A stretch of 64,000 bases of DNA from Caminibacter mediatlanticus TB-2 (GTDB lineage Bacteria > Campylobacterota > Campylobacteria > Campylobacterales > Nautiliaceae): the NCBI RefSeq assembly GCF_005843985.1, contig NZ_CP040463.1:218501-282500 (forward strand). The letters run 5' to 3'. The notes under the pieces were generated by a model. It was not told the DNA's origin. It saw nothing but the letters and a program-made list of their open reading frames with translations, and made no database searches. A program made the position numbers and the translations under genes. This document shows, in pieces, positions 1-64,000 of the stretch. Position 1 is the first letter of the stretch, and each line of letters starts with the position of its first letter.

Positions 1-1
1 T

Positions 2-193
2 GCTTTTGCAAATCCAAGAAAAACATTAAATAAAAACTTATCTGTAAAATATAATTTTAATCCAAGTGAATTTGGACTTGCCGATACTATAAGACCTCAT
101 CAAGTAGATGCTGATACCTTTTTCCAGCTCTTTTCTGCGCTAAAAGAAAGGAGTAAGAATGGAAAAAACAACAAATCTTCAAGAAGCGATTAA
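2..193 (+). CDS. ksgA: KsgA (RsmA) 16S rRNA dimethyladenosine transferase, 3' end only
   Basis: The frame is open from the window edge and encodes the last 63 residues of a protein. The segment starts FANPRKTLNKNL, which resembles the (R)RKTLxNNL stretch in the C-terminal domain of KsgA/RsmA, the enzyme that dimethylates two adjacent adenines near the 3' end of 16S rRNA. It ends in a Lys/Asn/Ser-rich tail. It overlaps the RNase J start by 35 bases in another frame, so the two genes are probably co-transcribed and translationally coupled. The ksgA-rnj order is the one found in Campylobacter and Helicobacter, which supports the call. The SAM-binding domain lies outside the window. Confidence 0.75.
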   Translation, partial: AFANPRKTLNKNLSVKYNFNPSEFGLADTIRPHQVDADTFFQLFSALKERSKNGKNNKSSRSD

Positions 194-2060
194 AAATACA
201 GTTGAAGAAACACTAAAAAATGAAAATAATCAAAATCACGAAAAACAAACTCAAAAAATAATTAAAAAACCTCAAAATAATCAAAAAAAATTAGACCCAA
301 AAAATTTTGTTTGGTTTAAAGATTTAAACAAAGCTTGTGTGGAAAATGAGAAAATTCATAAATATAGATTAAACTCTCATATGAAAATTGATTCTAATAC
401 AAAAGGATGGGTTAGATTTACTCCACTTGGTGGTCTTGATGAAATTGGAGGAAATTGTGCAGTTTTAGAGACTGAAAATAGTGCAATAATTATTGATTGC
501 GGTATGAGTTTTCCAAATGAAGATATGCATGGAGTTGATATTTTAATTCCAGATTTTACATATCTTAGAGAAATAAGACATAAAATTAAAGGTCTTATAA
601 TAACTCATGGTCATGAAGACCATATTGGAGCTGTCCCATATCTTTTTAAAGAGATGCAATTTCCAATTTATGGGACAAGTCTTCCTCTTGCAATGATTGA
701 AAATAAATTTAAAGAACATAAAATTCATCAATATAAGAGTTATTTTAGAAGCGTAAAAAAAAGACATCCAATTCAAATAGGTGATTTTAAAATAGAGTGG
801 ATTCATATGACTCACTCTATTATTGATAGTTCATCTCTTGCAATTCAAACACCAGTTGGAACAATTATTCATACAGGTGATTTTAAAATAGACCATACTC
901 CAATTGATGGTTTTCCACCTGATTTACATAGATTAGCTTATTATGGAGAGAAAGGAGTTTTAGCACTATTTAGTGATTCTACAAATTCATATAAACCAGG
1001 AGTTACACCAAGTGAGAGTGTTGTTGGTAAAACATTTGAAGATTTATTTATGAAAACAAAAGGCAGAGTTATAATGTCTACTTTCTCTTCAAACATTCAT
1101 AGAGTATATCAAGCAATAGAAAAAGGTATTAAGTTTGGTAGAAAAGTATGTATTATTGGTAGAAGTATGGAACAAAACTTAAATGTTGCAATTGATTTAG
1201 GTTATATTAAACTTCCAAGAGATATATTTATCGACCCATATGAAATTGGAAAATATCAAGATAATGAAATATTAATTATTACAACAGGAAGCCAGGGAGA
1301 GAGTATGTCTGCTTTATATAGAATGGCGATTGATGAGCACAGACATGTAAAAATTAAAGAAGGCGACCAAATTATTATCTCAGCAAAAGCAATTCCAGGA
1401 AATGAGCCAACAGTATCTCAGCTTATTAACTTTTTAATGAAAAAAGGTGCAAAAGTTGCATATCATGATTTTAGTGAAATTCATGTAAGTGGGCATGCAA
1501 GCCAAGAAGAACAAAAATTAATGCTAAGACTTGTAAAACCAAAATACTTTTTCCCAGTTCATGGTGAATATAATCATTTAATGAAACATAGAGAAACGGC
1601 TTTAAGTACTGGTATGAAAGAAGAAAATATTTTTGTTATGGAAGATGGAGAGCAATGGGAAATTACTCCAAAAAGAGTTAGAAAAGTAAAAAATGTTAAA
1701 ACAGGGAAAATTTATATTGATAATCAAATAAATGAACAAATAGAAAATGATGTTGTAATTGATAGACAAAAATTAGCAAATGAGGGTATTATAATGGTAG
1801 TTGCCCAAGTAGATAAACAAAATAAAAAACTAATAGGTCGTCCAAGAGTTACAACATATGGAATAATTGCTGATAAAGATGATAAAACATTTGCAAAAGA
1901 GATGGAAGATTTACTTGTAAATTACATTGGCCATGCAAAAGATTATGTATATGAAAAAAATAGGATTTTTGAAAATGAACTTAGAAATGTAATAAGAAAG
2001 CATGTGTTTAGAAAAACAAAAAAATATCCTACAATTGTTCCAATGGTATATTTTATGTAG
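159..2060 (+). CDS. rnj: Ribonuclease J
   Basis: A 633-residue RNase J, the metallo-beta-lactamase/beta-CASP nuclease (endonuclease and 5'-3' exonuclease) that replaces RNase E in Campylobacterota mRNA decay. The first ~75 residues are a Lys/Asn/Gln-rich, probably disordered extension, as in the Helicobacter pylori enzyme. The catalytic domain follows, with the zinc motif HGHEDH at residues 150-155, a later HTGD motif, the beta-CASP SGHA motif and PVHGE. The start follows an AAAGGAG Shine-Dalgarno sequence. The stop codon lies in a perfect 9-bp inverted repeat shared with the convergent yeiH-like gene. Confidence 0.96.
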   Translation: MEKTTNLQEAIKNTVEETLKNENNQNHEKQTQKIIKKPQNNQKKLDPKNFVWFKDLNKACVENEKIHKYRLNSHMKIDSNTKGWVRFTPLGGLDEIGGNCAVLETENSAIIIDCGMSFPNEDMHGVDILIPDFTYLREIRHKIKGLIITHGHEDHIGAVPYLFKEMQFPIYGTSLPLAMIENKFKEHKIHQYKSYFRSVKKRHPIQIGDFKIEWIHMTHSIIDSSSLAIQTPVGTIIHTGDFKIDHTPIDGFPPDLHRLAYYGEKGVLALFSDSTNSYKPGVTPSESVVGKTFEDLFMKTKGRVIMSTFSSNIHRVYQAIEKGIKFGRKVCIIGRSMEQNLNVAIDLGYIKLPRDIFIDPYEIGKYQDNEILIITTGSQGESMSALYRMAIDEHRHVKIKEGDQIIISAKAIPGNEPTVSQLINFLMKKGAKVAYHDFSEIHVSGHASQEEQKLMLRLVKPKYFFPVHGEYNHLMKHRETALSTGMKEENIFVMEDGEQWEITPKRVRKVKNVKTGKIYIDNQINEQIENDVVIDRQKLANEGIIMVVAQVDKQNKKLIGRPRVTTYGIIADKDDKTFAKEMEDLLVNYIGHAKDYVYEKNRIFENELRNVIRKHVFRKTKKYPTIVPMVYFM

Positions 2061-2076
2061 GAAGTTTAACTTCCTA
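2058..2076. terminator. Inverted repeat between convergent genes
   Basis: TAGGAAGTT-T-AACTTCCTA is a perfect 9-bp inverted repeat that covers the rnj stop codon and reaches past the stop of the convergent yeiH-like gene. Its place between two gene ends suggests a bidirectional terminator or 3'-end stabiliser. There is no clear T-tract on either side and the one-base loop would have to open, so its strength as an intrinsic terminator is uncertain. Confidence 0.5.
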
Positions 2077-3091
2077 CACTAATTGCAAATTTAGTTATAA
2101 AGTATCCACCAAATAAGAGCCATATAAATAATATTCCTGCTAAATATATTGGCTTCATTCCAACTCCTTTGAACTTATTAATATTTGTTTCCATTCCCAA
2201 AGCAGTCATTGCCATTGTAAGTAAAAATGTATCAATTGTATTGATTGTTTGAACAATATTTTCTGATAATAAGTTAAATGAATTAAATCCAGCTACTAAA
2301 ATAAATAAAACTGCAAACCAAGGAATAGTAACTTTTGTTTTCGTTTTAGAGTTACTCTTCATTGCTAAAAATATTCCTAAAATAATTAAATATGGTGCAA
2401 TAAGCATAACTCTTATCATTTTTACAATAACAGCATCTTTTGCAACATCAGGAGAAATTGCACTTGCAGCTGCTACTACATGTGCTACTTCATGAATGGT
2501 TGAACCTATATAAATTCCTTCTGATTTAGGAGACAAATGAATAAATCCAGCTTTATAAAGAAATGGATATAAAAACATAGCAATGCTTCCAAAAAGTACT
2601 ACTGTTGCTACTGCAATTGCACTTTTATAGGCTTCTGCTTTTACAACAGGCTCAGTTGCAAGCACTGCGGCAGCACCACAAATTGAGCTACCTGCACTTG
2701 TGAGAATAGTTGTGTCTCTATCAAGTTTCAAAACTTTTGTACCAACAATATATCCAATTATAAAAGTTAAAGTTACCATTAATGTTGATGCTATGATTCC
2801 AGCTATTCCAACAGCTGCTATATTTTGAAAAGTAATTCTAAATCCATAAAGAATAATTGCAAATCTTAAAAGTTGTTTTGTTGAAAAAATAATTCCAGGT
2901 ACCCACTCTTTTGGTAAGTGATTTCTTAGAGTATTTGCATAAATCATACCAATTAATATTCCAATAATAAGAGGAGAAAGTCTTAAACTTTTTATAAATT
3001 TAATATTTGCAATTTGGTTTGCTGCTAATGCAAAAAGCCCTACAAATAAAATTCCATGAATTGTATGCATTATATTTTCTTTTGAAAACAT
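2066..3091 (-). CDS. YeiH/PSE-family putative sulfate exporter
   Basis: A 341-residue polytopic membrane protein of the YeiH family (UPF0324, also called putative sulfate exporter). It has about ten hydrophobic segments with the family-typical SAGSSICGAAAVLA and EVAHVVAAASAIS stretches. The start follows a GGAG Shine-Dalgarno sequence. It is divergent from a LysR-type regulator, the same arrangement as yeiH/yeiE in Escherichia coli, so the neighbour is the likely regulator. The transported substrate cannot be read from the sequence, and the sulfate label comes only from the family name. Confidence 0.85.
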   Translation of the reverse strand: MFSKENIMHTIHGILFVGLFALAANQIANIKFIKSLRLSPLIIGILIGMIYANTLRNHLPKEWVPGIIFSTKQLLRFAIILYGFRITFQNIAAVGIAGIIASTLMVTLTFIIGYIVGTKVLKLDRDTTILTSAGSSICGAAAVLATEPVVKAEAYKSAIAVATVVLFGSIAMFLYPFLYKAGFIHLSPKSEGIYIGSTIHEVAHVVAAASAISPDVAKDAVIVKMIRVMLIAPYLIILGIFLAMKSNSKTKTKVTIPWFAVLFILVAGFNSFNLLSENIVQTINTIDTFLLTMAMTALGMETNINKFKGVGMKPIYLAGILFIWLLFGGYFITKFAISVGS

Positions 3092-3181
3092 TGCTGCTCC
3101 TTTTTTTTCTAATACTAATTCTCAATAAGTTAGTTACTTTAAAAATGTTTAAAGCTCCTATTATTTCAATACTTTTTATAA

Positions 3182-3209
3182 TTTTCCATTGTCCATTTTC
3201 AATTTTCAA
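3182..3209 (-). repeat. Heptad array a (4 x 7 bp)
   Basis: Read on the minus strand, four contiguous 7-base units: TTGAAAA, TTGAAAA, TGGACAA, TGGAAAA. It lies in the intergenic region between the yeiH-like gene and its LysR regulator. It belongs to the dispersed heptad family described in the findings. Confidence 0.8.
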
Positions 3210-3261
3210 TTGGTATAAGTATAATTTATCTATACTTATTTACAAAATTAATTAAATTAAT

Positions 3262-3267
3262 TATAAT
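3262..3267 (+). promoter_or_regulatory. Candidate -10 of the LysR gene
   Basis: TATAAT lies 26 bases before the LysR start codon in a T/A-only stretch. The gene start itself has AAGGA five bases upstream. No convincing -35 is visible, which fits Campylobacterota sigma-70 promoters, where the -35 is weak. The LysR operator is probably in the same ~200-bp divergent region, but no clear T-N11-A dyad was picked out. Confidence 0.4.
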
Positions 3268-3293
3268 AATTAAAATTTTTAATAAGGATAAAA

Positions 3294-4145
3294 ATGACTC
3301 TTAAATACTTAGAGATTTTTTATGATTTAGCAAAAACAAATAGCACAACTCTTAGTGCAAAAAACTTAAATATCACTCAAAGTGCTGTTTCAATTGCTAT
3401 TTCAAAATTAGAAAATTATCTTCAAGTAAAACTATTTGATAGATTAGGTAAGAAATTAGTATTAAATTCAAATGGTAAATTATTCTATGAAAAAAGTAAA
3501 AAACATTATGATGGATTAAAAGATGCAGTTAATTTGTTTAAGAGTGATAATTTAAGTGGAGAGTTAAATATTGCATTGAGTAAGACAATTGGTAATTATT
3601 TTATGCCATTAAAACTTGTTAAGTTTATAAACCAATATAAAGATATTAAAATTAATAAATCAATTGAAAATTCAACAAATATAATAAATAAAATTTTAGA
3701 TGGTAAAATAGATTTAGGATTTGTAGAAACAGAAGTATTTAATAAAGATATTAAAAAATTAAAAATAGCTGAGGATGAACTAATTTTTGTCTCATCTACT
3801 ATAAAAGGGGAATATTTTATTGATAGCTTATTTAATAAAAAATGGATTTTAAGAGAAGAAGGTTCTGGTACAAGAGAAATATTTTTAAATGCAATAAAAG
3901 AGATAGGAAAAATAAATATTTTTTATGAGAGTAGTGAGTTTGAGGATATAAAAAAAGTTTTACTTAATACAAAAGATACAATTACATGTATTTCAAAATA
4001 TGTTGTAGAAGAAGAGTTGAAAAATAAGAAGTTGTTTGAAGTCAAATTAAAAAATCTTGATTTAAAAAGAAATTTTTATTTAATCTATCATAAAGATAAA
4101 TTTTTTACAAGAATTATAAAAGAGTTTTTAAAATTTATAAAATAA
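3294..4145 (+). CDS. LysR-family transcriptional regulator
   Basis: A 283-residue LysR-type regulator. An N-terminal winged helix-turn-helix (about residues 15-40, with LSAKNLNITQSAVSIAISKL) is followed by a periplasmic-binding-protein-like effector domain from about residue 85, including a REEGSGTRE stretch typical of the CysB/CbbR/YeiE branch. It is divergent from the yeiH-like exporter, so it most likely controls that gene in response to a small ligand. The ligand is unknown. Translation starts after AAGGA. Confidence 0.88.
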   Translation: MTLKYLEIFYDLAKTNSTTLSAKNLNITQSAVSIAISKLENYLQVKLFDRLGKKLVLNSNGKLFYEKSKKHYDGLKDAVNLFKSDNLSGELNIALSKTIGNYFMPLKLVKFINQYKDIKINKSIENSTNIINKILDGKIDLGFVETEVFNKDIKKLKIAEDELIFVSSTIKGEYFIDSLFNKKWILREEGSGTREIFLNAIKEIGKINIFYESSEFEDIKKVLLNTKDTITCISKYVVEEELKNKKLFEVKLKNLDLKRNFYLIYHKDKFFTRIIKEFLKFIK

Positions 4146-4180
4146 TAAAAAGTATTATATAAAACTTAAACTTTACTTAA

Positions 4181-4194
4181 ATTTTTGATATAAT
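4181..4194 (+). promoter_or_regulatory. Sigma-70 -10 region (TTTTTGATATAAT type)
   Basis: TTTTTGATATAAT matches the Campylobacter jejuni promoter form, a T-rich stretch ending in G about position -16 followed by TATAAT. It lies 25 bases upstream of the DUF493 gene, which has AAGGAG before its ATG. Confidence 0.6.
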
Positions 4195-4219
4195 ATTAAA
4201 AAATATTTAAGGAGTTATT

Positions 4220-4462
4220 ATGGAGAATAAAAAAATAGAATATCCAAGAATGTGGGGATTTAGAATTATAGGAGAGGATAAAGAAAAAATGAGAGCTGCT
4301 GTGAAAGAGTGTATTGATAATCAAGAGTGTAAAATAGAAGATAATAATCAAAAAGGGAAATATTACTCTCAAAAATTTGAAGCATATGTTACAAGTGAAG
4401 AGGAGAGAAATGAGTTTTTTAAAAGACTGCAAAATCATAAAGACATAAAATTTGTTTTATAA
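4220..4462 (+). CDS. DUF493 (YbeD/HP0495-like) small protein
   Basis: An 80-residue acidic protein with the DUF493 layout: an N-terminal YPRMWGFRIIG strand, a helix with EKMRAAVKECI, and a C-terminal VTSEEERNEFFKRLQNHKDIKFVL segment. The H. pylori member is HP0495, and E. coli YbeD belongs to the same superfamily, with an ACT-like alpha/beta fold. The function is not established. The start follows AAGGAG. The gene stands between the LysR gene and pyrC and has its own promoter-like sequence. Confidence 0.75.
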   Translation: MENKKIEYPRMWGFRIIGEDKEKMRAAVKECIDNQECKIEDNNQKGKYYSQKFEAYVTSEEERNEFFKRLQNHKDIKFVL

Positions 4463-4475
4463 TTTTTGATAAAAT
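4463..4475 (+). promoter_or_regulatory. Candidate pyrC promoter
   Basis: TTTTTGATAAAAT begins directly after the DUF493 stop codon and 31 bases before the pyrC ATG. The same form recurs before other genes in this window. The Shine-Dalgarno sequence AAAAAGG follows it. Confidence 0.5.
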
Positions 4476-4493
4476 TCTTTAAAAAGGTTTTTT

Positions 4494-5462
4494 ATGATTG
4501 TTTTAGATACTCCAATTGATATGCATCTTCATTTAAGAGAAGGTAAAATTTTAGAAAACGTTCTTTCTCATACAACAAATCAATTTGCAGCAGCTGTAAT
4601 AATGCCAAATTTAATTCCTCCTGTTGATAATAAAGAAAGACTTTTTAATTATAAAGAAGAGATTTTAGCTAAGAGTGAGAATTTTACACCTTTAATGAAT
4701 TTGTTTATGAGAGAATATAGTGAAGATGAGTTATTAGACCTTGCCGAAGAGATTTTTGCAATAAAATTATATCCTGCTGGAATTACTACTAATTCAGAAA
4801 ATGGAGTTAAATCAATAGAAAATATTTATCCCGTTTTAGAGATTATGCAAGAGTTAAATATTCCTTTATCAGTTCATGGTGAGAGTAGTGGATTTGTGCT
4901 TGATAGAGAAAGAGAATTTAAGAGTATTTATGAAAAATTAGCTCGTGATTTTCCAAAACTAAAAATTATAATGGAGCATGTAGGGACGGCTGATTTACTT
5001 TATTTACTTGATGAATATGAAAATTTATATGCAACAATTACACTTCATCATTTGTTATTAACACTTGATGAGGTTGCAGGAGGAATGCTAAATCCTCATT
5101 ATTTTTGTAAGCCAATAATAAAAACTCCAAAAGACAGACTTGAAATTCAAAAATTTGTAAAAAGTGGTCATAAAAAGGTTATGTTTGGAAGCGATTCAGC
5201 CCCACATACTATAAAAAATAAGCTAAAAGGTGCAGCAGGGGTATTTAGTGCTCCTGTTATTTTACCAGCACTTGCAGAATTTTTTGAAAACGATATAGAG
5301 ACATTTCAAAAATTTATTTCAACTAATGCAATAGAAAACTTTAATTTAAATATACCAAAAAGAGAAGTAAAATTAATTAAAGAAGAGTGGAGTGCTCCTT
5401 ATTTAGTAGGTGAAATAAAACCTATGTTTGCTGGAAGAAAATTTAGATATAAAGTCCTCTAA
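4494..5462 (+). CDS. pyrC: Dihydroorotase
   Basis: A 322-residue amidohydrolase for the third step of pyrimidine synthesis, the reversible cyclisation of carbamoyl aspartate to dihydroorotate. Visible metal and catalytic residues are the HLH pair at 11/13, Lys91 (the carboxylated lysine, in AIKLYPAG), His128 (VHGE), His162 (MEHVGT) and Asp234 (GSDSAPH). Length and motifs fit the class II (E. coli PyrC-like) type. It stands alone with its own promoter-like sequence. Confidence 0.95.
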   Translation: MIVLDTPIDMHLHLREGKILENVLSHTTNQFAAAVIMPNLIPPVDNKERLFNYKEEILAKSENFTPLMNLFMREYSEDELLDLAEEIFAIKLYPAGITTNSENGVKSIENIYPVLEIMQELNIPLSVHGESSGFVLDREREFKSIYEKLARDFPKLKIIMEHVGTADLLYLLDEYENLYATITLHHLLLTLDEVAGGMLNPHYFCKPIIKTPKDRLEIQKFVKSGHKKVMFGSDSAPHTIKNKLKGAAGVFSAPVILPALAEFFENDIETFQKFISTNAIENFNLNIPKREVKLIKEEWSAPYLVGEIKPMFAGRKFRYKVL

Positions 5463-5543
5463 TCTCTTCTTTTTTCTTAAAAAAAGATAAAACGACTCCT
5501 TTTATATTAAGTAAACTTTAAGTTTAGACTAAGTTTATATTAT

Positions 5544-5570
5544 TATAATTTTCCTGAAAACTAATTCAGG
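5544..5570 (+). promoter_or_regulatory. nrdD promoter and leader hairpin
   Basis: TATAAT (5544-5549) is followed by the inverted repeat CCTGAA-aactaa-TTCAGG (5553-5570). The second arm runs into the AGGAGA Shine-Dalgarno sequence of nrdD. A transcript starting about seven bases after the -10 would begin within or at the edge of the hairpin. It may tune translation. No NrdR box was seen. Confidence 0.45.
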
Positions 5571-5577
5571 AGAAAAA

Positions 5578-7674
5578 ATGAAAAAAGTTATTAAAAGAGA
5601 TGGAAGGATTGATAATTATTTTCCATATAAAATAGAAGAAGCTATAAAAAAAGCTTTTAAGGCTACAAAAGTTGAATATGACCCGTTAGTTTATGAAGAA
5701 GTAATAAATTTATTAAAAAAAGTTGATACTCCTGAGGTTGAATTTATTCAAGATTTGATAGAAAAATCTCTTTATAAACATGGATATTTTGATGTAATGA
5801 AAAACTTTATGCTTTATAGACATTTACATAAACTTCAAAGAGAAAATTTTCTTGATAGAGAAGCTACATATATTAATTGTAATCAAACAATAGAAGAATA
5901 TATTGATAAAGTCGATTGGAGAATTCAAGCAAACTCTAATACCGGATATTCACATGCTGGACTTATAAATAATACAGCTGGTAAAGTTATTGCAAATTAT
6001 TGGCTTGATAAAATCTATTCGGCTGAGGAAGGAAGAGCTCATAGAGAGGGGGATTATCATATTCATGATTTAGATTGTCTTGCACCTTATTGTGCTGGAT
6101 GGAGTTTAAGAAACTTACTTAACGAAGGATTTAATGGAGTTAGAGGAAGAGTTGAGAGTAAGGCTCCTAATCATTTTAGAAGTGCGCTTGGTCAAATGGC
6201 AAATTTTTTAGGAATATTGCAGAGTGAATGGGCTGGGGCTCAGGCATTTAGTAGTTTTGATACTTATTTAGCACCATATGTTTTTAAAGATAAGCTCTCA
6301 TATAATGAAATAAAAGAAGCGATTGAAAGTTTTATATATAATCTTAATGTACCTGCAAGGTGGGGACAAAGTCCTTTTACAAATATAACACTTGATTTTA
6401 AAGTACCAGATGATTTAAAAGACCAAATTCCAACAAGAAATAATAAACATTTATTTGAAGGTATTGAAGATGAGGAGCTTCTAAATAAACTTAAAAAAAG
6501 AAATCCAAAAATAAAAAAATTAACTGATGCTACTTATAAAGATTTTGAAGAAGAGATGCAACAAATTATTAAGGCATTTTATGAGGTTATGACAAAAGGT
6601 GATGCGATAGGTCAGCCTTTTACATTTCCTATTCCAACTGTAAATATTACAGAAGATTTTGACTGGGACAGTGAAGCTGCTAAGGCTTTATGGGAAAACA
6701 CTGCAAAAATTGGAAGTAGTTATTTTCAAAATTTTATTGGAAGTCAATATATAATTGATGAAAATGGAAATAAAGTAAGAAATCCTAATGCTTATGCCCC
6801 AGGTGCTGTTAGAAGTATGTGTTGTAGATTACAGCTTGATTTAAGAGAATTACTAAAAAGAGGAGGGGGACTTTTTGGTAGTGCTGAGATGACAGGAAGT
6901 ATTGGAGTTGTTACTATTAATATGGCAAGACTTGGATATATGTTTAAAGGAGATAAAGAAGCTCTTTTACAAAGGCTTGAATATTTAATGGATTTAGCAA
7001 AATCTACATTAGAGAAAAAAAGAAGATTTGTACAAGAAATGTATGAAAGAGGTCTTTATCCATATACAAAAAGATATTTGCCAGGTTTTAATAATCACTT
7101 CTCAACAATTGGGGTAAATGGAATAAATGAGATGATAAGAAATTTTACAAATGATAAAGAAAACATTGCTACACAAAAAGGAATTGAATTTGCAAAAGAA
7201 ATTTTAGAATTTATGAGAGATAAATTAAAACAATATCAAGAAGAGACTGGAAATTTATATAATCTTGAGGCAACACCAGCTGAGGGTACTACATATAGGT
7301 TTGCAAAAGAAGATAAGAAAAGATTTAAAGATATAATCCAAGCTGGATTTGAAGATGCTCCATATTATACCAATTCATCTCAACTTCCAGTTGATTATAC
7401 AGATGACCCATTTGAAGCATTGATGTTGCAAGATGAACTTCAAACTTTATATACAGGAGGTACAGTTTTACATTTATATATGAAAGAGAAATTAAGCTCA
7501 CCAGAAGCTGCTAAAAAATTAGTAAAAAAGGCAATTAGTAATTTTAGACTGCCTTACATCTCAATTACACCTGTTTTTTCAGTGTGTCCAAAACACGGAT
7601 ATATTTCAGGAGAGTATGAATATTGTCCATATTGTGATGAGGAGATTTTAGAAAACTATAAGGAGGAATTATGA
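5578..7674 (+). CDS. nrdD: Anaerobic ribonucleoside-triphosphate reductase, catalytic chain without glycyl-radical tail
   Basis: A 698-residue class III ribonucleotide reductase that makes dNTPs without oxygen. An ATP-cone domain occupies about residues 1-90. The catalytic barrel has Cys172 (in YCAGWSL) and the Cys415/Cys416 pair (in SMCCRL). A C-terminal metal site has Cys670, His673, Cys683 and Cys686 in a CPKHGY...CPYC pattern, as in archaeal and Thermotoga-type NrdD. The chain stops 12 residues after that site, so the glycyl-radical segment that normally follows is missing. It is encoded by the next small ORF, which overlaps in the arrangement ATGA. nrdG follows. Confidence 0.93.
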   Translation: MKKVIKRDGRIDNYFPYKIEEAIKKAFKATKVEYDPLVYEEVINLLKKVDTPEVEFIQDLIEKSLYKHGYFDVMKNFMLYRHLHKLQRENFLDREATYINCNQTIEEYIDKVDWRIQANSNTGYSHAGLINNTAGKVIANYWLDKIYSAEEGRAHREGDYHIHDLDCLAPYCAGWSLRNLLNEGFNGVRGRVESKAPNHFRSALGQMANFLGILQSEWAGAQAFSSFDTYLAPYVFKDKLSYNEIKEAIESFIYNLNVPARWGQSPFTNITLDFKVPDDLKDQIPTRNNKHLFEGIEDEELLNKLKKRNPKIKKLTDATYKDFEEEMQQIIKAFYEVMTKGDAIGQPFTFPIPTVNITEDFDWDSEAAKALWENTAKIGSSYFQNFIGSQYIIDENGNKVRNPNAYAPGAVRSMCCRLQLDLRELLKRGGGLFGSAEMTGSIGVVTINMARLGYMFKGDKEALLQRLEYLMDLAKSTLEKKRRFVQEMYERGLYPYTKRYLPGFNNHFSTIGVNGINEMIRNFTNDKENIATQKGIEFAKEILEFMRDKLKQYQEETGNLYNLEATPAEGTTYRFAKEDKKRFKDIIQAGFEDAPYYTNSSQLPVDYTDDPFEALMLQDELQTLYTGGTVLHLYMKEKLSSPEAAKKLVKKAISNFRLPYISITPVFSVCPKHGYISGEYEYCPYCDEEILENYKEEL

Positions 7675-7835
7675 TAAAAACACTATCAAAAGAAGAAATT
7701 CTTAAAAAAAATGAATATAAAAGAACAAAATGTATGGTTTATACAAGAGTTATGGGATATCATAGACCAGTTGAGAGTTTTAATATAGGAAAAAAAGCAG
7801 AACATAAAGAGAGGAAGTTTTTTAAAGAATGTTAG
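7671..7835 (+). CDS. Separate glycyl-radical domain of anaerobic ribonucleotide reductase
   Basis: A 54-residue ORF not fused to nrdD. Its ATG overlaps the nrdD stop and is preceded, four bases away, by a perfect AAGGAGG. Residues 25-51 contain TRVMGYHRPVESFNIGKK and then HKERKFF, the signature of the NrdD C-terminus (RVxGYxxPVxxxNxGK). Gly29 is the predicted radical site. The first ~20 residues (MIKTLSKEEILKKNEYKRTK) have no counterpart between zinc site and radical loop in fused enzymes. I infer a two-chain enzyme in which this peptide docks into NrdD after activation by NrdG. A free spare part like YfiD for pyruvate formate-lyase is an alternative, but the main chain has no radical glycine of its own. 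Confidence 0.88.
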   Translation: MIKTLSKEEILKKNEYKRTKCMVYTRVMGYHRPVESFNIGKKAEHKERKFFKEC

Positions 7836-8497
7836 GTATTTATGCAATTCAAAAATTTTCTTCTCTTGATTTCCCAAATAGATTAAGTTGTATTTTATGG
7901 TTTAGTGGATGTAATATGAGATGTCCTTATTGTTATAATAAAGATATTGTTTTTGGAAAAAAGCAAATTGAAGAAGATGAGGTAATTGAGTTTTTGAAAA
8001 CAAGGGTAGGTCTTTTAGATGGTGTAGTTTTTACAGGTGGAGAAGCAACCTTATATAAAGATATAGTGCCTTTTGCTAAAAAGATAAAAAATCTTGGGTT
8101 TGAGATAAAGCTTGATACAAATGGGATTAATTTTGAGGTTATAAAAGAGTTAATTGATAAAAAATTAGTTGATTATATTGCACTTGATTTTAAAGCCCCA
8201 AAAAATAAGTTTTATGAAATTACAAAAAACAAAAATTATGAAAAGTTTGAAAAAACATTAGATTTATTAATTAATTCTAATATTAAGTTTGAGGTTAGGA
8301 CTACTATTCATACTGATTTATTAGATGAAGAGGATGTAAATGAGATAATTAAAGTTTTAAAATATAAGAAATATAAAGGAATTTATTATCTTCAAAATTT
8401 TTTTGATGTAGAAACTCTTGATAATTTACCTCCTCAAAAAAGAAAGTTAGATACTTCAAAATTAATCAACTTTCCTATTGAACTTAGAAATTTTTGA
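7829..8497 (+). CDS. nrdG: Anaerobic ribonucleotide reductase activating protein (radical SAM)
   Basis: A 222-residue radical-SAM activase that would generate the glycyl radical. The 4Fe-4S ligands are Cys28, Cys32 and Cys35 in GCNMRCPYCYN, followed by the FTGGEATL glycine-rich SAM-binding motif. The N-terminal SLDFPNRLSCILWFSGC stretch is typical of the NrdG/pyruvate formate-lyase activase-like branch. It overlaps the glycyl-radical ORF by seven bases (ATGTTAG) and has only a weak ribosome-binding site, so translation is probably coupled. Confidence 0.92.
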   Translation: MLGIYAIQKFSSLDFPNRLSCILWFSGCNMRCPYCYNKDIVFGKKQIEEDEVIEFLKTRVGLLDGVVFTGGEATLYKDIVPFAKKIKNLGFEIKLDTNGINFEVIKELIDKKLVDYIALDFKAPKNKFYEITKNKNYEKFEKTLDLLINSNIKFEVRTTIHTDLLDEEDVNEIIKVLKYKKYKGIYYLQNFFDVETLDNLPPQKRKLDTSKLINFPIELRNF

Positions 8498-8503
8498 TAA
8501 AAT
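8491..8503 (+). promoter_or_regulatory. Candidate sufC operon promoter
   Basis: TTTTTGATAAAAT overlaps the end of nrdG and precedes sufC by 27 bases. It is the same -16/-10 form as before pyrC. It could drive the sufC-to-glnB gene run. Confidence 0.45.
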
Positions 8504-8530
8504 ATATTAATTTTATATTAAAGGTATAGT

Positions 8531-9229
8531 ATGTTAAAAGTTGATAATTTAGTTGTTAAAGTTGATAATAAAGAGATATTAAAAGGTATTGATTTTGAAT
8601 TAAAAGATAATGAAATAGGAGTTATTTTTGGACAAAATGGCTCTGGTAAAAGTACATTTCTACAAACTTTAATGGGTTTTAGTGATTATAAAGTTAAAAA
8701 TGGAAAAATTATTTTTGAAAATCAAAATATAGCAAATGAAAGTATAGATAAAAGAGCAAAACTTGGTATGGGTATTATGCTTCAAAAACCTCCTGTTATT
8801 AAAGGAGTTAAGTTAATCGATGTTTTGAAACTTTTAAATAATAATGAAGAAGAAATTTTAAACTTAGCTAAAAAGTATAATATGGAGAGTTATTTATATA
8901 GAGAAATAAATAAGGGCTTTTCAGGAGGAGAAATTAAAAGAAGTGAGCTTTTTAGTTTAATAATTCAATCTCCAAAATTAGCTTTAATTGATGAACCAGA
9001 ATCAGGAGTTGATGTAGATAATTTGAAACTGATTGGAGAAATGATTAAAAATTTGATTCAAAATAGGAGTGGAATAGTTATAACTCATACAGGTGAGATA
9101 TTAAAATATTTGCCAGATAATTCAAAAGGATTTATTTTTGAAAATGGAAAAGTAATAAAAAAAGGTTTAGCAAAAGAGTTATTTAAAGATATTAAAAAGT
9201 TTGGATTTAGGAGGGGAGATGAATCTTGA
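8531..9229 (+). CDS. sufC: SufC-type ABC ATPase for Fe-S cluster assembly
   Basis: A 232-residue soluble ABC ATPase. The Walker A motif GQNGSGKST is at residues 34-42, the signature is GFSGGEIKR, and Walker B is LALIDEPESGVD. That pattern, and the partner downstream, identify SufC, the ATPase that drives the SufB/SufD scaffold. No sufS, sufE, sufU or sufD is adjacent. The gene overlaps the SufB-like gene by 11 bases. Confidence 0.9.
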   Translation: MLKVDNLVVKVDNKEILKGIDFELKDNEIGVIFGQNGSGKSTFLQTLMGFSDYKVKNGKIIFENQNIANESIDKRAKLGMGIMLQKPPVIKGVKLIDVLKLLNNNEEEILNLAKKYNMESYLYREINKGFSGGEIKRSELFSLIIQSPKLALIDEPESGVDVDNLKLIGEMIKNLIQNRSGIVITHTGEILKYLPDNSKGFIFENGKVIKKGLAKELFKDIKKFGFRRGDES

Positions 9230-10256
9230 TAAAAATGATATTGAAAGATTAAAAGAGGTAGGAGTTGATGAAGATTTGCAAAAAGCAGGGGAATTTATTC
9301 AAATAGACCATTCGCCTTTTAGTTGCAATATATTACAAGAAGGTGTGATTTTGCTTCCTTTAAGTGAAGCTATTAAAAAATATAAATGGGTAAAAGATTA
9401 TGTGAATGAAGATGATGTTGAAGGTTATTTTTTATGGGTTAAAAAAGGAGTAAAAGTTAAAAAACCTTTTCAAACTTGTGCCTTTATGAAAGAAGAAAAT
9501 GTACAAAATATTTTTAATTTAATTATTTTAGAAGAAGAGAGTGAAATTAATTTACTATCCTCTTGTACTATTTCTTCATTTGTTGATAGTGCTTTACATA
9601 TAGGGAAATCTAAATATGTAATTAAAAAAAATGCAAAATTAACTTATACAATGATTCATATGTGGGGAGAAAATGTTGAAGTTTATCCAAAAACTTTTGT
9701 TGAGGTAGAAGAGGGGGGAGAATTTGTCTCCACATATGTAAATTTATATAAAGTTAAAAGGATTATCTCAAATCCTATTTGTAAACTTCAACAGAATGCA
9801 AAAGCATCTTTTAATAGTATAATAGTTAGCTATCCTTCTTCTTATATAGAAATGGGAGGAGAGGTTTATTTAGAAGGTGAAAATTCAAGGGCGGATATAG
9901 TTTCAAGAAATGTTATTTATGGAGGAGAAAATATTGCAAAAGGAAGAATTATTGCTAAGAATAAAGAAGTATCAGGTCATATTGAGTGTGAAAGTTTACT
10001 TTTAAGTAATGAAGCTCATATGGTTACTATTCCTATATTAGAGAGTTTTAATAAGGATGTAAGATTAACTCATGAGGCTGCTGTTGGAAAAATTGCAAAA
10101 GAGGAGATTGAGTATTTAATGTCAAAAGGTATTGATGAAGATAGTGCAATTTCTTTAATTGTAAAAGGATTTTTAAAATTAGAAATTGAAGGAATCAGTG
10201 AAGATTTAAAAGAAAAAATTCAAAATGCAATTAATTTATCAAAATTAGGATTTTAA
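9219..10256 (+). CDS. SufB/SufD-family Fe-S scaffold protein
   Basis: A protein of 345 residues of the SufB/SufD family, shorter than E. coli SufB (about 495). It carries the right-handed beta-helix core (with DIVSRNVIYGGENIAKGRI) and the C-terminal LTHEAAVGKIAKEEIEYLMSKGI motif that contacts SufC. The ATG at 9219 has an excellent GGAGGGGAG ahead of it. A TTG at 9201 in the same frame lacks one. A lone SufC plus one short SufB-like protein resembles the minimal SUF-like (SMS) systems reported from archaea and anaerobes. That assignment is an inference. Confidence 0.85.
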   Translation: MNLDKNDIERLKEVGVDEDLQKAGEFIQIDHSPFSCNILQEGVILLPLSEAIKKYKWVKDYVNEDDVEGYFLWVKKGVKVKKPFQTCAFMKEENVQNIFNLIILEEESEINLLSSCTISSFVDSALHIGKSKYVIKKNAKLTYTMIHMWGENVEVYPKTFVEVEEGGEFVSTYVNLYKVKRIISNPICKLQQNAKASFNSIIVSYPSSYIEMGGEVYLEGENSRADIVSRNVIYGGENIAKGRIIAKNKEVSGHIECESLLLSNEAHMVTIPILESFNKDVRLTHEAAVGKIAKEEIEYLMSKGIDEDSAISLIVKGFLKLEIEGISEDLKEKIQNAINLSKLGF

Positions 10257-10865
10257 ATGAGTGTATTTGATGTTTTTGCAAAAGAGTATGATGAATGGTT
10301 TGAAAAACATAAAAAAATATATGAAGAAGAACTTAATACTATCAAAACTTTATTGCCAGAGGGAAATGGTTATGAAATAGGTGTTGGGACAGGTAGATTT
10401 GCAAAATCTCTTGGAATTAAAAGAGGATGTGAGGTTAGTAAGTCAATGGGAGAGATTGCAAAAAAAAGAGGAATTGAAGTTGATTTTATAGAAGCTGAAA
10501 AGCTTGATTTTAAAGAGGAATTTGATTTTATTTTAATGGTTACAACTATATGTTTTGTAAAAAATTCAAAAAAAGTAATAAAAAATTGTTACAATGCTTT
10601 AAAAAGTGGGGGTTATTTACTTAGTGCATTTGTAGATAAAGATTCAAGTTTTGGTAAATTTTATTTAAAAAATAAAGATAAATCCAAATTTTATAAAGAT
10701 GCTACATTTTTTAGTAAAGATGAAATTATTATTTTAATGAAAGAAGCTGGATTTAAAGATTTTGAATGTGTTGAGAATTTGTATGGAGATAATTTAGACA
10801 GTTTAAGATTTGAAATAAATTCTTGTAATGGAGGTGCTTTTAAAGTAATAAGGGGTAAAAAATGA
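10257..10865 (+). CDS. Class I SAM-dependent methyltransferase
   Basis: A 202-residue methyltransferase of the UbiE/Methyltransf_11 type. Motif I is YEIGVGTGRFAKSLGI, an acidic residue follows in CEVSKSM, and motif II is EFDFILMVTTICFV. The substrate is unknown. It begins right after the SufB-like stop and overlaps the next gene by four bases, so it belongs to the sufC gene run. Confidence 0.8.
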   Translation: MSVFDVFAKEYDEWFEKHKKIYEEELNTIKTLLPEGNGYEIGVGTGRFAKSLGIKRGCEVSKSMGEIAKKRGIEVDFIEAEKLDFKEEFDFILMVTTICFVKNSKKVIKNCYNALKSGGYLLSAFVDKDSSFGKFYLKNKDKSKFYKDATFFSKDEIIILMKEAGFKDFECVENLYGDNLDSLRFEINSCNGGAFKVIRGKK

Positions 10866-11554
10866 AATTTTCAATTGTATTTGATAATTATATAGCAAAT
10901 GATAGATTAGAGAGTTTTTGGGGCTTTTCTTTGATGATAGAAGATTATTTTTTGTTTGATACTGGAAGTAATGGTAGGGCGTTAGTTAGAAATATGGCAA
11001 AAATGGGTTTTTCTTTACAAGAGCTTAAATATTTTTTTATTTCTCATCCTCATTGGGATCATATTGGCGGGATTGATAGTGTTATTGATGAGAATAGATT
11101 AATGAGTTTGTTTTTACCAGATTCTTTATCAAAGTTTTATGTAAGGGATTTGAGAAAATTATCAAGAGAAGTAAAAGTTATATCAAATCCACAAAAATTA
11201 TTTGGAAAATTTTATTCAACAGGAATAATGGAGCCAATTGGAGAACAAAGTATAATTATTGAGGAAGAAGATTTTTTGATTGTTGTAACTGGATGTGCTC
11301 ATCCAGGGGTTGTAAATATTATAAAAAGAGCTATTGATATGCTTAAAAAACCTGTATTGTATGTAATTGGAGGATTTCATTTAATGAGAAGCACGGAAGA
11401 AGAAATAAATAATGTAATTAAAAATTTAAAAAGTTTAGGAGTTGAGTATGTTACTCCTACTCATTGTAGTGGAGATTTAGCAATAGAGATGTTTAAAGAT
11501 GTTTATAAAGACAATTATATTCCAGGAGGAGTTGGAAGAATTATTGAATTTTAA
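10862..11554 (+). CDS. Metallo-beta-lactamase-fold hydrolase (COG1237-like)
   Basis: A 230-residue metallo-beta-lactamase-fold protein with the metal motif SHPHWDHIGGID, a later TGCAHPG motif and GGFHLM near the C-terminus. This pattern fits COG1237, whose archaeal member MJ0301 has been linked to dihydropterin aminobenzene phosphate synthesis in methanopterin biosynthesis. That activity should not be assumed here. Its four-base overlap with the methyltransferase suggests a shared task. Confidence 0.8.
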   Translation: MKFSIVFDNYIANDRLESFWGFSLMIEDYFLFDTGSNGRALVRNMAKMGFSLQELKYFFISHPHWDHIGGIDSVIDENRLMSLFLPDSLSKFYVRDLRKLSREVKVISNPQKLFGKFYSTGIMEPIGEQSIIIEEEDFLIVVTGCAHPGVVNIIKRAIDMLKKPVLYVIGGFHLMRSTEEEINNVIKNLKSLGVEYVTPTHCSGDLAIEMFKDVYKDNYIPGGVGRIIEF

Positions 11555-11564
11555 GGAGATTTTT

Positions 11565-12806
<1,242 letters not shown>

Positions 12807-12816
12807 TTTTTACTCC

Positions 12817-13458
12817 TTAATTGTTAGGATTTTTACATCCTTTTGGAAGACCTCTTTTTAATATATTTTCAAAATATGTTTGTGAAATATATTTAGGTTT
12901 ATAATTTCCTCCTAATTTTCTAAGGGCACTTATAAATTTAACCATATGATGTTCACTTCCTCTAATTAGATTAGAATAAATAAATTTAATATCTTTATTA
13001 TCTGTTCTATTTTTTGCTTCGTGAATATCATAGAGGTCTAAATCTTCAATTAAAGCTCCAACTTTTAGAGCATCTATTTTTGATTTTGAGCCTTTTTTTA
13101 CTAATTCTTTATAAAGTTTCTGATATTTTGGTAAAGTAAAATATCCTATTTTCTCACTTTTTATAGGATTTTCTAACTTGTATCTTTTTAATAACTCTTT
13201 TACCATTCTCATATGGAATGTTTCACTTCTTTTTGCTACTCCAAGTAATACTGGAATATTCCACTTTTTTCCAAGTGTTAAATAAACATCTCTTGCAAGC
13301 TTTTCTTCTTCTAAAATATCTACTAAATCTTTATGTTCTTGTAAAGAGATAGTTTGAGGTTTAATAGTTTGTAATTTATTTAAAATTGCTTGTTGTTTAG
13401 GCATTAATGCAAACAATGAACTCCCTATAATTCCTGCTATTAATAGTTTTTTTATCAT
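12817..13458 (-). CDS. Secreted DUF2202 ferritin-like protein, copy 2
   Basis: A 213-residue protein with a signal peptide (MIKKLLIAGIIGSSLFAL), followed by the DUF2202 helical domain. It has LEEEKLARDVYLTLGKKW, a SETFHMRMVKELL helix and a late GSEHHMVKFISAL helix. The repeated E and ExxH patterns are what a ferritin-like di-metal four-helix bundle would show. It is a close paralogue of the gene immediately upstream. The metal and substrate are unknown. Confidence 0.8.
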   Translation of the reverse strand: MIKKLLIAGIIGSSLFALMPKQQAILNKLQTIKPQTISLQEHKDLVDILEEEKLARDVYLTLGKKWNIPVLLGVAKRSETFHMRMVKELLKRYKLENPIKSEKIGYFTLPKYQKLYKELVKKGSKSKIDALKVGALIEDLDLYDIHEAKNRTDNKDIKFIYSNLIRGSEHHMVKFISALRKLGGNYKPKYISQTYFENILKRGLPKGCKNPNN

Positions 13459-13473
13459 TTAAATTCCTCCTTT

Positions 13474-14154
13474 TTATTTAGTATATCTTAAACATGGTGG
13501 TAATTGATTATTAAATCTTTTAAAATTATTTCTATTTACTTTACTATTTCTATTTAAAATAGCCTCAAATTCTGCTTGTGAGATATATTTAGGAGTGTAT
13601 GTTTCTCCATATCTATTTAAAAATCTTACAAACGCTCTCATATGATTTGTGCTTCCCCATCTCAGTCTTGAATATACAAAATCTATATCATTATTATCAC
13701 TTCTTTTCATAGCTTCATCTAAGTCATAAATATCTAAATCTTCAATAGTAGCTCCAACTTTTAAGGCATCAGTTATTGATTTACTTCCTTTTGCTACTAA
13801 TTCATTATATAAACTTTGTAAATGAGGATTTGTGAAAACACCAACTTTATCAGATTTAACAGGGTCATTTATTCCATATTTGTCAAGTAAAAATTTAACC
13901 ATTTGCATATGCCATCTTTCACTTTTTGCAATATTTCTAAATACAGGAAGACCCCATTTTTGATATAAAGTTAAATAAACATCTCTTGCAAGTTTTTCTT
14001 CCTCTCTCATATGTAGTAAATCTTTAATTTCTTGGTTAGATAAACTTTGTTTTGGCATATTATAAACAAATTTTTCCATATTTGATTTAAAGTTTGGATT
14101 TACTGCAAATAATGAACTAATTCCAATTAAGCTTGCTAATATTAATCTTTTCAT
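13474..14154 (-). CDS. Secreted DUF2202 ferritin-like protein, copy 1
   Basis: A 226-residue paralogue of the next gene. The start at 14154 was chosen because it gives a clean signal peptide (MKRLILASLIGISSLFA) behind AAAGGAG. The same frame stays open upstream to 14226 but without a ribosome-binding site. The domain has MREEEKLARDVYLTLYQKW, SERWHMQMVKFLL and GSTNHMRAFVRFL, matching the ligand-rich helices of copy 2. The 15-base gap between the copies and the shared orientation point to tandem duplication within one operon. Confidence 0.8.
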   Translation of the reverse strand: MKRLILASLIGISSLFAVNPNFKSNMEKFVYNMPKQSLSNQEIKDLLHMREEEKLARDVYLTLYQKWGLPVFRNIAKSERWHMQMVKFLLDKYGINDPVKSDKVGVFTNPHLQSLYNELVAKGSKSITDALKVGATIEDLDIYDLDEAMKRSDNNDIDFVYSRLRWGSTNHMRAFVRFLNRYGETYTPKYISQAEFEAILNRNSKVNRNNFKRFNNQLPPCLRYTK

Positions 14155-14200
14155 TTTAAACTCCTTTAAGTTTTTAAGTATTATAAGAAGAAGAGGTAAA

Positions 14201-15262
14201 CTAAAAGTAAACTTGTGTAGTAACAATATTGTTTGAAGAAGTTATTGAGAATTTTAGATTATTTTCTTTGCAGGCTTTATCTACTATATAAAGTCCAAGT
14301 CCAAACCCGCCATCTTTTTCTCTAACAAACTTTTGGGTTATAATTTTTGGATTTTTTATATCTCCTTCATTTTTAATTTCCAAATATTTTTCGTTTAGTG
14401 TAATGTATATTTTGGAATTAGAAGGGGAATATTTAATGGCATTGATTAATAGATTATCAATAATTCTAATTAAATCTTCTTTGGCAATATTAATAGTTAT
14501 ATCATCTAAGTTTTTAATAATTTCTAAATTTTTTTTGTTTATTTCACTCTCAAAATAATTTAGTCTCTCTTTTAGAGTTTTTTTAATATTTATTTGTGAC
14601 TTTATTTTTTTATTTTGCAAATAAAGATGTTTTAAATTCTCAAAAATTTGATTTATTCTAATGGCAGCTGATTTTATTCTCTCACACTCCTTATAATTAA
14701 ATCCTTTTAATTCAAGCATTTCAATATTTGATTTAATAATAGAAATTGGGGTGTTTATTTCATGAGTAGTATCTCTTATAAATTCTTCTAAATCATCTAT
14801 TCTTTTTTTTAGAGGTGAGAGAAACACTTTTCCAAGCAAAAAAGATGTTATAAAAATAAATATTAAAACAAAAATATTAAAAATGATTAAATTTTTTTGA
14901 AGATTTCTCAGAGGTTTTTCATCAAAGGGTATAGCATTTATAATTTCAATTTTTCCTACTCTTCTAATTTCAGTTCGTTTATAGTATATTTTATTATCTT
15001 TAATTTTATACTCTTCTTTTTGGTATGGTAATTCTCCTTTAATTTTAATTCTATTTCTAAAAATAGTAACATCTGGAATTTCAATTAATCTTTTCCCTTG
15101 CATTTTTATTAAAAGGTCATTTTTTGCTTTATTTATTTGAAGTTCGATGATATGTTCTTTTGAGATTTTGTAATAAAAATATTCTCCAATTCCAATTAAT
15201 ATTATTGTAGATAAAATATAAATAATTAAAAATCTAATTAAAGCTTTTTTCTCAGCTAACAA
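14201..15262 (-). CDS. Sensor histidine kinase
   Basis: A 353-residue membrane kinase. The first membrane helix is at about residues 8-29, then a ~100-residue periplasmic sensor, a second helix at about 123-145, a dimerisation domain with phospho-accepting His167 (RDTTHEINTP), and an ATPase domain with N-box DNLLINAIKYS and G-box GGFGLGLYIV. The start is a TTG overlapping the response-regulator end; no ATG is available before the first helix. It lies directly upstream of the DUF2202 pair. The signal it senses cannot be read. Confidence 0.88.
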   Translation of the reverse strand: MLAEKKALIRFLIIYILSTIILIGIGEYFYYKISKEHIIELQINKAKNDLLIKMQGKRLIEIPDVTIFRNRIKIKGELPYQKEEYKIKDNKIYYKRTEIRRVGKIEIINAIPFDEKPLRNLQKNLIIFNIFVLIFIFITSFLLGKVFLSPLKKRIDDLEEFIRDTTHEINTPISIIKSNIEMLELKGFNYKECERIKSAAIRINQIFENLKHLYLQNKKIKSQINIKKTLKERLNYFESEINKKNLEIIKNLDDITINIAKEDLIRIIDNLLINAIKYSPSNSKIYITLNEKYLEIKNEGDIKNPKIITQKFVREKDGGFGLGLYIVDKACKENNLKFSITSSNNIVTTQVYF

Positions 15263-15899
15263 ATCTATACCCTACGTTTTTTATAGTTTCAATTTTGTCT
15301 TTTCCTATTATATTCCTAAGGTTATTTATGAAAGTTTTTATAGAATTAAAATTTGGTGTCTCATCAATAGAATATAATTCATTAATAATCTCATCTTTAC
15401 TTACTATTTGACCTCTTTTTTTTAATAAAAGTTTTAAAAGTTTTGCAAGTTTTGGTTTTAGATGAATTTTTTCGTTATTTTTTATTAAAGTTAAATTATT
15501 TACATCAAAACTTACATTTTCGTCAATTTTTATTATTTCATTTTTATAAATTCTTCTAAGAATTGCTTCTATTCTTAAAAGTAATTCTTTTAATGAAAAA
15601 GGTTTTGTTAAATAATCATCACCACCACTTAAAAAACCTTTTTCTATATCTTTTTGAGTATTTAGAGAAGTTAAAAAAATAATTGGAGTGTCTTTAAACT
15701 CTCTAATCTCTTTTGCTACTTTAAATCCATCTTTTTTAGGAAGTTTTACATCTAAAATAATTAAATCAATATCTTCTTCATACGCTTTATTTACTGCTTC
15801 TTCTCCGTCAAATACACTAATTACTTTATATTTATCTTCTAAAAATTCTTTAATTGTCTCATTTAAATCAATATCATCCTCAACAAGTAAAATTTTCAT
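15252..15899 (-). CDS. OmpR-family response regulator
   Basis: A 215-residue response regulator. The receiver domain has the acidic pocket Asp8/Asp9, the phosphorylation site Asp50 (LIILDVKLP) and Lys99 (LTKP). A C-terminal winged-helix DNA-binding domain ends in KIETIKNVGYRFVS. It overlaps the kinase gene by 11 bases and trmH by four. The DUF2202/DUF4405 genes downstream are the obvious candidate targets, though no repeated operator was identified. Confidence 0.92.
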   Translation of the reverse strand: MKILLVEDDIDLNETIKEFLEDKYKVISVFDGEEAVNKAYEEDIDLIILDVKLPKKDGFKVAKEIREFKDTPIIFLTSLNTQKDIEKGFLSGGDDYLTKPFSLKELLLRIEAILRRIYKNEIIKIDENVSFDVNNLTLIKNNEKIHLKPKLAKLLKLLLKKRGQIVSKDEIINELYSIDETPNFNSIKTFINNLRNIIGKDKIETIKNVGYRFVS

Positions 15900-16498
15900 T
15901 TTTTAGCCTTAATAATATCCTCATATGTCCATTTTTTTAATGTTTTTTCAATAATTTCTTGTGAAAGTTGAGGTTTGTCATACATTCCTTTAATACTTCT
16001 TTGACGCTGGGCTTCATATAAAATTACAGCATTAGCAACTGAAACATTTAAACTCTGACTCATCCCATACATAGGAATAATTACTTTTTTATCTGCATAT
16101 TTAATACTAACTTCACTTGCACCATCAACTTCATTTCCTAAAACTATTAAAGTTGGTTTTGTATAATCAACTTCTCTAAAATCAATAGTATCTTTATCAA
16201 GTAATGTAACTACTACCTGATATCCTTTTTCTTTTATATTTTTATAAAAATTTTCGATATCCTCGACATATTCAGTAAAAAGCCACTTATGAGCACCCAT
16301 TGTAATTTCATTATTAAGTTTAACTTTTTTTTGATGTCTATAATAAAGTTTTCCTACATTTACAGCATCACAAGTTCTAACAATAGCTGATAAGTTATGA
16401 GGTGAATAGACATAATCCATAAATACTCTTAAAGTATCTTGACGAGTATTAAGGATTTTTTTCATTTTATTTAGTCTCTCATTAGTTACCAGATACAT
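15896..16498 (-). CDS. trmH: tRNA (guanosine-18-2'-O)-methyltransferase TrmH-like
   Basis: A 200-residue SpoU-family (SPOUT fold) RNA methyltransferase. It shows motif 1 SPHNLSAIVRTCDAVNVGKLY, motif 2 IVLGNEVDGAS and motif 3 IPMYGMSQSLNVSVANAVILYEA, which form the trefoil-knot SAM site. The N-terminal helix (LNKMKKILNTRQDTLRVFMD) and length match TrmH, which modifies G18 in the D-loop. Other SpoU substrates are possible. It starts behind AAAGG within the end of the GGDEF/EAL gene. Confidence 0.85.
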   Translation of the reverse strand: MYLVTNERLNKMKKILNTRQDTLRVFMDYVYSPHNLSAIVRTCDAVNVGKLYYRHQKKVKLNNEITMGAHKWLFTEYVEDIENFYKNIKEKGYQVVVTLLDKDTIDFREVDYTKPTLIVLGNEVDGASEVSIKYADKKVIIPMYGMSQSLNVSVANAVILYEAQRQRSIKGMYDKPQLSQEIIEKTLKKWTYEDIIKAKK

Positions 16499-18980
16499 TT
16501 AATACCTTTAATAAACTTTTTTCGTCAAGTGGTTTATAAAAATAATATCCTTGTATACAATCAATGCCTAAACTTTTTAAAATTTCATATTGCTCTTTTT
16601 CTTCCACTCCTTCGGCTATTGTTTTTAAATTTAAAGCTTTTGCAAGCTCAATAATTGCTTTTATTATTTGTCTATTTTTGGTAGAAGTTGTTATTTTTTT
16701 AACAAATGAGAGGTCTATTTTTAAAATATCAATAGGAAGTTTTTCTAAATAAGTTAGTGATGAATAACCTGTACCAAAATCATCTAATGAAATTAAAGTA
16801 CCATTTTTTCTTATATCATTTAAAAATTCAGTTACAAGTTCTAAATTATTTATAGCAATACTTTCAGTGATTTCTAATACAAGTTTTTCTTTATGTTTAT
16901 TTGAAAGTTCAATTAATTTTAATTTTACTTTATTACTATAAAAATTATTTGCAGATAAGTTAAACGAAAGTTTTATATTTACTTTTGATAAAGTATAATC
17001 TAATTGCTCTAATAAATTAATAGTTAATTTATTTATAAGATTATTTTTCTCAATTATTTCTATATATTTGCCAGCAGATATTATTTCACCCTGTTCATTG
17101 ACCATTCTAAGTAAACTTTCAGCCCCTCTTATTTTTTTTGTATTTGCATCTACATAAGGTTGAAAGAAAAGTAAAAATCTATTTTTTTCTAAGCAATCTT
17201 TGATTGTATGAATATCATTAATATAGTTATTGATATCTTCTAATAAATAATTTTCGAATGTTTTAATAGTATTTGGACCTTTTTGTTTTGCTATATTTAG
17301 AGCAATTGATGCTTTTGAGAGTAAGCTTTTTGCTTTTTCTCCATCTTTTGGAAAGCTACTAATTCCTATATTAAAAGATAATTTTATCTCTTTTTCATTA
17401 ATTACAAAAGATTTTTCGAAAAATTCTTTTAATTTACTTATTATATTTAATAGCTCTTTTTCATTGCTACTATCTAAAAATATTCCAAATTCATCTGCAT
17501 CTAATCTTGAAATTATTTTTTTAGGAGCAACTTTTTTGAGTTTTTGTGAAATTTCTTGTAATAAAATATTTCCATTTTGAAAACCAATAACTTCATTTAC
17601 GGCACTAAAATTATAAATATCTATTAAAATGATAAAATGAATGTTTTTATTATTTGTTTTTATTACTTCATCTATTTTTTCTAAAAATGTTTCTTTATTA
17701 TAAAGAGAAGTTAATATATCAAAATATTTTATTTTTTCAATTTGTGCGAGTAATTTTTTTTCTTTGGTAATATCAATTGCTATTGATATATATTTTTTAA
17801 TTCCTTTATAATTTACAGGGATAATTTTATCTTTTAAATAAAAAAAAGTTCCATCTTTTGCTTTATTTATCAAAATAGCATTAAAAATTTTTCCTTTTTT
17901 TATTGTATCCCATAAATTTTTATAAAAATCTTCTGAATGAAAACCGCTTTTGAAAATATTTGGCTTCTTTCCAATAAGCTCTTCAAGTTTATATTTAGAT
18001 AATTTTTCTACTGTTTTATTTTCATATTCAATTATTCCTTTTTCATTTGTAATTACAACCCACATATCTGAATTTTCAAGGGCAGTAGAAGTTATATGCA
18101 TAAATAAATCTTTTTCTTTTTTTTCAATTCCAAAACTTATTAATCTTTTAAATTCTTCTAAAAGAGTAATATAATTAAAAAAGAAGTTTTTTTCTTTTTT
18201 ACATATGCATATTCCACCCCAAATTTTATTATCTTTAAATATTGGAATGCCAACAGAACTTAAAAAACCTCTTTTTAACATTTCATCTTTTAAAGCTTCT
18301 ACATCACTATTATTTTCGGTATCATTATTTATATGAATATTTCCATCAATGCAAGCTTTACCAATAGGAGTTTTAGCAACATATGGATTATTTAAATCAA
18401 AATCTACCTCTAAAATGCATTTTAAATTTTCTTCACTTTTATCTCCAAAAGTAATTGGGATTAATTTATTGTCTTCTTTTTTTACGATAAAGCACGCATC
18501 AAAGTTTGCTACATATAAAATATGTTTGACTAATTTCTGAAGCATTTCTTCAATAGTGTCTGAAATAAGGACTAAATTTAATAACTCTTTTATAGCAACT
18601 AAAATCTCTGTAACTTTTTTTTCTTTTGTGATATCTACAAATATTGCAAAACCACAATTTTTATTATTAAAAATAATGTTTTTTGAACAAATACAAAAAT
18701 TTTTAATACTATTTTTTGTAGTTATTTTAAGGTTTTCAAAAAAAGCTTCATAGTTGTTTTGTTTAATTGATTTTATAATTGCTTCTATTAATTTGTTATC
18801 AAAATTGTGGGCTATTAAAAAATTATTTAATGAATCATTTTCTAAATTGAATATTTTTTTAGCCCCACTATTTGCCCAAATAATTTTTTCATTATCAAAA
18901 ATAATTAATGCTATTTCTTCTATTTCATTTAAAGCTGTAATAATAGTCTCTATATTAAGTTTTGAAATAAACTCTTGCAA
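16482..18980 (-). CDS. PAS-GAF-PAS-GGDEF-EAL signalling protein
   Basis: An 832-residue soluble protein. Order: PAS (about 15-120), GAF (about 125-290), PAS (about 295-405), GGDEF (about 415-570) and EAL (about 580-825). The cyclase signature reads RLDADEF in place of RxGGDEF, so cyclic-di-GMP synthesis is doubtful. The EAL domain keeps its key residues (AESLLRM, LSFNLSANNF, EITES, DDFGTG, DILKID, AEGVEE and QGYYF), so phosphodiesterase activity is likely. The start is TTG behind AAAAAAGG. It overlaps trmH by 17 bases. Confidence 0.88.
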   Translation of the reverse strand: MQEFISKLNIETIITALNEIEEIALIIFDNEKIIWANSGAKKIFNLENDSLNNFLIAHNFDNKLIEAIIKSIKQNNYEAFFENLKITTKNSIKNFCICSKNIIFNNKNCGFAIFVDITKEKKVTEILVAIKELLNLVLISDTIEEMLQKLVKHILYVANFDACFIVKKEDNKLIPITFGDKSEENLKCILEVDFDLNNPYVAKTPIGKACIDGNIHINNDTENNSDVEALKDEMLKRGFLSSVGIPIFKDNKIWGGICICKKEKNFFFNYITLLEEFKRLISFGIEKKEKDLFMHITSTALENSDMWVVITNEKGIIEYENKTVEKLSKYKLEELIGKKPNIFKSGFHSEDFYKNLWDTIKKGKIFNAILINKAKDGTFFYLKDKIIPVNYKGIKKYISIAIDITKEKKLLAQIEKIKYFDILTSLYNKETFLEKIDEVIKTNNKNIHFIILIDIYNFSAVNEVIGFQNGNILLQEISQKLKKVAPKKIISRLDADEFGIFLDSSNEKELLNIISKLKEFFEKSFVINEKEIKLSFNIGISSFPKDGEKAKSLLSKASIALNIAKQKGPNTIKTFENYLLEDINNYINDIHTIKDCLEKNRFLLFFQPYVDANTKKIRGAESLLRMVNEQGEIISAGKYIEIIEKNNLINKLTINLLEQLDYTLSKVNIKLSFNLSANNFYSNKVKLKLIELSNKHKEKLVLEITESIAINNLELVTEFLNDIRKNGTLISLDDFGTGYSSLTYLEKLPIDILKIDLSFVKKITTSTKNRQIIKAIIELAKALNLKTIAEGVEEKEQYEILKSLGIDCIQGYYFYKPLDEKSLLKVLNVSGN

Positions 18981-18992
18981 TTAAAACCTTTT

Positions 18993-19766
18993 TTAGAAAA
19001 TAAAGTTTATTAATAATAATATAGATGCAATTATAACAATTATTGGAGTAGGAGCTAAATCTGTGAAGTAACTTATTAAAATTCCGCTAATCATAATTAT
19101 TAAGGAGATAACTCCACTTAAAATTATCATCTGATAAAATTTTTTAGTGAATTTTTCAGCAATTAATGCAGGAATTGTAAAAAGGGCTAATATCAAAATT
19201 ATACCAATACTTTTTACACTTATTACAATTGTTAAAGATGTTAAAACTAAAAAGTATGTATAAAGCAAATTAGTATTAATTTTTCTAAGAGATAAAAACT
19301 CTTTATCATAACTCATTGCTAAAAAATGATTATAAAGTAAAATTATTGAGATTAATAAAATTAAATCTACAATTCCCATAAATATTAAGTCACTTTTATC
19401 AATTAAAAGAATATTTCCAAATAGATAACTTAATGCATCTGCATGATAGCCATTTGAGAGTGATAAAAATAAAATCCCAATACTCATTCCAATAGCCCAA
19501 ATTACACTTATTAAACTATCTTTTCTTGAAGGAAGCTTCAATGTTATAAAAGCTAAAATAATAGCCAAGATAATAGTAAAAATAGTAGTGGATAAAAGAA
19601 TATTTACTCCTAAATAAATTCCAATACCAATTCCTCCAAAACTTCCATGGGCTATACTTCCTGTTATAGAAGATGCCTTATTAATAACAATTAAACTTCC
19701 AATAATTCCAATAGCAATACTTAAAAGAATACTTGCATATATTGAATTACTTATTAAATCCCACAT
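18993..19766 (-). CDS. znuB: Zinc/manganese ABC transporter permease
   Basis: A 257-residue ABC-3 family permease with about eight membrane segments and the family stretch GSIAHGSFGGIGIGIYLG that contacts the ATPase. It overlaps znuC by 13 bases and completes a three-gene importer preceded by a Fur-family repressor gene. Zinc is the likely substrate given the regulator; manganese or iron cannot be excluded. Confidence 0.88.
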   Translation of the reverse strand: MWDLISNSIYASILLSIAIGIIGSLIVINKASSITGSIAHGSFGGIGIGIYLGVNILLSTTIFTIILAIILAFITLKLPSRKDSLISVIWAIGMSIGILFLSLSNGYHADALSYLFGNILLIDKSDLIFMGIVDLILLISIILLYNHFLAMSYDKEFLSLRKINTNLLYTYFLVLTSLTIVISVKSIGIILILALFTIPALIAEKFTKKFYQMIILSGVISLIIMISGILISYFTDLAPTPIIVIIASILLLINFIF

Positions 19767-20476
19767 TCATTTACCTTTAAAAAATCAATTAATTCTACTT
19801 CACAAAAATGTTTATCTTTTGGAATATTAAGTTTTGGCCCTTCATGTAAAATCATTTTTTTATTTACATAAGCAATTTTATCTACTTCTCTAAGAAGAAT
19901 TTTTATATCATGACTTACTACAACTCGTGTGATATCTAAACTTTCAATTAAATCAAGTATCTCTTTTTGACCTTTAATATCAATAGCACTTGTTGGTTCG
20001 TCCATCATAATAATTTTAGGCTTTATAGCTAATGCTCTGGCAATTAAAACTTTTTGTCTTTGACCACCTGAGAGGTCTTTTATTTTTCTTTTTTTCAAAT
20101 CATAAATTCCTAAATTATTTAAAATTTCTTTTACTATTTCTTTATCTTCTTTATTATAAAAAAATTTGCCTTTACTTAATCTTCCTTGCATTACTACATC
20201 AAAAACTGTAATTGGAATATCTAAATTAAAATTTGTATGTTGAGGGACATATCCTATTATATGAGAATTTTCTTTTGGATTTTTTCCATAGATTTTAATT
20301 TCTCCTTTTAGAGGTTTTAAGAATCCAAGAAGAAGTTTAAGTAAAGTTGATTTTCCTCCTCCATTTGGACCAATTATAGCTATAAATTCTTTATCTTTTA
20401 GAGTAAAATTTATATTTTTTAAAATTATCTCTTTTTCATATTTAAAAAATAAATTTTTAACTTCTATTGCATTCAT
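19754..20476 (-). CDS. znuC: Zinc ABC transporter ATP-binding protein
   Basis: A 240-residue ABC ATPase with Walker A GPNGGGKST (about residues 35-43), signature LSGGQRQKV, Walker B IIMMDEPTSAID and the H-loop VVSHD. It is of the ZnuC/MntB/ABC-3 type and overlaps both neighbours, so the unit is a single operon zur-znuA-znuC-znuB. Confidence 0.9.
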   Translation of the reverse strand: MNAIEVKNLFFKYEKEIILKNINFTLKDKEFIAIIGPNGGGKSTLLKLLLGFLKPLKGEIKIYGKNPKENSHIIGYVPQHTNFNLDIPITVFDVVMQGRLSKGKFFYNKEDKEIVKEILNNLGIYDLKKRKIKDLSGGQRQKVLIARALAIKPKIIMMDEPTSAIDIKGQKEILDLIESLDITRVVVSHDIKILLREVDKIAYVNKKMILHEGPKLNIPKDKHFCEVELIDFLKVNECGI

Positions 20477-21237
20477 TTTAGAACTTCTATTAGCTTATTT
20501 ATTGTAGTAGTTGGTTTTTCATTTAGAGGTGAGATTATTACTACTTTTGCATGAATTTTATTTGCTACTATTTTTGCATATTTTGTTGAAAATTCAGGTG
20601 AAATTATTACTGTTTTTATATTTTCTTTTTTTGCTAAATTAATAATTTTTGCTAAATATGAAAAACTTGGTGTTTTACCTTCTTTTTCAATAGCAATCTC
20701 TTTTATTAAGAAATCTTTTGCAAAATAGTGAAATGATGGATGGAAGGTTAAAAATACTTTTTGCTTAATTTCACTAAATCCTTTTTTTTCTAAATTTGCT
20801 AACTTTTGAATATATTCTTTATAGTTTTGTAAGTAAAAATCTTTATTTTTATAATCTTTTTTTATTAAGGTATCTAAAACTACTTTTGCTTGAAGCATTA
20901 GTAAAGCAGGGCTTAACCAAATATGAGGATTTGAGTCTTTTTTTATATATTTTGCAAAATCCACAACTTCAATATTTGGATTAATTTCTTTTATTTTATT
21001 TATATACTTTTTATCAAAAGGCACTCCTATACTAAAATAAATTTGTGAATTTTTTAATTTTTTTAATTGATTAAAGTTTGGTGAGTAAGTAGCAGGAGAA
21101 TTGCCAGGAGGTACCATTACATTTATATTTACTTTATCTTTTGCAATAGCTTTAACTACCCATTTTTGAGGTAAAATTGTAACACTAATATTAAGGGCAA
21201 ATAATAAACTTCCTAAAAAAATAATTAAGTATTTCAT
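20473..21237 (-). CDS. znuA: Zinc-binding periplasmic protein ZnuA-like
   Basis: A 254-residue cluster A-I solute-binding protein with an N-terminal signal sequence (MKYLIIFLGSLLFALNISV). Likely metal ligands are in DSNPHIWLSP and FHPSFHYFA, plus an acidic residue near PLNEKPT. It lacks the long His/Asp-rich loop seen in many ZnuA proteins, and its first His position (MVPPGNSPATYSP, where family members often have GxDPHxY) is replaced. The metal preference is therefore less certain than the operon context suggests. Confidence 0.82.
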   Translation of the reverse strand: MKYLIIFLGSLLFALNISVTILPQKWVVKAIAKDKVNINVMVPPGNSPATYSPNFNQLKKLKNSQIYFSIGVPFDKKYINKIKEINPNIEVVDFAKYIKKDSNPHIWLSPALLMLQAKVVLDTLIKKDYKNKDFYLQNYKEYIQKLANLEKKGFSEIKQKVFLTFHPSFHYFAKDFLIKEIAIEKEGKTPSFSYLAKIINLAKKENIKTVIISPEFSTKYAKIVANKIHAKVVIISPLNEKPTTTINKLIEVLK

Positions 21238-21617
21238 TTTTCTCCTTTACATTTATTACAAATTCCTGAAAATTTAATTTCAATTTGTGAAATCTCAAAA
21301 TTTGAATATTTTGATAAATTTAATGTATCTTCTGCAGAAAGAGGCTTTAAGCAATACATTTTTTTGCATATTATACATTCAAAGTGTGGATGAATAGGGT
21401 TATGAATATTACAAGCAATTTCATAAAATGAAGTACCATCATTATTTTTAATTTCCCTAATTACTTCTTTTTTTATTAAATTTTTTAGATTTCTATAAAT
21501 AGTAGCTTTATCTACTTTTAAAATTTCTTGCAATTCTTTTGCATTCATTATATTTTTACTTAACAACTTAGCAATTAAAAATTCAGTTTTTCTAAGATTT
21601 AATAATTTTTCACACAT
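21234..21617 (-). CDS. zur: Fur-family zinc uptake regulator (Zur-like)
   Basis: A 127-residue Fur-family repressor: winged helix with AKELQEILKVDKATIYRNLKNL, then a dimer/metal domain with HPHFECIICKKMYC and a C-terminal CNKC pair, the two Cys pairs of the structural zinc site. Its place at the head of znuACB argues for Zur. The ATG at 21617 is chosen because the upstream TTG (21653) would lie inside the promoter/operator and has no ribosome-binding site. The ATG coincides with the expected transcription start, so the mRNA is probably leaderless. Confidence 0.85.
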   Translation of the reverse strand: MCEKLLNLRKTEFLIAKLLSKNIMNAKELQEILKVDKATIYRNLKNLIKKEVIREIKNNDGTSFYEIACNIHNPIHPHFECIICKKMYCLKPLSAEDTLNLSKYSNFEISQIEIKFSGICNKCKGEK

Positions 21618-21624
21618 AATAAAT

Positions 21625-21657
21625 ATTATATCAAAAATGCAACTAAGTTGCAAAGTT
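21625..21657 (-). promoter_or_regulatory. zur-znuACB promoter with overlapping operator palindrome
   Basis: Minus strand: -35 TTGCAA (21653-21648), 17-bp spacer, -10 TATAAT (21630-21625). The 15-bp perfect palindrome TGCAACT-t-AGTTGCA (21652-21638) covers the -35 and half of the spacer. An inverted repeat of this size over a promoter directly before a Fur-family gene is the expected layout for an autoregulated Zur operon. Confidence 0.8.
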
Positions 21658-21804
21658 TATATTATTAAGTTTATATTAATTTTATTATTTAAAGATTTTA
21701 ATAAATGATGTAAAAATGTCAAAACAATAAGATTGGTGGTAATATTATTGACTATAAGTTTTTTTTATTGCAAAATAAAGAGAATTTTATATTAAAGGAT
21801 GAAT

Positions 21805-22125
21805 ATGAGAAAGATTTTAATGTCAGGATTAATTATTGGAGCTGTTGCAACAACTATGTTTGCTAAAAGTGGCTTTGCAACAATGCAAAAAATGGAAGTT
21901 AAAAAGCTTGAAACAAAAATTAGTTTAATGCAAAAAAGATTAAAATGTGTAAAGAGTGCAAAATCTTCAAAAGATTTAGCTACTTGTAAATCTAAATATC
22001 CATTAATTAATAAAAAAGCAAAACAATTTAAAAAAAAATATAAACAAAAAAAAGAAGCTTTAAAAAATAAAAAAAATAGTATGAAAGAAAACGCGAAAAA
22101 TAAAATTAATTCTTATACTAAATAA
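21805..22125 (+). CDS. Secreted small Lys-rich protein of unknown function
   Basis: A 106-residue protein. The start at 21805 has AAAGGA five bases upstream; the ATG at 21799 overlaps that site. A signal peptide (MRKILMSGLIIGAVATTMFA) precedes a mature part that is very basic, with two cysteines (LKCVKS, ATCKSKY) about 17 residues apart that could form a disulfide, and a predicted coiled-coil or helical Lys/Asn-rich C-terminus. It is convergent with fliI and overlaps it by eight bases. I do not recognise the family. Confidence 0.6.
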   Translation: MRKILMSGLIIGAVATTMFAKSGFATMQKMEVKKLETKISLMQKRLKCVKSAKSSKDLATCKSKYPLINKKAKQFKKKYKQKKEALKNKKNSMKENAKNKINSYTK

Positions 22126-23410
22126 CACTTTTTAGTAGTGTAATAGTTTCAAAAAACTTAAATAATGCAGTGGGAGGTTGTTTTAAAAACTCTTCCATTG
22201 CTTCTTTTTTAGCTATTGCTTCATCAAGTTCTGGGTCAGTTCCTTTTTGATAAGCACCAATTCTAATTAAAACTTCATTTTCTTTAAGCAAAGCATATAA
22301 TTTTTTAAATTTTTGAGCTTTTTGTAGATGTTCGGGAGTGACAATATTATTCATAACCCTACTTGCTGATTTTAAAATATTTATGGGTGGGTAAATACCA
22401 AAATCAGTAAGTTCTCTATCAAGTAATATATGTCCATCAAGAATAGAGCGAGCTTGGTCAGCTATTGGGTCAGCTGAGGTGTCATCTCCCTCGACTAATA
22501 CAGTAAAAAATGCAGTAATGCTTCCTTTATTTTTCTCTTTACCAGCTCTTTCCATTAGCTGAGGTAAAAGCATAATGCTACTTGGAGGATATCCTTTACT
22601 TGTTGGAGGCTCTCCCATTGCAAGTCCAATTTCACGCTGAGCCATAGCAAAGCGAGTTACACTATCCATTAAAAAAAGTACATCTTTATTTTTATCTTTG
22701 AAATATTCAGCAACTGCCATAGCAGAAAATGCTCCATATTTTCTCATTAATGCTGAATCATCAGAAGTAGCTACAATAATGACAGTATTTGTTAAATCTC
22801 CTTTTAAGTTATGTTCTATAAACTCTGGAATTTCTCTACCTCTCTCTCCAATAAGTGCAATAACTTTAATATCACTCTCACTTCCTCTAACAATCATACT
22901 CATAAGTGTACTTTTTCCAACTCCACTTCCTGCAAAAATACCAAGTTTTTGACCTTTACCACATGTTAAAAGTCCATCAATTGCTTTTACTCCTGTTGGA
23001 AAAACTTCGTTAATAACTCCTCGTTGTAAGGGAGAAATTGGTTTTCTTATAATTGGATATTTAGTTTCGTATTTAATCTCGCCTTTTCCATCAATAGGTC
23101 TTAAAAATGGGTCAACTACTCTTCCAAGTAATCCTTCTCCAACAGGAACTGTCATTCCTTCTTCGTTTATGTAGACCTTATCTCCTATTTTCATACCTTC
23201 TACAAAGCTAAAAGGTGTAATAATAAATTCATTCTCCATTACACTTGTAACCATTCCAAGAGTTGGTATATTTGATTTTATCTCAACAATATCACCAACA
23301 CTTGGGTTAAGGCCTGTTGCAATAATATTTGTAGGATTTATTTTTTTAATAAATCCATAAGGCTTTGAGAGAGGTTTTTGTTTGATTTTATTTTTTATCT
23401 CTTTTAGCAT
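22118..23410 (-). CDS. fliI: Flagellum-specific ATPase FliI
   Basis: A 430-residue F1-beta-like ATPase of the flagellar type III export apparatus. Walker A is GIFAGSGVGKSTLM, the ALIGERGREIPEF and DVLFLMDSVTRFAMAQREI segments are typical, and the GMTVPVGEGLLGRVVDP region belongs to the FliI/SctN N-domain. It abuts folE, sharing one base, while the other flagellar genes in this window are 25 kb away, as is usual for scattered Campylobacterota flagellar genes. Confidence 0.95.
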   Translation of the reverse strand: MLKEIKNKIKQKPLSKPYGFIKKINPTNIIATGLNPSVGDIVEIKSNIPTLGMVTSVMENEFIITPFSFVEGMKIGDKVYINEEGMTVPVGEGLLGRVVDPFLRPIDGKGEIKYETKYPIIRKPISPLQRGVINEVFPTGVKAIDGLLTCGKGQKLGIFAGSGVGKSTLMSMIVRGSESDIKVIALIGERGREIPEFIEHNLKGDLTNTVIIVATSDDSALMRKYGAFSAMAVAEYFKDKNKDVLFLMDSVTRFAMAQREIGLAMGEPPTSKGYPPSSIMLLPQLMERAGKEKNKGSITAFFTVLVEGDDTSADPIADQARSILDGHILLDRELTDFGIYPPINILKSASRVMNNIVTPEHLQKAQKFKKLYALLKENEVLIRIGAYQKGTDPELDEAIAKKEAMEEFLKQPPTALFKFFETITLLKSVI

Positions 23411-23988
23411 TAGAAGTGATTATCTATTTTTGCATTTATTATATTAAAAAATTCTTCTCTTGTTTTTTCTTCTAAAAATATACCTCTAAGGGCTGAACTT
23501 GATGTATATGAGTGTTTTGTCTTAACTCCTCTCATCTCCATACACATATGCCTTGCATGTATTACAACTCCTACACCTTTTGGTTTTACCACTTCCATTA
23601 TCGCATCTGCGATTTGTTCTGTTAATTGTTCTTGAATTTGAAGTCTTCTTGCAAAAACTTCTACCATTCTTGGAATTTTAGAAAGTCCTACTACCTTTTT
23701 ATCTGGAATATAAGCTACATGGACTCTCCCAAAAAAAGGTAAAATATGATGTTCACACATTGAATAAAATTCAATATCTCTAACTACTACCATTTCATTA
23801 TTTGTAGAATCAAAAAGTGCATCATTTAATACTTCTTTTGGGTCTTTAAAATATCCACTATATATCTCTTCAAATGATTTAGCAACTCTTTTTGGTGTTT
23901 TTATAAGTCCATCTCTATTTGGATTTTCGCCAATGGCTTCAAGAATCATTTTGGCCGCAGTTTCTAATTTTTCTAAATCTATGCTCAT
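23410..23988 (-). CDS. folE: GTP cyclohydrolase I
   Basis: A 192-residue FolE that opens GTP to dihydroneopterin triphosphate for folate (and possibly queuosine) synthesis. Zinc and catalytic motifs are visible in [21 protein letters not shown] and in [14 protein letters not shown]. The start [16 protein letters not shown] follows AAAAGGATAG. The frame remains open upstream into the tig promoter region, but that extension is hydrophobic and has no ribosome-binding site. Divergent from tig. Confidence 0.94.
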
Positions 23989-24049
23989 TACTATCCTTTT
24001 GAGTTTTATAAACTTTTTTGGTATTATACCTTTTAAAAAAGGAATATTT

Positions 24050-25336
24050 ATGGTTGAAGCTAATAAAATTGATTCTGCTAATAGTATAATAAAAGCTAAA
24101 ATAGATAGCAAGATTTTAGAAGAAAAAAAGAAAAAAATTGCAAAAGAGATAGCAAAAAAAGCAAAAATACAAGGATTTAGACCAGGTAAAGTGCCTGTAA
24201 AAGTCGTTGAGAAAATGTATGCTGAGGAAATTAAAAGAGATGCTATTAGTGAAGCAGTAAAAGAAGTACTTGATGAAGGGATTAAACAACTTGGAGCTAA
24301 TGAAATTATTGGAGAACCACAAGTAATTAAATTTGATGAGAAAGAAGATGGAATTGATGTTGAAATTAAAGTATTTACAAAACCAGAAGTAAATATTGAT
24401 GATAGTTATAAAGAGTGTGTACCAGATGTTACTTTACCAGAAGTTAGCGAAGAAGAGATTGAAGAAGAACTTAAAAAAATTGCTAAGCAATTTGCTGAGA
24501 GTAAAGTAGTAGATAAAGAGAGTTTAGAAAAAGGTGATGTTGCTGTTATTGATTTTAAAGGTTATATTGATAGTAAACCAATGGAAAATGGAAGTGCTGA
24601 GAGTTATCCACTTGAAATTGGAAGTGGTAGTTTTATTGAAGGATTTGAAGAGCAATTAATTGGAATGAAAGTTGGTGAGAGTAAAAAAATAAAAGTAAAA
24701 TTCCCTGAAAATTATGGAGCTAAGGAGATTGCAGGAAAAGAAGCAGAATTTGATGTAACTCTTCAAGAAATTCAAGAGAAAGTTCCAGCTGAAATTAATG
24801 ATGATTTAGCTAAAAAATATATGAACGATGAAAATGCAACACTTGAAACACTTAAAAACTATATAAAAGATTCTATTTTGCAAAGAAAAAAAGCTGAAAC
24901 TTTTGCACCACTTAAAGAACAAATTCTTGAATGTTTAGTTGAAAAATATAATTTTGATTTACCAGAGAATATAGTAGACCAAGAAGTTGATGTTATTATA
25001 GGAAATGAAGCTGCAAAATTAACTCCAGCAGAAATTAAAGAATTACAAGAAAATCCAGAAAAACTTAAAGAATTTAGAGAAAAATTTGTTGATGAAGCTA
25101 AAAATAGAGTAAAACTTACATTTATTATCGATGTAATTGCTAAAAAAGAGAATGTGAGTGTAAATGATGAAGAGTTGACTCAAATTTTATATTATGAAGC
25201 ATTAATGCAAGGTCAAAATCCAACTGAATATATCAAGCAAGTTCAAGAACAAGGTTTAATTCCTGTATTAAAAATGAATTTAATTCAAGAAAAACTTCTA
25301 AATAAACTTTTAGAGGATAAAGTTAAGGGTGAATAA
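24050..25336 (+). CDS. tig: Trigger factor
   Basis: A 428-residue ribosome-associated chaperone and peptidyl-prolyl isomerase. The ribosome-binding tail has the signature [16 protein letters not shown] near residues 38-53. An FKBP-like domain follows ([20 protein letters not shown]..., [25 protein letters not shown]), then a helical chaperone domain. The start follows AAAAAAGGA. The longer open frame (from 23933) lies antisense to folE and is not used. It is followed without gap by clpP. Confidence 0.95.
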
Positions 25337-25926
25337 TGAGTATTTTAATTCCTACTGTTATTGAAAAAACAGGAAGAGGTGAGAGGGCATATGATATCTA
25401 CTCTCGCTTGCTTAAAGATAGAATAATTATGCTTCAAGGTGAAATAAATGACCATACAGCAAGTTTAATTGTAGCTCAACTTCTATTTCTTGAAGCAGAA
25501 AATCCAGAAAAAGATATCTATCTTTATATAAATTCTCCTGGTGGAGTTGTTACAAGTGGTTTTGCAATTTATGATACAATGAATTATATTAAGCCTGATG
25601 TTGTAACAATTTGTATGGGACAAGCAGCAAGTATGGGAGCATTTTTATTAAGTAGTGGTGCTAAGGGCAAAAGATTTGCACTTCCGCACGCAAGAATTAT
25701 GATTCATCAACCTCTTGGTGGAGCACAAGGACAAGCAACTGATATTGAAATTCATGCAAAAGAAATTTTAAGAATGAAAAAAGAACTTAATAAAATTTTA
25801 GCTGAAAACACTGGTCAAAGTATAAGAAAAATAGAAAAAGATACTGAAAGAGACTTCTTTATGAGTGCAGAAGAAGCAATGAAATATGGACTTATAGATA
25901 AGGTACTTAAAAAAAGAGAAAATTAA
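25336..25926 (+). CDS. clpP: ATP-dependent Clp protease proteolytic subunit
   Basis: A 196-residue serine peptidase with the catalytic triad Ser99 ([11 protein letters not shown]), His124 ([10 protein letters not shown]) and Asp173 (ERDFFMS). It forms the proteolytic chamber used with ClpX or ClpA. Its start overlaps the tig stop (TAATG), and the order tig-clpP-(GGDEF)-def suggests one growth-coupled operon. Confidence 0.97.
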
Positions 25927-26909
25927 TGGAAGATAAATATTCATCAAAAATTTCGGAATTAACTGAACCAGCATCTCCATTTGAAAAATTTGCAAAAAAA
26001 GTTTTCGATAAGTTAATTAGTGAGGGAGTTCCTCCTCTTCCATCTTATTATAGAGTATATTTTTTCAATATGCTTGAAGAAGAACCAGCTGAATTTAGAA
26101 AACAAATTTATGAGATAATTTCTCTTGAAGAATCAAATGATTTAGAAAAAGATTTTGAAAAAGAGAAAAAACTTAAACTTTCTTTTAAATATACAAAAGA
26201 GTTATTACAACACTCAGCATTAATTTATAAAACATCAAAAAGCTTAAAAGAACTTTTAATTAAACAACTTCAAGAAATTGAACATATAACTTCTCCAAAA
26301 ATTCTTCAAAAAATTATTGCACAATTTGAAAATAAACTTGATTTAATCTCTTCAAAATTAGAAAAAGAAAATAAAGTGGTAAAAGATTTGTTTTCTAAAA
26401 CAGTAGAGATTATAAAAGATATAGAAAGTCATTCTACTTTTGATAGTAGATATGGACTTTATAATAAAAACTATTTCATAAAACTTCTTGAAAAAGAGAT
26501 AAATTTAATTTCTAAATTTTCACATATCAGTTCATTAGTAGTTGTGAAGCTCAATGATAAAATATTAAATAATTTATCTCAAAAAGGGAAAATTGTTGCA
26601 AATAGAAGCTTAGCTAAAATGCTTCTTAGGACTTCAAGAAGAACAGATGAGATTGGATATTTAGGAGATAATATATTTGGGATGCTTTTAAAGCATACTG
26701 ATAAAATTGGGGCTATGAAAACTATTGAAAGAATTTCTGATATGCTTTTAAATGCTACTATTTTTATGGAAGGTGAAGAAATAGAACTTTCAATTGTAGC
26801 AGGAATTGTTGAAATCAAAGAGAAAAAAGAAGCAGAAGAATATGTAAAATATGCTATAAGTTATATGAAAGAAGCAGAAAAAGAAGAAGTTTTATATAAA
26901 GGAGATTAG
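25926..26909 (+). CDS. Degenerate GGDEF-domain protein
   Basis: A 327-residue cytoplasmic protein. The helical N-terminal half (about 1-165) is followed by a GGDEF domain starting at FDSRYGLYNKNYF. The active-site loop reads GYLGDNIFGM where GGDEF enzymes have GGDEF, so catalysis is unlikely. It may bind cyclic-di-GMP or GTP, or act as a structural partner. It sits between clpP and def with one-base junctions. A GGDEF gene near clpP/def is a recurring Campylobacterota arrangement as far as I recall. Confidence 0.78.
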   Translation: MEDKYSSKISELTEPASPFEKFAKKVFDKLISEGVPPLPSYYRVYFFNMLEEEPAEFRKQIYEIISLEESNDLEKDFEKEKKLKLSFKYTKELLQHSALIYKTSKSLKELLIKQLQEIEHITSPKILQKIIAQFENKLDLISSKLEKENKVVKDLFSKTVEIIKDIESHSTFDSRYGLYNKNYFIKLLEKEINLISKFSHISSLVVVKLNDKILNNLSQKGKIVANRSLAKMLLRTSRRTDEIGYLGDNIFGMLLKHTDKIGAMKTIERISDMLLNATIFMEGEEIELSIVAGIVEIKEKKEAEEYVKYAISYMKEAEKEEVLYKGD

Positions 26910-26910
26910 T

Positions 26911-27432
26911 TTGGCTATTTTAGATATTGTTACTTATCCAAATAAAATATTAAAACAAATTTCAAAACCAGTTGAGAGATTTGATAGCGAGCTTCATAAA
27001 CTACTTGATGATATGTATGAGACTATGATTGCAAAAAATGGAATTGGTCTTGCTGCTATTCAAGTAGGTGTCCCAATTAGAGCTTTACTAATAGATTTAG
27101 GTGATGAAGAAGGAAAACAAAGTAAAGATACTTTAATTGAGGTTATCAATCCTGAATTTTTAGAATGGGATGGAAGTTTGAAATATAATGAGGGCTGTTT
27201 AAGTGTGCCTGATTATTTTGATGAAGTTGAGAGGTATAAAAAAGTAAAAGTTAAATTTTTTGATAGATTTGGAAAAGAGCATATAGTAGATGCAGAAGAT
27301 TTACTAAGTGTTGCTTTTCAACATGAAACAGACCACTTAGATGGACATGTGTTTATTGAGAGGCTTGATTATATAAAAAGAAAGAAATTTGAAAAAGAAT
27401 GGAAAAAACTACTCAAAAAACGAAAAAAATAA
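26911..27432 (+). CDS. def: Peptide deformylase
   Basis: A 173-residue metalloenzyme that removes the formyl group from nascent N-terminal methionine. The three motifs are intact: GIGLAAIQVG (44-53), EGCLS with metal ligand Cys96, and QHETDHLDG with ligands His138 and His142 and catalytic Glu139. The start codon is TTG behind AAAGGAG. It overlaps comM by 34 bases. Confidence 0.96.
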   Translation: MAILDIVTYPNKILKQISKPVERFDSELHKLLDDMYETMIAKNGIGLAAIQVGVPIRALLIDLGDEEGKQSKDTLIEVINPEFLEWDGSLKYNEGCLSVPDYFDEVERYKKVKVKFFDRFGKEHIVDAEDLLSVAFQHETDHLDGHVFIERLDYIKRKKFEKEWKKLLKKRKK

Positions 27433-28880
27433 ATTCAGCAACCCTAAATGGTTTTGAGGCTAAAAAAGTAGAGGTTGAAAGCTCTTTTACAAAGGCTCTT
27501 CCTGGTTTTTCAATTGTAGGACTTGGTTCTCAATCTATTCAAGAGAGCAAAGAGAGAGTAAAATCTGCTCTTCTTAATAATGACTTTGAATTTCCTCCTT
27601 TAAAGATAACTATTTCTTTAAGTCCAGCTGATTTAAAAAAAGAGGGTAGTCATTTTGACTTGCCCATAGCTTTGAGTATTTTATATCACAATAAAGATAT
27701 TAATTTAAATGAATATTTAGTTTTAGGCGAACTTGGTCTTGATGGAAGGCTTAAAGATACATCTTCTATTTTTCCTATCGTTTTATCTCTTAAACCAAAA
27801 AAAGTGATAATTCCAATTGAGAGTGCAAGTAAAGTTAGTAAAATTCCAGAAGTTGAAATTTATGCTTTTTCCCATTTAAAAGAGTTTGAAGACTTTAATT
27901 TTACAAAAATCGAAAATAGTGAATTTAATTACGATTTTATAAAAGTTAATGACAAAAAATATTATTATTTAAGTGAATTTAAAGAGGATTTTAGTGATGT
28001 AATTGGTCAAAATGATGCAAAAGAAGCTGCTTTATATAGTGCTGCTGGATTTCATAATCTTTTATTTGAAGGAAGTCCTGGGGTTGGAAAATCAATGATT
28101 ATTAATAGACTTAGATATATTTTACCTCCTATGAGCTTAGAAGAGATTTTAGAAGTTGAAAAATTAAATTCATTAGAAGGAAAAGAGATAACTTTTAAAC
28201 CAATAAGACCATTTAGGATGCCTCACTATTCTTCTACAAAAGCAGCAATTTTTGGAGGGGGAAGCAGAGGGGCTAAGATTGGTGAGATTGCTTTTGCAAA
28301 TAAAGGAGTGCTTTTTTTTGATGAATTACCTCATTTTCAAAAAGATGTTTTAGAAAATCTAAGACTTCCTTTGCAAGAGAGAAAAGTTTTAATTAGTAGA
28401 GTAAATTCAAAAATAGAGTATGAAACAGATATACTTTTTGCAGCTGCTATGAATCCTTGTCCTTGTGGGAACTTACTTAGTCTATATAAGGAGTGCAGAT
28501 GTACAGATTTAGAGATAAAAAGATATAAAAATAGAATAAGTGAACCTTTATATGATAGGATAGAGATTTATCATAAAATGATAGAAGATGATAGTAAAGA
28601 TATAATTTCAAGTAAAGAGATGTTTGAGAAAGTTTTAGTTGCATTTGAGATGCAAAAGGGTAAATTTAATGCTAATTTAGATGAAAATTATAAGTTTAAT
28701 TTAGATAGTGATGCATATAATATTTTAAAAAAAGCTATTAAAAATTTTGCTTTAAGCAAAAGGGCTGAGTTTAATACTTTAAAGCTATCAAAAACCATTG
28801 CAAATATAGAAAAAAGAGAAAAAATAAAAAAAGAAGATATTATAAAAGCATTAAAATATAGGAGAAGACCATCGATTTAA
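27399..28880 (+). CDS. comM: YifB/ComM-type Mg-chelatase-like AAA+ ATPase
   Basis: A 493-residue protein. A ChlI-like N-terminal domain (VEVESSFTKALPGFSIVGL...KITISLSPADLKKEGSHFDLPIAL) is followed by the AAA+ core with Walker A GSPGVGKSM, Walker B VLFFDELPHF and the AAMNPCPCG sensor/zinc stretch, and a C-terminal helical lid. ComM helicases drive branch migration during natural transformation in other proteobacteria. The start lies inside def, in a different frame. Confidence 0.9.
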   Translation: MEKTTQKTKKINSATLNGFEAKKVEVESSFTKALPGFSIVGLGSQSIQESKERVKSALLNNDFEFPPLKITISLSPADLKKEGSHFDLPIALSILYHNKDINLNEYLVLGELGLDGRLKDTSSIFPIVLSLKPKKVIIPIESASKVSKIPEVEIYAFSHLKEFEDFNFTKIENSEFNYDFIKVNDKKYYYLSEFKEDFSDVIGQNDAKEAALYSAAGFHNLLFEGSPGVGKSMIINRLRYILPPMSLEEILEVEKLNSLEGKEITFKPIRPFRMPHYSSTKAAIFGGGSRGAKIGEIAFANKGVLFFDELPHFQKDVLENLRLPLQERKVLISRVNSKIEYETDILFAAAMNPCPCGNLLSLYKECRCTDLEIKRYKNRISEPLYDRIEIYHKMIEDDSKDIISSKEMFEKVLVAFEMQKGKFNANLDENYKFNLDSDAYNILKKAIKNFALSKRAEFNTLKLSKTIANIEKREKIKKEDIIKALKYRRRPSI

Positions 28881-29473
28881 TAAAATTACTAAAAGAAGAA
28901 CATAATCTTGTTAATCTTTTTTGGAAAAATTTTAGCAAGGTTGATGAAGGAGTATATAGAAGTGCTCAGCTTTTGCCTTGGAATTTAGAAAAAATTATTA
29001 AAAAATATGATATAAAGTCTGTTTTAAATTTAAGAGGTAGGGGTAATTATCTTTATGACTTAGAAGAAGAGATTTGTAAAAAATTAGGAGTTGAATATAA
29101 AGTTATTACAATTTCTTCAAGAGTATTACCTTCATATGAAAAATTAGAAGAGTTAGTAAATTATCTTAAAAATTCTAAAAAGCCACTTTTATTTCATTGT
29201 AAAGCAGGGGCTGATAGAACAGGTTTTGTTGCAGTGTTGTGGCATGTCCTTCAAGGAAGGGATGTAAAATGGGCTGTGAAAAAAGAACTCAAACTCTCAA
29301 AAGCTTATATTTCATTGAGTAAAGCAGGAAGAGTTAAAGAGATGTTTTTAAAATATAACAATCAAGGTGATTTTTTAGAGTGGTATAAAAAAAATAGAGA
29401 TTCTATTCAAGAAAATTTTAGTGAAAACCCATTTATAGATTTTATTTATGAAAAGATTTTAAGGAGGGAGTGA
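28871..29473 (+). CDS. Dual-specificity/tyrosine phosphatase-like protein, probable non-AUG start
   Basis: A DSP-type phosphatase with the CX5R loop HCKAGADRTG. The first conventional start in frame (TTG at 28973) would cut off the conserved KVDEGVYRSAQ segment. The frame is open from 28862, and a paralogue in this window (38085) has about 30 residues before its FYRSAQ. An ATC codon at 28871 sits six bases after GGAG and gives the matching length (200 residues); ATA at 28880 is the alternative. It lies just after comM and overlaps nnrD/E by one base. The substrate is unknown; the paralogue is among envelope genes. Confidence 0.75.
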   Translation: MDLIKLLKEEHNLVNLFWKNFSKVDEGVYRSAQLLPWNLEKIIKKYDIKSVLNLRGRGNYLYDLEEEICKKLGVEYKVITISSRVLPSYEKLEELVNYLKNSKKPLLFHCKAGADRTGFVAVLWHVLQGRDVKWAVKKELKLSKAYISLSKAGRVKEMFLKYNNQGDFLEWYKKNRDSIQENFSENPFIDFIYEKILRRE

Positions 29474-30864
29474 TGAAACCGGTATATAGGGAAGTTTATA
29501 GTTTTGATAAAAAGTGTTATGAAAGATATAAATTAACAGAAGATATTTTAATGGAACACGCCGCATATTCAATAGCACTTGAAATTTATAAAAGATTTCC
29601 TAAATTCTCAAAAATAAATATTGTAGCAGGGCCTGGAAATAATGGGGCGGATGGAATTACACTTGCAAGAATTTTATGGGGAGATTATATTGTAAATTTA
29701 TATTTGCCACTTGGGGCTAAATCAAATATGGCAAAACTTCAACTTGAAAGATTTTTAGCCCTTGGAGGGAAAGTTAAAGAAGAGTGTGAAAGTGGGGATG
29801 TAATAGTCGATGCTATTTTTGGAAGTGGGCTAAAAAGAGATTTAGATGAAAAAATTATTGGTTTTATTTCTAAAATGAACAAAGCAAAAGCTTTTAAAAT
29901 AGCGTGTGATATTCCAACAGGAATTGATGATAAAGGTAATTTAAGACCAGTTGCATTTAAGGCTGATTTGACGGTTACAATGGGTGCTGAGAAATTAGCT
30001 TTATATAGTGATTTTGCAAAAGATTATGTAGGAGAGATAATTAGGGCAGATTTAGGAGTTAGTTTTAATAAATATAAAGGACCTACTAAATATCATGTAT
30101 GGGAGAGAGGAGATTTAATTCTTCCAATTAGGACTACTCAAAATAGTCATAAAAAAAGTTATGGTCATTTAGGAGTTTTAGCAGGTGAAAAAGTGGGGGC
30201 TGCTGTTTTAGCAAGTTTGGCTGCTTTTAATTTTGGATGTGGGGTTGTTAGTATTGTAAGTCATAGAGAAGATATTAATATTCCATATGAAATTATGCAT
30301 ACTCATCATATTGAAAATTTTAACACCTTAGCTTTTGGAATGGGGCTTAATAATCATTTTGATGATGAATTGGAAGATATATTAATATTTGATATTCCAA
30401 TGGTAATTGATGCTGATATGTTTTATAAAGAGATAATTAAAGATTTTTTAAAAAAAGAAAACATTGTCTTAACTCCTCATCCAAAAGAGTTTGCTTCGCT
30501 TCTTAAAATTGTAGGTATGGGAGAATATAGTATTAAAGAAATTCAAGAGAATAGGTTTGATTTAGCTGAGGAGTTTTCAAACAAATATCCAAATGTAGTA
30601 TTACTTCTTAAAGGTGCAAATAAAATTATAGCTTATAAAGGGAATTTACATATAGACCCAAATGGAAGTGTTGCATTAGCAAAAGGTGGAAGTGGGGATG
30701 TATTAGCAGGAATGATAGCTTCTTTATTAGCCCAAGGATGGCATCCTCTAAAATCTACAATTCACGCAAGTTTATCCCATTCAATTGCAGGAAATTACAA
30801 TCCAAACTATGCCCTAACTCCTATGAAATTAATCGAGAGAATCGGTAATATCCTCCCATCTTAA
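29473..30864 (+). CDS. nnr: Bifunctional NAD(P)H-hydrate epimerase/dehydratase
   Basis: A 463-residue metabolite-repair enzyme. The N-terminal YjeF_N epimerase domain (about 1-200, with VAGPGNNGADGITLARIL and DAIFGSGLKRDL) precedes an ADP/ATP-dependent dehydratase domain (about 215-463, with LTPHPKEFASLL, LLKGANKIIAY and AKGGSGDVLAGMIASLLAQG). Both active sites look intact. The start was set at the ATG 29473 rather than the GTG three bases earlier because AAGGAGG is optimally spaced for it. It overlaps pseI, convergently, by 36 bases. Confidence 0.93.
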   Translation: MKPVYREVYSFDKKCYERYKLTEDILMEHAAYSIALEIYKRFPKFSKINIVAGPGNNGADGITLARILWGDYIVNLYLPLGAKSNMAKLQLERFLALGGKVKEECESGDVIVDAIFGSGLKRDLDEKIIGFISKMNKAKAFKIACDIPTGIDDKGNLRPVAFKADLTVTMGAEKLALYSDFAKDYVGEIIRADLGVSFNKYKGPTKYHVWERGDLILPIRTTQNSHKKSYGHLGVLAGEKVGAAVLASLAAFNFGCGVVSIVSHREDINIPYEIMHTHHIENFNTLAFGMGLNNHFDDELEDILIFDIPMVIDADMFYKEIIKDFLKKENIVLTPHPKEFASLLKIVGMGEYSIKEIQENRFDLAEEFSNKYPNVVLLLKGANKIIAYKGNLHIDPNGSVALAKGGSGDVLAGMIASLLAQGWHPLKSTIHASLSHSIAGNYNPNYALTPMKLIERIGNILPS

Positions 30865-31857
30865 TCTATCTCCTTTTTCTAAATCTCTACAAGCTACTTT
30901 TCCAATAATTTTTGGTAAATATTTTGGATGTAGACCATATCCTGGTCTTATTGCTTTTATATTTTCAGGTGTAAATTTTTCACCTTTTTTTATATCTTTA
31001 ACCACATACAAACTTCTTGCAAATTCTCTCCCTTTTTTAGGAGTAAAATTGACTTCACCAAGAAGTTTTTCAGTATCTCTAATTGCTTTTACCATTTCAC
31101 TAAACTCTTTTGGAGTTAGGCTAAATTCTTTATCAGGTGAATTTAGATTTTTATCTAAAATAAAATGTTTTTCAATTATTCTTGCACCAAGACTAACTGC
31201 TACAATTGGTGCAGTAATTCCAAGAGTATGGTCAGAAAATCCAACTTCTACATTAAAGATTTCTTTAATTGCTGGAATTGTTTTAAGATTTGCATCTTTA
31301 AGAGGAGTAGGATATGCTGATGTGCATTTAAGAAGTGCAATTTCTACATTTTCTTTTTTAGAGATTCTCACAACATCTTCAATCTCTTGTAAAGTAGAAA
31401 TTCCTGTTGAGATAATTATTGGTCTTTTCTTTTTTGCAGTATATTCAATTAATTCATACCAAGGCACTTCAAAAGATGCTATTTTATAAGCTGATGGGTT
31501 AAACTTTTCTAAAAAATCAACTGCTTCTAAACTAAATGGCGAGCTAAATACTTCTAAATCTAAATTTCTTGCATAGTTAAATAACTCTTCATGCCATTCA
31601 AGTGGTGTCATTGCCCATTTGTATAATTCAAAAAAGTTTTTACCATTCCAAAGACCACCTTTTATAATAAAATCATTCTTTTTACTATCAATTGTCATCC
31701 ACTCAGGCCTGTAAGTTTGAAGTTTAATAGCATCAGCCCCGTTTTCTTTTGCAGCATAAATTGTATCTTTTGCTATTTTTATACTTCCTGAATGATTTGC
31801 AGAAAGTTCTGCAATTATAAAAACTTTATCTTTTGTGTTGTGTTTTCCTATTTGCAT
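30829..31857 (-). CDS. pseI: Pseudaminic acid synthase
   Basis: A 342-residue NeuB-family synthase that condenses phosphoenolpyruvate with the 2,4-diamino-6-deoxy-altrose intermediate to make pseudaminic acid. The TIM-barrel has AELSANHSGSI, ADAIKLQTY, ISTGIST and GFSDHTLG. A C-terminal antifreeze-like (SAF) domain has SLYVVKDIKKGEKFTPENI and the RPGYGLHPKYL stretch. It is the last gene of the pse run and overlaps the formyltransferase gene by 32 bases. Confidence 0.93.
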   Translation of the reverse strand: MQIGKHNTKDKVFIIAELSANHSGSIKIAKDTIYAAKENGADAIKLQTYRPEWMTIDSKKNDFIIKGGLWNGKNFFELYKWAMTPLEWHEELFNYARNLDLEVFSSPFSLEAVDFLEKFNPSAYKIASFEVPWYELIEYTAKKKRPIIISTGISTLQEIEDVVRISKKENVEIALLKCTSAYPTPLKDANLKTIPAIKEIFNVEVGFSDHTLGITAPIVAVSLGARIIEKHFILDKNLNSPDKEFSLTPKEFSEMVKAIRDTEKLLGEVNFTPKKGREFARSLYVVKDIKKGEKFTPENIKAIRPGYGLHPKYLPKIIGKVACRDLEKGDRLRWEDITDSLD

Positions 31858-32413
31858 TTATTTCCTTTAAAATTTTATAAATTGGTGTACTATAATCAAT
31901 ATTAGGTGGTAATTCTTTTGAAATATGAAAAGTTCCTTGTTTAGGTTGTTGTTTAGGTTTTATTTTTTGATTAATAATTTTTTTAAAGTTTTGTTTAAAA
32001 AGCATTTGAATATGAAAATGAAGTTTTTTATATGTAGATTTAAAAGTCTCTTTTTTATCTAAAACAACTCTTTTTTGAACTAAAATATCTCCTGTATCAA
32101 TACCTTCATCAATTAAATGAATGGTTACTCCTTTTTTAGTATTTTCAATAAATGACCAGATATTAGGATGGGCTCCTCTATTAAAAGGGAGATAAGAGAT
32201 ATGCAAATTTATAAAATAATATTCTGTTAAAAATTCTTTTTTTATTATGTATTTGTAATTATAGCTTATTATAATATCTGGATTTATTTTTTGTAAAATA
32301 GTTTTATTTAATGGTTTTGTAAATTTATACACTTTATAATGTTTTTTTCTTAGCCATAAGCATAAAGGATTAGTGATTTGATTATTTGTTAAAAATAAAA
32401 TTTTCAATTTCAT
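31826..32413 (-). CDS. Formyltransferase-family protein in the pse operon
   Basis: A 195-residue N10-formyltetrahydrofolate-type formyltransferase domain. Motifs NLHISYLPFNRGAHPNIW (with the His of the catalytic Asn-His-Asp set and substrate loop) and the downstream DEGIDTGDIL (catalytic Asp region) are clear. The N-terminal half is short. It stands between pseG and pseI, in an operon with no PseH acetyltransferase. I infer that it acylates the 4-amino group of the UDP-linked intermediate with formyl, giving a 7-N-formyl pseudaminic acid. Its ATG overlaps the stop of a decayed yoeB. Confidence 0.82.
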   Translation of the reverse strand: MKLKILFLTNNQITNPLCLWLRKKHYKVYKFTKPLNKTILQKINPDIIISYNYKYIIKKEFLTEYYFINLHISYLPFNRGAHPNIWSFIENTKKGVTIHLIDEGIDTGDILVQKRVVLDKKETFKSTYKKLHFHIQMLFKQNFKKIINQKIKPKQQPKQGTFHISKELPPNIDYSTPIYKILKEINANRKTQHKR

Positions 32414-32513
32414 TTATAATGATACCTGCAAGCAAATATTATTAAATTTTTTTATCATTTTTTTGCCAATAAAGATAATCATCCCACCCTTCTGGTGTAA
32501 ATAAGATATTCAT
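32410..32513 (-). pseudogene. YoeB toxin remnant with internal deletion
   Basis: The frame starts with ATG (32513) overlapping the antitoxin stop and reads MNILFTPEGWDDYLYWQKND KKI then a stop at 32442, matching the first 23 residues of YoeB (WDDYLYWQ is diagnostic). Downstream in another frame, just before the formyltransferase ATG, is IIFACRYHYK and a stop, matching the conserved YoeB ACRYHY terminus. About 50 central codons, including most of the RNase active site, are missing. This is a deletion-inactivated toxin gene. Confidence 0.85.
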
Positions 32514-32719
32514 TATAACTCTTTTTTTATTATTTTATTATCTTTATATGATGAAATTGATTGTAAGAGCCATTTTTTATTAGCTTCATTTTTTAGTAAA
32601 TATTCTGTTTCATTTTCTTTAATTTTTATTTCAATTATTCCACTTTTTATCTTTTTTAAAAATTCCTTTAACAAATCTAAATCAAAATTTTCAATATTAT
32701 CTTTTATAGTAATTTCCAT
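32513..32719 (-). CDS. Antitoxin-like partner of the decayed YoeB
   Basis: A 68-residue acidic/Lys-rich protein whose stop overlaps the start of the yoeB remnant (TAATG), the usual antitoxin-toxin order. The N-terminal half looks like a short DNA-binding or dimerisation region, and the C-terminal NKKWLLQSISSYKD would be the toxin-wrapping tail. It is not a clear YefM by sequence; the call rests on the toxin remnant. Its start lies inside pseG behind AAGGA. The reading frame is intact although its toxin is not. Confidence 0.65.
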   Translation of the reverse strand: MEITIKDNIENFDLDLLKEFLKKIKSGIIEIKIKENETEYLLKNEANKKWLLQSISSYKDNKIIKKEL

Positions 32720-33552
32720 AATAATTCCTTAACCTTTATTATTTCTTTTTCATTTAAAACAATATACCTTTTTTCTTTTAAAAATTTAGTTATGTATTTT
32801 TGATTATCAGCTACTTTAATTGCAATAAAAGGCAAATTCATATAAATTGCTTCATAGCTTATTACAGATGGAGTTATTATACCAAACTTTGACTTTGCCA
32901 TTCCAATTGCTACATCTTCATCAATATGTAGTTTTACCCATCTATTTAGAAAAGTAAATTTTTTTAGTTTTTCTAAACTTTTATTAGCTGATGTTGTATA
33001 AAGATTTACTTTAATTCTTAGAGGTTTAAGAATTTTTAATATTTTTAAAGTTAAGTTTTTAGCATCACTTCCACCAAGTGAGAGAAAAATTCCTTCTTTT
33101 TGGAAATGTCTTTTTTTAGCTAACTTAAACTCTTTTCTAATTAGAGGTTTTATTATTTTTACTTTTGTAAATGTTGGTAAATTTTTATATTTTTGTTTTT
33201 TTGCATATAGGTTGTGATTAATAATTTCATCGCAGTAGTGAGGCATACATAAATCATCAAAACAGATTAATTTTATATTTGGAAAGAGAGTTTTAAAATT
33301 TTTTTCATCTTCATATGTAAAATTATAATTATCCACTATTACTTCTTTTGGCTTTAATTCTTTTACTTTTTCAAAAAATTCATTTTCATTTTTAATTTTA
33401 ATTATTGGATAAGGAGATAAACTTTCAATACACTCTTTACAAACAATAATCATATTTTTCATTTTCCATTTTTCATTTTCCATTAGCACCATTAGACGCT
33501 TAAAGTGTCCAAGTCCAATTTGTGAAGAAAAATCAACTCTTAAAATAATCAT
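32704..33552 (-). CDS. pseG: UDP-2,4-diacetamido-2,4,6-trideoxy-altropyranose hydrolase-type enzyme
   Basis: A 282-residue GT-B-like hydrolase that releases UDP from the altrose intermediate. The N-terminus VDFSSQIGLGHFKR (with the catalytic His in GLGH) and GGSDAKNLTL and PSVISYEAIY stretches match PseG. Residues 24-33 (MENEKWKMKN) come from a heptad array and sit where other PseG proteins have a short loop. It overlaps pseF by 20 bases and the antitoxin by 16. Confidence 0.9.
   Translation of the reverse strand: MIILRVDFSSQIGLGHFKRLMVLMENEKWKMKNMIIVCKECIESLSPYPIIKIKNENEFFEKVKELKPKEVIVDNYNFTYEDEKNFKTLFPNIKLICFDDLCMPHYCDEIINHNLYAKKQKYKNLPTFTKVKIIKPLIRKEFKLAKKRHFQKEGIFLSLGGSDAKNLTLKILKILKPLRIKVNLYTTSANKSLEKLKKFTFLNRWVKLHIDEDVAIGMAKSKFGIITPSVISYEAIYMNLPFIAIKVADNQKYITKFLKEKRYIVLNEKEIIKVKELLWKLL
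33455..33482 (-). repeat. Heptad array b (4 x 7 bp) inside pseG
   Basis: Minus strand: TGGAAAA, TGAAAAA, TGGAAAA, TGAAAAA, with TA on both sides. It is translated in frame as ENEKWKMKN within pseG. Confidence 0.85.
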
Positions 33553-34209
33553 TTATTGCCTTATAAAGAAGCTCAGCTCTTATAAAATCTTCCATTGTAT
33601 CAATATCTTGGACTAAATATCTTGGAATAATTATTGGAATACTTCCATTAAAGCTAAATTTTTTATTTGAATTTAATTTTTTCCAGTAAAATTGTCCTGC
33701 GTCGTGATAGGCTTCTTTTAAATCTTGACTTCTTTTATTCTCAAACTCAGGAAAAATCATTTTTGCTTTATTATCAACTATCTCAAAACTTCTCCATATA
33801 GGAAAATCAAATGTAGTAGCTGAGAAACTAAAAATTGCATCACTATTTTTAAGCTCTTTTAAGCCCTTTTTTAAATATTCAATTTTTAAAAGTGATGCTG
33901 TTGGATAAATCATACAAGCATATTTAAATTTATCATCTTTATTAAGCTCTTTTATTGCGTGTTCGAAAACTTCTGTGCTACCTACAAAATCATCTGCTAA
34001 TTCTTTTGGTCTAAATAAAATTTCAGCTCCATATTCTTTACTAATTTTCGCTATTTCTTCATCATCAGTTGATACTACAATTTTGCTAAATAATTTACTT
34101 TTTTTTGCATTTTCTATTGAATAAGCAATTAATGGTTTTCCACAAAATAGTTTTATATTTTTTCTTGGAATTCTTTTACTACCACCTCTTGCAGGGATTA
34201 TGCATAAAT

Positions 34210-34213
<4 letters not shown>
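33533..34213 (-). CDS. pseF: Pseudaminic acid cytidylyltransferase
   Basis: A 226-residue CMP-sugar synthetase that activates pseudaminic acid with CTP. The signature NLCIIPARGGSKRIPRKNIK and the following FCGKPLIAYSIENA are typical, with VVSTDDEEIA and AYHDAGQFYW further on. The ATG at 34213 overlaps the pseC stop (ATGA) and has AAAGGG at a usable distance, while an ATG nine bases earlier is too close to that site. Confidence 0.92.
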
Positions 34214-36295
<2,082 letters not shown>

Positions 36296-36316
36296 TTAAA
36301 TAAGCAAAAATTATTC

Positions 36317-38011
36317 CTAATTATTATATAACTTTTTAAACTCTTCACAATTTTTAAGTAACTCTTCTTTATTTCCCTTGCAAACTATCTTTCCTTCTTT
36401 AAATACTAATATCTCATCTGCATTTTCTATTGTTGAGAGCCTATGGGCTACAATAAAAATTAATTTATCTTTTAGATTTAAAATACTCTCCATTACTTTT
36501 TCTTCACTTTTTCTATCAAGTGCTGAGGTTGCTTCATCTAAAATTAAAATGTCAGGATTTTTATATAAAGCCCTTGCAATCGCAATTCTTTGTCTTTGAC
36601 CTCCACTTAAATTACTTCCATTCTCTTGCAATATTTCATAAATTCCATTAGGTAATTTTTTGACAAATTCCCATAAATTAGCTTGTTTTAATGCATTTAT
36701 TACTTTTTCTTCATCTATTTCCCTGCCATAAGCGATATTTGCAGCAATTGTGTCATTAAAAATATGAATAGTTTGAGGGATGTAAGCTATTTTTTCTCTT
36801 AAATCTTTAATTGAATAATTTTTTATGTTTTTATTATTAATTAAAATTTCACCATTACTTGTATCATAAAACCTTTCAATCAAACTAATAAAACTACTTT
36901 TCCCACCCCCACTATCTCCAACAAGACCAATTATTTTTGGTCTTTTTGCAAAATAATTAATATTTTTTAAGGCATATTTATCATTATATTTTAAACTTAC
37001 ATTTTTAAATTCAATAGTTTCAATGTTTTGTAGTTTTTCATTTCCGCTTTTTATTGATGGTTTTATATTAAAAATCTCTTTTAATCTCTCATTTGCAGCA
37101 ATTGCATCTTGCAGTTTAGAATATGTTACTGAAATTTTTCTAAGCGGATCGCTCATCATAAATAAAGCTGTCATAAAGGAAAAAAATTCTCCAACACTCA
37201 TACTTCCATCTATTACAAGTTTTCCACCAACAATTATTACAATAGCAGCTACAACTGCACTTACAAATTCCATTAATGGGACTACAAGTGCATTTAGTTT
37301 TGTGGATTTTAGATTTACTTTTAAAAATTCTAAATTTAACTTACTAAATTTTTTATGCTCAAAATCTTCTGCATTATATGCTTTAATTGTCTCTACATTT
37401 TTAAAAATCTCGCTTAAAGTTGCATTTAAGTTTGCTGTTTTTTCTTGTGATTTTTTTGATAGTTTTTTTAATTTTTGTGCTATTAAATTTATTGGATAGA
37501 CTATTAGAGGTAAAATAATAAGTGCAAAAATAGCTAATTTATAGTTTTGATATAAAACAACGCCAAGTAAAAATATACTCATCAAAATGTCTCTCATTAG
37601 TGCTGCAATATCGCTACTTACAGCCCTTTGAATTCTATTTATATCATTTATTATTCTACTTACAAGTTCGCCACTGTGAGTTGTTTTAAAAAAATTAATA
37701 TCACTTTTTAAAATGTGACCTAAAAATTTATCTCTAATTTTTCTTACAATATCTTCTCCGATGTAACTTACATAATATTGTTGTAAAATATATCCTACTC
37801 CTTTTAAAAAATAAAGCACAATTATTACTATTGGCAGGATATAGAGCATTTTTTCGTTTTTTTCAATAAATATTTTATCAAGTACAGGTTTTACTAAATA
37901 AGCAGTTGCAGCAGTAGCAAAAGAAACTAAAATCATTCCAATAATTGCAAAAAAAATCTCTTTTTTATACTCTTTGTAATATGGCATATATTCTTTAAAA
38001 AATTTTAGCAT
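36317..38011 (-). CDS. msbA: MsbA-like lipid A/glycolipid flippase (ABC transporter)
   Basis: A 564-residue half-transporter with six N-terminal membrane helices (to about residue 310) fused to an ABC ATPase with Walker A GDSGGGKSS, signature NLSGGQRQRIAIA and Walker B ILILDEATSALD. Placement among glycan and lipid A genes favours MsbA (or a PglK-like lipid-linked glycan flippase). It starts behind AAAAAGG supplied by a bidirectional promoter element shared with the divergent phosphatase. Confidence 0.85.
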   Translation of the reverse strand: MLKFFKEYMPYYKEYKKEIFFAIIGMILVSFATAATAYLVKPVLDKIFIEKNEKMLYILPIVIIVLYFLKGVGYILQQYYVSYIGEDIVRKIRDKFLGHILKSDINFFKTTHSGELVSRIINDINRIQRAVSSDIAALMRDILMSIFLLGVVLYQNYKLAIFALIILPLIVYPINLIAQKLKKLSKKSQEKTANLNATLSEIFKNVETIKAYNAEDFEHKKFSKLNLEFLKVNLKSTKLNALVVPLMEFVSAVVAAIVIIVGGKLVIDGSMSVGEFFSFMTALFMMSDPLRKISVTYSKLQDAIAANERLKEIFNIKPSIKSGNEKLQNIETIEFKNVSLKYNDKYALKNINYFAKRPKIIGLVGDSGGGKSSFISLIERFYDTSNGEILINNKNIKNYSIKDLREKIAYIPQTIHIFNDTIAANIAYGREIDEEKVINALKQANLWEFVKKLPNGIYEILQENGSNLSGGQRQRIAIARALYKNPDILILDEATSALDRKSEEKVMESILNLKDKLIFIVAHRLSTIENADEILVFKEGKIVCKGNKEELLKNCEEFKKLYNN

Positions 38012-38018
38012 TTTAACC

Positions 38019-38036
38019 TTTTTGATAAAATTATAC
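38019..38036. promoter_or_regulatory. Bidirectional promoter element, copy 1
   Basis: The 18-mer TTTTTGATAAAATTATAC lies between msbA (-) and the phosphatase gene (+). Read on the plus strand it has the TTTTTG-A-TAAAAT promoter form. Read on the minus strand it gives GTATAAT followed by the AAAAAGG ribosome-binding site of msbA. The same 18-mer occurs at 39602-39619 in the other orientation. Confidence 0.6.
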
Positions 38037-38053
38037 TAAAAAGGATATTTTAA

Positions 38054-38081
38054 GTGAAAAATAAAAAGTGTAAAGTGAAAA
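38054..38081 (+). repeat. Heptad array d (4 x 7 bp)
   Basis: GTGAAAA, ATAAAAA, GTGTAAA, GTGAAAA directly upstream of the phosphatase ATG at 38085. It is a GTG-phase variant of the heptad family and occupies the place of the ribosome-binding site, for which there is no good alternative. Confidence 0.65.
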
Positions 38082-38084
38082 GTT

Positions 38085-38717
38085 ATGGTTAAGTTTTTAA
38101 AAAGATTTTTTACAAAGCATAGTTTTATTTCTTTATTTACTTTTAATTTTCATAAAATAGATGATAATTTTTATCGCTCAGCCCAACCAACTGATAAACA
38201 TCTTGAAGAGATTATAAAAAAATATAATATAAAGACAGTTTTGAATGTAAGAGGTGAAGAACATATTGAAATATTAGCTTCTCAAAAGGAGATTTGTAAA
38301 AAATATAATGTAGAATTAATTACAATAAAGCTTCATTCAAGAGGAATTCCTTCAAAAGAAAAAATAAATAGGCTTTATGAAATATTAACAACTTCTAAAT
38401 ATCCAATGCTTGTGCATTGTAAAAGCGGAAGTGATAGGACAGGTCTTGTTGCAACATTATATTGTCATTGGATTAAAGGTAAAGATATTAAAGAAATTAA
38501 GCAATTAAAAGCTTTTCCATATCTTCATTTTAAACATTCAAAAACAGGTCTTATTGATAAATATTTTGAAGAATATTTAAAATTTAAAAAAGATAATCCA
38601 AAAATTACACTTATTGAGTGGACAAATAAGTATATGGATAAAGAAAAAATAGAAAAAGATTTTAAAGAAAGTGGAATTTTTAAATTTTTAGTTGATAAAA
38701 TATTAAGAAGAGAGTGA
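38085..38717 (+). CDS. Dual-specificity/tyrosine phosphatase-like protein
   Basis: A 210-residue paralogue of the phosphatase at 28871. It carries FYRSAQPTDKHLEEIIKKY, NVRGEE and the CX5R active-site loop HCKSGSDRTG, followed by a helical C-terminus ending FLVDKILRRE as in the paralogue. Proteins of this group are often encoded beside glycan and lipid A genes, which fits the location between msbA and a glycosyltransferase. A role in removing a phosphate from a surface lipid or glycan is possible but not shown. Confidence 0.82.
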   Translation: MVKFLKRFFTKHSFISLFTFNFHKIDDNFYRSAQPTDKHLEEIIKKYNIKTVLNVRGEEHIEILASQKEICKKYNVELITIKLHSRGIPSKEKINRLYEILTTSKYPMLVHCKSGSDRTGLVATLYCHWIKGKDIKEIKQLKAFPYLHFKHSKTGLIDKYFEEYLKFKKDNPKITLIEWTNKYMDKEKIEKDFKESGIFKFLVDKILRRE

Positions 38718-39581
38718 AGATTTAATAATATCTCCTACATTTGTCTCTTGAAAAATACCATATCTTTTAAATACATCAACAGCATCTTTTTTAAATACTA
38801 TTCTGTTTTCAAACTCTTCTTTTAATTTACCTTCATTATAAAGTTTTACCCATCTTCTGTAATGTGGGCCCATTCTTACGTGTTTTTTACTCTCAAGCAA
38901 TCTTTTCCGATTAATTATATGTTTTTCAAATTGAGCGTAGCTTCTTATGACATAATGATAAACTTCGATTTTATCAAACCTTTTAATTTTATCGTAATGT
39001 CTCCAATAATCCCATAAGTTTCTTAAATGAAGGGCTTTGTGATTTCCTCCTCTAATAATTAAAAGTCCTTTTGGGTCAGTAATAACTTTTGGTCCAATTT
39101 TACTAAGCACTATTGATGGATATTCTTGAGTTAGTTGAGTCTCTTTTCTATAAAAAACAGGATTTGCAACATAATATTTCGCATCAAGAAAATTACCTTC
39201 ACTTACACTCTCATCTAATACCATATTGTATCTTTGACAAGTTAAAACTGCCCCCTTTGTATTTGATAAGATTTCTTTTATAGTACCTTCTTTTGGTATC
39301 CAAAATTCATCAGCATCGTTATTAATAACCCAGCGAGGATTATAGATTTTTTTAGCAGTTTTTGCTAATTTTTTCATCCATTTTGCTTGATTATAAAGAC
39401 CTTTTTCATCAATAATTGTCATTTCATATTTTTTGCTTAATTCTTCAAGTTTTTCACGAGTCCCATCAGTAGAATTATTATCCATTACCACAAAAGCATC
39501 AACTCCAAGTCGAGCGTGAGTTTTGATATTTGCTTCAATAATATCAATCTCATCTTTTACTAAAATTGTCATTACAATCAT
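38703..39581 (-). CDS. Glycosyltransferase family 2 protein
   Basis: A 292-residue GT-A-type protein of the Glyco_tranf_2_4 kind. It starts MTILVKDEIDIIEANI, has the nucleotide-sugar elements VMDNNSTDGT and INNDADEFWIP (DxD-like), and a W/H-rich C-terminal part (HLRNLWDYWRHYDK). It is convergent with the phosphatase gene (15-base overlap) and divergent from the GT52-like gene. The donor and acceptor are unknown. Confidence 0.82.
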   Translation of the reverse strand: MIVMTILVKDEIDIIEANIKTHARLGVDAFVVMDNNSTDGTREKLEELSKKYEMTIIDEKGLYNQAKWMKKLAKTAKKIYNPRWVINNDADEFWIPKEGTIKEILSNTKGAVLTCQRYNMVLDESVSEGNFLDAKYYVANPVFYRKETQLTQEYPSIVLSKIGPKVITDPKGLLIIRGGNHKALHLRNLWDYWRHYDKIKRFDKIEVYHYVIRSYAQFEKHIINRKRLLESKKHVRMGPHYRRWVKLYNEGKLKEEFENRIVFKKDAVDVFKRYGIFQETNVGDIIKSSLSS

Positions 39582-39601
39582 AAATTTCCTTTAAAAGTGA
39601 T

Positions 39602-39619
39602 GTATAATTTTATCAAAAA
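39602..39619. promoter_or_regulatory. Bidirectional promoter element, copy 2
   Basis: GTATAATTTTATCAAAAA, the reverse complement of copy 1. The minus strand reads TTTTTGATAAAAT toward the family 2 glycosyltransferase, and the plus strand reads TATAAT then AAAAAGG, the ribosome-binding site of the gene starting at 39627. Confidence 0.6.
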
Positions 39620-39626
39620 GGACAAA

Positions 39627-40526
39627 ATGAAAATAATTATTGCTTCTACATCATTTCATTTAATAAATGCTTTAATTTTAAAACATCAATTAAATGAGGA
39701 ATTTTTTTTAATTTATATAGGAAAAGAAAATGAAGTCTTTAATAAAGTAAAAACATATTTTGTTGATAGTTTGATTTTAATTGAAGATAAAAATAATAAA
39801 TACAATTTAAGAATTCAAAACGCTAAAAAGTTGTTAGAATTAGTAAAAAATATAAAGCCAAGCGAGATAATTATTGGAAATGATAGAAAGATAGAAAATT
39901 CAATACTTATAGCAAATTATAAAGTTAATTATTCTTATTTAGATGATGGGCTTCATAGTTATATTTTAGAAAATCAACATATGTTTAAATATACAATTTT
40001 TGAAAAAAAACTTAAAGAATTTTTATATAAAAATAGATTAGTTTTGCCAAAATATATAGGAAGTAGTGAATATATAAAAAAAGCATATGTTTATAAACCA
40101 GAATTTGTTCATAAGTATTTAAAAGAAAAAGTGCTTATAAAATTAACTCCTGATACTCATTTTTTAAGAGCGATTTTTAAAGAAAATATTCCAGAGATAA
40201 AAAAATTAATACTTTTTCCTCATCCAAAATTTATTGATGATAAAAAAATAGAGTGCATAAAAAAATATATAGATGAAAATACATTTATAAAACTACATCC
40301 AAGAGATAATAAAACAAAACTAAATGCTAAAAAGATAGATTTAATAGCTGAGGTTTTATTTTTAAATTTAAAAGAAGTTCAGATTTTAGGATTTAATACA
40401 ACAGCTCTTTTAACTGCAAAATGGCTAAATAGTAATTTAGATGTAAAAATGATAAAATTTGATAAGAATTTAAGTGAAATTGAGAAATTTATGATTAAAA
40501 ATGGTATTAAGGAAATTAATTGTTAG
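39627..40526 (+). CDS. GT52/sialyltransferase-like glycosyltransferase
   Basis: A 299-residue protein starting MKIIIASTSFHLINALIL behind AAAAAGG. YSYLDDGLHSYIL, the FIKLHPRD box and a late GFNTTALLTAKWL resemble family GT52 and polysialyltransferase-type enzymes that use CMP-nonulosonates. Since the pse operon makes CMP-pseudaminic acid close by, I infer a pseudaminyltransferase, with moderate confidence. It overlaps the next gene by seven bases. Confidence 0.62.
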   Translation: MKIIIASTSFHLINALILKHQLNEEFFLIYIGKENEVFNKVKTYFVDSLILIEDKNNKYNLRIQNAKKLLELVKNIKPSEIIIGNDRKIENSILIANYKVNYSYLDDGLHSYILENQHMFKYTIFEKKLKEFLYKNRLVLPKYIGSSEYIKKAYVYKPEFVHKYLKEKVLIKLTPDTHFLRAIFKENIPEIKKLILFPHPKFIDDKKIECIKKYIDENTFIKLHPRDNKTKLNAKKIDLIAEVLFLNLKEVQILGFNTTALLTAKWLNSNLDVKMIKFDKNLSEIEKFMIKNGIKEINC

Positions 40527-41587
40527 CTTTTGTAGTAAATAAAAAGCAAAAAAGATTTTTTGAACAAATTAAAAATTATTGCAATATTGAAATAAAAGAA
40601 TCTTCAAAACTTTTAATTCCTTCATTTAAAGCTATTAAATATATCAAAAAAGTTAATTTTAAAAATGCAATTGATTTAAGAGTTAAAGATTTTTATGCAA
40701 AAGGAAAAAAAGCTCCTATTTTTTTAGTAAAAACTTATTATACTCTTTTAGCTTATATCTACTTTTTTAGATTTTTTATTTTAAAAAAGTATGATAAGTT
40801 TTTAATATGGAATGGATTTTTTTTAAGACAAGCTGTTGTATTAGAGATTGCAAAACTTTTTAATAAAGAAATTGTCTATTTTGAGAGTGGATTTTTTGGT
40901 AAATTTGTAATTGATAAAAAAGGAGTTAATTTTTTAAATTCTGTGCCACGAGATAAAGAATTTTATTTAAATTATAAAAATGAAAAAGAGCTTCCTAAGA
41001 AACTTATTCCAAGAAATCCAAAAAATGCAAAAAAATTTTTAAATGCTCCTAAAAAACCTTTGCCAAAAAAATTTATATTCGTTCCTTTTCAAGTAGATTA
41101 TGATACTCAAATACTTCTTTTTTCACCTTGGATAAAATCTATGGATGATTTGTTTAATATATTAAGTGAAATTGCAAAAAATCTTAAAATCCATATAATT
41201 TTTAAAGAACATCCATCTTCAAAAAAAGATTATCCGAATCTCCATAAAAAGGCTGAAAGTTTAGAGTATGTAGATTTTGCAAATGGTTATCCAACGCAAG
41301 AGCTTATTGAAAAAAGCGAAGCTATAATTACAATCAATTCAAGCGTTGGAGTTGAAGCTTTACTTTTTAATAAAAAAGTTATAACTCTTGGGAATGCGTT
41401 TTATAACATTGAAGAGATTGTGAAACACGCTAAAAATGAAAAAGAGTTAATAGAAATTTTAAAAAATCTTGATTCTTGGAAGATTAATAAAAACTTAATT
41501 CAAAACTTTTTAAAATATCTATATTATGAATATTTAGTTGATATTGAAAATCCTAATGAAGTTAAAAGGAAAATAGATTGCAAGTAG
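40520..41587 (+). CDS. Capsule_synth (KpsS/LipB-like) glycan protein
   Basis: A 355-residue protein with TTG start (AAGGA upstream). It carries KFIFVPFQVDYDTQILLFSPWI, FKEHPSS and NSSVGVEALLFNKKVITLGNAFY, the pattern of the Capsule_synth family, members of which are retaining Kdo transferases. Here it may add a Kdo- or nonulosonate-type sugar to a surface glycan. It overlaps both neighbours by 7-10 bases. Confidence 0.7.
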   Translation: MLAFVVNKKQKRFFEQIKNYCNIEIKESSKLLIPSFKAIKYIKKVNFKNAIDLRVKDFYAKGKKAPIFLVKTYYTLLAYIYFFRFFILKKYDKFLIWNGFFLRQAVVLEIAKLFNKEIVYFESGFFGKFVIDKKGVNFLNSVPRDKEFYLNYKNEKELPKKLIPRNPKNAKKFLNAPKKPLPKKFIFVPFQVDYDTQILLFSPWIKSMDDLFNILSEIAKNLKIHIIFKEHPSSKKDYPNLHKKAESLEYVDFANGYPTQELIEKSEAIITINSSVGVEALLFNKKVITLGNAFYNIEEIVKHAKNEKELIEILKNLDSWKINKNLIQNFLKYLYYEYLVDIENPNEVKRKIDCK

Positions 41588-42480
41588 TTTTTTATAATCC
41601 TTATTTAAATAGACTAAAAGATTTAAATGATGACTTGTATTTATCAATGCAAGGAGGAGTTAGTGTTTGGTCAGCATTAGCTCATTTATATCTAAAACAA
41701 TTTAATTATAAAACTTTGTTGTTGGACTATATTCCAAAAGATGAAGCAATAATTATTTTTCATCCAAGATTTACCAAATTTTTAAAAAGAGAAAAAAATC
41801 TCAAAAATAAAATATTAGTTGCTACCTTAGCAGATGCAAGGAATAAATTAAATTTTGTTGATTATCATATAGTTCAAAATCCTTATCAAGTAGATAATTA
41901 TTCTTTTTTTGTCCCTCATTTTCCTCAACCTAAAATACTTCCAAGAAAAAAAGATAAAATTGAAAATATTTCATTTAAAGGGGAAAAACAAAATTTAGAT
42001 GAATATTTTTATTCTAATGATTTTTTAAAAAAAATAAAAGCTTTACAATTAAATTTTTTAATAGAAAGTAATGAAAAATGGAGAGATTATTCTAATGTTG
42101 ATATAATTTTAGCTATTAGAGGTTATGATAAAAATATGTGGATAAAAAAACCTTTTACAAAAGTAATAAATGCTTGGATAGGTAAAACTCCTATTATTGT
42201 AGGAGATAATGAGTTAGCTTATAAATATTTAAAAAAAAATAAATTAGATTTTATAGAAGTTAGTAATAAATATGAAGTAATAGAAAAAATAAAATATTTA
42301 ATAAACAATCCTTCTTTTTATGAAGATATAGTTTTAAATGGAATTGAAAGAAGCAAAGAATTTAGTATTGATAAAATTGTAAAAGAGTGGATTAATATAA
42401 TTGAAGAGATAAAAAATAGAGGGAAAAGAAAGAGTTTAAAAAAAGAATTTTTAAAACTTATAAAATTAAGGAGTTTTTAA
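41578..42480 (+). CDS. Putative GT-B glycosyltransferase
   Basis: A 300-residue protein with TTG start. The C-terminal half has KPFTKVINAWIGKTPIIVG and YLINNPSFYEDIVLNG, resembling the donor-binding half of GT-B enzymes, and an early SMQGGVSVWSALA. The N-terminal half is short, so the assignment is by general pattern. A run of nine A residues at 42232-42240 lies in the coding region. Confidence 0.55.
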   Translation: MQVVFYNPYLNRLKDLNDDLYLSMQGGVSVWSALAHLYLKQFNYKTLLLDYIPKDEAIIIFHPRFTKFLKREKNLKNKILVATLADARNKLNFVDYHIVQNPYQVDNYSFFVPHFPQPKILPRKKDKIENISFKGEKQNLDEYFYSNDFLKKIKALQLNFLIESNEKWRDYSNVDIILAIRGYDKNMWIKKPFTKVINAWIGKTPIIVGDNELAYKYLKKNKLDFIEVSNKYEVIEKIKYLINNPSFYEDIVLNGIERSKEFSIDKIVKEWINIIEEIKNRGKRKSLKKEFLKLIKLRSF

Positions 42481-42481
42481 T

Positions 42482-43228
42482 TTGAAAATTGGAATAATTT
42501 TAGCTACATACAATAGAGATAAACTTTTATTAAATACTATTAGATCTATTGAAAATCAAACATATAAGAATTATTTAATTTGTGTTGTTGATGATGGCAG
42601 TAAGATACCAGTTAAGTCATTTTTAAAAGAGAATGAAAAACTAAAAATTATTACATTACCTCAAAATAGAGGAAATAATTTTGCAAGAAATGAAGCCTTA
42701 AATTATTTAAAAAATAAAGTGGATTTTATTACTATAATTGATGATGATGATGAGTTTAAAGAAAATGCTTTTGAAGAATTTGTAAAAGATTATAAACAAT
42801 TTAAAAAAGATTGGTTTGTGTATAAAGTAGAAGATAAAAATACAAAAAAAGTTTTATCAAGGTTTAAAGCATATGGAGAGTGGGATTATTTATGGTATAT
42901 GTGGAGAATAAAATTTTTTAAAGATGGCCAACACTTTTTTAATACAAAACTTATAGATGAAAATATAAAATTTACTAATGAATTCAAAAATGGACAAGAG
43001 TGGTATTTTTGGATTCATTTAAATACTAAAACAAAAATGTTTGTTAGTGATAAAGTATTAGCGAAAAAAGAGTATTTAAGTAGTGGATTATCTAATAATA
43101 AAAATGAAAAAGAATACAAACAAAAATTTTATTTTAAGAAGTATGTAATGAAAAAACTTGGCTATTCATTAATTAAATGGCAAATATTGAAAGGTATTTA
43201 TGAAATTACTAAGTTCTTTACGAAATAA
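42482..43228 (+). CDS. Glycosyltransferase family 2 protein
   Basis: A 248-residue GT-A glycosyltransferase: KIGIILATYNRDKLLLNTIRSIENQTY, VVDDGS and the metal-binding IIDDDDEF. The start is TTG; AAGGAG lies at its optimal distance. It overlaps the O-antigen ligase start by 29 bases, linking glycan assembly and transfer genes. Confidence 0.85.
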   Translation: MKIGIILATYNRDKLLLNTIRSIENQTYKNYLICVVDDGSKIPVKSFLKENEKLKIITLPQNRGNNFARNEALNYLKNKVDFITIIDDDDEFKENAFEEFVKDYKQFKKDWFVYKVEDKNTKKVLSRFKAYGEWDYLWYMWRIKFFKDGQHFFNTKLIDENIKFTNEFKNGQEWYFWIHLNTKTKMFVSDKVLAKKEYLSSGLSNNKNEKEYKQKFYFKKYVMKKLGYSLIKWQILKGIYEITKFFTK

Positions 43229-44447
43229 TGCTAATATTATTTTAAATTATTTAGTCATTTTATACGCTTTTTCTATTCCTCTTGATTTAAAAATTTATAG
43301 GTTTGTAGTAATTGCATTATTTATATTTTTTATATTACAAAAAGATATAAAAGAAAAAATCAAATGGACTTTAAAAAATAGGTTTTTTCAACTCTTTTTA
43401 ATTTATATAATATATCAATTTTTAGTAGTTTTATGGACACCTAATAAAGAATATGGATTAAGATTTGCCTTAAAATATGTAGAATATTTTTTACCACTTT
43501 TTATTATAACATCTTCATTAAAAAAAGAATTTATAAATAAAGTAATAAATGGATGGCTTTTGAGTATGTTTATTACTGAAATTATTGCATATGGGATTTA
43601 TTTTGATTTATGGAGTACTAAATATCATAATTTACATTTAAATACTATAACCCCTTTTTATCATCATACTATCTATTCTTTATTTTTAAGTACTTCGATT
43701 TTGATTATGCTATATAAACTTTTATATGAAAAATGGTCAATATTTCACTATATATCATTATTTTTTCTTTTAACAATGAGTATAAATCTTTTTTTAACCA
43801 TAGGAAGAGGAGGACAAATAGCATTTTTTATAACGTTATTTGTTTTATTATTTATTAAATTTAGAAAAAATAAAAAGATATTATTTATTTCTATTTTTAC
43901 TCCATTTTTAATCTTTTTTTTAGCTTATAATTACAGCAACAAATTTCATAACAGAATCAATTTAGCTATTAATGATACAAAAAATATTTTTGAAAATAAA
44001 AATTTTTGTGGAAGTTGGGGAAATAGGGTAGGTAGTTATATAGTAGCAAAAGATATAATTGAAAAATCACCTCTTTTGGGAGTAGGATTTCATACACCTA
44101 TGGAGATATTACCTATTATTGTCCATGAGAAATATCCTTATTTAAAATGTATTATACCCTCTCAAACAATTCATTTACATAATACTTTCTTAATGGAAAT
44201 AACTCAGACAGGTATAATAGGCCTCTTTCTTTTTTTATTGATACTTTTTTATTTAGTTAAAATTAAAGTTAAAAATAATTTTATTAGGTATCTTAAAACT
44301 GTATTTTTGATACATTTTATTTTCTTTTCTATTATTGATTATTCTTGGCATATTTCTTATTTAATGAAATATTTTGTTTTATTTAGCAGTATTATTTTGG
44401 CTTCCACCTATCATGAAACCAATAATACTGAGAAGGATATTTCTTAA
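43200..44447 (+). CDS. O-antigen ligase family protein (WaaL-like)
   Basis: A 415-residue membrane protein with about ten hydrophobic segments and the Wzy_C periplasmic loop (GVGFHTPMEILPI... THLHNTFLMEI-like, here QTIHLHNTFLMEITQTGIIGL), including the TIGRGGQIAFF stretch. Ligases of this family transfer lipid-linked O-polysaccharide to lipid A-core. A polymerase (Wzy) role is the alternative. It overlaps the lpxL-like gene convergently by 56 bases. Confidence 0.8.
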   Translation: MKLLSSLRNNANIILNYLVILYAFSIPLDLKIYRFVVIALFIFFILQKDIKEKIKWTLKNRFFQLFLIYIIYQFLVVLWTPNKEYGLRFALKYVEYFLPLFIITSSLKKEFINKVINGWLLSMFITEIIAYGIYFDLWSTKYHNLHLNTITPFYHHTIYSLFLSTSILIMLYKLLYEKWSIFHYISLFFLLTMSINLFLTIGRGGQIAFFITLFVLLFIKFRKNKKILFISIFTPFLIFFLAYNYSNKFHNRINLAINDTKNIFENKNFCGSWGNRVGSYIVAKDIIEKSPLLGVGFHTPMEILPIIVHEKYPYLKCIIPSQTIHLHNTFLMEITQTGIIGLFLFLLILFYLVKIKVKNNFIRYLKTVFLIHFIFFSIIDYSWHISYLMKYFVLFSSIILASTYHETNNTEKDIS

Positions 44448-45210
44448 TCATATCTTCTATCTCTTTTGCTTGCCATTTAGTAAATTCTTCAATTGTATTA
44501 TTTTCTTTAAATTCTCTTGGTTTTTTAAATTGTAAAATATATTCATTGTTTTTTTTATAGCAAAAACCAGGAATTACAATTCCTTTTGTTGATTTTGCAA
44601 TTTTAGATATTGCAGGATTAAATTTTGTAGGAATAAAAAAAGGAATAATTGGAGCGTTTCTATTACTTGTTTTTTGGTCTATTAAGATTCCAAGTATTCT
44701 TTTTTCTTTTAGAAGTGATTTTATAATTTCTCTTGAAGAGCGTTTTTTATTAATTAGTTTGATATCTTCATCTCCTCTTATTTTTTTGAAAAATTTATTA
44801 ATTTTTTCATTTTCTATTTCACGCATAATTATAGCTAAAGGTTTTTTATATTTTTTTACTATTAATTTTGGTGAAATTTCCCAATTTCCAAAATGAGCTG
44901 TCATTAAAATAATAGGCTTCTTAGAATTAATTGCTTCTAAAAGATATTTTTCATTAATAATTTTTATTTCATCTAATTTAGATGGATTTTTCTTAAATTC
45001 AATTATATCTTCAAAAAAACTTAAAAAATTTTTATATGTATTTTTTGCAATTTTTATTTTCTCTTTTTTTGATTTATTAGGAAAAGCAATATCTAAATTT
45101 TTTAAAACAATTGGTTTTCTAAAAAAATCTAAATAATAAAAAATAAACCAAAGTTTGCTGAGTATTTTTATTGATGCCAAAAAATAAAATATCCTAAATA
45201 ATATATACAT
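44392..45210 (-). CDS. Lipid A biosynthesis lauroyl-type acyltransferase (LpxL/HtrB family)
   Basis: A 272-residue acyltransferase with one N-terminal membrane helix and the catalytic motif TAHFGNWE (HX4E form), followed by GILIDQKTSNRNAPIIPFF, and a C-terminal QYYWFHDRWK. It adds a secondary acyl chain to Kdo-lipid A. It follows murG without a gap (start behind AAGGA). Confidence 0.88.
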   Translation of the reverse strand: MYILFRIFYFLASIKILSKLWFIFYYLDFFRKPIVLKNLDIAFPNKSKKEKIKIAKNTYKNFLSFFEDIIEFKKNPSKLDEIKIINEKYLLEAINSKKPIILMTAHFGNWEISPKLIVKKYKKPLAIIMREIENEKINKFFKKIRGDEDIKLINKKRSSREIIKSLLKEKRILGILIDQKTSNRNAPIIPFFIPTKFNPAISKIAKSTKGIVIPGFCYKKNNEYILQFKKPREFKENNTIEEFTKWQAKEIEDMIKKYPSQYYWFHDRWKPK

Positions 45211-46227
45211 TTAATTCCTTAACATTTCATCAACAATTTTTTCTACACCATTTTGAAGTTTAATTTTATCAAGATTTTTGCTTAATACTTCTATATTAAT
45301 ATTATTTAAAATTTTGAAGAATTCTTTTTTTTCTACATTTCTTTTCACAATTGCAGCATTTTTATCCGCAAGCCATTTAGCATTATAATATTGATGGTCT
45401 CCTGCTGCGTAAGGATAAGGTATAAAAATAGCTGGAAGTTTATTTGCAGTTAGCTCAAAAAGTGTAGAAGCACCAGCTCTACTTATAGCTAAATCGGATG
45501 ATGCAATTTTTACAGCTAAATTTTTATCAAAATCAAAAACGTTAGCATCAATTTTTTCTTTTTCATAAAATTCTTTTACCCTTTTGTAATCTTTTTTTCC
45601 TGTTTGATGAATAATTTTTATATCTTTTTTATTTAATTCTTTTGCAACCTCTAAGGCTAAATTATTAATTTGTAAAGCTCCTTGACTTCCTCCAAGAAAA
45701 ATAATAGTTTTTATCTCTTTTCTAATTCTTGCTGTTTTAAAAAAAATATCTTCAATAGGATAAGGGTCATTATAAAAAAAAGTGTTAAAAAATCTTTTAG
45801 AAAATGGTTTTAATATTTTATTTAAACTTCCAATGTGAGCGTTTTGTTCATGTATATATAATTTACAAAATCCTAAACTTGCAAAACTTGCAGGGGCTGC
45901 ACTATATCCTCCAACTGAGAAAACTTTTTTAATATTGTGTTTTTTTAAGATTTTTTTAGCTTCAAAAGAATTTTTTAAAATATTACTTAATGCAGTTATT
46001 TTTGATAATCCTTTTTTATTTACAACTCCACTGGAATCTAAAAAATATTTAGCACTAAAACCTTCATCATTTTCAAACCACTCCATATCAGCACCAGAAG
46101 TTGAACCAATATAAATTGGCTTTATTCCTCTTTTATTTAATTCATCTTTTATAACTTTTGCAATTTTTAGATGTCCTCCTGTTCCACCACCTGTTATTGC
46201 TATATTATTTAATTTTTCATTTTTCAT
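45211..46227 (-). CDS. murG: MurG, lipid II synthase
   Basis: A 338-residue GT28 glycosyltransferase that adds GlcNAc to lipid I at the inner membrane. The N-terminal TGGGTGGHL, FSVGGYSAAPASFA, IHEQNAHIGSLN, FLGGSQGALQINNLAL and ISRAGASTLFEL motifs are complete. The first residues MKNEKLNN and the start codon come from a heptad array between ftsW and murG. Confidence 0.95.
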   Translation of the reverse strand: MKNEKLNNIAITGGGTGGHLKIAKVIKDELNKRGIKPIYIGSTSGADMEWFENDEGFSAKYFLDSSGVVNKKGLSKITALSNILKNSFEAKKILKKHNIKKVFSVGGYSAAPASFASLGFCKLYIHEQNAHIGSLNKILKPFSKRFFNTFFYNDPYPIEDIFFKTARIRKEIKTIIFLGGSQGALQINNLALEVAKELNKKDIKIIHQTGKKDYKRVKEFYEKEKIDANVFDFDKNLAVKIASSDLAISRAGASTLFELTANKLPAIFIPYPYAAGDHQYYNAKWLADKNAAIVKRNVEKKEFFKILNNINIEVLSKNLDKIKLQNGVEKIVDEMLRN

Positions 46228-46240
46228 TTTCCATTTTCCA
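46213..46240 (-). repeat. Heptad array c (4 x 7 bp) at the murG start
   Basis: Minus strand: TGGAAAA, TGGAAAA, TGAAAAA, TGAAAAA, preceded by TTAATTAAA. The array fills the 14 bases between the ftsW stop and the murG start and runs into murG; the murG ATG is formed at a unit junction. Confidence 0.88.
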
Positions 46241-46241
46241 T

Positions 46242-47384
46242 TTAATTAAGTTTTGCTTTTTTACTAATCATTAAAACCATCCCAATTGCAGTTGCAAAAG
46301 CAAGTAATGAACTTCCTCCATAACTTAAAAATGGTACAGTTAATCCTTTTAGAGGAATTAAAGATGTTATTCCAAGTCCGTTTAAAATTAATTGAATTCC
46401 AATAATACTTCCAATTCCAAGAGCAAAAAGTTGATATTCTTTTTTTTCACTTCTATTAGAAATTCTAAAAATTCTATAAAGTAAAATAGCAAAAAGAGAT
46501 AAAATAATTGTGATTCCAATAAGGCCACTCTCTTCTGCAATTCCAGCTAAAACAAAGTCTGTATGCACATCGCTTAAAAATCCAAGTTTAAAAATTCCAT
46601 TTCCAATTCCAACACCCAAAACTCCTCCGTGATGTATGGCATTAATAGATTCAATTACTTGTCCATAATTTGCAATTGAACCTTTTACAAGTGGTTCTGA
46701 GAAAAAATTAGAACTCATTGTATATAACCAATTTTCAATTCTTTTTAATCTATATTCTTTTGAAATGATTGCTAAAAAAACTCCAAAGGCAATAATAATT
46801 CCTACAAATAATAAAGTTTTAATTCTTCCCCCAGCTGCTAAAAGTAGAATTGCAAAAGTTAGCATTATTACTCCAACTTGACCTAAATCAGATAATAATA
46901 AAGAAATTATTCCTCCAAAAATTCCTAAAATAAATATATAAGGTAAAAGTAAAGAGATATCTTCTTTTAAATTTTTAGTTTTTTTAACCTTCCTCGTAAA
47001 AGACCAAGCTAAGAAAAAAACTACTCCAATTTTAAAAAATTCAATAGGAGAGAATTTAAAAATTCCAATTTTAATCCATCTTTTAGCTCCATTGATAATT
47101 GGAGCAATACTTTCTGGTAAAAATGGAAGAGTAATTACTAAAATAGCTGATATTATAAAAATACTAAATCCTATTTTATTGAACCACTTATCAGGGTCTA
47201 ATCTTGATAAAGTAATCATTATTATAAATCCTATTGTTGCAAATAAAATATATCTAAATAAAAAATGAAATTCTCCTAAATGTTTTTTAGTTTCTAAAAA
47301 AACAGGTAAAGAGTATGAAAATATTGCTCCAATGAGCATTAAAATAGCTACAATTATAAAAATTATTGAATCAACTTTTTGCAA
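46242..47384 (-). CDS. ftsW: FtsW/RodA-family SEDS peptidoglycan glycosyltransferase
   Basis: A 380-residue membrane protein with about ten helices and SEDS motifs: GAKRWIKIGIFKFSPIEFFKI, SDLGQVGVIMLTFAIL, HHGGVLGVGIGNGIFKLG, DVHTDFVLAGIAEESG and GLTVPFLSYGGSSL. Pairing with murG favours FtsW (division) over RodA. The start is TTG behind AAAGG. Confidence 0.92.
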   Translation of the reverse strand: MQKVDSIIFIIVAILMLIGAIFSYSLPVFLETKKHLGEFHFLFRYILFATIGFIIMITLSRLDPDKWFNKIGFSIFIISAILVITLPFLPESIAPIINGAKRWIKIGIFKFSPIEFFKIGVVFFLAWSFTRKVKKTKNLKEDISLLLPYIFILGIFGGIISLLLSDLGQVGVIMLTFAILLLAAGGRIKTLLFVGIIIAFGVFLAIISKEYRLKRIENWLYTMSSNFFSEPLVKGSIANYGQVIESINAIHHGGVLGVGIGNGIFKLGFLSDVHTDFVLAGIAEESGLIGITIILSLFAILLYRIFRISNRSEKKEYQLFALGIGSIIGIQLILNGLGITSLIPLKGLTVPFLSYGGSSLLAFATAIGMVLMISKKAKLN

Positions 47385-47456
47385 ATTTAACCTTTATGGA
47401 GTATAATTTAAATAAAATTTTATCATAATTAAGTAATCTAAATATGACAAAATTAC

Positions 47457-47470
47457 GGAATAATTTTTGC
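47457..47470 (+). promoter_or_regulatory. Sigma-54 promoter of flgBC-fliE
   Basis: GGAATAATTTTTGC has the -24 GG and -12 GC separated by exactly ten bases, followed by TT, and fits the Campylobacter RpoN form GGAA-N6-TTGCTT. It lies 23 bases upstream of flgB. Rod and hook genes in Campylobacterota are RpoN/FlgSR-dependent, so the location agrees. Confidence 0.82.
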
Positions 47471-47492
47471 TTGGATTTAAAAAAGGTCAAAA

Positions 47493-47921
47493 ATGGCATT
47501 TGAAATCTCTAAAAGCTTTGGTATTATGGAACAAGCCTTGCATTATAGAAAAATAAGACAAGATATGATTGCAAGTAATATTGCAAATGCTGATACTCCT
47601 TTTTATAGACCAAAAGATATTAGATTTGAAGATGCCTTGCAAGAAGAGATAAATAAAAAATTTAATAAACCATCAAAAAAATTAGAATTAGCAAAAACAA
47701 ATCCTATGCATTTAGAACCAAAAGATATTGAAGATTCATATAAACCTATTGTATTTTTTAGAGATGGTCATTTAGCAAGAAATGATGGAAATAGCGTTGA
47801 TATTGATGTTGAAACAACAGAAATGGCAAAAAATAATATAGCTTATAATGCAACAATTCAAGCACTTAAAAAAGATATAGAAATTTTTAAAGCAGTTATT
47901 GATTCAAGCAAAAATATATAA
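47493..47921 (+). CDS. flgB: Flagellar basal body rod protein FlgB
   Basis: A 142-residue proximal rod protein. The N-terminal MASNIANADTPFYRPKDIRFEDAL stretch, containing the rod/hook-family ANxxTPFY motif, and the C-terminal TEMAKNNIAYNATIQALKKDIEIFKAVI helix are diagnostic. First gene of flgB-flgC-fliE behind a sigma-54 site. Confidence 0.95.
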   Translation: MAFEISKSFGIMEQALHYRKIRQDMIASNIANADTPFYRPKDIRFEDALQEEINKKFNKPSKKLELAKTNPMHLEPKDIEDSYKPIVFFRDGHLARNDGNSVDIDVETTEMAKNNIAYNATIQALKKDIEIFKAVIDSSKNI

Positions 47922-47930
47922 GGATAAGAA

Positions 47931-48428
47931 ATGGCATTTTTAAATAGTTTTGATATTTCAGGATATGGATTATCAGCCCAACGATTTAGGATTAATATTA
48001 TCTCAGAAAATATTGCAAATGCTAATACTACAAGGACTCCTGAGGGTGGTCCATATAGAAGAAAAGAGGTTATTTTTAAAGCAATACCATTTGAAGATAT
48101 ATTAAATAAAGAGATTGAAAATTCAGCGAATTTTCATAAATATGAAAATCCATTAGATGAAGAAGGAGAAGATTATAAAGTTGCAAAACCACCAATTGAA
48201 ACTGTTATAGTAGATAAAATAGTAAGAGATGACTCTAAACCTATTTTAAAATACGAACCAGACAATCCAGATGCAAATGCTGATGGATATGTAGCATATC
48301 CAAATATAAATCCAGTAATAGAAATGGCCGATTTAATAGAAGCAACAAGAAGTTATCAAGCAAATGTTGCTGCATTTCAAAGTGCAAAAAATATGGCACA
48401 AAGTGCTATTAATATTTTACAAGCATAA
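47931..48428 (+). CDS. flgC: Flagellar basal body rod protein FlgC
   Basis: A 165-residue rod protein: SGYGLSAQRFRINIISENIANANTTRTPEGGPYRRK at the N-terminus and NPVIEMADLIEATRSYQANVAAFQSAKNMAQSAINIL at the C-terminus are typical. It follows flgB by nine bases with AAGGA. Confidence 0.96.
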   Translation: MAFLNSFDISGYGLSAQRFRINIISENIANANTTRTPEGGPYRRKEVIFKAIPFEDILNKEIENSANFHKYENPLDEEGEDYKVAKPPIETVIVDKIVRDDSKPILKYEPDNPDANADGYVAYPNINPVIEMADLIEATRSYQANVAAFQSAKNMAQSAINILQA

Positions 48429-48437
48429 GGATAAAAA

Positions 48438-48734
48438 ATGGCTTTTATTAATAAAGTAGATAATAATTTAAATAATTTAACATCTATAAATAAACAACAA
48501 AAAAATAATAATGAATTAAATTTTTCAGATGTTTTAAAAAAAGAATTAAATGAAACAAATAATTTAATGCAAAAAGCTGAAAAAGCCTCTGCTGATATAG
48601 CAAGCGGTGAGGTGCAAGATTTAGCAAAAGCAAGTATTACTATTCAAAAGGCTGAGATGAAAATGAAAATGATGCTTGAAGTAAGGAATAAAGCCATAAA
48701 TGCATATAAAGAACTGTTAAAAACTCAAATTTAA
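48438..48734 (+). CDS. fliE: Flagellar hook-basal body complex protein FliE
   Basis: A 98-residue FliE that joins the MS ring to the rod. The C-terminal half (ASADIASGEVQDLAKASITIQKAEMKMKMMLEVRNKAINAYKELLKTQI) is the conserved part. Its stop overlaps the start of the penicillin-binding protein gene by one base. Confidence 0.94.
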   Translation: MAFINKVDNNLNNLTSINKQQKNNNELNFSDVLKKELNETNNLMQKAEKASADIASGEVQDLAKASITIQKAEMKMKMMLEVRNKAINAYKELLKTQI

Positions 48735-50443
48735 TGAAAAATTATAGACTTCCTATTATTTTTGTATCTTTTTTTGTTTTTTTAGCATTATTGTATGGTG
48801 CTTTTGTTTTTATTAGTATTGCAAAACCGCCTAATTATAAAAATCCAGTTATCAAAATAAAAGAATCTGCAATAAGAGGGAATATTTATACAAATAATTA
48901 TACTCTCTCAAAGAGTAAGAAACTTTATGGAGTATATTTAAACCCATCATATTTAAATCCAGATAAAAAAGAGTTGTTTTATAAGTTATTTTCTATTTAC
49001 TCTAATATACCAGTAAAAGAGCTTAAAAGAAGGGTCATTTTATATCATTACAAAAAAAAACACAATACAATTTTACTTGCAAAAGTTGATTTAAAGACCA
49101 AACAAAATTTAATTTATCTTAGAAAAATTTTAGATAAAAAAAGAGTTTTTTTAGCAGGTAAAAATGGAATAAGAGTAGGGTATGGTATTAGGAGTTTAGA
49201 TTTTGAGAGAGTTTATCCATATAATGATACATTAGAACCGTTTTTGGGTAGATATAGAAAAGATGAAAAAAGAGGCGAAAATGGTCTTGAAGAGTATTAT
49301 GATGACTTGTTAAGAGCTAAAGAAAATGGCATAAAAAAAGGTTACAGAGATGTTTTTGGAAATATCATTTATGATGGTAATTCTATTATTAAACAGCCAA
49401 AAAATGGGGATAACTTAAAATTGAATATAAATCTTTTGCTCCAAAGAAAAATAGAAAAACTTCTTGATATACAAAAAGTAAAATTTAAAGCAAAAGAAGT
49501 AATAGCAGCTGTGATGGACTCAAAAACAGGTAAAATCTTAGCTATTGCAACTTCAAATAGATATAATCCTAAAAATATAAAGCCAAATGATATAAAAAAT
49601 ATGAAAATAAGTGCTATTAGAGAATTATTTGAGCCAGGCTCAGTAATGAAGCCTATAACTTTTGCTATTTTACTTGAAAATAATTTAGTAAATCCTTATG
49701 AAATAATAAAAGGATATAATGGTAAATGGAAGCCAAAGTGGAGAAAAACTCCAATAAGAGATGATGACCCATTTGATTGGTTAAGTGCAGAAAATGTGAT
49801 TGTATATTCAAGTAATATAGGAATTTCTCAACTTGCATTAAGGCTTAGCAATAAGCAATTTTTAGAAGGTTTACATAAATTTGGATTTGGCAAAAAAAGT
49901 GATATTGACTTGCCTTATGAATTAGCAGGTAAACTTAGAAGTTTAAAATTAATGAATTTTCCAATTTACAAATCTACTACTGCTTATGGATATGGTATTC
50001 TTGTAAATTTTGTGCAGATTTTAAAAGCTTATAATGTTTTTAACAATAATGGAGTTGCAGTTACACCAAGAATTGCAAGCACTCCTACATCATCAAAACA
50101 AGTTATAAGTCCTAAAAATGCAATAATTATGCTTAATATTTTAAGAAAAGTTGTATTAAAGGGGACAGGTAAAAATGCAATAATTCCTGGGCTTTTTACA
50201 GCAGGAAAAACAGGTACTGCTCATGTATCTATTTACAAAAAAGGATACCAAAATATATATAATTCGTCATTTTTTGGTTTTGTAAATGACAAAAATCATA
50301 AATATACTATTGGAGTTACATTTTTAGATATAAAAGCAAAATGGCCAAATTATTTTGCTTCTAATTCAGCTGTACCTACTTTTAAAAAAATAGTTGATAT
50401 AATGATAAATGAAAATTTATTGAAGGTTGAGAATGGGGAATAA
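48734..50443 (+). CDS. Class B penicillin-binding protein (FtsI-like transpeptidase)
   Basis: A 569-residue peptidoglycan transpeptidase with one N-terminal membrane helix, a dimerisation domain with RGNIYT, and a transpeptidase domain with the nucleophile Ser303 in EPGSVMKP (SxxK), Ser360/Asn361 in the SxN motif (YSSNIG), and Lys492-Thr-Gly (GKTGTA). FtsI (PBP3) is more likely than MrdA, judging by size and motif context. The last codons are built from a three-unit heptad array. Confidence 0.9.
   Translation: MKNYRLPIIFVSFFVFLALLYGAFVFISIAKPPNYKNPVIKIKESAIRGNIYTNNYTLSKSKKLYGVYLNPSYLNPDKKELFYKLFSIYSNIPVKELKRRVILYHYKKKHNTILLAKVDLKTKQNLIYLRKILDKKRVFLAGKNGIRVGYGIRSLDFERVYPYNDTLEPFLGRYRKDEKRGENGLEEYYDDLLRAKENGIKKGYRDVFGNIIYDGNSIIKQPKNGDNLKLNINLLLQRKIEKLLDIQKVKFKAKEVIAAVMDSKTGKILAIATSNRYNPKNIKPNDIKNMKISAIRELFEPGSVMKPITFAILLENNLVNPYEIIKGYNGKWKPKWRKTPIRDDDPFDWLSAENVIVYSSNIGISQLALRLSNKQFLEGLHKFGFGKKSDIDLPYELAGKLRSLKLMNFPIYKSTTAYGYGILVNFVQILKAYNVFNNNGVAVTPRIASTPTSSKQVISPKNAIIMLNILRKVVLKGTGKNAIIPGLFTAGKTGTAHVSIYKKGYQNIYNSSFFGFVNDKNHKYTIGVTFLDIKAKWPNYFASNSAVPTFKKIVDIMINENLLKVENGE
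50420..50440 (+). repeat. Heptad array j (3 x 7 bp, weaker)
   Basis: TTGAAGG, TTGAGAA, TGGGGAA at the 3' end of the penicillin-binding protein gene, giving its terminal LKVENGE residues and overlapping the mscS start. Confidence 0.5.
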
Positions 50444-51527
50444 TTATTTAAATGAACTTATTAAAATAATGAATTATAAATTATTAACTATCCCACTTTA
50501 TAAGATAATACTTGCATTTTTAGTGTTGTTTTTGTTTTTAATACTTAGAAAAATTTTTACAATGTTTATTTTGTCTTTTTTAAAAAAACTTACATTAAAA
50601 ACAAAAACTAATATAGATGATAAATTTATTTTAGCAATAAAAAATCCTTTAAGATTTTTATTTATTATTTTTGGATTTTATTTCTTTTTTCAGGTCTTAG
50701 GAGTTGAGTTACAAGTAATTAATCATATAATCAAAGGTTTATTAATTCTTGATATATTTTGGGCTATTTATAATATTATTGATGTTTTTCAAGAAGAAGT
50801 TTATAAAGTATTAGGAAGATTTGGTAAAGCATCAAGAGAACTTGCTTCATTTATTATTAAAATTACAAAAGTTTTGATTATTTCTATTGGAATAATAGCA
50901 CTTTTACAAGATTGGGGAATAAATGTTACTGGATTTATTGCTTCCCTTGGGCTTGGTGGTTTAGCGTTTGCGTTGGCTGCAAAAGATACTGCAGCTAATA
51001 TATTTGGAGGAATTGCGATTTTAACTGATAATATTTTTAAAATTGGTGAGTGGATAAAGGTTGGTGGGGCTGAGGGAATTGTTGAAGATATTGGAATTAG
51101 GACTACTAAAATTAGAGCTTTTGATAAAAGACTTATTGTAGTACCAAATGCTACTATTGCAAATTCAAATGTAGAAAATTTTAGTAGAAGAGATAAAAGA
51201 CGAATTGTAATGAGAATTGGTCTTATTTATAATACTCCAAAAGAAATTATTGAAAAAATTGTTAATGATATTAGAGAAATGCTTAAAAGTCATCCAGATA
51301 TTGCAAAAGATGAGAGTTTGCTTATATATTTTGATGAATTTGAAGATAGTAGTTTAAGTATATTTTGTTACTTTTTTACAAATACCGCTGTTTGGAGTGA
51401 ATATCTAAGAATCAAAGAAGATATTAATTTAAAAATAAAAGATATAGTTGAAAAAAATGGAAGTAGTTTTGCATTTCCAAGTAATAGTATCTATTTTGAG
51501 ACACCTTTAAGGTTAGAAAATGACTAA
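50433..51527 (+). CDS. MscS-family mechanosensitive channel
   Basis: A 364-residue membrane protein. Three to four N-terminal helices are followed by the pore-lining TM3 and beta domain: GFIASLGLGGLAFALAAKDTAANIFGGIAIL and EGIVEDIGIRTTKIRAFDKRLIVVPNATIANSNVENFSRR. It would release solutes on osmotic downshift. The ATG at 50433 has AAGG at a good distance; the TTG six bases earlier is less likely. It overlaps the next gene by eight bases. Confidence 0.9.
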   Translation: MGNNYLNELIKIMNYKLLTIPLYKIILAFLVLFLFLILRKIFTMFILSFLKKLTLKTKTNIDDKFILAIKNPLRFLFIIFGFYFFFQVLGVELQVINHIIKGLLILDIFWAIYNIIDVFQEEVYKVLGRFGKASRELASFIIKITKVLIISIGIIALLQDWGINVTGFIASLGLGGLAFALAAKDTAANIFGGIAILTDNIFKIGEWIKVGGAEGIVEDIGIRTTKIRAFDKRLIVVPNATIANSNVENFSRRDKRRIVMRIGLIYNTPKEIIEKIVNDIREMLKSHPDIAKDESLLIYFDEFEDSSLSIFCYFFTNTAVWSEYLRIKEDINLKIKDIVEKNGSSFAFPSNSIYFETPLRLEND

Positions 51528-52845
51528 AAAAATAAAAAAAAGAGCCTATCTTATTATTTCAATATTTATAGTATTTTTTGTTTTGTTTTTTATTGTTTAT
51601 AATACTAAGTTTGGAGAAAATTTACTAAAATCTTATATTGCTTCAAAACTTACAATTTTAAAACAATTTAATATTAATAGTTTTAAATATTCTCTTAATT
51701 CTTTTTCATTAGTGTTAAAAAAAGATAATAATTATATTTATATCTATGGGAATTTATTTCCATTTAATGCTACATATGAAGCAAATTTTGATAATTTATC
51801 AAGCCTTACAAAAGAATTAAGAGGAAGTCTAAAAAGTAGTGGAGGAATAAAATATAAAAATATTGTTTTAATTAATGGTAATGCTTTGTTTGCTAATGGA
51901 TATTCAACTTTAAAATTCCAATGTGATAAAGTTTGTGTTGGATTATTATCGGGGCATAATTTTAATACTCAAAAGTTATTGTATATGTTAAAGATTGATT
52001 TACCTTATATACAAGGTAATAATGATTTATACTTGATTTGTAAAGAAAATAGCAAAAATATAAAAAGTCATTTTAAGGTAAACTTTAAAAAAGACAATTT
52101 TGATATAAAAAATTTGGTAGGTAAAATTGAAGTTAATTACAAAAATAGAGAAAATTTTAATTTTGATTTGGTGTCTCAGAATAATTTTATAGATTTAAAA
52201 TTAAAAGGATTGAAAAATAATAATAACTTAATGATAAATGGTAATATTAAAGCTCCACTTAATATATTTAAGGAATATACTTTGTATAATTTAAGGGGAG
52301 TGGAAGATATTAATTTTTCATATGATTCAACTAATAATGTACTTAAATTTTCAAATGAAAACTTTAATGGCAGTTTTTATGAAAAAACTTTATTTGTAAA
52401 TATTAATAATATGCCATCACAAAAATTTTTTAGGGTTTTAAATTTAAAAGCTTTTTTTAAAGCCCCAATTAATGGAATAATTAAAATAAAAAACAATGAA
52501 GGAAATTTTGATTTAGTTGTTAATAATCCAATTGTAATTCCAATAAATATAATAAGTTATATCAGCAAAATAACTGGAGCAAAATTAAATAAATTTGATA
52601 TATTGTTTTTAAAGGGTTCATTCGATTCAAATAAAGTAGTTTTTTCATTATTAGCTAAAAATTCTAAAAGTATGGTATCTATTAAAGAAGGTGTCTATTT
52701 TTATAATGGGAATACTCATTATTTAATGGATTTTACTATTAATAATCAAAAAAAATATATTTTTGAAGTAAATAATAATAACATTAAACTTTTAAAAACT
52801 ATTAAAAGTGAAGAAATGTTTAATAAGGAAACCTTAGTTTATTGA
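51520..52845 (+). CDS. Membrane-anchored AsmA-like envelope protein
   Basis: A 441-residue protein with one N-terminal membrane helix (ILISIFIVFFVLFFIV-like, residues 11-28) and a long beta-rich, Asn/Lys-rich periplasmic part. The architecture resembles AsmA/DUF748 proteins, which bridge inner and outer membrane for lipid traffic. I cannot confirm the family from motif alone. It is in line with the preceding MscS gene. Confidence 0.55.
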   Translation: MTKKIKKRAYLIISIFIVFFVLFFIVYNTKFGENLLKSYIASKLTILKQFNINSFKYSLNSFSLVLKKDNNYIYIYGNLFPFNATYEANFDNLSSLTKELRGSLKSSGGIKYKNIVLINGNALFANGYSTLKFQCDKVCVGLLSGHNFNTQKLLYMLKIDLPYIQGNNDLYLICKENSKNIKSHFKVNFKKDNFDIKNLVGKIEVNYKNRENFNFDLVSQNNFIDLKLKGLKNNNNLMINGNIKAPLNIFKEYTLYNLRGVEDINFSYDSTNNVLKFSNENFNGSFYEKTLFVNINNMPSQKFFRVLNLKAFFKAPINGIIKIKNNEGNFDLVVNNPIVIPINIISYISKITGAKLNKFDILFLKGSFDSNKVVFSLLAKNSKSMVSIKEGVYFYNGNTHYLMDFTINNQKKYIFEVNNNNIKLLKTIKSEEMFNKETLVY

Positions 52846-52856
52846 TATCAACTATA

Positions 52857-52885
52857 TTGACAAATTGCACTAAATTTTATATAAT
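52857..52885 (+). promoter_or_regulatory. Consensus sigma-70 promoter of hsp20
   Basis: TTGACA (52857-52862), spacer of 17 bp, TATAAT (52880-52885): a full consensus promoter. It lies 35 bases upstream of the hsp20 ATG, which has an AAGGAGGGGG ribosome-binding site. No HrcA CIRCE element or sigma-32 site is visible, so strong constitutive expression is predicted. Confidence 0.9.
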
Positions 52886-52920
52886 AACACTAAGAAAAAC
52901 TTTATAAAAAGGAGGGGGAA

Positions 52921-53349
52921 ATGTGGCCAATGGTATTTGACCCATTTAGAGAATTACAAGATATAGAAAGAAGAATTGGAGCAGTATTAAGCGCTAATAA
53001 ACCAACAGCACCTGTAAAAGTTGAAAGTTTTACACCAGCAGTTAATGAAAGAGTTGATGAAAAGGGTTATTATTTAGAAATTGACTTACCAGGAGTTAAA
53101 AAAGAAGATATTGATATTTCAGTAAATGATGGTGTTTTAGTAATTTCAGGAGAGAGAAAACTTGAAAAAAAAGAAGAAAAGCCAAATTATACAAGAATTG
53201 AAAGTTTCTTTGGAAGATTTGAGAGAGCATTTAAATTGCCAGCAGATGCTGATTTAGATAATATAGAAGCAAAATATGAAGATGGAGTTTTAAAAGTATT
53301 TATTCCTAAAAAACAAAAACCAGCAGGTAAAAAAATAGAGGTTAAATAA
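52921..53349 (+). CDS. Small heat-shock protein (Hsp20/IbpA family)
   Basis: A 142-residue alpha-crystallin-type chaperone. The central domain has NERVDEKGYYLEIDLPGVKKEDIDISV and GVLVISGERK, then FKLPADADLDNIEAKYEDGVLKVFIPK with the conserved GVLxV box. The N-terminus MWPMVFDPFRELQDIERRIG is typical. The C-terminal IxI motif is not seen in standard form. It has its own promoter and terminator. Confidence 0.94.
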   Translation: MWPMVFDPFRELQDIERRIGAVLSANKPTAPVKVESFTPAVNERVDEKGYYLEIDLPGVKKEDIDISVNDGVLVISGERKLEKKEEKPNYTRIESFFGRFERAFKLPADADLDNIEAKYEDGVLKVFIPKKQKPAGKKIEVK

Positions 53350-53362
53350 CCTCTTTGTTTTT
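53337..53362 (+). terminator. Intrinsic terminator after hsp20
   Basis: AGAGGTT-aaat-AACCTCT followed by TTGTTTTT: a perfect 7-bp stem, 4-base loop and T-rich tail. It includes the last codons and stop of hsp20, isolating that gene from the permease downstream. Confidence 0.9.
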
Positions 53363-53381
53363 ATGTTAAATTTTTGTTAAA

Positions 53382-53404
53382 ATGCCTTAAAAACAAAAAG
53401 GCAT
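53382..53404 (+). promoter_or_regulatory. Hairpin covering the azgA ribosome-binding site
   Basis: ATGCCTT-(9-base loop)-AAGGCAT, a perfect 7-bp inverted repeat directly before azgA. The second arm contains the AAAAGG ribosome-binding site, six bases from the ATG. TTTTTGTTAAAAT just upstream has the promoter form seen elsewhere, so the hairpin would form the 5' end of the transcript. Confidence 0.5.
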
Positions 53405-53407
53405 ATT

Positions 53408-54700
53408 ATGGACTTTCTTAATCGTCTTTTTAGATTACAAGAAAAAAATACGACTGTATCGACTGAATTTAGAGCTGGTCTTTCTACTTTTCTTGCTATG
53501 ATGTATATTGTACCTGTAAATGCTTCTATTATGTCTCTTACAGGGATGCCTTTTGATGCATTAGTTACTGCAACAGCAGTAGTAACCATAATTGCAACTA
53601 TATTAAATGGTTTTTGGTCAAATACACCTGTTGCAATGAGTGTGGGGATGGGTCTTAATGCCTATTTTACTTTTGGTTTAGTTAAAGGAATGGGAATTCC
53701 TTGGCAAACAGCTCTTGGTATAGTAATGATAAGTGGTATTATTTTTTTAATATTATCTTTTACAAAATTTAGAGTATGGGTATTAGAGTCTGTACCCGAT
53801 GATTTAAGAAGAGCTATAAGTGCAGGTATTGGAATGTTTATTGCGTTTATTGGACTTCAAGGTATGGGAATAATTGTTAAAAACGATGCAACATTAGTAT
53901 CACTTGGCAATATAAAAGATGCTCATGTTTTACTTGGGGTTTTTGGTTTTATTATGGCTGCATTATTTTATGCATATAGAATTAAAGGTTCTTTTATTTT
54001 ATCTATTGTACTTACATCGATTGTTGCATGGGTTTTAGGACTCGCAAATTTGCCAAGAGGTATAATTTCTACTCCTGCAAGTATTGCACCTATTGCATTT
54101 AAATTTGATATTATGAGTGCTTTAACTTTATCGTTAGTGCCAGTTATTATTACTTTTTTGATTACAGATATGTTTGATACAATTGGAACTCTTGCTGGAA
54201 TTGGAATGAGGGCAGGACTTTTTCAAAAAGGAAGCAAAGAGCTTCAGAAGACACTTGAAGCTGATGCAGCAGCAACAGTTATTGGAGCTTCTCTTGGGAC
54301 ATCAACTACAACATCTTTTATTGAAAGTGCAGTTGGTGTAGAAGAGGGAGGAAGGACAGGTCTTACTGCTATATTTACAGGTTTATTCTTTATTACAACA
54401 TTATTTTTCTTGCCATTATATAAAGCAATTCCAAGTAATGCAATTTATCCTATTTTAGTAATGGTTGGTGTTTTAATGTTTAGTGAACTTAAAAATATTA
54501 ATTTTAAAGATTTGACTATTGCTGTTAGTAGTTTTGTTACAGTAATTTTAATGCCTCTTACTTATTCTATTACAATTGGACTTAGTGCTGGGTTTGTAAC
54601 ATTTTTAATGTTAGCACTTTTAAAAAGAGAATTTGATAAGATTAATATTGGAACAATTACTCTTGCATTAATAGGTTTTTTAGCATTTATTTTTCACTAA
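53408..54700 (+). CDS. AzgA-family adenine/guanine/hypoxanthine permease
   Basis: A 430-residue NCS2-type permease (13-14 membrane segments) of the AzgA/GhxP/PurP branch. Signatures: TEFRAGLSTFLAMMYIVPVNA, MSVGMGLNAYFTFGLV, FLITDMFDTIGTLAGIGMRAG and GTSTTTSFIESAVGVEEGGRTGLTA. It imports purine bases with protons. Placed between a terminator and the alpha operon leader. Confidence 0.93.
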   Translation: MDFLNRLFRLQEKNTTVSTEFRAGLSTFLAMMYIVPVNASIMSLTGMPFDALVTATAVVTIIATILNGFWSNTPVAMSVGMGLNAYFTFGLVKGMGIPWQTALGIVMISGIIFLILSFTKFRVWVLESVPDDLRRAISAGIGMFIAFIGLQGMGIIVKNDATLVSLGNIKDAHVLLGVFGFIMAALFYAYRIKGSFILSIVLTSIVAWVLGLANLPRGIISTPASIAPIAFKFDIMSALTLSLVPVIITFLITDMFDTIGTLAGIGMRAGLFQKGSKELQKTLEADAAATVIGASLGTSTTTSFIESAVGVEEGGRTGLTAIFTGLFFITTLFFLPLYKAIPSNAIYPILVMVGVLMFSELKNINFKDLTIAVSSFVTVILMPLTYSITIGLSAGFVTFLMLALLKREFDKINIGTITLALIGFLAFIFH

Positions 54701-54757
54701 TTTCCTTAAAAAAAGGAAATATTATTTATATTTTTTTATCTTTTTCTCTACTTTTTA

Positions 54758-54785
54758 TTTTACATTTTACATTATACATTATATA
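54758..54785 (-). repeat. Heptad array e (4 x 7 bp) forming a promoter
   Basis: Minus strand: TATATAA, TGTATAA, TGTAAAA, TGTAAAA. On the plus strand this supplies TTTACA (54759-54764), a 17-bp gap and most of TATAAT (54782-54787). Confidence 0.75.
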
Positions 54786-54787
54786 AT
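54759..54787 (+). promoter_or_regulatory. Sigma-70 promoter for the leader RNA/alpha operon
   Basis: TTTACA (54759-54764), 17-bp spacer, TATAAT (54782-54787). The predicted start is about 54791-54794, at the first base of the GTCCCCC that opens the structured RNA. Confidence 0.65.
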
Positions 54788-54790
54788 ATC

Positions 54791-54870
54791 GTCCCCCGAA
54801 ACTACAAAGAGGCTTTGCAAGTGTTTGAAAACATTTGCAAGGGCTGGTCTTCGTACCTAAGGGGATTAGG
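54791..54870 (+). ncRNA. Candidate structured leader RNA with pseudoknot
   Basis: About 80 bases with far higher G+C than the surroundings. (1) An 11-bp hairpin, 54815-54825 with 54830-54840, closed by TGAA. (2) A hairpin CCTAA-GGGGA-TTAGG (54856-54870), whose loop GGGGA is complementary to TCCCC at 54792-54796 near the 5' end, giving a possible long-range pseudoknot. (3) A competing GGT/ACC pairing (54846-54857). I could not match it to SRP RNA, 6S, tmRNA, RNase P or common riboswitches. Its place upstream of the S13-S11-S4 operon suggests a ribosomal-protein autoregulatory leader; a free small RNA is possible. Confidence 0.6.
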
Positions 54871-54880
54871 AAATGTTAAA

Positions 54881-54901
54881 TTGGCAATGGAAAATAGAAA
54901 A
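54881..54901 (+). repeat. Heptad array f1 (3 x 7 bp)
   Basis: TTGGCAA, TGGAAAA, TAGAAAA, in direct orientation, just after the leader RNA. With array f2 it forms an inverted pair around TTAATTAA (ATGGAAAAT at 54887 pairs with ATTTTCCAT at 54935). Confidence 0.7.
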
Positions 54902-54914
54902 TTACTTTAATTAA

Positions 54915-54942
54915 TTGTCAATTTTTCATTTAAAATTTTCCA
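54915..54942 (-). repeat. Heptad array f2 (4 x 7 bp)
   Basis: Minus strand: TGGAAAA, TTTTAAA, TGAAAAA, TTGACAA, followed by TTAATTAA. It lies between the leader RNA and rpmJ. Confidence 0.7.
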
Positions 54943-54961
54943 TAAAATTAAAGGGGATATT

Positions 54962-55075
54962 ATGAAAGTTAGAGCATCAGTTAAAAAAATTTGCCCTAAA
55001 TGCAAAATAGTAAAAAGAAAAGGCACTGTTAGAGTTATTTGTGAAAATCCAAGACATAAACAAAGACAAGGATAA
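54962..55075 (+). CDS. rpmJ: 50S ribosomal protein L36
   Basis: A 37-residue protein, [20 protein letters not shown] continuing to RQG, with the zinc ribbon CPKC...CENPRH that marks L36. The start follows AAAGGGG. It opens the rpmJ-rpsM-rpsK-rpsD-rpoA-rplQ operon. infA, which often precedes it in this phylum, is absent here. Confidence 0.96.
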
Positions 55076-55078
55076 AAC

Positions 55079-55447
55079 ATGGCAAGAATTGCAGGTATAG
55101 ACTTACCTAAAAATAAAAAAATAGAATATGCACTTCCATATATTTATGGAATTGGACTTACAACAAGTAGAAAAATTTTAAAAGATACAGGAATTGATCC
55201 AAATAAAAGAGTATATGAATTAACAGAAGATGAAGTATCTATTTTAAATAAAGAAATTCAAAATAATTACATAGTAGAAGGTGAGCTTAGAAAAATAGTT
55301 CAACTTAATATTAAAGAACTTATGGACTTAGGTTGTTATAGAGGTCTTAGACACAGACGTGGATTACCTGTTAGAGGTCAAAGAACTAAGACTAATGCGA
55401 GAACTCGCAAAGGTAAAAGAAAAACTGTTGGTGCAAAAGCGAAATAA
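55079..55447 (+). CDS. rpsM: 30S ribosomal protein S13
   Basis: A 122-residue S13: [20 protein letters not shown] at the start, [27 protein letters not shown] near the end. It contacts the P-site tRNA and S19 in the head of the 30S subunit. Three bases after rpmJ. Confidence 0.98.
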
Positions 55448-55457
55448 GGGGTAGATG

Positions 55458-55850
55458 ATGGCAAAAAGAAAATTAACTAAAAAGAAAAAGATTAAAAAAC
55501 AAGTAGGAAGAGGAATTGTTTATATTTCAGCTACTTTTAATAATACAATGATTACAGTTACAGATGAAATGGGTAATGCTTTATGTTGGAGTAGTGCAGG
55601 TGCACTTGGTTTTAAAGGAAGTAAAAAATCAACTCCATTTGCAGCTCAACAAGCAGTAGAAGATGTTATGGCAAAAGCAAAAGAGTATGGTATTAAAGAA
55701 GTAGGAATTAAAGTTCAAGGACCAGGTGGAGGTAGAGAGACTGCTGTTAAAACAGTTGGTGCTATTGATGGTATTAAAGTTTTATGGATGAAAGATGTAA
55801 CACCATTACCTCACAATGGTTGTAGACCAAGAAAAAGAAGAAGGGTGTAA
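55458..55850 (+). CDS. rpsK: 30S ribosomal protein S11
   Basis: A 130-residue S11 with [30 protein letters not shown] and the C-terminal [16 protein letters not shown]. The second of two adjacent ATGs (55458) is favoured by the AAGGGG spacing. Confidence 0.98.
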
Positions 55851-55852
55851 CG

Positions 55853-56479
55853 ATGGCAAGATATACAGGACCAGTTGAAAGAATTGAAAGAAGACTTGGA
55901 GTTAGCTTAGAGCTAAAAGGTGAAAGAAGATTAGCAGGAAAGTCTGCACTTGATAGAAGACCTTATGCACCAGGGCAACATGGACAAAGAAGAGCAAAAA
56001 TTTCTGAGTATGGGCAACAACTTAGAGAAAAACAAAAAATTAAATATTACTATGGTGTACTTGAAAAACAATTTAGAAGATTTTTTAAAGAAGCAAATAG
56101 ACAAGAAGGAAATACAGGGGAGAACCTAATTAAACTTCTTGAAAGAAGACTTGATAATGTAGTTTATAGAATGGGATTTGCAACAACAAGAAGATTTGCA
56201 AGACAACTTGTAACTCATGGTCATATTTTAGTAAATGGAAAAAGAGTTAATATTCCTTCTTATATTGTAAAAGAAGGTGATAGAATTGAAATTAGAGAAA
56301 AATCTAAAAACAATCCTCAAATTCAAAGAGCATTAGAATTAACAGCACAAACAGGTATAGCTCCTTGGGTTGATGTAGATAAAGAAAAAATGGTTGGTGT
56401 ATTCCAAAGAGTACCTGAGAGAGAAGAAGTAAATATTCCAGTAGATGAAAGATTAGTAGTTGAGTTATACTCTAAATAA
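55853..56479 (+). CDS. rpsD: 30S ribosomal protein S4
   Basis: A 208-residue S4 with an S4 RNA-binding domain ([40 protein letters not shown]). It nucleates 30S assembly and, in E. coli, represses this operon by binding a pseudoknot leader. That makes it the first candidate ligand for the structured RNA upstream. The N-terminus lacks a four-cysteine zinc motif. Confidence 0.98.
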
Positions 56480-56492
56480 TAGGGGCTAAAAA

Positions 56493-57494
56493 ATGAATAA
56501 AATTAAAACAGAAGTTTCAATTCCAACAGAATTTTCATATAATAAAGAAGGCAATAAAGCTTCAATTGAAGTTTATCCTTTTGAAGCTGGATTTGGTGTA
56601 AGTGTAGCACATCCAATTAGAAGAACATTAATTGCAGCTACTACTGGATTTGCTCCAGTAGGGCTTAAAATTGAGGGAGTTAAACATGAATTTGATTCCC
56701 TAAAAGGTATGCTTGAAGATGTTGCAAGTTTTATTATTAATCTAAAAAATATTAGATTTAAAATAAAAAATTCTTCAAAAGATGAAGTTGTAGTAGAATA
56801 CTTTTTTACAGGGCCAAAAGAAATAAAAGGTGCTGATTTAATAAATGAAGAAATTGATGTAGTTACACCTGATGAATATATTGCTACTTTAAATGAAGAA
56901 GGTGAGTTAAAATTAACTCTTTTAATTAAAAAAGGTATGGGATTTGTAGCAGTTGAAAATTTTAGAGATACTTTGCCAGAAGGATTTATTGGACTTGATG
57001 CATATTTTTCACCAATAAAAAAAGCAGTTTATAATATTGAAAATGTATTAGTAGAAGATGACCCAAATTATGAAAAAGTAATTTTTGAAGTAGAAACAGA
57101 TGGACAAATTGATCCAATAGATGCATTTAAAAATGCAGTTAATAATTATTTAAATCAATTTGGAGTATTTTCAAAAGAGTTTAAACTTGAAACAAAAAAA
57201 GTTGAAAATGTTGAACTACCAGATGAGTATAATATTTTATTTAAACCAATTGAAGAACTTAATCTTAGAAGTAGAAGTTTTAATGCTTTAGATAGAGCAG
57301 GAATTAAATTTATTGGTGAATTAGTATTAATGGGTAAAGAAAAAATATCTAATATTAAAAATTTAGGTACTAAATCACTTGAAGAAATTTTTGAAAAACT
57401 TGAAGAAATTGGATTTTCAATAAATAAAACATTGCCACTTGATTTCAAAAAGGCAATTGAAGAGAAGTTAGCAAAACTTAAAGGAGAAGAGTAA
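56493..57494 (+). CDS. rpoA: RNA polymerase alpha subunit
   Basis: A 333-residue alpha subunit. The N-terminal dimerisation domain has [15 protein letters not shown], and the C-terminal domain from about residue 250 has the helix-hairpin-helix [43 protein letters not shown] used for UP-element and activator contact. Confidence 0.97.
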
Positions 57495-57865
57495 TGAGAC
57501 ATAAACACGGATATAGAAAGCTTGGTCGTGATAGCGAGCATAGAATAGCACTTCTTAGAAACTTAGCTTGTGATTTAATTGAAAATGAAAAAATTGAAAC
57601 TACAGTTCCAAAAGCAAAAGAACTTAGAAAATATATCGAAAAAATTATTACAAGAGCAAAAAACAGTGATGATTTAAATACTCATAGATATGTATATTCA
57701 AAACTTGGAAGTAATGAAAGAGCAAAAGCAGCAACAAAAAAAGTTATTGAAATAATTGCTCCAAAGTTTGCTAATAGAAATGGTGGATATACAAGAATTA
57801 TTAAAACAAGATTTAGAAGAGGTGATGCAGCGGAGATGTGTATAATTGAATTTGTAGGAGAATAA
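57494..57865 (+). CDS. rplQ: 50S ribosomal protein L17
   Basis: A 123-residue L17, [29 protein letters not shown] at the start and [27 protein letters not shown] at the end. It overlaps the rpoA stop by one base and closes the ribosomal-protein part of the operon. Confidence 0.97.
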
Positions 57866-57866
57866 A

Positions 57867-58163
57867 ATGGCTGATATCCCTTTTTCAAATGAAGATTTAA
57901 AAGAAGCAGTAGCAGGTGTAATTGAAGAAATTCGTCCAATGCTTCAAATGGATGGAGGAGATGTTAAGTTAATTGATGTTAAAAAACCTATTGTTTTTGT
58001 TCAGCTTCAAGGTGGATGTGTTGGATGTGCGAGTGCAGGAGCTACACTTAAATATGGAATTGAAAAAGCATTAAAAGAGAAAATCCATCCTGATTTAGTA
58101 GTTATGAATGTACCTCATGGATATGAGGATAAATTGGATGAGCTTGCGAAATATTCGTTCTAA
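57867..58163 (+). CDS. NifU-like C-terminal domain Fe-S scaffold/carrier
   Basis: A 98-residue protein consisting only of the NifU C-terminal domain: MLQMDGGDVKLIDV and the CxxC motif GGCVGCASAGATLKYGIE. Such Nfu proteins hold a 4Fe-4S cluster between subunits and pass it to apoproteins. Helicobacter has the same gene followed by a hypothetical gene and murE. It could work with the SufC/SufB pair elsewhere in the window. Confidence 0.93.
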   Translation: MADIPFSNEDLKEAVAGVIEEIRPMLQMDGGDVKLIDVKKPIVFVQLQGGCVGCASAGATLKYGIEKALKEKIHPDLVVMNVPHGYEDKLDELAKYSF

Positions 58164-58500
58164 TATAAAAGAAATTTTGCAAGATGCTATTGCAAAAAAA
58201 GATTATAAAAGAGCAATGGCAATCTTAGATAAAATTTTTTCTCCTTCTTTTTTACCTTATGATGATGTGAATGCAATAATGTTTAAAGATGTTAAGCAAA
58301 TTGTTAAAACAAAAGAAGATTTAGAAAATATTTTACTTTCTACAAAAGTTGCAGTAGAAAATAAAGATGAATTAATTGAATTTTTTGAGATGTTATTGAG
58401 ATATGGATTTAAAGAAAATGCAATTAGTTATTTTGAAGAAATAATAAAAGACATTGAAGATATTGAGTTAATTGATGGATTTAATTTACTACTTAAATAA
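58138..58500 (+). CDS. Conserved Campylobacterota helical protein upstream of murE
   Basis: A 120-residue, mostly helical protein (NIRSNIKEILQDAIAKKDYKRAMAIL...). The start at 58138 gives a short overlap with the nifU-like gene and has GAGG at a usable distance; the frame is open to 58108. It lies between nifU-like and murE as in H. pylori and C. jejuni, which argues that it is real. The function is not known to me. Confidence 0.7.
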   Translation: MSLRNIRSNIKEILQDAIAKKDYKRAMAILDKIFSPSFLPYDDVNAIMFKDVKQIVKTKEDLENILLSTKVAVENKDELIEFFEMLLRYGFKENAISYFEEIIKDIEDIELIDGFNLLLK

Positions 58501-59701
58501 TAACTTAATAACTGATAATACAAAAGATTTAACTACTAATAAAATTTTTTTAAAAACTTTTCAAAATCAAAAATATGCTACTAATATTACTAAATTTATT
58601 ACTCCAAAAGAACTTTTAGATGCTTTAAAACTTAAAACAAAATTTATTGGTATAACAGGGACTAATGGAAAAACAACAACGGCTTTTGTTTTAAGTTTTT
58701 TATTAAAAAATTTAGGATTTAATGTAGTAACCCAAGGTACAGAGGGACTTTATTTTAATTTAGAAAAAAAAGAAAATAAAACTTTAACTACTCCTGATAT
58801 TTTTACTACAATTAAAAGAGCATATAAATATAAACCTGATTTTTTTGTAATGGAAGTTAGCTCTCACGCAATTGCTCAAAATAGAATAGAAGGAATTAGG
58901 TTTGATGCAAAAATAATGACCTCTTTTTCACAAGACCATCTTGATTATCATAAATCAATGGATGAATATAAAAAAGTAAAAGAGTCATTTTTTCAAGATG
59001 AGAGCGTAAAAGTTATAAATGGAAAATTGAAAATGGAAAATGGAAAATACAGTATTATAGAAATAGGAAATTATGATTTTAAAGTATATAATAAAAATTT
59101 ATATGTTTTAGAAAAACCTATTGTTAATGATATTCCAATGGCTGGTGAGTTTAATAAAATGAATTTTTCACTTGCTTTAAAAACTGCTGAAATATTGACT
59201 AATTCTTCATTTTCCATTCTCAATTCTCAACTCAAAAATTTTAAAGGTGTTAGCGGTAGGATGGAAATAGTCTCAAAAAATCCATTAATTATTGTAGATT
59301 TTGCACATACTCCTGATGGAATTGAAAAAGTTTTAAGCAGCGTAAAGGGAGAAAAAATAGTTGTTTTTGGTGCAGGTGGAAATAGAGATAAAGAAAAAAG
59401 AGAATTAATGGGAAAAGTAGCAAGTAAATATGCTGAATTTTTAATTATTACTAATGATAATCCTCGTTGCGAAAGTCCATTAGATATTGCAAATGATATA
59501 GCAAAAGGTGTCTTAATTCCTTATGAAATAATATTAGATAGAAAAGAAGCAATAAAAAAAGGAGTAGAATTAGGAAAAAATGGTAAAATTTTGTTTGTTT
59601 TAGGTAAAGGTGATGAAGAATTTATAGAGTATTGCGATAAAAAAGAGAAGTTTAAAGATAAAAATGTAATTTTAGAAATTTTAGGAGAAAGTGATGAATG
59701 A
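58475..59701 (+). CDS. murE: UDP-N-acetylmuramoyl-tripeptide synthetase (MurE)
   Basis: A 408-residue Mur ligase that adds the third residue to the peptidoglycan stem. The P-loop TGTNGKTTT is at residues 61-69; EVSSHAIAQNRI, DHLDYHKSMDEY and ITNDNPRCESP (the diaminopimelate-specific DNPR motif) are present, so meso-diaminopimelate is the expected substrate. The N-terminal domain is short, as in other Campylobacterota MurE. Residues 182-191 and about 244-253 are encoded by two heptad arrays in opposite orientation. The ribosome-binding site is weak, so coupling to the overlapping upstream gene is likely. Confidence 0.93.
   Translation: MDLIYYLNNNLITDNTKDLTTNKIFLKTFQNQKYATNITKFITPKELLDALKLKTKFIGITGTNGKTTTAFVLSFLLKNLGFNVVTQGTEGLYFNLEKKENKTLTTPDIFTTIKRAYKYKPDFFVMEVSSHAIAQNRIEGIRFDAKIMTSFSQDHLDYHKSMDEYKKVKESFFQDESVKVINGKLKMENGKYSIIEIGNYDFKVYNKNLYVLEKPIVNDIPMAGEFNKMNFSLALKTAEILTNSSFSILNSQLKNFKGVSGRMEIVSKNPLIIVDFAHTPDGIEKVLSSVKGEKIVVFGAGGNRDKEKRELMGKVASKYAEFLIITNDNPRCESPLDIANDIAKGVLIPYEIILDRKEAIKKGVELGKNGKILFVLGKGDEEFIEYCDKKEKFKDKNVILEILGESDE
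59020..59047 (+). repeat. Heptad array g (4 x 7 bp) inside murE
   Basis: TGGAAAA, TTGAAAA, TGGAAAA, TGGAAAA with TA-containing flanks. Translated as NGKLKMENGK (residues 182-191). Confidence 0.9.
59203..59230 (-). repeat. Heptad array h (4 x 7 bp) inside murE, reversed
   Basis: Minus strand: TTGAGAA, TTGAGAA, TGGAAAA, TGAAGAA. Translated on the plus strand as NSSFSILNSQ within murE. Confidence 0.8.
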
Positions 59702-60536
59702 AAAAAAGCCTGAAGTAGTGCCTATTCAATATGTGCCAATTCAAAGTTGTTATGAAGAGGATGAAATTGATTTAAAAGATTTAATAAAAACTATTTTAAG
59801 ATATAAAAAATTTATATTTATTTTTACATTTTTTATTACTTTTTTAGCAGGCTTATATGTATATTTTAAAAAGCCAATTTATGAAATAAAAGCAAATTTA
59901 CAAGTAGGATATATAAATAATAAGCAATTTTTTTATAATCCAAATGCTTTAATTGTATATATTAAAAATACATATGATAATTCTAAGAACGATAAAATTA
60001 AATATCCAAAAGTATTTGTTTCATTAGTTAAAAATACAAAAGATATTTTGAATATCAAAATAGATGATTTTTCAAATGAAAGAGCAATTAATTATCTTAA
60101 TGAAATATTAAAAGATATAAATTCAAAAGAAAATGCAAAAATTGATATGTATAAAAAAATAATTAATCAAAAAATTAAAATACTACAAGAGAGTAAAAAA
60201 CAGTTATTAATCAATAAACAAAATTACTTAAATAAAATAAAAAGTATAAACGATTCACAAATCATATCAAATTTACTACAAGCAATTGCAGATATACAAA
60301 AACAGGTATTATCAATTAATGATAAAATAATAAATCTAAAATCTCAATTATCACCATTGAATATAATAAAAACACAAATTATTGGAAAAATTGAAAAATC
60401 AAATAAACCTGTAAAACCTAAAAAAACATTAATAATTATAATTGCATTTATTACAGGACTTATTTTGTCAATATTTTTAGTATTTTTTATGGAGTTTATT
60501 AGAAGTTTAAAAGAAGAAGATTTACAAAAAAAATAA
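59694..60536 (+). CDS. Wzz/chain-length determinant family protein
   Basis: A 280-residue inner-membrane protein with two membrane helices (about residues 34-53 and 247-270) flanking a long periplasmic helical part with coiled-coil character (INQKIKILQESKKQLLINKQ...). The segment before the second helix is rich in P and K (NKPVKPKKT), typical of Wzz. There is no tyrosine kinase domain. It likely sets O-polysaccharide length with the ligase/polymerase at 43200. The start is the ATG with AGGAG six bases away. Confidence 0.85.
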   Translation: MNEKKPEVVPIQYVPIQSCYEEDEIDLKDLIKTILRYKKFIFIFTFFITFLAGLYVYFKKPIYEIKANLQVGYINNKQFFYNPNALIVYIKNTYDNSKNDKIKYPKVFVSLVKNTKDILNIKIDDFSNERAINYLNEILKDINSKENAKIDMYKKIINQKIKILQESKKQLLINKQNYLNKIKSINDSQIISNLLQAIADIQKQVLSINDKIINLKSQLSPLNIIKTQIIGKIEKSNKPVKPKKTLIIIIAFITGLILSIFLVFFMEFIRSLKEEDLQKK

Positions 60537-60569
60537 AATATGTTATATTAGAAATAAAAAGGAGTTAAT

Positions 60570-60905
60570 ATGCAAATGCCAAAACCAAAGAATATAATTT
60601 TTATGTGTCAAGTTAAAAGACCACCAAGTTTTCCAAAGCCAAGTTGTGTCAGAGTTGGAAAAGAAGATTTACTTCCATTTACACAACAAAAAATGATGGA
60701 ACTTGGAATTGACCCTATGACAAACTGGATAGTACCAACAGGATGTTTAAATAGATGTAATTTTGGACCTGTAATGTTAGTTGAACCTGGAAGTTATATG
60801 TATGTAGATTTAGATAAAGAAAAGATTGAGAGAATCTTAAAAGAGCATATTATTGAAGGAAATCCAGTTAAAGAATATCTAATACCAGAGGAATTTTGGG
60901 CATAA
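60570..60905 (+). CDS. Thioredoxin-like [2Fe-2S] ferredoxin
   Basis: A 111-residue protein of the NuoE/shethna-type thioredoxin-fold ferredoxins. Four cysteines (13, 26, 59 and 63, in FMCQ...PSCV...TGCLNRCNFGP) fit a [2Fe-2S] site. The GPVMLVEPGSYMYVDLDKEKIERILKEHI stretch is typical. It probably serves as an electron carrier; its partners are not evident from the neighbours. It starts after AAAAAGGAG. Confidence 0.85.
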   Translation: MQMPKPKNIIFMCQVKRPPSFPKPSCVRVGKEDLLPFTQQKMMELGIDPMTNWIVPTGCLNRCNFGPVMLVEPGSYMYVDLDKEKIERILKEHIIEGNPVKEYLIPEEFWA

Positions 60906-60917
60906 AAAGGAGTGTGA

Positions 60918-61208
60918 ATGTATGCAGTTGTTTTTGATTTAGATACAAGTTGTTTAGGTGACGAGTATCATACTCCCTCAGCAAATAATGCATACGCTGA
61001 TATTAGAAAATTTATGGAAAACAATGGCTTTAAATGTCAACAAGGAAGTGTATATTTTGGTGACGAAATAATTGATGCGGTAAAATGTGTATTATTTATT
61101 CAAAAGTTAGCTCAAACTTATTCATGGTTTAAAGCATGCGTTAAAGATGTTAGGATGTTAAGAATCGAAGAAAATAATGATTTAATGCCAGCAATTAATA
61201 TGGTATAA
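60918..61208 (+). CDS. vapD: VapD-family endoribonuclease
   Basis: A 96-residue Vap[14 protein letters not shown] (with conserved Asp7), [23 protein letters not shown] and [20 protein letters not shown] align with H. pylori VapD (HP0315), a Cas2-like ribonuclease. VapX, the antitoxin in Haemophilus, is not visible beside it. It sits among housekeeping genes (ferredoxin, panD) with short gaps, so it may be expressed constitutively. Confidence 0.85.
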
Positions 61209-61216
61209 GGAATAAA

Positions 61217-61591
61217 ATGACAATAGAAATGCTTTATAGTAAAATTCATAGAGCCACTGTAACAGATGCAAATTTAAATTATGTAGGTTCTATTACTATT
61301 GATGAAGAGCTAATGCAGGAGGCTAATCTCCTCGTTGGCCAAAAAGTTGACATTGTAAACATAAATAATGGAGAGAGATTTTCTACATATGTTATTAAAG
61401 GTAAAAAAGGAAAAAGAGATATTTGCCTTAATGGAGCTGCTGCAAGAAAGGTACATCCAGGTGATAAAATAATAATTATTGCTTATGCTTCAATGAGCAT
61501 AGAAGAAGCCAAAAAATTTAAACCAGCAGTTTTAATTTTAGATGATAAGAATAATATTATCGAAAAAACAACCTATTTACAGGAGGGGTGA
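61217..61591 (+). CDS. panD: Aspartate 1-decarboxylase
   Basis: A 124-residue pyruvoyl enzyme that makes beta-alanine for pantothenate and CoA. The self-cleavage site is Gly24-Ser25 (YVGSITID); Tyr and Arg residues of the active site ([31 protein letters not shown]) are present. Confidence 0.96.
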
Positions 61592-61881
61592 TGTTTGGTA
61601 ATTTAGATTTAAATGAGATGATGAAAAAAATTCAAGAGAATATGGCAGAAGCTGATAATAAAACATACACTGCAAAAAGTGGTGGAGGGCTTGTTGAAGC
61701 AACTGTTAATGGAAAGTTTGAAGTTGTCGATATTAAAATTGATGATAGTTTGCTTGAAGATAAAGAGTCACTTCAAATTTTATTAATGAGTGCGATTAAT
61801 GATGCTATTAAAATGGCAGTTGAAGATAAAAAAAATCAAGCTATGAATATGTTTGGAGGATTGAATTTAGGTAACAATTAA
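61591..61881 (+). CDS. YbaB/EbfC nucleoid-associated protein
   Basis: A 96-residue protein of the YbaB/EbfC family, a tweezer-shaped dimeric DNA-binding protein. The segment YTAKSGGGLVEATVNGKFEVVDIKID is diagnostic. The ATG at 61591 overlaps the panD stop and has AGGAGGGG upstream. The order ybaB-PDZ-ispA-tkt matches C. jejuni. Confidence 0.92.
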   Translation: MFGNLDLNEMMKKIQENMAEADNKTYTAKSGGGLVEATVNGKFEVVDIKIDDSLLEDKESLQILLMSAINDAIKMAVEDKKNQAMNMFGGLNLGNN

Positions 61882-61882
61882 A

Positions 61883-61910
61883 TGTAAAATGGAAAATTAA
61901 AAATGAAAAA
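61883..61910 (+). repeat. Heptad array i (4 x 7 bp) at a gene start
   Basis: TGTAAAA, TGGAAAA, TTAAAAA, TGAAAAA, preceded by TTAAA. It covers the gap between ybaB and the PDZ gene, and the PDZ gene ATG at 61903 is formed at a unit junction. Confidence 0.85.
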
Positions 61911-62835
61911 ATATAGTTTTAGGTTACACTTACTATTTAGATTTTTATTACTTTTTCCATTAATTGTATTTGCTAAAAATATATATTTGGATTTTTCACC
62001 TTGTTATTACAAATATAAGGACATTCAAAATATAATACCTGTTACAAAAAATAGAGCTATTACATTTACAAAACAAAAAGACTATATTTTTTATGACCCT
62101 TTTACAAAAATGTATGTAATTAAGAATAATGAATCTCCTATAAATTTTTATACTTCACCTAAACTTGGTTGGTTTATGGCTGCTATAAATCAAGATGTTG
62201 TTTATGGTGGGACATATGCAGAAGATATGCTTTTTTTAAATCCAGCAAAATTAAGTGTGAGAGTACCTAAAAATACAATTATTTCAGATATATTTTGTAG
62301 GTCTTATGGTGTTGGAAATGGAAAAGGGTTTATAAAAAGTGAATATATAAAACATTTTGTAAAATATGGATATTGGGGAGATAGTGGTATTGAAGTTAAT
62401 CAAGATATGATAGTAAAATACATTGACCCTTTTTATGTTAAAGGAATAAAGCTTGGAGATAAAATTATCTCAATCAATAATAAAAAAGCAACTCCAAAAA
62501 ATTTTTCAAAATATGTTTTACTTAGAAAAGTTGGAGAAGTTGTGTTAATAAAAACAAATAAACTTACTATTCCTTTAAGGATAAGAAGAAAAGTTTATAA
62601 CTTTACACCTTTAATGCATTTTGGAATAGTTGTTGATAAAAATTTAAATGTTATAAAGCTTCCTAAATCAATTTCTCAAAAAACTTTTGTTAAAACACCA
62701 GCAAAATTAGTTTCTATTAATGGTAAAAGAATTTATTCATTTGATGAGTTAAAACGAGTATTATCATTTTACAAAAATGTTACAATTACACTTCAAAAAG
62801 ATGGAATTAAAATTACAATACCTCTAAGGCAGTAA
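61903..62835 (+). CDS. Periplasmic PDZ-domain protein, Campylobacterota-type
   Basis: A 310-residue protein with a signal peptide (LLFRFLLLFPLIVFA, residues ~10-24) and two PDZ-like segments: IKLGDKIISINNKKATPKNF with GEVVLIKTNK, and AKLVSINGKRIYSFDELKRVL with VTITLQKDGIKI. Its function is unknown. C. jejuni has a similar gene (Cj1643) in the same place between ybaB and ispA. The start codon lies inside a heptad array and there is no standard ribosome-binding site, only GGA at about -11. Confidence 0.8.
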   Translation: MKKYSFRLHLLFRFLLLFPLIVFAKNIYLDFSPCYYKYKDIQNIIPVTKNRAITFTKQKDYIFYDPFTKMYVIKNNESPINFYTSPKLGWFMAAINQDVVYGGTYAEDMLFLNPAKLSVRVPKNTIISDIFCRSYGVGNGKGFIKSEYIKHFVKYGYWGDSGIEVNQDMIVKYIDPFYVKGIKLGDKIISINNKKATPKNFSKYVLLRKVGEVVLIKTNKLTIPLRIRRKVYNFTPLMHFGIVVDKNLNVIKLPKSISQKTFVKTPAKLVSINGKRIYSFDELKRVLSFYKNVTITLQKDGIKITIPLRQ

Positions 62836-63672
62836 ATGGAAGAGTTTATAAAGAAAAATTTAATAAAACTTAATACTTTTCATCCAAATTTTGAGAAAGC
62901 ATTAAATGAAATGTTACTTGCTGGTGGTAAAAGATTTAGACCAAAACTTTTGATTTCAGTTGTAAAAGCTTATAATCCACTACTTATAGATAATGCAAAA
63001 TATGCAGCTTTTGCAATTGAGCTTATTCATACCTATTCACTAATTCATGATGATTTACCTGCTATGGATGATGCAACTCTTAGAAGAGGTCATCCTACAC
63101 TTCATACAACTTATGATGAAGCTACTGCTATTTTAGTTGGAGATGGATTAAACACATATGCTTTTGAGGTGTTAAGTAAAGCGCCTATACATAATGATAT
63201 CAAAATAGAGCTTATCAAAATTTTAAGTGAAAATGCAGGTGTTAGTGGAATGGTATTAGGACAAGCGATTGATTTATATTTTGAAAATAAAAAATTAAAC
63301 TTAGATGAGCTTAAAGAACTTCATATTAATAAAACTGCAAAACTTATAGCAGCTTCTCTTAAAATGGGTGCTATAATTGTAAATAAATTTGATTTAGCAG
63401 AGAAGTTATATGATTTTGGAATAAAACTTGGGCTTTTATTTCAAATTCAAGATGATTTATTAGATTTAGAAGATGAAACAAAAATTGGTAAGACAACAGG
63501 AGTTGATGAGAATAAAAATACATTTGTAACAATTCTTGGAAAAGAAGAGAGTATAAAAAAAGCAGATAAGTTAGCAAATGAATTAAAAGAAGAATTAAAA
63601 AATTTTGATGCAAATTTACAAAACGAGTTAAGTTGGCTTGATAAATATCTTAATAGACATAAGGAGAATTAA
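62836..63672 (+). CDS. ispA: Polyprenyl (geranyl/farnesyl) diphosphate synthase
   Basis: A 278-residue trans-prenyltransferase. First aspartate-rich motif DDLPAMDD at residues 72-79 followed by LRRG; second motif QIQDDLLDLEDE around residue 200; GKRFRP near the N-terminus. It starts right after the PDZ gene, and its stop overlaps the tkt start (TAATG). Confidence 0.93.
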   Translation: MEEFIKKNLIKLNTFHPNFEKALNEMLLAGGKRFRPKLLISVVKAYNPLLIDNAKYAAFAIELIHTYSLIHDDLPAMDDATLRRGHPTLHTTYDEATAILVGDGLNTYAFEVLSKAPIHNDIKIELIKILSENAGVSGMVLGQAIDLYFENKKLNLDELKELHINKTAKLIAASLKMGAIIVNKFDLAEKLYDFGIKLGLLFQIQDDLLDLEDETKIGKTTGVDENKNTFVTILGKEESIKKADKLANELKEELKNFDANLQNELSWLDKYLNRHKEN

Positions 63673-64000
63673 TGGATATTCAAATGAAGAAAAAAATGGC
63701 TGATACTATAAGATTTTTAGCGGCAGATATGGTGGAAAAAGCTAAATCAGGACATCCTGGGGCTGCATTAGGGCTTGCAGATGTAATGGTAGGACTTAGT
63801 GAAGTTATTAATTTAACTCCTCATAATCCAGATTTTATTAATAGAGATAGAATAGTATTTTCAGGAGGACATGCAACACCTCTTATTTATTCAATGCTTT
63901 ATTTGTGGGGGTATGATATTAGTTTAGATGATTTAAAAAATTTTAGAAAGTTAAATAGCAAAACTCCTGGTCATCCAGAATATGGTCATACTCCTGGAAT
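63672..64000 (+). CDS. tkt: Transketolase, 5' end
   Basis: The first 109 residues of a transketolase: IRFLAADMVEKAKSGHPGAALGLAD, DRIVFSGGHATPLIYSMLYLWGY and a TPGHPEYGHTPG stretch at the window edge, all in the N-terminal thiamine diphosphate domain. The start follows AAGGAG in the end of ispA. The rest lies beyond the window. Confidence 0.95.
   Translation, partial: MDIQMKKKMADTIRFLAADMVEKAKSGHPGAALGLADVMVGLSEVINLTPHNPDFINRDRIVFSGGHATPLIYSMLYLWGYDISLDDLKNFRKLNSKTPGHPEYGHTPG

Follow-up and report, generated by a model that had tools for sequence, protein, structure and literature searches.

A conserved RNA leader upstream of rpmJ in the alpha operon of Campylobacterota, predicted to be autoregulatory

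A stretch of 64,000 nt from Caminibacter mediatlanticus TB-2 (GCF_005843985.1, NZ_CP040463.1, positions 218,501-282,500, forward), hereafter the window, carries an alpha operon headed by rpmJ, and about 97 nt 5' of that gene lies a short G+C-rich island. Is this island a functional RNA, how far does it extend through the phylum, and does it control the operon behind it? A first interpretation made from the letters alone, here called the sequence-only reading, had proposed an unclassified, pseudoknot-capable RNA: either a Campylobacterota autoregulatory leader, different in structure from the S4 leader of Escherichia coli, or a new riboswitch or small RNA. We addressed these questions by comparison with relatives.

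The locus in Caminibacter mediatlanticus

The island had been placed directly behind a promoter, and a TATAAT box is indeed found there. The elements of the locus are as follows.

54782..54787, + strand: -10 box TATAAT, directly 5' of the leader, read from the sequence
54792..54864, + strand: core of the leader RNA (P1 to P1'), E-value 1.3e-21 with model R1, of which it is a training sequence; 16 homologues aligned
54950-54956, + strand: Shine-Dalgarno sequence of rpmJ, AAAGGGG
54962..55075, + strand: rpmJ (bL36), gene 1 of the operon, from the open reading frame table
55079..57865, + strand: remainder of the alpha operon, from open reading frame translations
55079-55447, + strand: rpsM
55455-55850, + strand: rpsK
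55853-56479, + strand: rpsD (S4)
56493-57494, + strand: rpoA
57494-57865, + strand: rplQ

The five genes behind rpmJ, which we take to be rpsM, rpsK, rpsD, rpoA, and rplQ, were named by general knowledge of these proteins, and rpsM served as the query in the search for the operon in relatives. TATAAT or a near variant occupies the same site in relatives of the family Nautiliaceae. Further upstream, at 54702-54745 and 3' of an NCS2 permease gene, a palindrome of the TTTCCTT-AAAAAA-AAGGAAA type is followed by a T-rich stretch; it recurs in relatives and is likely the terminator of the permease gene.

Distribution in Nautiliaceae

The leader is present once in the C. mediatlanticus TB-2 genome. 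DNA similarity located it in 19 of 21 Nautiliaceae genomes, this one included, and R1 added a twentieth (genome G009, locus L050), with E-values of the model reaching down to 1e-24. The sole genome of the family without the leader, G015, is 57% complete and also lacks rpsM; in all 20 genomes that do carry rpsM, the leader lies 5' of rpmJ and shows compensatory changes. Its distance to rpmJ ranges from 21 to 102 nt. The gene on its 5' side differs among relatives (NCS2 permease, MscS-type channel, Hsp20, and others), and thus the link of the leader is to the genes downstream.

At genome scale, R1 gave nothing convincing outside Nautiliaceae, only weak matches; the two that were inspected (L060 and L061) do not lie 5' of rpmJ within the stretches examined. 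Scanning genome and viral contigs for the pattern gave 90 loci that were re-scored, and the model fits none of them except those in Nautiliaceae/Campylobacterales bins and in one Epsilonproteobacteria bin. As a separate observation, infA (TIGR00008) was found in G003, G007, and G009 and not in the complete genomes G000 and G010, where the gene has possibly been overlooked or has diverged.

Structure of the leader in Nautiliaceae

The structure was derived from RNAalifold and pair counts on 16 aligned sequences. Its elements in the window are listed here.

54794..54797, + strand: 5' strand of P1, CCCC, pairing with 54861-54864; 97.5% of cells paired, almost invariant in Nautiliaceae
54861..54864, + strand: 3' strand of P1, GGGG, on the same basis
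54804..54809, + strand: 5' strand of PK1, ACAAAG, pairing with the P4 loop at 54849-54854
54810..54845, + strand: hairpin P3, with its 5' strand at 54810-54825, loop at 54826-54829, and 3' strand at 54830-54845
54846..54857, + strand: hairpin P4, GGU CUUCGU ACC, short here, reaching 7 bp elsewhere
54856..54870, + strand: CCTAA-GGGGA-TTAGG, unconserved and excluded from the RNA, with TTAGG in 0/19 relatives

Folding of a 101-nt strand gave -30.1 kcal/mol (z -2.65), which 2 of 200 shuffles equalled. In the 16-sequence alignment, double changes occur at 13 pairs in 47 cells, compared to shuffle means of 9.5 and 19.3; none of 500 shuffles matched the 47 cells, and controls with the pairing slid along the alignment collapsed. 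P3, a long hairpin with an almost invariant base (GAGGCUUUG...CAAGGGCUGG), shows double changes at 8 of its 15 pairs and is 97.9% paired in this alignment. P4 takes the form GGY...RCC in Nautiliaceae, with U-A/C-G covariation of 11/5, and reaches longer helices in L050 and L019 (GGUUA/UAACC and GGUCU/AGACC). PK1 was evaluated by scoring each genome's strand before P3 with the P4 loop of that genome and with the P4 loops of the others: over 20 Nautiliaceae members, own pairing exceeded permuted pairing with z 3.0 (P<=0.0018), and the two strands change together from AAG/CUU to AUG/CAU, AAUAG/CUAUU, and UCAAAG/CUUUGA.

These results retain part of the structure drawn by the sequence-only reading. 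The 11-bp hairpin TTGCAAGTGTT-TGAA-AACATTTGCAA is present at 54815-54840, with one G.U pair. The letters of the CCTAA-GGGGA-TTAGG hairpin are there as well, but the hairpin is private to the C. mediatlanticus TB-2 genome: at this place the 19 relatives carry CCTAAGGGG or near variants (CCTATGGGG, CCTACGGGG, CCTGACGGGG), and none runs on into TTAGG. The pairing of TCCCC with GGGGA is real, but it forms the outer closing helix P1 and not a pseudoknot with a hairpin loop. Thus the RNA is pseudoknotted as claimed, but through other contacts than those originally drawn, which are unconserved; the conserved ones join the P4 loop to the strand before P3 and, in other families, the P3 loop to a strand before the Shine-Dalgarno sequence.

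A nested helix P2, formed on the strands of PK1 and P4, is possible in most Nautiliaceae members and belongs to the free-energy minimum. The longer P4 of L004, L019, and L050 favours the pseudoknot over P2, and the two arrangements, nested P2 and P4/PK1, may be mutually exclusive states. One long hairpin that includes nested P2 was rejected as the main structure, as the stronger P4 of the other families and of L004, L019, and L050 conflicts with it; this hairpin may be an alternative state. Another candidate, a switch in which the 5' CCCC pairs with the AAGGGGAT Shine-Dalgarno sequence, is feasible in about six Nautiliaceae members and was dropped because the pairing is not constant in the family. 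Inserts of tens of bases are tolerated in the spacer and in the apical loop of P3, not in the core.

A diverged version in other families of Campylobacterota

Read by eye, the regions before rpmJ in other families follow the same plan with different letters: promoter box, P1, (U)GAAG, P3, UUGG, P4, CC(U), complement of the P3 loop, and Shine-Dalgarno sequence. A second model, R2, was built from 15 other-family sequences on P3 and P4 only, with no Nautiliaceae member. It matched 203 of the 399 sampled genomes of the order, one copy in each, and these matches span about 15-16 other families, two of them (f9 and f23) with weak E-values. rpmJ lies downstream at 97 of 100 R2-aligned loci (95 by a pattern test and 2 on inspection); at the remaining 3, the sequence beyond the leader covers no more than 293-450 nt or an insert intervenes. 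A TAHWWT box is found within 40 nt upstream of the leader at 92 of these 100 loci, compared to 56 of 175 control windows. In several of these families the leader sits between infA and rpmJ; in Nautiliaceae, infA is elsewhere where it was found. Beyond the phylum, R2 had no match in 50 genomes of many phyla, a set without an internal positive control that was searched at the filter setting which matched the 203 Campylobacterota, and it had two weak matches in 297 genomes of another phylum (that of G567), neither of them 5' of rpmJ.

Covariation in P3 and P4 is extensive, with double changes at 20 of 22 pairs and 406 cells against a shuffle mean of 120 in 98 distinct rows, an alignment that was fitted to P3/P4 and therefore leans towards these two helices; slid controls on the same rows drop to 13-109 cells. 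P4 alone is 97.8% paired in the 98 sequences, with five double-change pairs. P1 and both pseudoknots are unpaired in R2, and so they provide separate tests. The helix equivalent to P1 covaries (z 7.1), and pairing of the P3 loop with the downstream stretch scored 14.48 for cognate strands against 12.45 (sd 0.22, z 9.1), z values that serve as a guide and not as a probability because the permutation ignores part of the relatedness. Loop and partner strands change together (CCACU/AGUGG, GCACC/GGUGC, CCGCU/AGCGG, GGGAA/UUCCC, UGCACCGG/UCGGUGCA), and the partner strand ends at a median of 22 nt 5' of the rpmJ start, just upstream of the Shine-Dalgarno sequence. The spacer between P4 and rpmJ varies from 32 to 432 nt.

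Are the two versions one RNA? Applied to the 20 Nautiliaceae loci, R2 placed 18 of 19 best matches at the elements, with E-values from 1.4e-4 to about 1.6, many of them weak. In the other direction, R1 matches leaders outside Nautiliaceae at L197 (1.2e-6), L199 (8e-5), and L238 (0.0018). Given these cross-matches, the identical placement, and a common core of GA...UNGG...CCU, homology of the Nautiliaceae and other-family leaders is well supported on comparative grounds, with many single E-values being weak. The two versions differ in their pseudoknots. The P4-loop pseudoknot PK1 is present in Nautiliaceae and weak elsewhere (z 2.0), and the P3-loop pseudoknot of the other families was tested in Nautiliaceae and is absent there (z -0.9). 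The two lineages seem to have replaced one of these pseudoknots by the other while keeping the core.

Comparison with known systems

The RNA had been called unclassified, and Rfam searches at gathering and lax thresholds agree, giving only sub-threshold matches in the window and 20 diverse relatives. In the same set, the model of the E. coli S4 leader (RF00140 Alpha_RBS, gathering threshold 38 bits) has no match at the leader, in keeping with the proposed unlikeness to that structure. Sub-threshold RF00140 scores do fall over the end of rpmJ and the start of rpsM, with 22.8 bits at L198 and 13.3 bits at window positions 55024-55111; at L198, conserved rpsM codons (ATGGCACGTATTGCAGG) contribute most of the score, and 3 of the 10 drawn pairs are non-standard. 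By these scores, no site of the E. coli type is evident at rpsM.

The E. coli alpha operon leader resembles the one described here in its operon (rpsM-rpsK-rpsD-rpoA-rplQ), in having a pseudoknot, and in probably acting on translation. However, its helices are different, its first gene is rpsM instead of rpmJ, and its ribosome binding site lies inside the pseudoknot (PMC10931766), whereas the structure here ends before the rpmJ Shine-Dalgarno sequence. Candidate S4 leaders from Clostridia and Fusobacteriales (Eckert and Weinberg 2020, PMC7247131) are likewise predicted from covariation, lie 5' of rpsM-rpsK-rpsD-rpoA-rplQ, and have S4 as presumed ligand. They belong to other lineages, and their GUAA/GAAA motif, of which GUAA is taken to imitate 16S rRNA, is not conserved in Nautiliaceae. 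The Bacteroidia and Flavobacteria candidates in the same survey are also predicted S4 leaders but are described as hairpins 5' of rpsD, in contrast to the multi-helix pseudoknot 5' of rpmJ here. The Bacillus subtilis rpsD leader shares S4 autoregulation through RNA 5' of the start site, but it controls a separate rpsD and has no pseudoknot (PMC10931766). Mycobacterial uS15 leaders of rpsO also place a pseudoknot 5' of the initiation site, with suggested hindrance of ribosome binding (PMC10931766); they concern another protein and gene, and we claim no sequence similarity to them.

As far as the available part of the survey goes, none of its 20 new leaders comes from Campylobacterota (PMC7247131), and a transcriptome study of Campylobacter jejuni and relatives, in its accessible portion, reports riboswitches, 6S RNA, and leader peptides and no such element. 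We call the leader new because it has no significant Rfam match and because these portions of the survey and transcriptome literature hold no Campylobacterota leader of this kind. Like a ribosomal leader, it lies consistently 5' of ribosomal protein genes (97/100 and 20/20 loci) and shows covariation measured against shuffled, slid, and non-cognate controls. By these comparative data, it is probably a ribosomal leader with an architecture of its own, uncatalogued in Rfam and structurally unrelated to the E. coli S4 leader. A bolder proposal, to which we give only a modest chance, is that it represents an undescribed class, found across much of the phylum, which recognises a protein without a known leader (e.g., bL36 or RNA polymerase alpha) and exchanges pseudoknots around its core.

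Campylobacterota include major pathogens and hydrothermal-vent bacteria, with no ribosomal leader at these loci in Rfam or in the available part of the survey, and the balance of ribosomal proteins and rRNA in this phylum would become directly testable. If our reading is true, it would add one more independent way in which an RNA controls the alpha operon. Pseudoknot exchange around one core would also help in studies of the evolution of RNA-protein recognition.

Proposed function of the leader

S4 is a product of the alpha operon and an early binder of 16S rRNA. Weighing the combined analysis, we somewhat favour the view that the leader is an autoregulatory, pseudoknotted, cis-acting 5' RNA of the alpha operon mRNA, with S4 as its putative ligand and translation as the presumed level of control. 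Transcription would start at the 5' end of P1. When S4 is in excess over rRNA, it would bind the folded leader and stabilise the compact fold beside the Shine-Dalgarno sequence, by which the 30S subunit would be blocked or trapped; translation of rpmJ would then fall, as would that of the genes behind it through coupling. Nautiliaceae would use P1, P4, and PK1 in place of the P3-loop pseudoknot. The choice of S4 as first candidate follows from its role as proven repressor of the alpha operon in E. coli, where it acts via another pseudoknot that entraps the 30S subunit (PMC10931766), and from its status as presumed ligand in four cases elsewhere, namely the leaders of Clostridia, Fusobacteriales, Bacteroidia, and Flavobacteria, which differ from one another in structure (PMC7247131). 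In the P3-loop pseudoknot, the 3' strand adjoins the Shine-Dalgarno sequence, a position that suits control of initiation. However, since the Shine-Dalgarno sequence is outside the structure and the spacer is variable, entrapment of the E. coli type is not obvious.

The same type of leader could instead respond to another product of the operon, namely bL36, uS13, uS11, bL17, or RNA polymerase alpha, a possibility we rate well below S4. The constant downstream neighbour of the leader is rpmJ, not rpsM, and rpmJ follows it immediately throughout, whereas the S4 target of E. coli contains the rpsM start site (PMC10931766); some leaders in the survey are, moreover, assigned to the product of the closest or sole gene (PMC7247131). 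An exact-word comparison with the organism's own 16S rRNA also gave no convincing mimicry of the S4 site, returning one shared 8-mer, GGTCTTCG, near position 412, in a stretch that differs among relatives. The GUAA found in certain S4 leaders is unconserved; among Nautiliaceae it precedes P3 only in L005, L012, L016, and L017. Against another product stand the proven regulation of these genes by S4 in E. coli and the survey table, which in its available part names no leader for bL36, uS13, or uS11 (PMC7247131). Less probable again is a structure without any sensing role, whose only task is maturation of the mRNA or its protection from 5'-end dependent RNases. The RNA starts a few nt past the -10 box, a GC helix closes its extreme 5' end, and AT-rich genomes could need such protection; yet the conserved core letters (GAAG and UUGG..CC) and a pseudoknot reaching into the initiation region exceed what a protective cap needs, and the element invariably belongs to the same operon, in a single copy per genome.

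The autoregulatory leader of the sequence-only reading is therefore kept as the preferred interpretation, although its scope was drawn too narrowly, as the RNA spans much of the phylum; with almost all checked copies linked to rpmJ, the riboswitch and the small RNA offered beside it become less likely. We consider it improbable that the leader is a riboswitch sensing a small molecule or ion. That reading would fit the compact pseudoknotted fold, the conserved core, and the position in the 5' UTR, but rpmJ follows at almost all checked loci and no gene for metabolism or transport was seen to carry the leader; the NCS2 permease gene is upstream, not downstream, and is inconstant. It is more improbable still that a free small RNA lies before rpmJ by chance. 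Such an RNA would account for the promoter box, and many short noncoding RNAs are reported in C. jejuni (PMC3847290), but the position is fixed to rpmJ across the phylum, in other families the initiation region of rpmJ is the pairing partner of the P3 loop, and inspection by eye of the interval from the RNA to rpmJ showed no common terminator. An AT-rich genome whose spacers hold inverted repeats might also form functionless hairpins by chance, a view refuted by the comparison across relatives and left with a negligible share of the probability: covariation far exceeds that of shuffles and slid controls, R1 reaches E-values of 1e-24, and the outcome of no conservation in relatives, named beforehand as refuting, did not occur.

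Inserts and repeats around the leader

Several loci show additional sequence near the leader. In Nautiliaceae, the P3-loop inserts of L016, L017, and L018 are tens of bases long and partly inverted repeats themselves, and the stem is intact. Inverted repeats (TGAAAAATG, GTTCCAA type) also occur at 54868-54949 of the window and in the long spacers of L007, L010, L011, and L014, so that short hairpin-forming repeats seem to insert there repeatedly. In family f4, loci L199, L316, L321, and L335 have inserts of 100-400 nt between leader and rpmJ, and the strand that partners the P3 loop (CAGTGCA at both L199 and L321) seems to lie within or 3' of the insert. At two loci of family f14 (L232 and L237), the leader described here was not seen in the roughly 200 nt 5' of rpmJ; both share a hairpin-rich stretch, CATAGTCGTTTAGG...CCTT.GAGGACTATAAACTC, possibly a distinct leader of the alpha operon.
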